This document shows, piece after piece, positions 1 to 32,330 of a stretch of 32,330 bases of DNA. This DNA comes from a virus, in IMG/VR virus record IMGVR_UViG_3300043539_000149, positions 1 to 32,330 of that record; one strand, given 5' to 3'. Numbering within the stretch: position 1 is the stretch's first letter; each line of letters begins with the position of its first letter. The translations under genes and the position numbers were made by a program. The notes under the pieces are model-generated. The model saw nothing but the letters and a program-made list of their open reading frames with translations. It did not search any database and had not been told where the DNA came from.

Positions 1-265
1 TTGCAGAAAGAAGCCTCGGTGAGAGTCTTACCAGCCCGGAAACGAAGTGCCTGACATGCTCCTGAAGGGCAGTTTCAGCTTGTTCTTTTGTCCAGACAGT
101 GTATTGCCTAATATCACGACCAGTAGAACCATAACCAATAGTCCAAGGGTCGCCACCAGTACCGGGGTCAGGATAAGCACAGCAATCGCCGTTAGGAAGG
201 CGTTTAGCATAGCCTTCAAAGGGCTTGATGAGTACGTTGATGGCAAGCTCAATCGCTTCATTCAC
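1..265 (-). CDS. Endolysin, GH24 (T4/P22-type) lysozyme, partial
   Basis: Muramidase that would cut peptidoglycan for host lysis. The reading frame begins at GTG (265-263) and gives 88 residues before the left edge. It starts MNEAIELAINVLIKPFEGY and contains PDPGTGGDPWTIGYGST, the classic active-site region of phage lysozymes. By comparison with T4 lysozyme (Glu11, Asp20, Thr26) the catalytic residues are Glu17, Asp33 and Thr42. The His usually found after GYG is Ser here, and extra residues lie between Glu and Asp, as in many P22-like enzymes. The start overlaps the stop of the upstream putative holin gene (GTGA), which suggests translational coupling. No signal peptide or signal-anchor is evident, so holin-dependent release is likely. 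The 77-residue ATG ORF in another frame over the same DNA (28-261) is a shadow. The C-terminal part lies outside the window. Confidence 0.93.
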   Translation of the reverse strand, partial: MNEAIELAINVLIKPFEGYAKRLPNGDCCAYPDPGTGGDPWTIGYGSTGRDIRQYTVWTKEQAETALQEHVRHFVSGLVRLSPRLLSA

Positions 266-741
266 TTGTACTTCTCTATGCTGCGACCAACAAACCAGAA
301 CGTAAGAATCATGGTGAAAAGTCCAAAGTCATCTTCATCCCAACACTTCACAATCACTTCATGCCACGGTGCATTGCTTTGAAACGCAAGTACAAGCGAA
401 GCCGCCTTGACTGCCGCATACATGCCAAAGATAGCCCAAGTAATGCCTGGACGAACCAGCGCTGAGATGCCAGCCACAAACCAACCTGCTGCTTGAGCCG
501 TTTGACTCTGTTCTTCAAAGGCCGCTTTGATGGTATCAAGTTGCTGAACACTGTAGTCCACATACTTTTCCTCCATCTTGAAAGTACCGCGCATCTTCTC
601 AAGATCGGTCTGCAACTGAAACATGTTCAGCTCATGCTGACGTTCATTCTTTTTATCGAGGAACTTCAACACTTCTGGTGCTAGCCTGAACAGACCACCA
701 AAGATACTGCCAAGCAAACCACCTGATAGCAGGTCAAACAT
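262..741 (-). CDS. Putative holin, three-TM type
   Basis: A 159-residue protein directly upstream of the endolysin, which it overlaps by GTGA. Residues 1-20 form a glycine-rich hydrophobic segment. Residues about 30-80 are charged and probably helical. Three hydrophobic stretches follow, near 84-100, 102-120 and 140-153, ending in a basic tail (SIEKYK). This arrangement resembles the three-TM holin family known from gene transfer agents and phages; that is family recall, not a search result. In the inner membrane it would release the lysozyme. Its ATG overlaps the stop of the preceding 57-residue membrane protein (TAATG). The two other small membrane proteins nearby could share or replace the holin role, so the assignment rests on position and topology. 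Confidence 0.55.
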   Translation of the reverse strand: MFDLLSGGLLGSIFGGLFRLAPEVLKFLDKKNERQHELNMFQLQTDLEKMRGTFKMEEKYVDYSVQQLDTIKAAFEEQSQTAQAAGWFVAGISALVRPGITWAIFGMYAAVKAASLVLAFQSNAPWHEVIVKCWDEDDFGLFTMILTFWFVGRSIEKYK

Positions 742-914
742 TACTTGTTCAGAATCTGGTCAATGCGTGTATGCGCCTTGTCGGCGGTCATATGCAGATG
801 CTCAACCTTAGCCTTGAGTTCCGCCAGGTCTGAACGAATAGCCACATATGCACCAAACGCTCCAGCAGCAGCACCAATCAGGGCTTGTATGACTACTGAC
901 ATCGACACTTCCAT
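741..914 (-). CDS. Small membrane protein of lysis cassette
   Basis: A 57-residue protein too short for most ORF filters: MEVSMSVVIQALIGAAAGAF and so on. Residues 6-26 make one hydrophobic, alanine/glycine-rich segment. Residues 28-57 form a charged helix with heptad-like spacing (LAELKAKVEHL, then TRIDQIL). That plan of one TM plus coiled coil is seen in accessory lysis proteins and XhlA-like or spanin-like proteins, but no family is recognised. The ATG directly follows the TAA of the upstream gene, and its stop overlaps the next ATG (TAATG). A second ATG at 902, preceded by GGAAG at five bases, is an equally good start and would remove four residues. A role in lysis is inferred only from location between membrane genes and the endolysin. 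Confidence 0.72.
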   Translation of the reverse strand: MEVSMSVVIQALIGAAAGAFGAYVAIRSDLAELKAKVEHLHMTADKAHTRIDQILNK

Positions 915-1256
915 TTAGGACATCCCTTCGCCTGGTGTGATGTACAGGTTGTGCGTACCCGTATCCACGATGGCAGCAAAGTAAACCGGATTAGTTCCAT
1001 TGGCTTGGCCGTTGGTAATTACAATTCTAGTGTTGGGTGGAACCACAAACCCATACTCGCCAGCGCCAGAAGTTGGTATCACTGCTGTAGTTCCGCTACT
1101 TGCACCTGTCTTTACAAAGATTTCATGGTTGCCATCGTTGTAAAGTGCAAACTGGTTGGCAGGCGTATCAGCGTAAACAGCAACATTCGCAGATGTTGTC
1201 GTTACGCTTAAAAGGTAAGTCTTGCCAGTAGCAAGAAACGCAATATTATTTGCCAC
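915..1256 (-). CDS. Hypothetical beta-rich virion-like protein
   Basis: A 113-residue protein starting at GTG (1256-1254). It is rich in Thr, Ala, Val and Gly with alternating hydrophobic positions, and it has a segment reading VVPPNTRIVITNGQ. There are no cysteines, TM segments or catalytic motifs. The texture resembles small head-decoration or tail-associated phage proteins, but I do not recognise the family. The preceding 54-residue gene overlaps its first 11 bases. The run GGGGGA a few bases upstream could serve as a ribosome site. Its place between lysis-type membrane genes is odd for a structural protein, so function stays open. Confidence 0.75.
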   Translation of the reverse strand: MANNIAFLATGKTYLLSVTTTSANVAVYADTPANQFALYNDGNHEIFVKTGASSGTTAVIPTSGAGEYGFVVPPNTRIVITNGQANGTNPVYFAAIVDTGTHNLYITPGEGMS

Positions 1257-1410
1257 CTTTGTTCCCCCATTGCTGCGCTGCAGTCATGGTGCCATAGCAT
1301 GGCGCACCATTGGTGAACTTAGGCTGGAAGTTAGGGTTGACCTGCTTGGCCGTGCCTTGGCTAGGCTTTAGCACCACCTGTTTGCTCACCACTTTCGTCA
1401 TCGTCATCAT
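1246..1410 (-). CDS. Overlapping small gene, 54 residues, unknown
   Basis: A gene on the minus strand in a different frame from both neighbours. It starts at ATG (1410-1408), where AAGGA sits about seven bases upstream, and ends at TAA (1248-1246). The product begins MMTMTKVVSKQVVLKP and ends with TMTAAQQWGNKGGK. Its middle is rich in Asn, Pro, Phe and Gln and holds a single Cys. It overlaps the upstream membrane-protein gene by 50 bases and the downstream gene by 11. The strong ribosome site and the fact that it fills an otherwise empty gap (1257-1360) argue that it is translated. No family is recognised. It contains neither a TM segment nor a DNA-binding motif. Confidence 0.68.
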   Translation of the reverse strand: MMTMTKVVSKQVVLKPSQGTAKQVNPNFQPKFTNGAPCYGTMTAAQQWGNKGGK

Positions 1411-1609
1411 GCTTTGTTTCCTTCATTAAGGATGGTAAAAACACTGTGATGGCAAAGATAAGCAATGCGGCGATCCGCTCATAACTCGGCCCCCACATTG
1501 TCCAGCAAGCTAAGGCAAAAGTCATCGACAACGCCAAGATTGTCAACACCCTCGCCACCACTAACTTCAAACTAATGCGTACTACCTTCAACAGAAGATT
1601 CGAATCCAT
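1361..1609 (-). CDS. Small two-TM membrane protein, alternative holin candidate
   Basis: An 82-residue membrane protein. Residues about 15-37 (VVARVLTILALSMTFALACW) and 46-62 (RIAALLIFAITVFLPSL) are hydrophobic. The C-terminus is strongly acidic (KHDDDDESGE). I prefer the ATG at 1609 because GAGG lies six bases upstream; an in-frame ATG at 1621 would add MRLN but has no ribosome site. Two TM segments with a short charged tail is the class II holin layout, so this is a second holin candidate for the lysis cassette. Many phages also carry such proteins with no known role. Its 3' end overlaps the 54-residue gene. Confidence 0.75.
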   Translation of the reverse strand: MDSNLLLKVVRISLKLVVARVLTILALSMTFALACWTMWGPSYERIAALLIFAITVFLPSLMKETKHDDDDESGEQTGGAKA

Positions 1610-1629
1610 GTTCAGCCTCATGGGGTTAA

Positions 1630-1653
1630 TTAAGGTTATCTAGTCTACCTTAA
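1630..1653. other. Seven-base-pair inverted repeat at a gene junction
   Basis: TTAAGGT at 1630-1636 and ACCTTAA at 1647-1653 form a perfect 7 bp stem with a 10-base loop. It covers the TAA stop of the minus-strand gene ending at 1650. No T-run follows in the minus direction, so it does not look like a standard terminator. It may be an mRNA stability or translation-insulating hairpin, or chance in AT-rich DNA. Confidence 0.4.
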
Positions 1654-1859
1654 CTATCTTCATCTTCGTCTTCATCCATAAAGCCTCTACCCCAGTCAGC
1701 ATCACTCGCTTTTAGGCGTATGGCTTCTAACTTCAATGCTCGATCAATAATCTTCGACTTATCGGTAAGGCTTGCTTCCGGGTCTGCCATGACTTCAGCC
1801 AAGAGTTTGCTTATCGCAGCCTCTAAGTCAGGGTTTATGCCCGACTGCTTACGCTTCAC
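1650..1859 (-). CDS. Small acidic-tailed helical protein, unknown
   Basis: A 69-residue protein starting at GTG (1859-1857), which overlaps the upstream stop as GTGA. Two helices are likely: residues 10-26 (PDLEAAISKLLAEVMAD) and 32-50 (TDKSKIIDRALKLEAIRLK). A DEDEDEDS tail follows. The length, the amphipathic helix pair and the ADPEASLTDKSKIIDRAL region recall T7-type small terminase or packaging-associated proteins. That is a weak resemblance: its position far from terL, beside lysis genes, neither supports nor excludes it, since T7 also places its packaging genes next to lysis genes. No enzyme motif is visible. Confidence 0.75.
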   Translation of the reverse strand: MKRKQSGINPDLEAAISKLLAEVMADPEASLTDKSKIIDRALKLEAIRLKASDADWGRGFMDEDEDEDS

Positions 1860-2035
1860 CGCATCATGCGACGCTTGGGCTGGCGCTCAGGCATCTTGTT
1901 CATAGGCTGGCGACCTAACGCACGTTGCGCTGCAAGCGAACCTGCAACTTCATTGCGACCTGCCTCTGCTGCCTGCGCCTCCTGGCGCTTCATTTCTTTA
2001 TTACCCTCTGCCTTCATCATGCCATCGTAGTTCAT
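1856..2035 (-). CDS. Small basic hypothetical protein, 59 residues
   Basis: Starts MNYDGMMKAEGNKEMKRQEA and ends RQPKRRMMR. The middle is Ala/Gln/Glu-rich and helical, and the C-terminus is strongly basic. The ATG (2035-2033) overlaps the upstream TGA as ATGA and is preceded by GAGAGG at a good distance; the stop overlaps the next GTG as GTGA. The paired overlaps and ribosome site support a real gene although it is short. A basic tail might bind nucleic acid or a virion surface, but nothing specific is recognised. Confidence 0.72.
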   Translation of the reverse strand: MNYDGMMKAEGNKEMKRQEAQAAEAGRNEVAGSLAAQRALGRQPMNKMPERQPKRRMMR

Positions 2036-2214
2036 CGCATACCTCTCTTGGTTTTACGCGCTGTGGAATAGGCTATGGCCGCAGCCTGCTTGACTGCAGC
2101 TCTCTTACTAGCAGGACGGCTTGTGCCAATCTTGCCACTTTCTTTGAACTTCCGCACCATCTCACCGATGTTGCTAGAAATAGTCTTTTGACTACTACCT
2201 TTTTTAAGGGGCAT
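2032..2214 (-). CDS. Small basic protein, DUF6496-like
   Basis: A 60-residue lysine/arginine-rich protein: MPLKKGSSQKTISSNIGEMV and so on, with KQAAAIAYSTARKTKRG near the end. Short phage proteins starting with PLKKGSS and ending in a KQA-AIA-AR helix are common and are usually listed as a domain of unknown function; I recall DUF6496 but could not check. The ATG directly follows the TAA of the large upstream gene, with GGAGAAA as ribosome site. A virion or DNA-associated role is plausible from the charge only. Confidence 0.8.
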   Translation of the reverse strand: MPLKKGSSQKTISSNIGEMVRKFKESGKIGTSRPASKRAAVKQAAAIAYSTARKTKRGMR

Positions 2215-3831
2215 TTATTTCTCCTGAGCACGATTTACTGCGCCAGCAGCAACACCAACAGGGCTTACACGAGTCTGGCGTAAACGAGAAGCCACATCTT
2301 CCGGCCTTAAATACAACTCAGCCATTCTTTTTGCGGCGGGAGGTGCCGCCATAATTGCAGCGCCAGCAGCAGGAAGGTAAGGAATATCTCCGGCAAAACC
2401 ACCGCCCATCAAACTTAAGCCTGTTCCTGCTCTAAGTAATCCACCTAGCGTTGTTGCTTCAGTTTGAGGAATTCTTGGTCTAGTAAAAATGTTATAGGTT
2501 TGCCCTGACTCTGCCAACGGAACGTATGCACCGCCTCGCCCACGCTCTCTTCCATACAAAACATTAGTTGGCTCTACAGCAGCATACTGTTGCGCAAACT
2601 TATTGATGTCCACATCGCCAGCACGAATGATTGCCGGGTTTCTTGCGTAAGCATCTTCAAATGCTTTAAGAGCTGCGTACTGTTTATCAATACCTCTAAG
2701 AGCCTCGTAATCATCTTTTCCAAGACTGCGTTTTGCAATGTCATCAAACTGCTGAAGCACTTTCATGCCAACTTGTTTTGGCGCACCTTCTAGTCCATAA
2801 ACATATTGAGCTACTTCTGAACGAACTTCTTTCCATAAAGGCGCAGGTATTTGCTGACGAGCTTGCAGTGCTTCAGCAAAGGCAGAAACACGAGGGCTTC
2901 CAACCCTAAACTCATTTAAGGTTGTGTTCTTATTAAAAGCATCAACTAGTTGATTCCTTGCTGCGTTATCTACATTGATTTCTTTACCTGAAAGCAACGT
3001 GTTGTATTGGTTTGCTAGAGCGTCATCAGCGTCACGCATAGCTCTTGGAACTAATGTCGGCTCAACGCCGCCAAACGCTTTAGCTACTGCACGATTTGCC
3101 GCGGCTTGATTCTCTCTGCCAAACTTAATGAACTGTTCACGAGAACCAGGTACTAGTTGCATAACGCGTTCAGTTGCAGACAGCGCTCTTGATTCTTTAA
3201 TCTGACTAGGAAGCGGCTGCATACCTGTTTGCAATGCCTGACTAAGAACACGCTGCTTTTCTTCAGAACGAATGTTTTCTGGAATCGTATACATGCGTTC
3301 ACGCACACTCTCAGCAACTGGAGCCAAAGCTCTTCGTGCAGCCGTGCGAACCATTGAAGGGCCAACCTCCCCAGCAACCCTTGCAGTTTCTGCAATAGGT
3401 TCAGGCGCTCCAGCTTCTCTTGCTTTTGTCGCGACATATTCGCCACCAGCACCTGCTGCGCCCGCTCCAACCGTCATGCCTGCGAGCTGTTTTCCAGTTT
3501 GAGGAAACATAGCTTGAGCAAATCCTCTTGCGCCTCGTTCAAGCGCTCCCATTGCTTGCGGTGCTTTGCCAGCAAGTTTCAATGCGTAACCAGCGGTTGC
3601 GCCAGCCGGCCCTACTGCTGTTGCATATTCGCCAAACTTCTCGGCCATTCGGCCAAATGTACTTTTTTCTTGTGCAGCCCCACTAGACGGGCCAGTAAAA
3701 GCAGGGGTAGGTATTTTGGCAACAACATCTTCTGTTGATTCGCCAAGGTGTTTTTGAATACGAGCTTTAGCCGCTGTTGGATCAGTTTCCGACAACTCGT
3801 AACTTTTACCTTTGTACTCGTATACAGGCAT
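2215..3831 (-). CDS. Putative ejection (internal virion) protein, 538 aa
   Basis: The first residues (MPVYEYKGKSYELSETDP) match a short beta module found at the start of many podovirus internal virion proteins. After it come a Gly/Ala-rich hydrophobic stretch (about 70-165), a long helical body with conserved-looking charged segments (about 180-420), and another hydrophobic Gly-rich stretch (about 455-490). Such membrane-active, helix-rich proteins are packed in the head or tail base and injected to form a DNA channel. No lysozyme or transglycosylase motif is evident. The start has a strong site, TGAGGTGA, right before ATG. It is the last of four consecutive large proteins of this type. The role is inferred from layout, not from a recognised domain. 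Confidence 0.72.
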   Translation of the reverse strand: MPVYEYKGKSYELSETDPTAAKARIQKHLGESTEDVVAKIPTPAFTGPSSGAAQEKSTFGRMAEKFGEYATAVGPAGATAGYALKLAGKAPQAMGALERGARGFAQAMFPQTGKQLAGMTVGAGAAGAGGEYVATKAREAGAPEPIAETARVAGEVGPSMVRTAARRALAPVAESVRERMYTIPENIRSEEKQRVLSQALQTGMQPLPSQIKESRALSATERVMQLVPGSREQFIKFGRENQAAANRAVAKAFGGVEPTLVPRAMRDADDALANQYNTLLSGKEINVDNAARNQLVDAFNKNTTLNEFRVGSPRVSAFAEALQARQQIPAPLWKEVRSEVAQYVYGLEGAPKQVGMKVLQQFDDIAKRSLGKDDYEALRGIDKQYAALKAFEDAYARNPAIIRAGDVDINKFAQQYAAVEPTNVLYGRERGRGGAYVPLAESGQTYNIFTRPRIPQTEATTLGGLLRAGTGLSLMGGGFAGDIPYLPAAGAAIMAAPPAAKRMAELYLRPEDVASRLRQTRVSPVGVAAGAVNRAQEK

Positions 3832-3839
3832 AAATCACC

Positions 3840-5243
3840 TCAATCAAGTTTGATTGGATTGCCAGGCGTTCCATCACCTTGCGGCTTAACAGTAGTCTGC
3901 AAAGTTGGCCCTAAATAAGCATCAAGCGTTTGTTGATTTATTCCTAACGAACCGCCAATTTGCCGCTGTCGATTAGCAGCGTTGTTGATGATTTCAAGTT
4001 GCCTATCAAAGTACATTTTTGCGTTATCAGCGCTTGTTGTTGGATTGATTGTGAACTGGTCAAAAGATCGTTCTTCCGCTTTTGTAAGCGTCTGTCCAAA
4101 TAACGTATTTCTGACCTTTGCTACAAACTCGCGATAGTCTTTCCACCAATTAACAGTGTCATTAGTTACTGGAGGAAGTTTTGTGCCAAATGCACTTGCC
4201 ACTTGGCTAGCAATTTGCCCAACCGGCAAACCTCTATCAACAAGCGTTAGGAACGTTTCAGCAATTTCTTTCTGAGGAAACAATCCAAAGTATTCTGGTT
4301 TTCCTGAAGAAGAAATACGCCCAAGGCTATCTTTAACAGAACCAAGATTCTCCAAACGTTTTTCTACGGGCCCAGGAAGCGATTGAATTTTTCCTTCTTG
4401 CTTCATTTGCGCTAGTTCACGCTGGAACGCCATGCGATCTTGTGCAAGTTCACGCTGCATTTGCATACGTTCTCTTGCCATTTCAGCTTGTTGCTTCAGT
4501 TGAAGCATCGTCTGTGTAGCGCGATCAGAGCCTTCTACTGCTTTGTTAAGTGCTTCGCTGGCCTGCTTGTACATGCCTTGACGCATAGCGGCAGCAGCAA
4601 CACTGTTTTGAGTTTCCGCCTCCAGTATCTTTAACTCACCTTCTGCAGCCTTACGATCTGTCTGCAATAGGTTCATAGCCCTATTGAATCGATCAAGCGT
4701 TTGTCGATTGTTTTCCTTGATAGCTTCTACATTCTTTGTGAAGACATCAAGTTCACGTTTATAAACGTCTTGCCTGCCTTGCCTAAATCCTTCTACAGCG
4801 CCGTTAAGAGCTGCCATAGCAGCCATCCCTGACCGCTTGCTAGCACCACCAGTAAGGAAGCCAGCAACAATGCTAAGGCCAAGTACGTTTCGGATGTCTT
4901 CCAGGTTTGCAGAACTTGGCTCAAATGCTGGAATCTCTTTTTGACGATACTCAGGTGACTCGACAAGTTCTCGTTCTTTCGCAGCGAAGACATCACCGAT
5001 CTCTTTGCCACGCGTAGCCATGCCCGTGCGCTTTGCAGCAATGTCCGCTTGCGATGTTTCAGCTTCTGCACGTTGAGCCTCCATTAATCCAGGAAGTTGC
5101 TCTTCAGCAATCGTGCCACGCGCTATCCTGCTTTGCATACCTTGCTCTGGCGTTTGAGCCTCAGCAGGCTTTCGGCTATACACAGCGCCCATAGCCCGTG
5201 AGATTGGGTCGCCAGTCGTACCAAGTGCGTCTTGCAGTGCCAT
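3840..5243 (-). CDS. Putative ejection protein with coiled coil, 467 aa
   Basis: A mostly helical protein. Residues about 10-100 are charged and Ala/Glu/Gln-rich. Residues 118-150 hold a hydrophobic Gly/Ala segment (VLGLSIVAGFLTGGASK) that could insert in a membrane. From about 165 to 285 a long coiled coil ends in a Met/Gln/Arg-rich stretch (ARERMQMQRELAQDRMAFQ). The C-terminal third has a globular look, with LFGQTLTKAEERSFDQF near residue 385, a pattern I associate with phage injection proteins. The start has GAGAGG upstream. By order and texture it is a partner of the 538-, 340- and 1744-residue proteins. A structural, non-enzymatic role is likely. Confidence 0.68.
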   Translation of the reverse strand: MALQDALGTTGDPISRAMGAVYSRKPAEAQTPEQGMQSRIARGTIAEEQLPGLMEAQRAEAETSQADIAAKRTGMATRGKEIGDVFAAKERELVESPEYRQKEIPAFEPSSANLEDIRNVLGLSIVAGFLTGGASKRSGMAAMAALNGAVEGFRQGRQDVYKRELDVFTKNVEAIKENNRQTLDRFNRAMNLLQTDRKAAEGELKILEAETQNSVAAAAMRQGMYKQASEALNKAVEGSDRATQTMLQLKQQAEMARERMQMQRELAQDRMAFQRELAQMKQEGKIQSLPGPVEKRLENLGSVKDSLGRISSSGKPEYFGLFPQKEIAETFLTLVDRGLPVGQIASQVASAFGTKLPPVTNDTVNWWKDYREFVAKVRNTLFGQTLTKAEERSFDQFTINPTTSADNAKMYFDRQLEIINNAANRQRQIGGSLGINQQTLDAYLGPTLQTTVKPQGDGTPGNPIKLD

Positions 5244-5245
5244 GA

Positions 5246-6268
5246 TTAACCTCTCGGTGGCGGCGTCTTAGAAGTTGTTTCCGGCGTTGCTACATTGCCG
5301 TAGATAGTGCGGTATAGATTGGTCAATGTCGTATTGAGCATGTCACGCGTAGCTTGATCAGCAGCGTAACCAGCACGAATAGCGGCAGCCTGGTACTGAT
5401 CACCAATGCCAGCAATCTTGATGCCTTGGTCAATCAAGTCTTGAGCACCACGCTGTTGCATCTCTTGCATACGCGCTTGCTGTTGTTGCTGTGCAGTACC
5501 GCTAGTCAAGCCTCGTTGTGCAAGCTGTTGCTTTTGCCTTGCATCAAGCGCCGCCATTTGCTGCATTTGCACTGGAGTCAACTCACCACGCTGACCGCGA
5601 GCAATCATCTCTTGACCAAGTGCGCGATTAGGTGCGCCTATCTGAGATAACTCTTGCTGCATTCTGCGAGCTTGTTGCCCAGCTTGCCTAGCTTGAAACA
5701 ATGCGGCAGCAGTGCCAAGTCCAGCCAACCCTTCTCTAGTGCCTAGCACTTGTTTTGCGCCAGTCTTGAGCATGTCTTCAAAACTACGGCCAGGAGCAGC
5801 ACCTTGATCTATTGCTTCTTGTTTGAAGTCTCGAACCTGCTGCGGCCCAACAAACTCATTAGGCATTTGTGGCAACTGAGGCGTAAACGATCTAGTCATT
5901 GCTGGCTCAAACTGTGGTTGAGTTTGCGCTGGCTCCATCGTATCGGCAGGCGCTGAGTAAATAAATGCGTTACTCATATCAATGGGTTGAGATACAGTTT
6001 CTGGCGAAAAGACTTGGTTATCAAGTCCTTGCTGTTCAGCAGGAGCCATGTCTTCATAGCCACCAAGAAATCCACCATCTTCAAACTCAGGCAATCCCGT
6101 TGTAGGATTCATGGTTCCAGCACCACCTCTAGACTTTAGTAGTGCAGCCTCTTGCGGTGTGATGTGCGCCAAGATAGTATCTTGTCCACGGCCCTGCCTG
6201 CGTAGCATCTCTGCTAAGGCTTTGAGATCGAGGCCACCACCGAGAAGTGCGGCAAGTTGTTTAGCCAT
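5246..6268 (-). CDS. Virion protein with conserved TGLPEF motif, 340 aa
   Basis: Near residues 27-62 is DTILAHITPQEAALL followed by a GGAGTMNPTTGLPEFEDGG stretch, a signature I recall from many phage proteins encoded beside ejection and tail genes. The middle is Pro/Gln-rich and probably disordered. Residues 185-290 are helical and rich in Gln, Arg and Ala (QARQAGQQARRMQQELSQIG). The ATG has AGGAA seven bases upstream. It lies two bases after the giant protein gene and before the 467-residue gene, so it is part of the same virion block. The molecular role of the motif is not known to me. Confidence 0.72.
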   Translation of the reverse strand: MAKQLAALLGGGLDLKALAEMLRRQGRGQDTILAHITPQEAALLKSRGGAGTMNPTTGLPEFEDGGFLGGYEDMAPAEQQGLDNQVFSPETVSQPIDMSNAFIYSAPADTMEPAQTQPQFEPAMTRSFTPQLPQMPNEFVGPQQVRDFKQEAIDQGAAPGRSFEDMLKTGAKQVLGTREGLAGLGTAAALFQARQAGQQARRMQQELSQIGAPNRALGQEMIARGQRGELTPVQMQQMAALDARQKQQLAQRGLTSGTAQQQQQARMQEMQQRGAQDLIDQGIKIAGIGDQYQAAAIRAGYAADQATRDMLNTTLTNLYRTIYGNVATPETTSKTPPPRG

Positions 6269-6270
6269 GA

Positions 6271-9200
6271 TTAGATTCCTAACAATCGACGTAATTTCAA
6301 CGATCTAACGTTCCAGACGGGCTCCTGCTTTTCTTCAGGCGTACCCTCTATATCACCTAGATAGCCTTCTGACAAGCCCGGCCTGATAGGTAGTATCTGA
6401 GCAGATTCTTGCACCCTACTTCCAGGCGGAACAGTTGGCACCGTTCTTGGTTTAACGGTCAATGTTTGTTCAACTGTTATAGGCGGTGTTTCTACAATTG
6501 ATTCTGGCGGTGTAAATGGTGGCTCGATAGGAGGAGGAGGTGGCGTTTCAGGCACAGTTGGCTTCTCTAACTCTTTAATGATTTGTTGCAGCAATTGATC
6601 TTCAGGCGTGAGATCAGTAGGCGGCGAGATCAAGTCTTCTGGCTGCGTAGGTTCAGGCTCTTCTGTGTTGATCTGTGGCGTAGGTTCGGGCGTAGTCTGT
6701 ATAACTGTTTCAGGCTGAGTCTGAGTTACAGGCTCTGGTTGTGTTTGAGTCTGAGTTTGTGTTTGAGTTTGCGTCTGAGTTTCTGGTTGCGTCTGCGTGA
6801 CAGTTTCTGGCTGGGTCTGGGTTTGTGTTTGGGTTTCAGGTTGAGTCTGGGTTTGTGTAACGGTTTCGGGCTGAACTTGTGTGGCTGTATCTGTAGCTGT
6901 TTGCGTAGCCGTTTGCGCTGCAGTATCTGCGGCGGTTGTTGTTGATGTGGCTGTATTGTTAACCGTATCAACAGTTACGTTAGTCCCTGGTGTTAAAACA
7001 GTCCCTGTTGTATCAACTGATGGCACATTAGTAGCTCCTCCATCTTGGGTTAATACAAGTGAGGTTCCATCACCATTGTCTTGCAAGACAACGCCTGTTG
7101 TTGCATTTGTTGCTGGCGATGTAGGTTGCGCGACAGAAGGGGCCTGAGCTACATCTGCAGTTACGGTTGGAGTAACTGTAGGTTGTGTAGCAACTTCAGG
7201 CTGAACTTGCGTTGCAGTATCAGTTGCAGTCTGTGCGCCAGTCTGTGTTTGTGCGCCAGTCTGTGTTTGTGCGCCGGTTTGCGTAGACGTATCAGCCTCG
7301 GATGTTACCGCCGTACTTGTGTCTGTAGCCGTGCTAGTAACGGTAGCCGTGTTATTGGATGTGTCAACTGCAACACTTGTTCCAGGAGTGAGTGCAGTGC
7401 CCGTTGTTGCATCCACTGATAGCACGTTTGTTGCGCCACCGCTTTGCGTCAGCACAAGCGATGTACCGTTACCATTGTCTTGCAAGACAACACCAGTAAT
7501 TGTTGTACCAGTATCTACAGCAGCACCAGTTCCGCTACTACTAACAACAGGGCCGGTAGGAGTCACCGTAGGTCTTGGGTTAGCAATAATTTGCGCAGCA
7601 GTCTCGCCAGCACTTAAACGATTTGCAACAACAAATTTAGGCAAACCTGTTTGCGCAGCAATTGAAGAAACTTCATCAATGGCTTGCGTATCACTACCAG
7701 TTACAACCTCTTGCCCACCGCCTGAGTCAACCGCTACTCCACCACCGCCAGTTCCACCGCCAGTTCCACCGCCAGTTCCACCACCAGTTGCAACCACCGG
7801 TCTTGGATTGGCGATAATTTGTGCTGCCGTTTCTCCGGCATTTAGGCGGTTAGCAACAACAAATTTAGGCAAACCAGTCTGCGCCGCAACAGATGACACT
7901 TCATCTGCAGCTTGACTGCTAGCACCAGTTACAACCGGTGCGGGCGGTGTCGTTACTGTTGGCGCAGTAGGCAATACAGTCGTTTGACCTGGCTTCAAAC
8001 CATTAGCAGGAACAATGGTTAATGCGCCAGTGCTATCAATAACAGACGCTTGATTGCTGTTTACATCAACAGCAACAACAACGCCTGTATTTGTTGCGCC
8101 GGATGCAACATCAAAAGTCGGTATGTCAACACCGGCGGTTAGCAACGTGCCAAGGTTTCCAGGCGTTAAATCAACGTTAGGATTAAGAATTGTTCCCGTT
8201 GTATCTGTAGGAAGCCTTGTTCCCGTAACCGTAAGCGATGCTCCAGGAGGGGCAGCCACACCACCAGGCACTTGTACACCAAGGTTGTTTTGTGCTGCTG
8301 CCGCTAACTGTTCACCAGTGTTAATAGCGGCTGCAGTCTTGCCGCCAATAACGGCACCAAGCACCGCTTTACCTTTAGCGGCATTAGCATCGCCAGTCGT
8401 GATGTATTCAATTAAGCCTTCTTCTAATGCTTCAGTTGCCGGTTCAAGTAACGTCCTTGCAACGACATTGTTTGCACCTGGTATCAAGCCAATAGCAGCA
8501 GTAACGGCACCCGCAACACCAGCGTCCTGTCTTGCCATGCGAGCAAGCTCTTGTGGCGTTGCATTAGGATTCGCTGCTCTAAGTTCATCAATCTTTTGCA
8601 AGGCTTGAGCACCAGCGGATTCGGCAGCGTTTAATGCCATCGAGCCAAGGAACTGCGCTACTTTGCCACCAGGCAATAACAAACTAGGAAGTTCTTGAAT
8701 AAGTTCAGAACCAAGTATGGCCGCTGCGCCAGCAGGATTGTTAAGCGTAGCGCTAGCAATAGCTCTAGCAATTTGTTCTGCTGTTGAATTAGGATTGCTT
8801 GCAACGCGGTAAATCTCGTCAACAAATGCTTGCGACTGTTGATTTACCACCTCTGGCCGCATAAGTTCGCCAGACGTTTGAATAGCCCTAAATCGATCTA
8901 TAGCGCCTTGCGAGTCAACACCTAATTGCTGCGCTGTTGCGGAAATAGCCGCGCCCAACTCCCCAAGGCCAGCCTGTGCTGTGCCGGTAAAACCACCAGC
9001 AACTTCATTAGTTCTGGTGTAAACACTCTTGGTCTGGCTAACAATGTTGCCATTAGCGTCAATGGTGGCCGTATCACCCGTTACTTTATCTCGCTGCGTT
9101 ACCGTGCCATCAGCATTTTTAGTAACCACAAGATTGCCTACTGGCAATACATTGGTATCACGTTCCGTGCTGATACTCAGGCTTGCAAGATCGTTAGCTG

Positions 9201-11505
9201 TTAACTGTTTACCGATGAGATTTGGATCGCCTGCATAGAGAATGCCTTGGTATACAGCATTAGCAGGCAATGCTTCAACCGCGCCAATGACGTTAGGTTT
9301 GTCAAGAAACACACCACCACCTGCAATCGTACTTGCTTCACCAGTCGGCAGTAATTGCGTGATCTTTCCGGTATTGATGTCTCTTAGATAAATAGTTCCG
9401 TTTGGCCCTTGATAGCGTTCGGTCAACGGATAAAGTTCTCTAGCAGCAGCCTCTGCCGCTGTAATTTGCTGCGCACCCTGCATAGCTTGGTTAACCGTCT
9501 GCGCCTGATTAGCCGCCTGTTCTTGCGCCACAATGCCAAGCACATCGTCTTGCGTAACGCCACCAGTCGTATCCATACCGACATCAGGCGTAGTACCTAA
9601 CCCACCTGTCGTAACGCTAGGAGCGGTTGTATCAGTTGCTGCGCCGCCACCAACAGTTGTTGAGGCGCCTGGTATTTCTGGTGTTTGCTTTTGATTAAGC
9701 GAAGCATTTGCTCCACTTATAAATCCCTGCAATGCGGATAAACCAGAATCAGCCCCTGTAACTTGAGCTTGCAACGCGCTAGTTGCTGCAGATACTAATC
9801 CACTATCTATCGCTCTATCGCCTGTAATACTTAAACCTTGAGAAGCCGCTTGAGCGCCCGTTGCTATTAATGAATTTGTTACTGCATTCCCAACATCGCT
9901 ACCAGTTAAAGCGGCTGTAGCACCAGATCTAATAGCATTGTCAATAAATTGATTGCCTGTAAGGTTAGGAACCAACTGACTCACGCCAAAACTTACAGCA
10001 GCATTCTTTAGCGCGTCAGCAGGTTTTGCTCCAGCAGCAACGCTCAATGCAGCATTCATCACGGCATTGCCTAGCGCCTGAGCCATAACCGTGCTCGTTG
10101 CGCCAAGAGCCGCGCCTATAGCTACATTAAGACCAGGAACAACTGAGGCTATAAAAGGAATCCCTTCTCTTAAAAAACTTTCGCCAAAACTTATATCTTG
10201 AGCGCCTTTGTAATACGATGGTTCTCCTATTGGGACAAGCTGCCCATCTTGCAAACGGTAACTTTGCGCCGCTCGTTCTCTATCTTCGCCACCTGTTTTG
10301 CTGCCAATGTAAAAAACAAAATCATTAGAGCCAACATCCTGCGGTGTAAATGGCGTTTCAACCATTTCACCGTTTATTACTTTGTATGTTTTAACAAAAG
10401 TGCTTGTATGTCGGTCACCTTGACTATCAAACAATCCTTCCCCAAGACCTGGAAGCAACGCTATCGCTGCGTCTTCACCAAAATTGCCGACAGAAGACGC
10501 AACGCTTTCTCTTGGGCGCACTCCAATTTGAGCTTCTGTTTCTTGCAATTGGCTTGCAGCAGATGACGCGGAAGGCTGTTGAACAACAGGGGTTTGAACT
10601 GGCGCAAGTTCTTGCGTAACAGGCTGCTGAGTCTTTAACCAGTCGGTGTAAGCCTTTTGTAAGGTTGATCGAACTTGATCAATAGGCATGTCAAGTACGG
10701 CTTGTATTTCATCTGGAGAGCCTTCTCTCCCATAAATCTGACGAAACAGGTTTTGTCGTTCATTGGTTAAATTTTGTACGCGTTGCCGTTCTGCTTGTTC
10801 TGCAGCCAACGCTTGCTGCCTTGCAGTTTCAATTCTTTGAGCTTCAACTCTTGCAGCTTCTACTCTGGCTGCTTCTTGCCTTGCCGCTTCTTGTTGATCA
10901 GCTAATTGTTGTGCCCGTATTTGTTCTTGACGGATTGCCTCTACTCTTGCGGCTTCTACTCTTGCGGCTTCTGCTGCTGCCGCACGTTGCGCTTCAACCC
11001 TTGCCTCCTCTTGTCTAGCGGCCTCAATCCTTGCCGCCTCTTGTCTAGCAACTTCTTGCCTTATAGCTTCTTGTACAGCCGCCTCTCGTTCAGCGGCTAT
11101 TCTTGCTGCTTCTTGTCTTTCAGCTTCTAATCTAGCTTCTACTTGGCTTGGAGATGCTTGTATTGCCGCTTCAATTCTTGCGGCTTCTCTTGCTGCGAAA
11201 TCGGCTTGCAGGTTTGGCGGAGCAGAATAATCTAAATTTGTATCAAGACCAAACTGGGCAGCATGTCTTGATCTCATTTCAGGAGATAGGCCTAATAAAT
11301 AATCTTGGTCAACACCCGCATTTAACAGAGCCTGGAATCCAGTATGAGGTGGCGCGGGAGGAGGAGCGTACGATGGAGCAGAATAATTTGATCCATCATC
11401 AAGACCAAACTGAGCGGCAAGCCTTGACCTCATGCTATCAGACAGCCCTGATAAATAATCAGGGTCAAATCCTGCGTCTAAAAGAACTTGAAACGTAGTA
11501 GACAT
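6271..11505 (-). CDS. Giant modular repeat-rich virion protein, 1744 aa
   Basis: The largest gene, one intact frame. Approximate domain order: 4-96, a duplicated ~40-residue module (LSGLSDSMRSRLAAQFGL, then LLGLSPEMRSRHAAQFGL); 103-250, an Ala/Glu/Arg coiled coil; 251-290, a small helical unit (QIYGREGSPDEIQAVLD); 360-435, a mixed region; 445-605 and 920-1075, Gly/Ala-rich hydrophobic stretches that could enter membranes; 690-830, beta-type repeats; 1140-1525, duplicated modules joined by Gly/Thr linkers; 1527-1605, a TQ/QPE repeat; 1610-1744, a Pro-rich end with a basic tail. Size, hydrophobic hairpins and position suggest a T7 gp16-class ejection protein or a giant tail-associated protein. 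No transglycosylase motif is visible. The start lacks a clear ribosome site and lies just after the upstream TGA, so coupling is likely. Confidence 0.75.
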   Translation of the reverse strand: MSTTFQVLLDAGFDPDYLSGLSDSMRSRLAAQFGLDDGSNYSAPSYAPPPAPPHTGFQALLNAGVDQDYLLGLSPEMRSRHAAQFGLDTNLDYSAPPNLQADFAAREAARIEAAIQASPSQVEARLEAERQEAARIAAEREAAVQEAIRQEVARQEAARIEAARQEEARVEAQRAAAAEAARVEAARVEAIRQEQIRAQQLADQQEAARQEAARVEAARVEAQRIETARQQALAAEQAERQRVQNLTNERQNLFRQIYGREGSPDEIQAVLDMPIDQVRSTLQKAYTDWLKTQQPVTQELAPVQTPVVQQPSASSAASQLQETEAQIGVRPRESVASSVGNFGEDAAIALLPGLGEGLFDSQGDRHTSTFVKTYKVINGEMVETPFTPQDVGSNDFVFYIGSKTGGEDRERAAQSYRLQDGQLVPIGEPSYYKGAQDISFGESFLREGIPFIASVVPGLNVAIGAALGATSTVMAQALGNAVMNAALSVAAGAKPADALKNAAVSFGVSQLVPNLTGNQFIDNAIRSGATAALTGSDVGNAVTNSLIATGAQAASQGLSITGDRAIDSGLVSAATSALQAQVTGADSGLSALQGFISGANASLNQKQTPEIPGASTTVGGGAATDTTAPSVTTGGLGTTPDVGMDTTGGVTQDDVLGIVAQEQAANQAQTVNQAMQGAQQITAAEAAARELYPLTERYQGPNGTIYLRDINTGKITQLLPTGEASTIAGGGVFLDKPNVIGAVEALPANAVYQGILYAGDPNLIGKQLTANDLASLSISTERDTNVLPVGNLVVTKNADGTVTQRDKVTGDTATIDANGNIVSQTKSVYTRTNEVAGGFTGTAQAGLGELGAAISATAQQLGVDSQGAIDRFRAIQTSGELMRPEVVNQQSQAFVDEIYRVASNPNSTAEQIARAIASATLNNPAGAAAILGSELIQELPSLLLPGGKVAQFLGSMALNAAESAGAQALQKIDELRAANPNATPQELARMARQDAGVAGAVTAAIGLIPGANNVVARTLLEPATEALEEGLIEYITTGDANAAKGKAVLGAVIGGKTAAAINTGEQLAAAAQNNLGVQVPGGVAAPPGASLTVTGTRLPTDTTGTILNPNVDLTPGNLGTLLTAGVDIPTFDVASGATNTGVVVAVDVNSNQASVIDSTGALTIVPANGLKPGQTTVLPTAPTVTTPPAPVVTGASSQAADEVSSVAAQTGLPKFVVANRLNAGETAAQIIANPRPVVATGGGTGGGTGGGTGGGGVAVDSGGGQEVVTGSDTQAIDEVSSIAAQTGLPKFVVANRLSAGETAAQIIANPRPTVTPTGPVVSSSGTGAAVDTGTTITGVVLQDNGNGTSLVLTQSGGATNVLSVDATTGTALTPGTSVAVDTSNNTATVTSTATDTSTAVTSEADTSTQTGAQTQTGAQTQTGAQTATDTATQVQPEVATQPTVTPTVTADVAQAPSVAQPTSPATNATTGVVLQDNGDGTSLVLTQDGGATNVPSVDTTGTVLTPGTNVTVDTVNNTATSTTTAADTAAQTATQTATDTATQVQPETVTQTQTQPETQTQTQTQPETVTQTQPETQTQTQTQTQTQTQPEPVTQTQPETVIQTTPEPTPQINTEEPEPTQPEDLISPPTDLTPEDQLLQQIIKELEKPTVPETPPPPPIEPPFTPPESIVETPPITVEQTLTVKPRTVPTVPPGSRVQESAQILPIRPGLSEGYLGDIEGTPEEKQEPVWNVRSLKLRRLLGI
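6690..6930 (-). repeat. Thr-Gln (TQ/QPE) low-complexity repeat region
   Basis: In-frame repeat in the giant protein, residues about 1527-1605. Units such as TQTQPETQ and long TQTQTQTQ runs come from six-base steps of ACN-CAR with varied third positions. The tract is a likely hot spot for length change by recombination or slippage. It would form an extended stalk or linker. Confidence 0.85.
6933..7497 (-). repeat. Two copies of a ~55-residue module (VVLQDNG)
   Basis: Copy 1 lies at about 7323-7497 and copy 2 at about 6933-7101. Both read TGVVLQDNG-GTSLVLTQ-GGATNV, then TPGT-V-VDT-NNTAT. A diverged third copy, TGVVVAVDVNSNQASVID, sits near residues 1139-1160. The modules look like small beta domains separated by disordered Thr/Gln linkers. 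The family is not recognised. Confidence 0.82.
7238..7273 (-). repeat. Two perfect 18-bp tandem copies (QTGAQT)
   Basis: The unit on the plus strand is CCAGTCTGTGTTTGTGCG, at 7238-7255 and again at 7256-7273. It encodes QTGAQT repeats between the two VVLQDNG modules. Identity at every base suggests recent duplication. Confidence 0.9.
7570..7920 (-). repeat. Two copies of a ~40-residue module (AAQTGLPKFVVANRL)
   Basis: Copy A lies at about 7797-7920 and copy B at about 7570-7690, about 236 bp apart. Both encode DEVSS-AAQTGLPKF, then VVANRL-AGETAAQII and ANPRP. The protein is near identical while many third bases differ, so the duplication is not recent or selection holds the protein sequence. 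No known domain is recognised. Confidence 0.88.
7747..7782 (-). repeat. Three perfect 12-bp tandem copies (GGTG linker)
   Basis: The unit on the plus strand is GCCAGTTCCACC, at 7747, 7759 and 7771. It encodes repeated Gly-Gly-Thr-Gly and forms a flexible linker between the two AAQTGLPKF modules. Perfect copies point to slippage or recombination. Confidence 0.92.
10773..11199 (-). repeat. Ala/Glu/Arg coiled-coil repeat region
   Basis: Residues about 103-245 of the giant protein are built from EAARVEAAR- and RQEAARIEAAR-type units with little else, giving a highly charged continuous helix. The DNA repeats are imperfect, made of related GCN-GCN-CGN-GTN/ATN-GAR blocks. Confidence 0.85.
11215..11496 (-). 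repeat. Duplicated N-terminal ~40-residue module
   Basis: Residues 4-44 and about 56-96 of the giant protein align closely: F-LL-AG-D-DYL-GLS followed by MRSR-AAQFGLD and YSAP. They are separated by a proline-rich spacer. Such a module at the very start could dock the protein to a symmetric partner, but this is inference. Confidence 0.88.
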
Positions 11506-11506
11506 A

Positions 11507-11845
11507 TCACAAGCCCAAGCGATTGATGATGGATTGATGAATACTTAGATGGCCTTGCAGCCATTCATAGAAATCATCTTCTTGGTTCCAGTCGGTATCA
11601 AACAAGTCAAAAGGATTCTCAAGGCTTAGTCTATTTGCAAGCACTTCATGCTCTTGATAGTGCGACCATAACCAGTCATCAAGATCATCTAAATCAGCAT
11701 CTGCAAGTGGATACTGAGGTATCACAATATCTTGATCTAGCAACTGTATGTAGAACGTACGATGTTGCTGTGCGTTCTCAAAGATCATCTCTCGTAAACC
11801 GTCTGCATCCCCAAAAACGACGTTAGAAAGATTGTCTAGGTTCAT
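11507..11845 (-). CDS. Acidic hypothetical protein, 112 aa
   Basis: A strongly acidic, Trp/Asp/His-rich protein. Residues 30-60 read TFYIQLLDQDIVIPQYPLAD and then a DLDDLDDWLWSHYQEH helix; the end is EWLQGHLSIHQSIINRLGL. Proteins of this kind, short with several Trp and Asp residues, often sit between fibre and ejection genes in environmental podoviruses, but no function is known to me. It ends just before the giant protein start (TGA-T-ATG), so it may be needed to launch translation of that gene. A chaperone role for the giant or fibre proteins is a guess. Confidence 0.78.
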   Translation of the reverse strand: MNLDNLSNVVFGDADGLREMIFENAQQHRTFYIQLLDQDIVIPQYPLADADLDDLDDWLWSHYQEHEVLANRLSLENPFDLFDTDWNQEDDFYEWLQGHLSIHQSIINRLGL

Positions 11846-11847
11846 GG

Positions 11848-12561
11848 CTAAAACGGCCCTGAAGTAGAAACAGTAACGCCAGAACTAGTAATAGACCACG
11901 GGCTACCAGCATTAGCCACGCTATTGTCTTTGATCGTAGCTGACTGGCAAGTCAAGATTTTTGTCGTAGCGCCTGCGGTCAATGGCTGAGTTGGTATGGT
12001 TGCAGAACTAAATCCAGAACCTACGTTAAATCTTAAGTTACTGATCTTGCCGTCAATGTATCTGCTTGTTTGCACAGAACCATTGCCAATTGTTGGCGGC
12101 GCAGCAGCCGTTTGTATCGTTCCGCCGACCAAAGTAGACGCCACTTGAGTTGTGCCAACAAACATCTTTAACGTACCTGAAACACGCGAACAAGCAATGT
12201 AAGTCCAAGTTGACAAAGAAATCTGAGGATTTGTACCGCTAACAGTTTGTATCGAAGTGTTCAAATTTCTAACAAACACTAAGCGTCTATTTGAATCAAT
12301 GTAAAACTGACATCTCAAATTGTATGTAGTGCCTAGCGTCGTTGAGAATCCAAAGTCTAGTACCGGAGCCGATATAGCAGGAGCAGCGTCTAAGTAAACA
12401 AAACACTCAATTGAAAAGTCTGTTGTTGATCCTATTGCAAACGATGAACTGGTTGGGTAAGTTACAACCCCGCTATTAAAATCATAGGAGTAGTTCTGTA
12501 CAGACGGATTGCCTGCAACACCTATTGCTTTAGCAGCACCGAATGCAGACAAGATAGGCAT
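11848..12561 (-). CDS. Single-LamG-domain tail adhesin, 237 aa
   Basis: One concanavalin A-like (LamG/jelly-roll) domain covers most of the protein. Diagnostic pieces in order are YSYDFNSGVV, SFAIGSTTDFSIECFVYLD, a WTYIACSRVSGTLKMFVG strand pair and YIDGKISNLRFNVGSGF. The same order occurs three times in the larger adhesin at 13451-15523. These domains usually bind sugars, so this should be a receptor-binding or fibre-tip component. The short N-terminus (MPILSAFGAAKAIGV) is Ala/Gly-rich, like that of the large adhesin, and may be a shared attachment peptide. The ATG overlaps the upstream TAA as TAATG. Confidence 0.8.
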   Translation of the reverse strand: MPILSAFGAAKAIGVAGNPSVQNYSYDFNSGVVTYPTSSSFAIGSTTDFSIECFVYLDAAPAISAPVLDFGFSTTLGTTYNLRCQFYIDSNRRLVFVRNLNTSIQTVSGTNPQISLSTWTYIACSRVSGTLKMFVGTTQVASTLVGGTIQTAAAPPTIGNGSVQTSRYIDGKISNLRFNVGSGFSSATIPTQPLTAGATTKILTCQSATIKDNSVANAGSPWSITSSGVTVSTSGPF

Positions 12562-13127
12562 TATGCGTACCGTGTTTGGCTTGCAAAGACCGTGAACGAA
12601 CCGCTACCAGTCTTGATAAGCGTGTAGGTGTAAACGTCTACGCTATTGGCGTTTCCAGCACTAGGCGCAGAACCACCTGACCATTTAGGCGTAACGCTAC
12701 TACCGTCAACCGTAACCGCTGAGTTGTAGTAAGCCGTACCGCCTTGCGTTACCAGATGAGTTACCGTCACGCTCTGGCCTGTAGCCATGATGCTGTTAAG
12801 CGTTGTTGAACTAGACCCACGAATGTTAAGCGTCCAGTTAGCGGAGGCATTACTTGTGTAGTACAGGATAGACTGCGTAGATACGTCAAAGTTAACCGTA
12901 CCTGTGGCCGCTGTTGCTGAAATCGTTACCGTCTCTGCCGCAGCAGACAGCTTTAACTGCATCGTTGTACCGCTAACGCCAAGCGATAGCTGATTAGCAA
13001 ACGATACGTTTTGAGAAGCGTCTATCGTAAGACCGTTAGTTCCGTTGGTCTGTAGCGTGAGGATGTTGGTGTTGTCAGCCGTAGAGACTATGCCTATGCC
13101 TGACGTGGCGTTGATGGTGTTAGCCAT
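12561..13127 (-). CDS. Beta-rich tail fibre/virion protein, 188 aa
   Basis: It begins MANTINATSGIGIVSTADNT, with a repeated N-(G)-LTIDASQNVSF beta-prism type segment common in phage fibre and neck-whisker proteins. Residues 60-188 are Ser/Thr/Val-rich strands ending FTVFASQTRYA. There are no cysteines or TM segments. It lies between a putative fibre-assembly protein and the small LamG adhesin, overlapping both neighbours by one base (TAATG). A trimeric fibre segment or tip is likely. The family is recalled as frequent in marine and freshwater phages but carries no precise name. Confidence 0.72.
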   Translation of the reverse strand: MANTINATSGIGIVSTADNTNILTLQTNGTNGLTIDASQNVSFANQLSLGVSGTTMQLKLSAAAETVTISATAATGTVNFDVSTQSILYYTSNASANWTLNIRGSSSTTLNSIMATGQSVTVTHLVTQGGTAYYNSAVTVDGSSVTPKWSGGSAPSAGNANSVDVYTYTLIKTGSGSFTVFASQTRYA

Positions 13128-13441
13128 TACATCACCTGAGATGTTGTTAGATTCACAATCTGATCTGTAGCAAACGATTCAACTTGCAGGGGCTGAACAA
13201 CCTCTACAACTTCCACGTTACCCCAAGCACTCTCAACCCAAGTCTTACCTTCGTGCTGCCAGTTCCACTGATAACCCGCCCTGTCTGCTGGCTTAGGGTC
13301 TCTGATGATCCATTCCCAGTTTAACCATACAACCTCTTTGTTAGCAGGAACCTCTGCCGGTGGTGCTGGAGCCTGTTGCCAGCCTTCAGTACCATCAGTT
13401 TCAGTGCCTGGGATAGACCCGTTCTTTGTCCAGTATTGCAT
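13127..13441 (-). CDS. Putative tail-fibre assembly/chaperone-like protein
   Basis: A 104-residue protein. Residues 36-70 hold NKEVVWLNWEWIIRDPKPAD followed by AGYQWNWQHEGKTW, a Trp-rich small domain. The N-terminus has a Pro/Ala-rich linker (APAPPAEVPA). Phages often place a small Trp-rich assembly chaperone directly after a fibre gene, and this one sits between the large LamG adhesin and another fibre protein. That placement is the main evidence; the sequence itself is not a confident match to known Tfa proteins. It could instead be a minor virion component. The ribosome site is weak and the stop overlaps the next ATG. Confidence 0.55.
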   Translation of the reverse strand: MQYWTKNGSIPGTETDGTEGWQQAPAPPAEVPANKEVVWLNWEWIIRDPKPADRAGYQWNWQHEGKTWVESAWGNVEVVEVVQPLQVESFATDQIVNLTTSQVM

Positions 13442-13450
13442 GGTCTAGTC

Positions 13451-15523
13451 CTATAGGGTTGGGAATGCTGCTGTTGGGCTTGTTGTCACCGTTCTGGCGT
13501 AGCCTTTAGTTATTCGCACATCTTGTAAATAACCGTTTATTGATGTTGGTTGCGTTGGCTCGCCGCCAATATAAAATGGAACATTTGCCCCTATTGTTAT
13601 GCCTGTAACACTTCCCGAAGCAATAGAACTTCCGTTTCTGTATAACGTAAGTGTATTACCGCTTCTAACAGCAGCAACGTAATACCATTGGCCTGTTGTC
13701 CAGCCTGTTGTTGAACCTTGTTGTATATCTACCGCTCCTGCATTGATATAAAATCTTAATCCAAGCGAAGTGTTGTACGTAATAACAAACTCGCCAGAAC
13801 CTGTAACTGCTGAATCGTTTGTGTTTGAAATTATTTGTTGAGCCGTTGCTAAAGAATTTGGATACCACCAGAACTCAATAGTAAAGTCACCAGTGCCAAA
13901 TTGAGGAAGGACAGACGTTGGGACTGCCAACCAATCCCCCGTCCCGTCAAAGTACATACTGCTTCCACCCCACTTGCTCTGTGTCGTACTTATCTGAGCA
14001 TTCCCCACCGTCTCCAGATCATTCTTGCTAGTAGCATCGTAGATACCGCCGTTGGTGAAGTTGAGGAGGAGGGAGGTGTTGGTGATGTTGGTGAGAGGTG
14101 CTGTGGGGACTGTTATGGTTGATGATGTTGGGTCGTAGACAGACGATCCTTTGACAATTCTAAAATTTGACATATATCCGTTTAGATAACCTGCCGCGCT
14201 AGGGCCGTACCTGTTAATAACAGGTGGTGAAAAATCCACTGTACCCGTAAAAGCTGTTGCAGTACCAACTCTAGTTCCATTTACAAATGCAGCGGTATTT
14301 GTCCCCGTCGTTCCTGATCTAACAATGGCAACGTGATTCCATTGGTTTTCTACTAATACATTAGTTGCTGTTGTAATTCGTGCTGCACCTGCTGCGTATA
14401 AACACAGCCCTCTATTTGACCCATTTGTTTCGTAAAAAATAGAACTATTAGAACCGGCCGAATCATTTATAAATGTTGGATTTGTAGCTCCTCCTGCCAA
14501 TAATCCGCTATAAACCCAAAATTCAACACAAAAGTCTCCTGTTAAAGTAAACGCTGCATTTGCAGGAACCGTCAAATAATCCCCATTCCCATCGAAATAC
14601 CCTGACCCACCATTAGTCGCAGCAGACCAGCTAGCAGTGGGGTTGAATGGGGAGAAGGCGACTACTCTGGTATCACCGTTTCTGGTAATGGTGAAGTTGT
14701 TACTGCTGTTGTCTATGAAGCGGTTGGATTGGCAGGTGAGGAGGGAGGTCTGCGTACCAGTGATTGCAGAAATGTTTGTACCTGCTGACTGTGTAGCAGC
14801 CAATGGTGAGGTTGGTGGGGTAAAGTTGCCTGTGTAGACGGCTACGCCTTTAACGGCCCTCAAGTTAGATATATATCCTTGAAATGGATCAGAAGCAATA
14901 TCGTATCCATTGATACCAACCAAGGGTCTATTTGTGCCGCAAGTATAGTTTGATCCTGTGTCTGAATACGTTGTATTTACTTGTGTACCATTCAAATAAA
15001 TTTTTATTGTCTGGCTTTGGCGTACTACAGCAATATGATTCCATGTATTTAATGCAATTGATCCACCGGATGTTAATAAAGTGCTATATTTATAAAAATA
15101 AACTGCGCCACTGCTAGAGATAGATATACGAATTGCATCGGTAGACCCGCCAGTTAAAGCCAAAGTGTCAAATACATATCCTTCAGTTGAATTTGTTTTA
15201 TAAACAGAAGCCTCAATAGTCCAATCCCCTGTTCCCATTGCATTAGCAGTATTTGCACTACTTGCGTAAATAGAATCCCCAGTACCATCAAAATAATTCC
15301 CCCACCCAGTCTGTGAGAACGGACTAAACGTACCCTGTGTCGTGTTTCCGTTGCGGGTGATGGTGAAGTTATTGGTAGAACCGTCTAAGAACGTATTGTT
15401 CTGTGCGCCATTCGTACCGTTGCCAGGAAGCAGTAGCGTGGTGTATTCAAAGTAGTCGTCGGTGACCACTGCGGCGCCACCAGAGAACGCCGCTGCAATT
15501 GCCGCTGTAAGTGCGCCAGCCAT
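13451..15523 (-). CDS. Triple-LamG tail adhesin, 690 aa
   Basis: Likely receptor-binding adhesin. I choose the ATG at 15523 (MAGALTAAIAAAFSGG), which overlaps the upstream TAA as TAATG; an upstream in-frame start at 15553 would add ten residues with no support. Three concanavalin-like domains lie at about 75-232, 306-463 and 522-680. Each contains the marks YFDG-GD (77, 309, 524), W--(I/V)A-VR (161, 395, 613) and GY-(S/Q)(N/D)(L/F/V)R--KG (216, 449, 664). Hinges between them repeat DGSTNNFTITRNG-type and SPF motifs. On the coding strand hinges use mostly C-ending codons, while cores use A/T-ending codons with AGA for Arg, so the gene looks like a mosaic. LamG domains bind glycans in known proteins; the receptor here is unknown. 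Confidence 0.87.
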   Translation of the reverse strand: MAGALTAAIAAAFSGGAAVVTDDYFEYTTLLLPGNGTNGAQNNTFLDGSTNNFTITRNGNTTQGTFSPFSQTGWGNYFDGTGDSIYASSANTANAMGTGDWTIEASVYKTNSTEGYVFDTLALTGGSTDAIRISISSSGAVYFYKYSTLLTSGGSIALNTWNHIAVVRQSQTIKIYLNGTQVNTTYSDTGSNYTCGTNRPLVGINGYDIASDPFQGYISNLRAVKGVAVYTGNFTPPTSPLAATQSAGTNISAITGTQTSLLTCQSNRFIDNSSNNFTITRNGDTRVVAFSPFNPTASWSAATNGGSGYFDGNGDYLTVPANAAFTLTGDFCVEFWVYSGLLAGGATNPTFINDSAGSNSSIFYETNGSNRGLCLYAAGAARITTATNVLVENQWNHVAIVRSGTTGTNTAAFVNGTRVGTATAFTGTVDFSPPVINRYGPSAAGYLNGYMSNFRIVKGSSVYDPTSSTITVPTAPLTNITNTSLLLNFTNGGIYDATSKNDLETVGNAQISTTQSKWGGSSMYFDGTGDWLAVPTSVLPQFGTGDFTIEFWWYPNSLATAQQIISNTNDSAVTGSGEFVITYNTSLGLRFYINAGAVDIQQGSTTGWTTGQWYYVAAVRSGNTLTLYRNGSSIASGSVTGITIGANVPFYIGGEPTQPTSINGYLQDVRITKGYARTVTTSPTAAFPTL

Positions 15524-16191
15524 TAGGTTACCCCCGCTCCAGAAACATACCAAGTATCGGTTGCAACCTTTAACATCGTCGCCATCCCTTTTGTCGCTAC
15601 CGTCCTGTTACCCGTAGAACCATTTGCAAGCTGGAACGTAACGCCAGCGCCAGAGATTGTTAGGTTTCCAGAGTTGTTATTGACCACAAGAATCACTGTC
15701 CCTACGTCAATAGCAGTTGTCGAGTTAGTGTTTACTGTAAGCGTTGCAGTCGAACCGCCCGTGAAGTAAATGTGCTTTCCTGCGTCACTTGCCGCTACGG
15801 TCGTGTTCGTGCTTTGTGGCGCACCAATGTAGCCAACCTTGTTTGTACCATCTACCGTACAACTAGAAAGCGTCCCAGAAGATGGTGTACCTAAAGCACC
15901 ATTAAGCGGCACTGCACCGATGGTGTTGTAGCTAATTATTCTGGCCGCAGACCCGTTAAACGTCGTTCCTGATGCATCACCAGAACCACCGTTGTTCATG
16001 GTCAACGCATTGCTTGTCGTGCCGCCTACCGTGGCAAAACTAAGCGTCCCTGAACCATCAGTAACTAATCCTTGCCCGTTCGTCCCGTCCGTGCCAGGAA
16101 GCGTGAACGTCGTATTAGAAGAGGTGTTGGCAGACTGAAACGTTGTCGTCCCAGTGCCACTTGCATTACCTTGGAATTTGATCTTACTCAT
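15523..16191 (-). CDS. Tail fibre protein, 222 aa
   Basis: It starts MSKIKFQGNASGTGTTTFQS, then TLPGTDGTNGQGLVTDGSG, a segment widely seen in phage fibres. Near residues 97-107 is NGALGTPSSGTL, the same unit repeated in the 858-residue fibre just upstream. The C-terminal half is a regular beta-rich region (TVNTNSTTAIDVGTVILVVN) resembling collar or receptor-proximal fibre domains. AAGGAAG precedes the ATG at proper spacing. It probably assembles with the 858-residue protein as an alternative or distal fibre piece. It is non-enzymatic by appearance. Confidence 0.78.
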   Translation of the reverse strand: MSKIKFQGNASGTGTTTFQSANTSSNTTFTLPGTDGTNGQGLVTDGSGTLSFATVGGTTSNALTMNNGGSGDASGTTFNGSAARIISYNTIGAVPLNGALGTPSSGTLSSCTVDGTNKVGYIGAPQSTNTTVAASDAGKHIYFTGGSTATLTVNTNSTTAIDVGTVILVVNNNSGNLTISGAGVTFQLANGSTGNRTVATKGMATMLKVATDTWYVSGAGVT

Positions 16192-16200
16192 CTCGCTTCC

Positions 16201-18777
16201 TTAACCTAAAATCATCCAGGCTTGGCCCGTACCAACAGTAACCGAATATCCTGCCGCTACTGTTACAGGTGACACTGATAATCCATTTGTATTACTTGTG
16301 AATGTGTAGTTCTGGCTAATCACAATCTGCGACTCAAGAACCGGCCCACCAGAGCCCCCACCCCCGCCAGCAGCCCATGTAAGCGCACCAGCACCATCGC
16401 TTTGCAAGAAGTAACCAGCAGAGCCATAGTCCGTTGGGAATGTGTAAGTCTGGGTTGATGTTGTGGCTGCGTTACTTGGCTGGATGCGCAACGTTTTGGT
16501 GCCAGAACCTGCATCATTACTTTGTAGCTCTAAGTAACCCGATGTACCAGCACCTGTATTAGCCGTAACCTGCGCATAGCCAACAAACGATGCCTGACCA
16601 AGGTCGGTAATTGTTGCACTAGAGTTTTGCAACAACTTACCAGTCGTCGAATCAAATCGAGCAATTGCATTATCTGTCGAACTTGCAGGCCCGTTCACAT
16701 CACCCGCTGTCAGCGTTGCAAACTCAAGCGCACTACCGCCGCTATTGACCTTAAGGTACTGATTAGCCGTACCTATAGCAGTCAACCCTGTACCACCGTT
16801 CGCAACACCTAACGTTCCTGTGATTCCTGTCGATAAAGGAAGTCCAGTTGCGTTAGTAAGGTTGAGCGCCGATGGTGTACCGGCATCGCCATCATAAGTA
16901 ACGACGCCACCCGTTGTGCCAGCAGTCAGTGCTAGTGCCGTTGCGACACCCGTACCCAAACCAGATACGCCAGTACTGATTGGCAAGCCAGTAGCATTGG
17001 TGAGCGTACCGCTTGACGGTGTACCTAATGCGCCATTAAATAGAACCGGCGCACCAGCAGTGCCTACGGATTGTCCTAACGCAGTTGCAATGCCAGTGCC
17101 AAGGCCAGCAACACCGGTTGAGATTGGCAGACCCGTTGTATTAGTCAACGTACCTGACGAAGGCGTACCAAGCGCACCACCTGGTGCGACGTAATCAGTG
17201 CCAGCAACAGCAGCGGCAATAACACCGCTTGTTGCCTTTACCATGCCTGTCGTTGTGGCCGCTTGGATTAGCTTACCAGTCGTGCCACTGTATAAAGCAA
17301 TTTGAGCATTGACTGAGGACGCTGGGCCTACGACATCGCCGACACCAACAGGAGAACCATACTCAAGAGCGGTTCCTCCTGAATTAACTTGCAGAACTTG
17401 ACCAGCAGTTCCTAACGCTGTAAGCCCCGTCCCGCCAGAAGTAATAGGAATAGCGGTTCCGGAATAGCTAAGAGTTATATTTCCAGAACTGGTAACTGGA
17501 GAGCCTGCCGTCAAGAATGCTGGTGGAGATATTCCAACTGATGTAACTGTGCCAGCACCCGAAGAAGTAAACCATTTAACGCCTTCAGTCGCGCTTGAAT
17601 CAGCAACCAGTATTTGACCGTCTGTGCCAACAGGTAAACGAACATTGTCCGTACCTGTGTAGACAATCATGTCACCCTTGGTTGTATTTGGAGCTAGCGC
17701 ATCAAAGGCTGATGTCTTGTCGCTTTGACCTGTACCACCATTAGCAATAGGCAATGTGCCAGTGATCTTGGTTGCGGCAATTGATGTAATCCATGCAGGA
17801 TTTGCATAACTGCCTGTCGTATAGACGCCGTTAGTTACAGTGCCTGCATTACCAAGAACATCAATATTCCATGTTCCGGTGGCACCTGTACCTCCTGTAG
17901 GAACAAAAGCACCACTTGCTCCAATAGCAGTTTGTAAGGCAGTAAGTACGCCAGTACCGAGTCCGGTAATACTTCCAGAAGGAAGGTTAGTACAGTTTGA
18001 TAGATCGCCAGAAGATGGTGTGCCAAGTGCGCCGCCAGGAACAAGATAATCAGTGCCTCCAGTAGCAGCCGACAATACACCGGAGGTTGCTTTTAAGATG
18101 CCTGTCGTTGTCGCACGTTTGATGACTTTACCAGTGGTGCTTGAGTAAAGCGCTATCTCATCATCAACCGATGCAGCAGGGCCATTCACATCGCCAGCGC
18201 CAATCGTGACTCGTATGCCAGCAGCCGTGGTTGCACCAGTACCACCATTGGCAATCGGTAACGGTGTGCCAGAATAACTTACCGCTAAAGTTCCAGAGGT
18301 TGTGATTGGTGAACCAGAAACCGACAAGAATGCGGGTACTGACATAGCAACGGAGGAAACACTACCCCCGCCGCCGCCACCACCTGCCGCATTCTTAACA
18401 GACAGCAACTGAAAGCTAGAGCCGTCATACATGAGCGAGCAAATAGCGCCAACCACAATAGCATTAGCGGATAATGTGCTGCCATCAGGGTAAATGATGT
18501 TCTTTGCGCCCTGACCGTTGACGTTTAAGGTGCAAGGCCCGGTATTTGCACTCGTTGCTTGGAACTGAATGGCAAGACCAGCCTGGTACGTTGTTGATAG
18601 ACCAGAAAGCGAAACAACATAGGCATTCGTCGTACCTGAATCTAAAGCATAGTTGCTATAGGTCGATGCGTCATTAAGCGCTGTTGCAACCGTAGAAAAA
18701 TCAGCATCCAGGTTAGCAAGCGGGATGGATGTCGTTGCGGTGGCAAATGTATTCGGAATTGTTACTGGCTTTGCCAT
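16201..18777 (-). CDS. Long repeat-built tail fibre, 858 aa
   Basis: An N-terminal domain (1-130) likely attaches to the tail (IPNTFATATTSIPLANLDAD). A poly-Gly linker (132-138) follows, then a shaft of repeats. Two long units (195-260 and 480-545) share GDV-GPA-SV, IALYS-TTGK and GTDY--PGGALGTPSSG; a partial third begins at 692. Short units with GTPSSGTLTN and TGLPISTGV-GLGTG recur between 533 and 655. Pieces such as PIANGGTG and NGGTGLTAIG are standard fibre-shaft motifs. Another Gly-rich linker (804-811) precedes a small C-terminal tip ending GQAWMILG. The gene overlaps the nozzle-like gene by one base (TGATG). It forms the trimeric fibre that positions receptor-binding parts. Confidence 0.85.
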   Translation of the reverse strand: MAKPVTIPNTFATATTSIPLANLDADFSTVATALNDASTYSNYALDSGTTNAYVVSLSGLSTTYQAGLAIQFQATSANTGPCTLNVNGQGAKNIIYPDGSTLSANAIVVGAICSLMYDGSSFQLLSVKNAAGGGGGGGSVSSVAMSVPAFLSVSGSPITTSGTLAVSYSGTPLPIANGGTGATTAAGIRVTIGAGDVNGPAASVDDEIALYSSTTGKVIKRATTTGILKATSGVLSAATGGTDYLVPGGALGTPSSGDLSNCTNLPSGSITGLGTGVLTALQTAIGASGAFVPTGGTGATGTWNIDVLGNAGTVTNGVYTTGSYANPAWITSIAATKITGTLPIANGGTGQSDKTSAFDALAPNTTKGDMIVYTGTDNVRLPVGTDGQILVADSSATEGVKWFTSSGAGTVTSVGISPPAFLTAGSPVTSSGNITLSYSGTAIPITSGGTGLTALGTAGQVLQVNSGGTALEYGSPVGVGDVVGPASSVNAQIALYSGTTGKLIQAATTTGMVKATSGVIAAAVAGTDYVAPGGALGTPSSGTLTNTTGLPISTGVAGLGTGIATALGQSVGTAGAPVLFNGALGTPSSGTLTNATGLPISTGVSGLGTGVATALALTAGTTGGVVTYDGDAGTPSALNLTNATGLPLSTGITGTLGVANGGTGLTAIGTANQYLKVNSGGSALEFATLTAGDVNGPASSTDNAIARFDSTTGKLLQNSSATITDLGQASFVGYAQVTANTGAGTSGYLELQSNDAGSGTKTLRIQPSNAATTSTQTYTFPTDYGSAGYFLQSDGAGALTWAAGGGGGSGGPVLESQIVISQNYTFTSNTNGLSVSPVTVAAGYSVTVGTGQAWMILG
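16813..17181 (-). repeat. Tandem GTPSSGTL / TGLPISTG fibre repeats
   Basis: Residues 533-655 of the long fibre carry three successive units starting GALGTPSSGTLTN or GDAGTPSALNLTN, each followed by ATGLP-STG and a GLGTG loop or its remnant. The units are ~48 residues apart and similar at DNA level, so they can recombine. Confidence 0.88.
17143..18195 (-). repeat. Two distant ~66-residue fibre shaft units
   Basis: Copies at about 17998-18195 and 17143-17340 encode GDV-GPA-SV then TTGK-I, ATTTG-(L/V)KATSGV and GTDY--PGGALG. The 660 bases between them encode other shaft material. A shortened copy lies near 16620-16710. Confidence 0.85.
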
Positions 18778-20516
18778 CAGAACCTCGCTCTTAGTTCATG
18801 TTCAAGCTGGAAGCCGTTGAAGGTAAATGCTGGTGCCGTGGATGTTACCGTCATGCCAAGGTATTTGCCATACATTTGGGCATCGTACTTAAGCAGTTTG
18901 TACCCTTCGGTCAACTGGTAACCAGACGAAATCCATTGCAAGGTGCTTCCAGCATTGTTTGTCCATGCAATGTTGTTAAAACTATTGTTTTGCCATGCAA
19001 CCGCATTGCCAAGCGCAATCGATGTTGATGCGCGAGACTCGCTATCAATCGAAATATTCAATGAACCAGCAACCGTAACAGGAAATGTTGCTTCAACCCC
19101 AAGTTTGAGCGCTTGCTTGTCTCTAATCGGGTCTTTTAAGTCCCATAGCGCTGTAACAACCTCAGTTGAGATGTTAGCTGTCTGGTCTTCGTACATTCTG
19201 AAGAACGCACCGCCTGATTCGACGCCATAGGAGTTGATTAAACCATTGACTGGCGACGAATTAATGTGCGTTAGGTTGCCTTGATAGCTAATAAACCACT
19301 TGCGATCAAAGAAAACCAGTTGCACACGCCGGTAAGTGCCATTGTCGTTGTATCTGACGTTCCATGCGGACACCAGAATGTTGTAAATCAGTGTCTGGCA
19401 ACCCGTTACCGTTGAACTAAAGTCAATATTAGGGAAAATGCCGTCAAGTGCATCACTAATCTTGGTTGTTGTAGCGCCAACTAGCGCATAAACACCATAC
19501 CGATTAATAAATAAGATGCTTCTAAAGTAGGCAAAAACACCTAAAAACAGTTCTGTACCAATAGAAGCGCTGATATTGGTGTTAGTAAAGAGCGTTTCGC
19601 CAAGCGTATTGACGCGAACATCCGAAAAAACGTTGATCGACGATTCGCCAAAGATGTAAAGAAAGTTGTTAGCAGCGATGATTTGCGTGATGTCACCGTA
19701 CAAAGTGCCATCGACCAACGTAATGTTGCCAGCAGAAATGCTTGTGAAGTCGTTGTAGCTATCCGCCGCTGTGTAGTAAATGGTTCTGCCGTCCGCAATC
19801 CATACACGACCAGAAAAGGACTGTATGCAAGTGCCAGGTTGGCTGATTGCTGTAGCCGTAGCTGATGCGGCGCCGCTAGAAAAAGTTATAGTTGGTGCTG
19901 ACGTATAACCTGTACCTGGCTCAGTAATCGTGATGGCAGTTACAACCCCGCCGCTTATTGTTGCGGTTGCAGTTGCTTGAACACCTCCAACTTCATTAGG
20001 GGGACTAATCGTTACGGTTGGGGCCGCTGAGTATGCAGACCCTCCTGATGTAATCGTAATGGTGCCGACCGAACCGACCCGAACGAGATTCGTCCCGTCA
20101 AACGTAGCGTATCCATAAGTTGTGTCAATGATGAGCACTCGCTCATTCTTCCATTGACTAATCTGAGTACGGGTTCCGCTGAACGTGCCTGAGTTAGCCA
20201 GGGTGATCGGTGCGGTAGGGGTTTCCAAGCTGACATACTGCGCACCTCCATTGGTGAAGAACGCAAACATGTAAGCGACACCGCCAATATTGGCTGGTGC
20301 CATGTAATGCACCGTGCCGCCCCAACTGAAATTCGTACTGCTGTAAGTAACGCGCTTTTCTTTGGGTATGACCTTCAGGTTCGAGTACCCAATAGGCATC
20401 ACATTCTCTATCCAGGCAAACTCATTTTCCTGAATAGCTGTGCGATTGGCTTTGGTGTTAAGCCCTTTGAAATCCTTGGTAACGTGGTAGGACTTCTTTT
20501 GCTCAACTGCGGCCAT
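18777..20516 (-). CDS. Tail nozzle/stabilisation-like protein with inserted domain
   Basis: A 579-residue protein. The N-terminus (KGLNTKANRTAIQENEFAWI, then ENVMPIGYSNLKVIP) resembles podovirus tail proteins of the P22 gp10/T7 gp12 type, which plug the tail tip. WKNERVLIIDT, IQSFSGRVWIADGRTIYYT and the following strands look like propeller blades. Between residues about 150 and 228 lies a separate repeat with AYSAAPTVTISPP and GTGYTSAPTITFS, a beta module seen in fibres and surface proteins. It interrupts an otherwise continuous propeller pattern. The C-terminus ends NGFQLEHELRARF. The gene sits between the connector and the fibres, as expected for a nozzle that also anchors fibres. The family assignment is by pattern, with no search. 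Confidence 0.75.
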   Translation of the reverse strand: MAAVEQKKSYHVTKDFKGLNTKANRTAIQENEFAWIENVMPIGYSNLKVIPKEKRVTYSSTNFSWGGTVHYMAPANIGGVAYMFAFFTNGGAQYVSLETPTAPITLANSGTFSGTRTQISQWKNERVLIIDTTYGYATFDGTNLVRVGSVGTITITSGGSAYSAAPTVTISPPNEVGGVQATATATISGGVVTAITITEPGTGYTSAPTITFSSGAASATATAISQPGTCIQSFSGRVWIADGRTIYYTAADSYNDFTSISAGNITLVDGTLYGDITQIIAANNFLYIFGESSINVFSDVRVNTLGETLFTNTNISASIGTELFLGVFAYFRSILFINRYGVYALVGATTTKISDALDGIFPNIDFSSTVTGCQTLIYNILVSAWNVRYNDNGTYRRVQLVFFDRKWFISYQGNLTHINSSPVNGLINSYGVESGGAFFRMYEDQTANISTEVVTALWDLKDPIRDKQALKLGVEATFPVTVAGSLNISIDSESRASTSIALGNAVAWQNNSFNNIAWTNNAGSTLQWISSGYQLTEGYKLLKYDAQMYGKYLGMTVTSTAPAFTFNGFQLEHELRARF

Positions 20517-20518
20517 GA

Positions 20519-21160
20519 TTACTGAACCGAGTAAGGCGTTGGTAAACGACGCGTGAAGCTCGAATTAATCGCTGCCAGCAACTGCTTTTTGTACTCGGCA
20601 TTGAAGATTTCTGCTTCACCGTAAGATTGCTCTTTGTATTTGGCTTTGTAGGCCGCATAAAACGCTACAGGCGACGTGTAAGGCTCTAAGATCACCTCAG
20701 TCTGCGAGTCTGATGTAAGCGGAACAGGCAAGAGGATGGTATCAACCTCAATCACATAGACCTGATCAGGTACCGGGCCAAAATAAATTTGATTCTGCCC
20801 GTAACGTGTAAACGCAATGGGTCTGCCCGTGTAGTTCTGCCAAAACCGCAACTCAGCGTTGAATTGCGTCCATGACATGTATCGCAATGGTATGCGTGTG
20901 TTACCCCAGTACAGATTGATGTTTAGCACATCAAGAATCTGCTCTGCCCATGATGGCAATGTAAGGGTTGATATATTAAAAACTTCAACCGAGGTGGTTG
21001 TAGCACCAGTCAGGATATTGCGCAGACAACCCGTGTCACGCACGACACGATGCCGAGCACCATTGATGTAATCGGTTAGCTCGGTGTCAGTCCAGAAGTT
21101 GCCAGCAGCATCATGCAGCAGTCTTCTAACTTCTGCGATATACCCTGAGTAGGTTGCCAT
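20519..21160 (-). CDS. Head-tail connector/adaptor protein, 213 aa
   Basis: The early region LLHDAAGNFWTDTELTDYIN then ARHRVVRDTGCLR is the helical start typical of podovirus head-tail adaptors (P22 gp4/T7 gp11-like). It follows with an all-beta middle (GRPIAFTRYGQNQIYFGP) and a C-terminal helix (AFYAAYKAKYKEQSYGEAE). It would bind the portal ring and form the platform for the nozzle. It sits directly upstream of the nozzle-like gene, separated by two bases, and its own ATG follows the previous TAA without a gap. Length suits the family. Several such families share this fold, so the exact name is open. Confidence 0.8.
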   Translation of the reverse strand: MATYSGYIAEVRRLLHDAAGNFWTDTELTDYINGARHRVVRDTGCLRNILTGATTTSVEVFNISTLTLPSWAEQILDVLNINLYWGNTRIPLRYMSWTQFNAELRFWQNYTGRPIAFTRYGQNQIYFGPVPDQVYVIEVDTILLPVPLTSDSQTEVILEPYTSPVAFYAAYKAKYKEQSYGEAEIFNAEYKKQLLAAINSSFTRRLPTPYSVQ

Positions 21161-21505
21161 TTATGCCTCATCGCTTGTCTGGGGCTGGACTTTGACCCCA
21201 GCTCGCCCACGCGGAGCGGGAGGGGCTACTCGTTCCACCAACACGGCTGATTGTTGGTCGGGTTTTACTGGAGCGTCCGTAAAGGTGAACTCAGCAAGGC
21301 GAGCCATCGCTTTATCGTGGTCGGTGTTCATTTTTAACCAACCTAAACGCACCAAGTATTGGTACTTATTGTCGTCGCCATACCCAAAGATATGTCGCGC
21401 AACATGAGGTTCGATTTGTACGCTTTTGCCTGGCGGAAACTCAAACCACTGATCGACGTACTTGGCGACCAGTGGCTGAGAGCCTTTGTTTGTAACAAAG
21501 ATCAT
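21161..21505 (-). CDS. Conserved phage virion-associated protein, 114 aa
   Basis: It contains QWFEFPPGKSVQIEPHVARH and IFGYGDDNKYQYLVRLGW, a pattern I recall from many phage proteins encoded between capsid and connector genes. The first half is beta-rich and the last 40 residues are Pro/Gln/Val-rich and probably disordered. Its ATG overlaps the upstream stop (ATGA). It may stabilise the head-tail junction, but no function has been shown to my knowledge. The motif with FGYGD and RLGW makes the family identity fairly secure, the role not. Confidence 0.75.
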   Translation of the reverse strand: MIFVTNKGSQPLVAKYVDQWFEFPPGKSVQIEPHVARHIFGYGDDNKYQYLVRLGWLKMNTDHDKAMARLAEFTFTDAPVKPDQQSAVLVERVAPPAPRGRAGVKVQPQTSDEA

Positions 21506-21921
21506 GCTTCTAAAATATCCCCGTAAACATATACATCCGCTGTTGCTGCAGCACCTTGAGCGGTGGTGAGCGATAAGTATAAGTTGGGAATGCTTGATTT
21601 CACTGTAGTGCTTGCACTGCTTGTCGTACTAAGCGTGAGATCAAGGAAAAGCGCTGACGTTGTAAGCGAGGAGTAAGCCTGGGCCGCTGCAACAACCGCT
21701 GTACCACCTTTGCTAGCAGCGGTATAAACGCCGCCAGCAGCCGTGGTCAAAGAGATTGAAGCATTCGTCACCACAATGCGCCGAAGAATGAACTTCGACG
21801 GATTGCTAAAGATGGTGATTTGCTGATCGGCGGTGGAATTCATGTTCGCGCCGATCAACTTCCCAAGCAGGATGCCTCCAAACTGCTGCGGCAATAGACT
21901 ACCGACTTTGTTTGCATCCAT
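21502..21921 (-). CDS. Small beta-rich virion protein, 139 aa
   Basis: Residues 25-70 read NMNSTADQQITIFSNPSKF then ILRRIVVTNASISL, followed by Thr/Ala/Ser-rich strands. Such proteins, found just after the capsid gene, are commonly minor virion or head-decoration proteins. GGAG lies six bases before the ATG. No cysteine, TM segment or enzyme motif is present. I recall similar sequences as conserved phage proteins of unknown role. Confidence 0.72.
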   Translation of the reverse strand: MDANKVGSLLPQQFGGILLGKLIGANMNSTADQQITIFSNPSKFILRRIVVTNASISLTTAAGGVYTAASKGGTAVVAAAQAYSSLTTSALFLDLTLSTTSSASTTVKSSIPNLYLSLTTAQGAAATADVYVYGDILEA

Positions 21922-21933
21922 GCTTTACTCCAA

Positions 21934-22257
21934 TTACGAGTTGTAGGTGCCAGAAGCAGCCTGACCGCCATTGACGGTCAAGAACAGTGCCGTGACAGTG
22001 CCAGAGGTCGAAACGATTTTAACGTTCTGACCATCAGAAACCATCATGCCACCTGTATTTGCTGCAATTACATCAGCCCATGCAGAGCCGTTATAAGCCT
22101 GATACTTACAGTTTGCGACGGGATAGATGACGTACAGACCTGCTGGTAGCGTGTAGTCAGTGCCTGCCGTTACCGATTGGGTAACGTAATCAAAATACGC
22201 GCCATCAGCATCGCTGCTTAAGCCACTAACGATGATTTTATTAAGTGCCAATGCCAT
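21934..22257 (-). CDS. Small putative capsid-decoration protein, 107 aa
   Basis: A beta-rich protein (SVTAGTDYTLPAGLYVIYPV, MVSDGQNVKIVSTSGTVTAL) encoded ten bases after the major capsid gene, with AAGGAG as ribosome site. Position and size fit a head-decoration protein or head fibre base. The sequence is neutral to mildly acidic with few charges. No family name is certain. Confidence 0.68.
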   Translation of the reverse strand: MALALNKIIVSGLSSDADGAYFDYVTQSVTAGTDYTLPAGLYVIYPVANCKYQAYNGSAWADVIAANTGGMMVSDGQNVKIVSTSGTVTALFLTVNGGQAASGTYNS

Positions 22258-22267
22258 GATCGACTCC

Positions 22268-23269
22268 TTACAGCGTGAGTGAGTTAAGGCCGGTCACCAC
22301 GGTCATGCTCTTAGGCTTGGTGCTCACCATTTCAGCAATGGTCAACACTGCGCCAACATAACCAATCTGCCAGTTAGGCAGCGTGGACTCAAAGCCGGTA
22401 AACGCAAACTCAGCCTGATCGTGAATGTACATGCTGAGGTAGTTTGAGTTCAGCAAGTACAAAGTGCCCTCAGGGCAATAAGGATCAGGATAAATCGGCA
22501 CACCTGCAACCATGAGCGCACGGAAACCGGACGTTGGGCCTTCTTCACCGCTAGCAAAGTTGCTACCAGGGGTGATCATGTAGGTTTCTTGGCCTACAAA
22601 GTCTTGCGCCAACAATGTCCAAGTACCAAAGCCGCAAACACCAAAGGAAGGAACCTCAGCACCGTTTTTCACCGTTCCAGAGATGTACTGGAGGATGTTT
22701 TGACGGGTTGGGTTAACTGATCCTGCTGTGTACTCTTTAGAACGCCACCAAGCATAGGTCGAACGGCTAAGGCCGCCATAGGTGCCTGCCGAATCAACTG
22801 CAATGGGCAATCCAGTAAATTGCTGGCTGTTGCTGGTGTTGTTGTACAGCGCTGTTGCCATTGCATCCATCATGACGTTGGTCGCATCGTTCATGCGAGC
22901 CTCAATCAAAGGAATCACAGCATAGTCTTGCTGTACAGCACCTTCCATACCGAGGAAGGGAACTGGAGCGATCATCAACTTAAGGTTGAATTCAGCGTTG
23001 TAAGCACCCTGCATGACGCTAGGCTGTGCAAACGAACCGCTGTAGTCCGACCATTGTGCGTTGACAAACTGAGAACCCTGAACAGGCACGGTTACCGATG
23101 ACACACCGCCTGAAGCGGTCTGAGAATTGGCAAGCAATGCGGCAAGCAGGGGGGTTGAGTTGTAAAGCTGGACAACCAGTTTCGGAATGAAAGCCCTACG
23201 GGTAACGTAGGTCAGTTCATTGTACTGACTGGTGCCTGCTGTTGGGATAATACCGCCACCAATAGGCAT
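22268..23269 (-). CDS. Major capsid protein, HK97-fold type
   Basis: A 333-residue protein in the normal place after the scaffold. It starts with GTSQYNELTYVTRRAFIPKL and has the N-arm and long-helix texture of phage capsid proteins (AEFNLKLMIAPVPFLGMEGA, VIPLIEARMNDATNVMMDAM). The end is NWQIGYVGAVLTIAEMVSTK, suited to the A-domain and P-loop strands. There is no protease or delta-domain fusion; the separate upstream scaffold takes that role. The ribosome site AAGGAA is about nine bases before ATG. High expression is expected. The fold is inferred from family resemblance, not modelled. Confidence 0.87.
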   Translation of the reverse strand: MPIGGGIIPTAGTSQYNELTYVTRRAFIPKLVVQLYNSTPLLAALLANSQTASGGVSSVTVPVQGSQFVNAQWSDYSGSFAQPSVMQGAYNAEFNLKLMIAPVPFLGMEGAVQQDYAVIPLIEARMNDATNVMMDAMATALYNNTSNSQQFTGLPIAVDSAGTYGGLSRSTYAWWRSKEYTAGSVNPTRQNILQYISGTVKNGAEVPSFGVCGFGTWTLLAQDFVGQETYMITPGSNFASGEEGPTSGFRALMVAGVPIYPDPYCPEGTLYLLNSNYLSMYIHDQAEFAFTGFESTLPNWQIGYVGAVLTIAEMVSTKPKSMTVVTGLNSLTL

Positions 23270-23298
23270 GATAGGTTCCTTTTAAGAAACAGACCTAA

Positions 23299-23841
23299 TT
23301 AACGAAGTCCAATCGGGCGAGACTGGTTTCCCTGTCTTAGCTCGTTGAGTGCACTCGCCGCTGCTTCCCTGGCCGCTGCTGCAGGATTCTTCAAATACTT
23401 CTGAAAGTCATTGACCTTCGAGGTAATTGGCGAATTGCTGAATGCAGGAGTTGGCTTATCAGCCTGGCGCATCCAGTTGTAATACTCAGCAGCCGATTCG
23501 TGATTGCTAATGCCCTTTTCAATCATCAATTTCTCGATGGCTTTGACATCATCATCCGATTCAGCAAGACGTTTCTCCTTCAACGTATTTCTACGCTTTT
23601 CTAACTCGGTTCGAGCGTCCTTTTCTTTCAATCGTGCTTCCAACTCGGCAATTTTTTGCTGCTGTGCAGAAATAGCTTGGTTGGTTCGCTCTTCAATCTC
23701 AAGTTCAGGAACTGGAAGGTCGGGATGCGCTTGCCTTGTCAGCTTCAGAAACTCCTTTCGGGTTTTCGGATTCTCAGCCAAGGCTTTCGCCAAGGCAGCA
23801 AGCTCATCACGGGCGTCTGGGGTAAGGTTTTCTAGCGACAT
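23299..23841 (-). CDS. Putative scaffolding protein, 180 aa
   Basis: A highly charged, helical protein. Residues 50-110 form a coiled coil (EERTNQAISAQQQKIAELEA and onward). It begins with a short acidic helical segment (NLTPDARDELAALAKALAEN) and ends in an Ala/Arg/Lys-rich tail that could contact the capsid shell. Scaffolds of podoviruses and siphoviruses have this composition and sit right before the capsid gene, as here. It leaves or is degraded on maturation in known systems. No protease motif is seen. The ribosome site is weak. Confidence 0.75.
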   Translation of the reverse strand: MSLENLTPDARDELAALAKALAENPKTRKEFLKLTRQAHPDLPVPELEIEERTNQAISAQQQKIAELEARLKEKDARTELEKRRNTLKEKRLAESDDDVKAIEKLMIEKGISNHESAAEYYNWMRQADKPTPAFSNSPITSKVNDFQKYLKNPAAAAREAAASALNELRQGNQSRPIGLR

Positions 23842-23869
23842 TGTTTTTTCAGCCGTTCAAAACAATTAG

Positions 23870-24049
23870 TTAAATGACACGCTTGGTGTCACCGGGTTTG
23901 GAAAGCGTCATCTGGTTTTTAGTAACCTTATTCGCTCCACTCAAGCCACCAAACGGCTCATACCGAGGTGGGTTGTAAATCTGACCATTCTTTTGCTGGT
24001 TATCCGTCGGGCGACGAATCGTTCCAGCGCGGGGTTTGAACAATTCCAT
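23870..24049 (-). CDS. Small basic hypothetical protein, 59 aa
   Basis: Starts at ATG 24049 with AGGAG six bases upstream (a GTG three bases earlier is less likely). The product is basic and rich in Asn, Gln, Pro and Gly (LFKPRAGTIRRPTDNQQKNG), probably unstructured. It lies between the acidic 158-residue protein and the scaffold in the head gene block. No recognised family; perhaps an accessory of assembly. Confidence 0.7.
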   Translation of the reverse strand: MELFKPRAGTIRRPTDNQQKNGQIYNPPRYEPFGGLSGANKVTKNQMTLSKPGDTKRVI

Positions 24050-24058
24050 CACTATCTC

Positions 24059-24535
24059 CTAGATAGGTAAGGGTGGGTTTTGAGTCCCAGGGGTTGGTGC
24101 CGCAGCCATTGCTCGCATCTCGGCAGACGCGCCACCAGCTTGAGGCAAAGTCTGAATCATTTGCATGATTTCAGATGGTACTAACTCTTTGGCTTTGTAA
24201 TCCATCTCACCAAAGGCCGATCCAATCTTTCCTATGGCATCTTTTAACGCTTTTTGCTCAGGCGAGCCATCAGGAAACTTTTGCATGGCACCCATCAACA
24301 TGCCCATACCAAGCTGCACATCAATGCGGCCCTGCATTTCTTCACCCTTTTTGGGTTCCGGCGTCGACATGGGGGAAGACATGGGGGGTGACGATGCGCC
24401 AGACAGTGCCGGTTTCTTTTCTTCACCTTCTTCGCCTTCAGTGCCTTCCTCTTCAACCTCGATTTCCATCGAAGCCTTGCCGTCTTTGGCACCGCCGCGA
24501 ATCAACTTCATCAATTCTTCTGCGCTAACAGCCAT
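24059..24535 (-). CDS. Acidic scaffold-accessory-like protein, 158 aa
   Basis: An N-terminal helix (MAVSAEELMKLIRGGAKDG) is followed by a very acidic stretch (residues 22-42: EIEVEEEGTEGEEGEEKK) and a Ser/Pro/Met spacer. Residues 68-130 form helices rich in Met (LGMGMLMGAMQKF). The C-terminus is Ala/Pro-rich. Acidic, helical proteins between portal and scaffold often assist head assembly or portal placement; this role is inferred from place and composition. AAGGA is six bases before the ATG. Not recognised as a named family. Confidence 0.72.
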   Translation of the reverse strand: MAVSAEELMKLIRGGAKDGKASMEIEVEEEGTEGEEGEEKKPALSGASSPPMSSPMSTPEPKKGEEMQGRIDVQLGMGMLMGAMQKFPDGSPEQKALKDAIGKIGSAFGEMDYKAKELVPSEIMQMIQTLPQAGGASAEMRAMAAAPTPGTQNPPLPI

Positions 24536-24588
24536 ATTGAGTCCTTTCAGGGCGGTTTGTAACCACTTACCGACCGTCTGTCAAGCGA

Positions 24589-24636
24589 TTAACGGCGTGA
24601 TGGCCGTGCGTAACGTAGCATTTTGCGTTGCATCAT
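24589..24636 (-). CDS. Possible 15-residue arginine-rich micro-ORF
   Basis: Starts at ATG (24636-24634) overlapping the upstream TGA (ATGA), with a clear GGAGG about nine bases before it. The peptide is MMQRKMLRYARPSRR and ends at TAA. The strong ribosome site and tight coupling fit the gene-dense layout, but the ORF is too short to tell from chance. Bases 24536-24588 after it hold nothing that I recognise. Confidence 0.35.
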   Translation of the reverse strand: MMQRKMLRYARPSRR

Positions 24637-24833
24637 GAGAAACGACCTCCTGCGCGTTGATAACCCGTGCGATTCATCGTCGCACGACCATAATTGAGTT
24701 GCGGGGTGCGATAAATCTGTTTTAGCTCCGATTTACCTGTTCTCGGCTGGTCATTACTGTAAGAAAAACGGTCTTGACCGCTTCTTGTGTCGCCGGAACC
24801 GCCATTCATGTTGGAATTACCGTTTGTCAGCAT
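24633..24833 (-). CDS. Small Asn/Gly-rich hypothetical protein, 66 aa
   Basis: A hydrophilic, Asn/Gly/Arg/Ser-rich protein (MLTNGNSNMNGGSGDTRSGQ) with no hydrophobic core, so probably disordered. AGAGG sits before the ATG, overlapping the end of the portal gene. It ends in RAGGRFS, whose stop overlaps the micro-ORF start. It lies between the portal and the scaffold-side genes; a small head-assembly accessory is possible but not shown. Confidence 0.65.
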   Translation of the reverse strand: MLTNGNSNMNGGSGDTRSGQDRFSYSNDQPRTGKSELKQIYRTPQLNYGRATMNRTGYQRAGGRFS

Positions 24834-24841
24834 AAAAACCT

Positions 24842-26470
24842 CTACATAGCGGGTGGTGCGGAGCCTTCAGGCGTTGGTTGCTGCTGTTTTTGCATTTCTT
24901 GCGCTGCTTGTTGGGCCTGTTCCATCTTTCGGAGGTCTTCTTTGAGCAATTGCTTCATCGGAGGCTCCAAAATGTCAATCAAACGCTCTTTGGTGATGGC
25001 GCCACGGTCTGCAAGCGCAAATGCAAGGCTTCTAAGGTCTTCTGTAAAGATCGGTGAGTTGGAATGTGCATCCACTTTCACCACAAAGTCCTTAGTAAAC
25101 TGGTTTGCAATGAACTTATCACCCTGATCATCCGTGTAAATGCGGTCAGAATAGGCTTGCATGGCCTTTAAGTACAGCGTTGCCATCTTTTCTAACGCAT
25201 CTTCAATGATCAATGCACGTTTTTTAGCCCTTGAAGACCCTAAACGTGCCAATTGTGAGGCGTGACCAGCACTTCTAACACCTGATTCACCCCTGCCCTG
25301 CAACACATTGACAATACCAGAGGCTTCTTCAAACATCTGGTCAATCTCTGCAATCTCTCTAAAGAGATCATTCGGGATTGATGGCGCCATTTGCTCAACT
25401 TTGGCATTAGGCATGTCGGTAGAAAGCAAGCCACCAACACGGTTAAGCGCAAAGTTCTTCTCATCAAGCAGCCCTGTAAAGCCAATGAGCGCTGTAGGTG
25501 GTGAGACTTGCTTGGATAAGAGGTCAAGAATCTCTTGCATCCTCTTATTGCGCATGTCTTGCAAGAAAACCAGCCTTGCAACTTCAGAGATTCCCCAGTA
25601 GTAATCGTACTGCGGGGTTGGGCAAAGCTGAATAAATGGCAGTTCACCCTTTAAGAACATACTTTCACCAGCTCTGTCATAGATGATGACGTTAGGGTCA
25701 GCAATAGTGACGCACTGATAATCCTCAGTCATGTCATTCCAGACCCAAAGTTCAGTCATCTTGATCGTATCTTCAGCAACGCGAGCCTTGTATTGCTGCA
25801 TCCCAGCAATATTGAGATTCACATTACCGTACATCGTTGGGTCAGTGGCCGATAGGATCAAACGCTGGATGCCATCAGGCACTTGGTTCTCTTGGCTTTG
25901 CCCCATTTGCAAGCGAGCAAGCAGTGCCTCACGTTGCGGATGCGAGTAAAGCCTGGCGTATAACTCAGAGCGTGTGATGTAGTAAATCTGAATCAACGCT
26001 TCTTGGCGATCTGTGTGCGGCGTATCTTCTCGATACACGCCAATACACCGCGGATCAACCATGTAAGGGTGCAAGCCATTCTTTTGAATGAGCTTAATGA
26101 AGGTCGAGTTGTAGCAAAGCGCCCAGTTCAGCGCCTGGGCAAAGACCTGATCAGCGTTGCTATTGAGCCAATCGTCATTCAAAGCGCCTGTAAGCGAAGG
26201 AATCTTGGTTTGTTCGTGCTTATTAACCGAGGCGCCGAGCGAAATCGTAAAGCGTGTGGTTTCTGCTGAGTAGAGGAAGGAGGAGAGTTGGTCAATGTGC
26301 GGGTAAATCTTGTTGTAGTACGCAGGCGGTGCATCCAATCCCGCACCAAAGAGATAGTAAGAGCGCAGCGAGTCATAAGTACCCGTGCGCTCCTGAATGC
26401 TGACGGAGCACTTATCTACCAAGTCATTGTAGAAATACTCTCTCTGGATGGGATCGTCAGGAATTCTCAT
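24842..26470 (-). CDS. Portal protein, 542 aa
   Basis: Dodecameric portal that would form the DNA gate and docking site for terminase. Evidence is the family-like sequence and order after terL. Segments include NKIYPHIDQLSSFLYSAETT, WVWNDMTEDYQCVTIADPN, YDYYWGISEVARLVFLQDMR, and IDQMFEEASGIVNVLQGRGE with GVRSAGHASQLARLGSSRAK, typical of the stem and clip helices of podovirus portals. The C-terminus (380-542) is helical with a Gln-rich barrel-like end (EMQKQQQPTPEGSAPPAM). The ATG overlaps the previous stop (ATGA). The length is in the usual range. Confidence 0.88.
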   Translation of the reverse strand: MRIPDDPIQREYFYNDLVDKCSVSIQERTGTYDSLRSYYLFGAGLDAPPAYYNKIYPHIDQLSSFLYSAETTRFTISLGASVNKHEQTKIPSLTGALNDDWLNSNADQVFAQALNWALCYNSTFIKLIQKNGLHPYMVDPRCIGVYREDTPHTDRQEALIQIYYITRSELYARLYSHPQREALLARLQMGQSQENQVPDGIQRLILSATDPTMYGNVNLNIAGMQQYKARVAEDTIKMTELWVWNDMTEDYQCVTIADPNVIIYDRAGESMFLKGELPFIQLCPTPQYDYYWGISEVARLVFLQDMRNKRMQEILDLLSKQVSPPTALIGFTGLLDEKNFALNRVGGLLSTDMPNAKVEQMAPSIPNDLFREIAEIDQMFEEASGIVNVLQGRGESGVRSAGHASQLARLGSSRAKKRALIIEDALEKMATLYLKAMQAYSDRIYTDDQGDKFIANQFTKDFVVKVDAHSNSPIFTEDLRSLAFALADRGAITKERLIDILEPPMKQLLKEDLRKMEQAQQAAQEMQKQQQPTPEGSAPPAM

Positions 26471-26904
26471 ATAGGCAACTTTAAGTTCTCATGATCACGA
26501 ATGACCACTGAAGGCGTTGGTTTGCGCAATGCTATACCACTTTCTTTGACAGCAGACAAGCCCCCAACGGTTTCTCCGCGTATCGAATTCAGATTGTAGT
26601 TGCCTAATTGTTTGGGGTTACCCCACTGCACAGCAAAGGGATTCTGTGGTTGCGAGGCTTGTTTATTGCCTAGAAGGGCATGTTGCTGGTGATCACCTTC
26701 ACGCGACGACTTAATGTCACTCATGCCGTAATCTTTGGCTAATTCCCTGAGCGTGGTGTCAGCATGTTTGGTGGAATCTGACTTCATACCCACGGCTTGC
26801 AAAAACACCATTTGTACATCGGATGTACATCCATGCGGACACACAGGCTCTCTACTTTCAAAAAAGCCATGTGCTGGACATTTGTAATCATGAACGACTG
26901 CCAT
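26467..26904 (-). CDS. Zinc-ribbon-like conserved phage protein, 145 aa
   Basis: Cys9, His12, Cys22 and Cys26 in the segment CPAHGFFESREPVCPHGC form a likely zinc site. Downstream is VQMVFLQAVGMKSDSTKHAD then TLRELAKDYGMSDIKSSREG, a combination I recall from many phages next to the portal. The rest is Asn/Gln-rich. It starts at ATG with GGAG, its 5' end overlaps the HTH gene by 17 bases, and its stop overlaps the portal ATG. It may join head or packaging assembly; function not known. Confidence 0.82.
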   Translation of the reverse strand: MAVVHDYKCPAHGFFESREPVCPHGCTSDVQMVFLQAVGMKSDSTKHADTTLRELAKDYGMSDIKSSREGDHQQHALLGNKQASQPQNPFAVQWGNPKQLGNYNLNSIRGETVGGLSAVKESGIALRKPTPSVVIRDHENLKLPI

Positions 26905-27298
26905 AGTTTCTCCTTAGTTGCTGGTCAAGATCAGGACGTTGATAGTCTTGGGATTTAGGTCGAATACCAAGATCAAGTTTGAATCCGCTGCCATCGTAGG
27001 TAACGAGCCTGCGCCTTACCATTTGCGGCTTGGGTTGCTTGCGAAACTCCACATACTTCTTACCCGACTTCACCATGACGGCGACTTCGCCATTGACCCA
27101 ATGCTCATAAGCGCGGTTCACACGGGTCTGTACAAGTTCTGTGAGCGGGTATTTGCCATTGAGAAACACATCTCTTAGGTGCAAGGGGTCAAGGCCGCAT
27201 AACTCGGCAAACAAAGCAATGGAAATGCCGCGTTTCTTGTCACGCATAAACGCAGGAATCACTTCCATCATTTGACGCTTACTGAGGCCCAACGCCAA
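26888..27298 (-). CDS. HTH protein next to terL, small-terminase candidate
   Basis: Starts at TTG (27298), with AAAGG close upstream, giving MALGLSKRQMMEVIPAFMRD; an in-frame ATG at 27271 would remove nine residues including this conserved start. Residues 24-60 read as a helix-turn-helix (ISIALFAELCGLDPLHLRDV) with a basic following part and the motif VEFRKQPKPQ. Proteins with this layout sit beside the terminase large subunit in many phages, so it could be the DNA-recognising small subunit, or a regulator. It overlaps terL by 20 bases. The DNA-binding fold is an inference from the pattern. Confidence 0.75.
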   Translation of the reverse strand: MALGLSKRQMMEVIPAFMRDKKRGISIALFAELCGLDPLHLRDVFLNGKYPLTELVQTRVNRAYEHWVNGEVAVMVKSGKKYVEFRKQPKPQMVRRRLVTYDGSGFKLDLGIRPKSQDYQRPDLDQQLRRNYGSRS

Positions 27299-29039
27299 TA
27301 GCCTTTAAGTAGTTGTTGATCTGCTTATCCACGACCGGCACTTGCACGGGCGTTATGGCTTCTTCTTTGCGATCGCGCGTCATACGCATTTGCAAGAGCC
27401 TTGGCATGAGCTGTTCAGCAAAGGCAACGCAAGCAAGGGCTGTCGCAATGACACGATCATCTTTGTTGCGCCCATAAGCAGCAATAGAACCCTGGTCACG
27501 CACGACGGACTTCATCTCTTCAAGTAAGTCCATCGAGTAGACATTCATCATCCCGCGCTCAAAGTAATCCTTAAAGTAATTCAGCATCCGCTCTTTGGAC
27601 GAATGCGTGGTTAGGTAACCAAGCGAGTTCGAGACACCGCCTAGTGAGTCATTACGCCGCCACAGGTAGTGCTGCATGTGCGATAGGACATCCATTAAGC
27701 CTCTAGCCTTGCGCGGTTCCATTGTCTGCGCTTGGCGTTTAAGGTTGCGCATCTCATTGATCACGGCTTGACCTGGCCCGTTCACTTCCAGGTTTAGTGT
27801 GGAGTTCTTATAAGCCCCTGCCAGGTAGCAGACAACCCAAGCGAACTGGTAGGTGTTGAGTTCAGAGGTAGCGAATTCCGCAACTTGATCAAGTCCATCT
27901 GCATAGCAACGGTAGATTTGGATACAGAAACGATCAGCCCAGTCGCTGCTTCCATATGCTGGATCAGCACCGATGACGTAGTAGGCGTTTTCAATCGGCT
28001 CCTCCCATACTTTTAACGTTGCCATGCGCTCTGTTGAATTAATTAACTCAGTGTCTTCAAAGTATTGTCCCATTGAGAAGCGGTAGAACCGAGGTAATAA
28101 CTGCTTAGCAACCTTGGCTTGATCAGTGCAGCGGGCATGTGAGAAGAAACTCGAACCCGTCATGATGAAGGCATAGTCTTCTGTGGGCGGAAACTCTTGA
28201 TACATGAGGGCTTCATCCTTAATCCCCTCATTCATCTTCCATCGCCACCAGGCAATCTGTCTTGAATTGATCTCTACCTGGTAGAGCTTCTTAATCTCTC
28301 TTGTCCATTCCTTTTCTTCAGGACTTAGCTTGCCATCCCAGTACACCTTATAGACATCTGACTTGGCATCAGCACTGTAGAGTTCATTGCGCCACCAACC
28401 GCAGAAAATAGCCTTCTGGGTTCTTGCACGTTTAGCCACCGCCCACATGTCATGCCACATATTGAAGCCACGCGCTGTGCTCTCAAAAAGGTAGAGCCTA
28501 TTGGGATTCTTTTCTGCAAGCGATGCCAGCAATGAAGCCAATCCTTCTTCATCACCCCAAGACGATGTTTCTGTGCCATGCAGGTAGGTAATACCTTTAC
28601 CACGCCCTAAAGAACCCTTGGCTCGCAAGCCTGCCACCTGGTAGAAGAGCCTTGATCGGTTCTTTAAGACCATTTGATTCCTGTTATGCGTCATCAAAGG
28701 AATCTTGTACTCCGGTGGCAAACCATCCATGTACATGGCAAGTGTGGTTCTAAACTGGTCTCGGTTCTCTTCGGTATCGGTTGTGAGCGTTCCCTGAAAC
28801 CCAGGGTTCTTAAAATGCCAGTAAAGGTCAAGGGCAAGCGATATGGTCGTAATCCCTAACTGCCTGCCCTTCAGAATCACAAAAAAGTGCGTACCTTGAT
28901 TTAAGCCTTTAGCCACTTCCTCCATGACATAGGTCTGGCTGCCCAATAAACGCTGTCCAAGGCGCTGTATGCCAAGCTCCTTTGTCTCTACCTTCAATTC
29001 CCTACAAAACCTGTAGAAGTGCTGTAAATCAAAGTTCAT
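27279..29039 (-). CDS. terL: Terminase large subunit
   Basis: ATP-driven DNA packaging motor and nuclease, 586 residues. Motif order fits: adenine/Walker A region LKGRQLGITT (56-65, with Lys57, Arg59 and Thr64 in place of the classic GKT loop), Walker B-like GITYLHGTETSSW (149-161, with Glu157 as likely catalytic residue), coupling motif FESTARG (185-191), and nuclease acidic residues Asp359 (GADPAYG), Glu418 (LEVNGPG) and Asp527/528 (NKDDRVIATAL). The Walker B has His-Gly-Thr-Glu instead of the usual Asp-Glu. The start overlaps the stop of the four-cysteine gene (ATGA). Packaging strategy (cos or headful) cannot be told from the window. Confidence 0.93.
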   Translation of the reverse strand: MNFDLQHFYRFCRELKVETKELGIQRLGQRLLGSQTYVMEEVAKGLNQGTHFFVILKGRQLGITTISLALDLYWHFKNPGFQGTLTTDTEENRDQFRTTLAMYMDGLPPEYKIPLMTHNRNQMVLKNRSRLFYQVAGLRAKGSLGRGKGITYLHGTETSSWGDEEGLASLLASLAEKNPNRLYLFESTARGFNMWHDMWAVAKRARTQKAIFCGWWRNELYSADAKSDVYKVYWDGKLSPEEKEWTREIKKLYQVEINSRQIAWWRWKMNEGIKDEALMYQEFPPTEDYAFIMTGSSFFSHARCTDQAKVAKQLLPRFYRFSMGQYFEDTELINSTERMATLKVWEEPIENAYYVIGADPAYGSSDWADRFCIQIYRCYADGLDQVAEFATSELNTYQFAWVVCYLAGAYKNSTLNLEVNGPGQAVINEMRNLKRQAQTMEPRKARGLMDVLSHMQHYLWRRNDSLGGVSNSLGYLTTHSSKERMLNYFKDYFERGMMNVYSMDLLEEMKSVVRDQGSIAAYGRNKDDRVIATALACVAFAEQLMPRLLQMRMTRDRKEEAITPVQVPVVDKQINNYLKAIGVGPQ

Positions 29040-29188
29040 TGCGTACCTGGTTCATATTCATACTTCATGCAAGGCTTCTCAGCCAATAAGCCATCTCTTA
29101 TGCAAATCAAAATCTCCTCCTTATCACCTTCCTTTTCTTTGAGTCCAATCGCCTGACTCCATCGACACGTTTCGCAAGAAGGTGTCAT
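29036..29188 (-). CDS. Four-cysteine miniprotein, 50 aa
   Basis: Too short for many ORF filters: it begins MTPSCETCRWSQAIGLKEKE and ends MKYEYEPGTQ. Cys5, Cys8, Cys29 and Cys40 (CxxC, then two later Cys) suggest a zinc or metal site, a layout common in small phage proteins with a CRW segment. Both junctions overlap: ATG with the XF1762-like TGA, TGA with the terL ATG. It may regulate or assist terminase, but this rests only on place. Confidence 0.8.
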   Translation of the reverse strand: MTPSCETCRWSQAIGLKEKEGDKEEILICIRDGLLAEKPCMKYEYEPGTQ

Positions 29189-29658
29189 ATAGCCTCCCAA
29201 AGTAGTTTTTGCCCTCTCAAGGCTTCATCAGTATCAATTCTTGGTCTAGACCTTACATTCCAATTACCGCCGCCTTTAAGACCTATACATCTCCAGTTAG
29301 ATGCTTTTAATGAAGCCCCTCCTTCTTCTGGTAGCGTGTAAGTAATCAGCCTTTTATATCCAAGCGCTTTAGCAGCTTTCCAAGACGCTGAATACAACAT
29401 AGAGCAAGCGTTTTTAGTTCCATCCGTACAACAACGATTGACTTCTAAAGTCCAACCGTTATCAAGCAACCTAGCAACCGGTCTTCCAACAATAGCAACG
29501 CCAACAATCTTTTCATCATGACTCACTGCTACACAGAATTTACATCCTTGCATTGGCTTGTGATGTCGATGATGAAGACTTACAAAAGCATTGGCCTCTT
29601 CAAAAGTTATCGGCGTAATTTCCAAAGGGCTTCCAGTCCATAATTCTCCTTTAACCAC
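29185..29658 (-). CDS. XF1762-family (GNAT-like) protein, 157 aa
   Basis: The segment EEANAFVSLHHRHHKPMQGC, then VAIVGRPVARLL, TDGTKNACSMLYSASWKAAK and YTLPEEGGASLKASNW matches the XF1762 family of phage and prophage proteins, which is placed near GNAT acyltransferases by fold. No reaction has been shown to my knowledge. It starts at GTG (29658), with an overlap of about 52 bases with the small upstream gene; a later start would cut the conserved N-terminus. Its stop overlaps the next ATG (ATGA). Family recall is fairly firm, function open. Confidence 0.87.
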   Translation of the reverse strand: MVKGELWTGSPLEITPITFEEANAFVSLHHRHHKPMQGCKFCVAVSHDEKIVGVAIVGRPVARLLDNGWTLEVNRCCTDGTKNACSMLYSASWKAAKALGYKRLITYTLPEEGGASLKASNWRCIGLKGGGNWNVRSRPRIDTDEALRGQKLLWEAI

Positions 29659-29795
29659 AATACCGTTTTCTCTTCATCAGCCGTCAAAGGTCTTTTCTCC
29701 CTCTCTTCGGCATACCATTTCATCGCTTGGTACGGATACGTCTTATCACCCTCCGTATACCGCTTAATCCAAGCAATCTGAAATTCATGACTCAC
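29607..29795 (-). CDS. Small helical hypothetical protein, 62 aa
   Basis: Starts at GTG (29795), overlapping the previous TGA (GTGA), and overlaps the XF1762-like gene by ~52 bases at its 3' end. Trp/Tyr/Lys-rich helices (WIKRYTEGDKTYPYQAMKWY; EEKTVLWLKENYGLEALWKL). No recognised family. The long overlap raises doubt, but the tight upstream junction and protein-like composition support it. Confidence 0.62.
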   Translation of the reverse strand: MSHEFQIAWIKRYTEGDKTYPYQAMKWYAEEREKRPLTADEEKTVLWLKENYGLEALWKLRR

Positions 29796-30019
29796 TCAAC
29801 CCGCCACACCCTTACACCATTCTCCACCTTCCTCGCTGTGAACTTCTTTCCTGTTCTTCTCCACTCTCTATAGTTAGCATTACATAGCTTAGATAGATCA
29901 CCACCTTCAAGGTAGAAACTATCTCCTAGCTCTAACTGGTCGTAAGGGTATTTAGGCCCTGTCTTCCTCTCCGGTATATCTAAACCTCTCTCTAACGTAA
30001 ACATCTCGTACATCTCCAT
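29792..30019 (-). CDS. DUF7303-like small phage protein, 75 aa
   Basis: From ATG 30019 the protein reads MEMYEMFTLERGLDIPERK, then YPYDQLELGDSFYLEGGD and GKKFTARKVENGVRVWRVE. A Pro-rich lead, a GDSF turn and a final RVWRVE strand match a small family I recall as DUF7303, spread in phages and of unknown function. Two in-frame ATGs (30013, 30004) are alternatives; GGAG precedes the last. The 53 residues upstream in the open frame (to 30178) cover GC-rich DNA with non-protein-like composition and are probably untranslated. It is the first gene of the leftward cluster. Confidence 0.75.
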   Translation of the reverse strand: MEMYEMFTLERGLDIPERKTGPKYPYDQLELGDSFYLEGGDLSKLCNANYREWRRTGKKFTARKVENGVRVWRVE

Positions 30020-30332
30020 GTTGTCGATGTACTCATCATACACAAATAGATATTTAAGGTAGGCAGGAAAACAGAAAATTCCTTGGGGCGGGGACGGTAG
30101 TGGTGCACCCAAATCCCGACCCCCCGTCCCATTCGCATTGCCAGACAACGATCGATCTGCGCGACTGGTTGCGGCCAATTGCTACCCGATTGGACTTGAG
30201 CAGAGTGATGAGTAGGCATGTCATGACGGGTAAAGGCTCACCGTCCGTCCCTTGTGCCCCATTGTCAATTGATGCAGGGAGCGTATAGATAACAATCATC
30301 TTATGTCCCTGATACATCAATGATAGGACTAA

Positions 30333-30376
30333 CCCTATATATATCTATAGATAGAACCCTATATCCCTATATATAG
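30333..30376. repeat. CCCTATAT direct repeats with 12-bp palindrome
   Basis: CCCTATAT occurs at 30333-30340, 30357-30364 and 30365-30372. Between the first two lies the perfect palindrome TATCTATAGATA (30342-30353). Such AT-rich repeats are typical of easily melted or protein-bound sites, so operator or origin use is plausible. Confidence 0.65.
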
Positions 30377-30386
30377 TTTTTAAGAT

Positions 30387-30423
30387 TCTAAGAGTACATC
30401 TCTAGCATGGAATATATCTTAGA
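30387..30423. repeat. Inverted repeat TCTAAGA / TCTTAGA
   Basis: TCTAAGA at 30387-30393 and TCTTAGA at 30417-30423 are perfect complements with a 23-base spacer. The stem is short, so it may be a protein site or chance. Confidence 0.4.
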
Positions 30424-30458
30424 GTGTATTTGTGTGTATTTGATACCAAAGTATATAG

Positions 30459-30478
30459 AGCATGTTCACAAAGCATGT
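30459..30478. repeat. AGCATGT direct repeat, operator-like
   Basis: AGCATGT at 30459-30465 and 30472-30478, start to start 13 bases, with TCACA/TGTGA complementarity across the second copy. AGCATG also occurs at 30403. It lies about 45 bases before the first rightward gene, a place suited to an operator. Confidence 0.4.
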
Positions 30479-30519
30479 GATTATTCTCTTGTAGTTCTTA
30501 ACCAATAGGAGATTAAAAA

Positions 30520-30705
30520 ATGACTAAGCAAACAAGCAAACAAGTAGCAAACCTTGATCTACACCGCAAGCTTGGCAATGACTATGCTGTGGCATCCGGA
30601 TTGTCAGCGCTGATTCGATCATCAATGCGGAAAGCTGAAAAGCAAGAGCTCTTAGAGCTTGCTGCAGCATGGGATGTGATCAATCACCAAGCTTTCATTG
30701 TCTAA
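30520..30705 (+). CDS. First rightward gene, small helical protein, 61 aa
   Basis: Starts MTKQTSKQVANLDLHRKLGN with GGAG eight bases upstream. Residues 17-55 form an amphipathic helix set (ALIRSSMRKAEKQELLELAA). It is mildly basic, with no TM or cysteine. A leading small gene after a divergent promoter is often an early regulator or host-takeover factor, but no motif shows this. No family recognised. Confidence 0.75.
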   Translation: MTKQTSKQVANLDLHRKLGNDYAVASGLSALIRSSMRKAEKQELLELAAAWDVINHQAFIV

Positions 30706-30754
30706 CTAATCACAAAGGGGCTAACCACCCTCCTAACCTTTGGAGATAGACATC

Positions 30755-31432
30755 ATGGCAATGCAATCAGCTGAATACAACAAACCACAAGTAAAGCTCA
30801 GCGTTACCAGTAAGCTCGACGGCATTAGATCATGGAGCTTGCAAGCTCTCGAAACATGCCCGGGTTCCATAGCATCAAACGGCGAGCTTGTTGATGCTTG
30901 CAAGGGATGTTATGCAATGCAAGGCAATTATCGTTATCCCAACGTGAAAGCTCCACGCCTATTTAATCGCGATGACTGGCAGCGCGATGAGTGGGTGTTT
31001 GAGATGGCGCAGTCACTAGACAATGATCGATACTTTCGTTGGTTCGATAGCGGTGACATGTATTCGATAGATCTAGCTAGAAAAATCTACATGGTCATGC
31101 AAGCTACACCACATGTTAAGCACTGGCTGCCGACTCGTATGCATAAGTTTCCAAAGTTTCAGGCAATCATTGAGCTTATGCGCGAGCTTCCCAACGTAGT
31201 AGTCCGCGCAAGCTCCGATAGTGTCACCGGTGACGTGTTAACCGATCAATCCCACTCGAGCACGATTGCAAGCTCATTCGATGACTCATCGATTAGCGTC
31301 TGTAAAGCTTATGAGCACGGCGGGAAATGTTCTGGCTGTAGAGCTTGTTGGGATAAATCCGTGCCAGTTATTGGCTATGTGGCACATGGGAAAAGCATGG
31401 CTAAGGTAATCAAGCTTAAGGTGACAGCATGA
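30755..31432 (+). CDS. gp88-family cysteine-rich protein, 225 aa
   Basis: I choose ATG 30755 with GGAGA eight bases upstream; a TTG at 30740 overlaps that ribosome site. N-terminal segments LDGIRSWSLQALETCPGSIA and CKGCYAMQGNYRYPNV, the middle YFRWFDSGDMYSIDLARKIY, HWLPTRMHKFPKF, and the final CKAYEHGGKCSGCRACWDKS match the phage gene-product-88 family (cyanophages, mycobacteriophages) as I recall it. About four N-terminal and four C-terminal cysteines suggest a metal or iron-sulfur site. Biochemical function is not known to me. Its stop overlaps the next ATG. Confidence 0.85.
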   Translation: MAMQSAEYNKPQVKLSVTSKLDGIRSWSLQALETCPGSIASNGELVDACKGCYAMQGNYRYPNVKAPRLFNRDDWQRDEWVFEMAQSLDNDRYFRWFDSGDMYSIDLARKIYMVMQATPHVKHWLPTRMHKFPKFQAIIELMRELPNVVVRASSDSVTGDVLTDQSHSSTIASSFDDSSISVCKAYEHGGKCSGCRACWDKSVPVIGYVAHGKSMAKVIKLKVTA

Positions 31433-31506
31433 AAACCTTGATCGACTGGTTTGTTGCTACCCTTTTCGGGGTGGCTTTTGCTCTCGCCGTTTTCTTCAAC
31501 TTATAG
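31429..31506 (+). CDS. 25-residue single-TM peptide
   Basis: Begins at ATG overlapping the gp88-like TGA (ATGA). The peptide MKTLIDWFVATLFGVAFALA plus VFFNL is one continuous hydrophobic helix after a short polar start. Tight coupling and an obvious membrane segment make it likely to be real though tiny. Possible inhibitor or membrane adaptor; nothing specific is recognised. Confidence 0.65.
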   Translation: MKTLIDWFVATLFGVAFALAVFFNL

Positions 31507-31515
31507 GGGTAAATC

Positions 31516-31707
31516 ATGGAAGATCATTTATTTGTCGATACCAATGACAACATGGCATGTCACGTTTATTACGTTTCAGGCCGTCTGCCTTGGGCCGTCC
31601 GTTTGATCGATACCGATAGCGATAACACGGTCACCATTCGCCGTTTCATCGATATCGAACATGCTCATGCATTCGTCCGTGAATGCCTGCCAGATATAAC
31701 CGTTTAA
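31516..31707 (+). CDS. Small hypothetical protein, 63 aa
   Basis: Starts MEDHLFVDTNDNMACHVYYV after a GGGG run six bases upstream. Beta-alpha pattern (LPWAVRLIDTDSDNTVTIRR, then an HAHAFVREC helix), acidic, two cysteines. It is ten bases after the 25-residue peptide and before the terminator-like hairpin. No family recognised. Confidence 0.75.
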   Translation: MEDHLFVDTNDNMACHVYYVSGRLPWAVRLIDTDSDNTVTIRRFIDIEHAHAFVRECLPDITV

Positions 31708-31727
31708 CCCGCTAGCAATGCCCTTAG

Positions 31728-31748
31728 AAGCCCTTAAACGGGCTTTTA
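31728..31748 (+). terminator. Intrinsic-terminator-like hairpin inside the operon
   Basis: AAGCCC (31728-31733) pairs with GGGCTT (31740-31745) over a TTAAAC loop, followed by TTTT. A second GGGCTTTTCTC lies at 31750-31760 and could replace the first arm. CGTTTAA (31701-31707) and TTAAACG (31734-31740) form a rival stem. Strength is modest because the T-run is short. Confidence 0.6.
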
Positions 31749-31782
31749 CGGGCTTTTCTCTACCTAATTGGAGTCAACCTAC

Positions 31783-31983
31783 ATGGAAGATAGACAAGTC
31801 CATTCATGGATCGATTTAATCGATCATCAAATTCAACCCGATAAATGGTTCCGACCCGTTGATCAGGTCTGGCGTGAGCATGGTTGGAAACCACCAAGCA
31901 CTGAGTGCATCGAGACTATGAGAAAGCACAAGGCATTCCGCACCTGGTCGCATTACATACCCTCGCGGGAGTCCCAATCGTGA
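31783..31983 (+). CDS. Small hypothetical protein, 66 aa
   Basis: The ATG at 31783 has GGAG nine bases upstream; a TTG at 31768 is less likely as it overlaps that site. The product is MEDRQVHSWIDLIDHQIQPD and onward with EHGWKPPSTECIETMRKHKA, rich in Trp, His and Asp. No known domain. It follows the terminator-like hairpin and overlaps the next GTG (GTGA). Confidence 0.75.
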   Translation: MEDRQVHSWIDLIDHQIQPDKWFRPVDQVWREHGWKPPSTECIETMRKHKAFRTWSHYIPSRESQS

Positions 31984-32168
31984 GTAAGAAGCAGCTAAAG
32001 GACATTGAAACCCAAGCCATGATCGACAAATGGCAGGAAGAGCTAGCAAGGCATGTCGCTTACCTTCCAATCCTATGCGAGCAGGCAGGGGTTGATGAGC
32101 ATGAGTTACATCGAGCTATTGAGATTCACTTTTACGTCAGGTCAATGAGTAAGGGGGCTATGCAATGA
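31980..32168 (+). CDS. Small helical hypothetical protein, 62 aa
   Basis: Starts at GTG (31980), GTGA with the previous stop, with GGGAG eight bases upstream. The open frame extends upstream to 31905 but that part overlaps the preceding gene and lacks support. Product MSKKQLKDIETQAMIDKWQE and on, helical, ends SMSKGAMQ. Stop overlaps the next ATG. No family recognised. Confidence 0.74.
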   Translation: MSKKQLKDIETQAMIDKWQEELARHVAYLPILCEQAGVDEHELHRAIEIHFYVRSMSKGAMQ

Positions 32169-32330
32169 CTGAGAACAAAACAGCAAAGACACCAACGGAT
32201 GATGGACATGTGGCTCATGTTTACCTGTTTGATAAAACGGGTAGGCCGATGGTCGCATGGGACAACGCTAAAGATATAAAGCTAGGTGACAAACTTTATG
32301 CTGCACCAAAGCGTGAATGGGTTGGTCTGA
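32165..32330 (+). CDS. Hypothetical protein, partial at right edge
   Basis: Starts at ATG overlapping the preceding TGA (ATGA) and stays open for 55 codons to the edge. Residues read MTENKTAKTPTDDGHVAHVY, then KLYAAPKREWVGL. The GDKLYAAP and EWVGL pieces recall small phage proteins with a GTKLYTAP-type motif, of unknown role. The C-terminus lies beyond the window. Confidence 0.7.
   Translation, partial: MTENKTAKTPTDDGHVAHVYLFDKTGRPMVAWDNAKDIKLGDKLYAAPKREWVGL

Follow-up and report, generated by a model that had tools for sequence, protein, structure and literature searches.

In phage lambda, the cos site is next to the terminase genes, where the structural operon begins. It is described in part of PMC9611059 as a G-rich site that is recognised by terminase. 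In phage P2, the cos region is a short stretch of conserved DNA, 55 bp in length, that is needed for packaging, and the cohesive ends of both P2 and Smp131 are G-rich [excerpts of PMC3931495]. For phages with direct terminal repeats, among them T3 and the N4-like IME11, repeats of 81-540 bp are given in a portion of PMC3896407.

The window considered here is the whole of a viral record, 32,330 bases long, from an uncultured tailed phage from water. Its late genes run leftward, with the terminase near the start of the operon, its early genes run rightward from 30520, and the gap between the two sets (30020-30519) is the subject of this analysis (Table 1). From the letters alone, a sequence-only reading had called this gap a two-part divergent control region, with a density of repeats unlike the rest of the window, and had proposed that it was an origin or a regulatory switch.

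Table 1. Features of the gap and of the genes on either side of it (positions in the window)
Feature	Positions	Strand	Description and basis
Major-head-like gene	22268-23269		Late leftward set
Portal-like gene	24842-26470		Late leftward set
Terminase large subunit	27279..29039	-	
75-aa protein	29792..30019	-	Opens the terminase operon; weak similarity to DUF7303, under the Pfam cut-off
Strip	30020..30064	.	Between the 75-aa gene and the core; possible late-operon leader or promoter
A-tract and T-tract arm	30066..30084	+	Core, left edge; the window reads GGAAAA ... TTCCTT
GC-rich half	30085..30293	.	Proposed packaging/terminus module; GC step
Site A	30085..30109	+	GGGG-run with GTGGTGCACC, the centre of the conserved core on one strand; cross-validated profile, alignment
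CCGTCCCATTCG	30124..30135	+	Right-hand conserved block of the core
Site B	30277..30293	+	GGGAGCGTATAGATAAC, proposed cut zone
AT-rich half	30294..30519	+	CCCTATAT repeats and palindrome; probable early promoter/operator region
AGGAGA	30507..30512	+	Likely ribosome-binding sequence of the first early gene (ATG at 30520)
First early ORF	30520..30705	+	61 aa, no family found
GP88-family early gene	30755..31432	+	Pfam PF17338, 104 bits against a cut-off of 24.4

Homologues of the 75-aa protein that borders the gap adjoin the conserved core described below in distant relatives as well. Its predicted structure (pLDDT 89.7) is beta-alpha-beta-beta, and a fold search returned no solved relative at E<=0.001 (best E, 0.53). 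No small terminase was recognised among the proteins searched; in two distant relatives, a small gene before the terminase (L365, 1767-2096; L367, 6684-6911) looks winged-helix-like by eye and is a candidate for this role. The terminase operon of the window also contains a Mom-like DNA modification gene (29185-29658, minus strand; PF25680, above the cut-off). Six relatives (L002, L003, L030-L032 and L040) align straight through this gene, and because the alignments of many others skip about 29183-29626, it looks like an optional insert. A tRNA search found none. Eight relatives sit in bacterial genome records, but the titles of these records name conflicting groups (beta- and alphaproteobacteria, Balneolaceae, Nitrosomonadales, Lentisphaerae, Patescibacteria and Saccharibacteria), and consequently no host is claimed.

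The two-part composition noted earlier is real: GC content is 0.574 over 30085-30293 versus 0.301 over 30294-30519. This step is kept in 23 of 25 relatives, in which mean GC is 0.525 from the core to +205 versus 0.358 over +215 to +420. Furthermore, the longest right-hand ORF points away from the terminase in 21 of 24 relatives, the exceptions being L357, L384 and L373. Thus, the description of the gap as a two-part divergent region stands as far as its layout is concerned, with late genes going left, early genes going right, and a conserved GC/AT step between.

The repeats that had been listed are likewise all present at their positions. CCGTCCC occurs at 30124 and 30245 with an inverted GGGACGG at 30091; the AT-rich half holds copies of CCCTATAT at 30333, 30357 and 30365, the 12-bp palindrome TATCTATAGATA at 30342, TCTAAGA at 30387 with its inverted partner TCTTAGA at 30417, and AGCATGT at 30459 and 30472. 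Over the 500 bases, 7-mer pairs exceed those of shuffled sequence, both for direct pairs (25 versus a shuffle mean of 9.8, with 1 of 500 shuffles as high) and for inverted ones (26 versus 10.2, with none of 500 as high). The excess of direct repeats is held by the AT-rich half (19 versus 4.6 in shuffles; 2/500), and the GC-rich half alone is ordinary in direct pairs (3 versus 2.3; 199/500) as well as inverted pairs (6 versus 2.5; 42/500). The claim that the density is unlike that of the rest of the window could not be upheld, since 54 of the 637 sliding 500-base windows of the contig contain more pairs; the highest counts belong to those that start near 7.4-7.6 kb and 10.7-10.85 kb. These densest repeats lie within a 1744-aa open frame (6271-11505, minus strand) that has no PHROGs match.

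The GC-rich half contains an element of about 80 bases, read on one strand, that consists of an A-tract, a T-tract, a GGGG-run, GGGGC and CCCATT. Its consensus, taken from 33 sequences, is AAAA-n-AATTTTTTTT-GGGG-n-GG...GGGGC...CCCATT. The A-tract/T-tract arm takes the form AAAA ... TTTTTTTT in distant relatives (alignment of 33 cores) and is variable in the close clade, with an identity of 0.76 over 30065-30082. In L357, whose terminase is 37% identical, the spacing from TTGGGG to CCGTCCCAT is 41 bases, exactly as in the window, and the element is present there even though the nearest long ORF on its far side runs in the same direction as the terminase.

Relatives were obtained by a terminase search, of which the best 80 of 104 confirmed loci were used. 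In the close clade, the gap aligns across most of its length, and it is a patchwork in which some blocks are near-fixed and others switch among a few quite different alleles. Identity to the window among 25 close relatives is 0.98 over 30020-30064, 0.91 over 30083-30098 and 0.94 over 30099-30135; it is 0.60-0.81 in the remaining blocks of 30065-30490 and falls to 0.28 over 30491-30519. A profile of 30070-30169 weakly reached relatives whose terminases are 70-77% identical (E 2e-7 to 0.4), in which a like arrangement is visible by eye. A scan with TTGGGGCGGGGANGGT added at least 13 further loci in which the arrangement can be seen by eye, amid many matches that, by the same inspection, are unrelated, such as those of the L275 group. 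The first pattern scan also caught 21 loci that have no homology to the region.

A five-fold cross-validated profile was then applied to the 36 terminase loci that have at least 1200 nt upstream. The element was found upstream of the terminase and on the same strand, at 10 bits or more, in 33 of the 36, and in the controls (the other strand, both downstream strands and reversed sequence) there was none in 36 at 8 bits or more, the best score being 7.9. Training used 20 loci that had been chosen by a hand-made expression; of the 16 not so chosen, 13 nonetheless scored 13.5 bits or more. The close clade of the window contributes four of the 36 loci, three of which hold too little terminase for clustering, and when this clade is counted once, the element is present in 30 of 33. 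It was missed in L364, L366 and Hydrogenobaculum phage 1. The distance from the element to the terminase start ranges from 266 to 2898 nt, and each of two circular genomes, of 35.6 and 34.2 kb, has one copy at 12 bits or more. The region is thus conserved, as an element in 33 of 36 relatives and as an aligned gap in the close clade. BLAST searches of phage records with the region and with the core of a relative gave two short matches each, at E 0.5 and 1, and a literature search for the core string in phage, for DUF7303 and for packaging-site wording found no paper.

Several relatives carry insertions around the core. In L027, L035 and L044, insertions of about 0.5-0.65 kb lie between the 75-aa gene and the core, which is kept; the strip at 30020-30064 is replaced by the insertion in L027 and L035. 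In L022, L024, L026, L028, L030 and L031, a 32-nt insertion just right of site A repeats the T-tract and the GGGGCGGG part of that site, resulting in a doubled core.

The positions at which metagenome contigs end were examined as well. Among the relatives, 87 terminase-bearing contigs end to the right of the core, 39 of them within 1000 nt, and of these 39, 10 end at 200-221 nt from the GGGG and 7 at 40-65. Once relatives that end at similar positions are removed, 34 ends are left, and a single 22-nt window at +200-221 contains 7 of them (P=0.0018, for a window width chosen after the data had been seen). Contig ends downstream of the terminase, used as a control, show at most 2 of 21 in such a window within 1000 nt (P=1) and a borderline 5 of 56 within 2500 nt (P=0.056). 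A G-run begins 13-19 nt short of the end in 7 of the 13 contigs whose ends lie at 140-225 nt, compared with 4 of 65 with more distant ends and none of 7 with nearer ones; this register was likewise chosen with the data in view, and two of the seven contigs, L065 and L067, are near-identical in terminase. The contig of L027 ends at the base that aligns with window position 30293, where the GC-rich half stops, and in several phages site B resembles site A. Site B is not claimed as a family-wide motif, since it is not clearly enriched (9 of 30 before and 4 of 24 after removal of relatives, versus 1-3 of 24 elsewhere). A cut at one exact base inside the core was rejected, the contig ends of the close clade being scattered.

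It should be noted that most contigs continue through the site. Among the loci examined, no early-side contig starts within 471 nt of it (two start at 472 and 585), and left-hand contig ends form no clear cluster, lying at 302 nt and more in one set, with three at 94-117 in another. The group of ends at 40-65 nt, at the edge of the conserved core, may be an effect of assembly, and that at 200-221 nt could be one too, because alleles change there as well. On their right-hand side, the clustered contigs have no detectable similarity to one another except within two pairs. A single 37,502-base contig (L276 and L297) has the element at both ends; over 299 columns, the first 127 of the two copies are identical and the next 172 contain 8 differences, all right of the core, a pattern in keeping with mixed strains and a switch point at the core, and short of proof of a molecular repeat.

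Taken together, these results have led to a hypothesis that we hold with moderate confidence, namely, that the GC-rich half is a DNA-packaging and genome-terminus site (cos or a short terminal repeat) lying beside an early promoter. The argument is that the element follows the terminase through its divergence and sits at the start of the terminase-portal-capsid operon, that no RNA fold was found for it, and that contig ends cluster at a constant distance from it. The order site-terminase-portal-capsid is that of lambda-like left arms. In this model, the terminase, whose operon lies just to the left, would recognise the one-strand core (T-tract, GGGG-run, GGGGC and CCCATT) on concatemeric DNA and would cleave it at a defined position, for which the vicinity of site B (about 30293) is the most likely. 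Cleavage at B would generate cohesive ends; with additional cleavage at site A, the product would have a direct terminal repeat of about 190 bp. The linear genome would then start at one end with the terminase-portal-capsid-tail operon and would carry at the other end the early genes, with the AT-rich promoter at 30294-30519. Given its excess of direct repeats and its position before the early genes, the AT-rich half is likely to be an early promoter/operator region just inside that other end. Consequently, the proposal of an origin or regulatory switch survives in part: a regulatory role is likely for the AT-rich half, but the GC-rich half is better explained as a packaging/terminus element linked to the terminase.

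The main competing explanation, which we regard as unlikely, is that the element controls the late, terminase-first operon in the leftward direction, as a phage-specific late promoter, an activator site or an antitermination leader. Such a site would be expected to keep to one strand and one position immediately upstream of the terminase operon, as the element does, a single copy per genome suits one late operon just as well, and in the 25 close relatives the strip at 30020-30064 is even more conserved (0.98) than the core (0.91-0.94). However, such control leaves the contig ends at +200-221 unexplained, as it does a terminase that can be up to 2898 nt away with optional genes and insertions between, and the core has no promoter-like match of the sigma-70 type, the one type scanned (over 29700-31000, there are 3 sigma-70-like matches versus 2.7 in shuffles, which is not above chance). 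If the gap were merely a divergent promoter/operator with alleles shuffled by recombination, the contig ends would mark places where assembly breaks at strain differences; the divergent genes of 21 of 24 relatives and the change of allele blocks near both groups of contig ends agree with this. We nevertheless consider it quite improbable, given that the element persists in L357, L384 and L373, where the longest ORF is not divergent, and that the right-hand sequences of the clustered contigs, two pairs apart, are dissimilar.

The gap is non-coding, contains repeats and is GC-rich beside AT-rich, which would suit a replication origin, and GC skew does change in the window at 30020-30519; in two circular relatives, the minimum of the skew lies about 0.4-0.6 kb away from the core. 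Gene direction switches at the same point, so the change in skew is not independent evidence of an origin, and the check on skew that the sequence-only reading had proposed yields a change that coincides with this switch. In addition, the element accompanies the terminase, whereas the early genes on its right differ from one relative to another, and no replication initiator was identified beside the site among the proteins searched. The origin is therefore left unsupported, and we judge it improbable. Least probable is a structured non-coding RNA, for instance one that serves in packaging or a leader of the riboswitch type. The inverted CCGTCCC/GGGACGG arms suggest one, and in the close clade RNAalifold gives local helices with covariation terms on both strands; on the 33 divergent cores, however, it gives 0 pairs, and a helix scan of 26 close sequences finds just short helices with scattered compensations. 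Furthermore, the close clade retains CCGTCCC unchanged while the sequence that would pair with it varies, and neither the region nor the whole window has an Rfam match. A G-quadruplex (four runs of at least three G, loops of 1-7) was also considered and discarded, as it fits 2 of the 33 cores and the core of the window is not one of them.

The packaging/terminus reading can be extended, in a speculative way that we think rather doubtful, to a two-site signal common to a large group of uncultured phages. The two edges of a short terminal repeat would be set by site A and, some 190 bp away, by a G-run site B, and end joining between co-infecting genomes would make the site a hot spot for the exchange of early regions and would account for the cassette-like alleles found between these sites and next to them. 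At least 590 stretches encode related terminases, and 36 were tested for the element. If the packaging/terminus reading itself is correct, sequence would be enough to locate the packaging site in many uncultured phages and to draw their linear maps in the absence of isolates, and the element would offer a DNA target with which to seek the unrecognised small terminase. The reading also suggests that the ends of metagenome contigs can carry information on molecular ends.

Two relatives on record are the uncultured phages ctz7E20 (MW202753) and ctah5458 (MW202825) from Manatee Spring, which are circular at 35.6 and 34.2 kb, encode terminases 73% and 72% identical over the match, and have one copy of the element each; their feature tables are without termini, and ctah5458 is flagged UNVERIFIED_CONTAM. 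With T3 and the N4-like IME11, the locus would share an early region just inside one end, and the putative A-B repeat of about 190 bp falls within the 81-540 bp given for such repeats in the portion of PMC3896407 cited above; in contrast to these phages, the sole contig that carries the element twice, once at each end, shows 8 differences between the copies over 299 positions. The P2-like cos differs in its gene neighbours, and the cut at the site of the present phage is a putative one. The cohesive ends of P2 and Smp131, as given in the excerpts of PMC3931495, share GGCGGGGA with site A, a resemblance that serves as a lead rather than as a test. Unlike lambda, the phage has no small terminase that could be recognised among the proteins searched, but as in lambda, a G-rich site and the terminase genes lie side by side where the structural operon starts.
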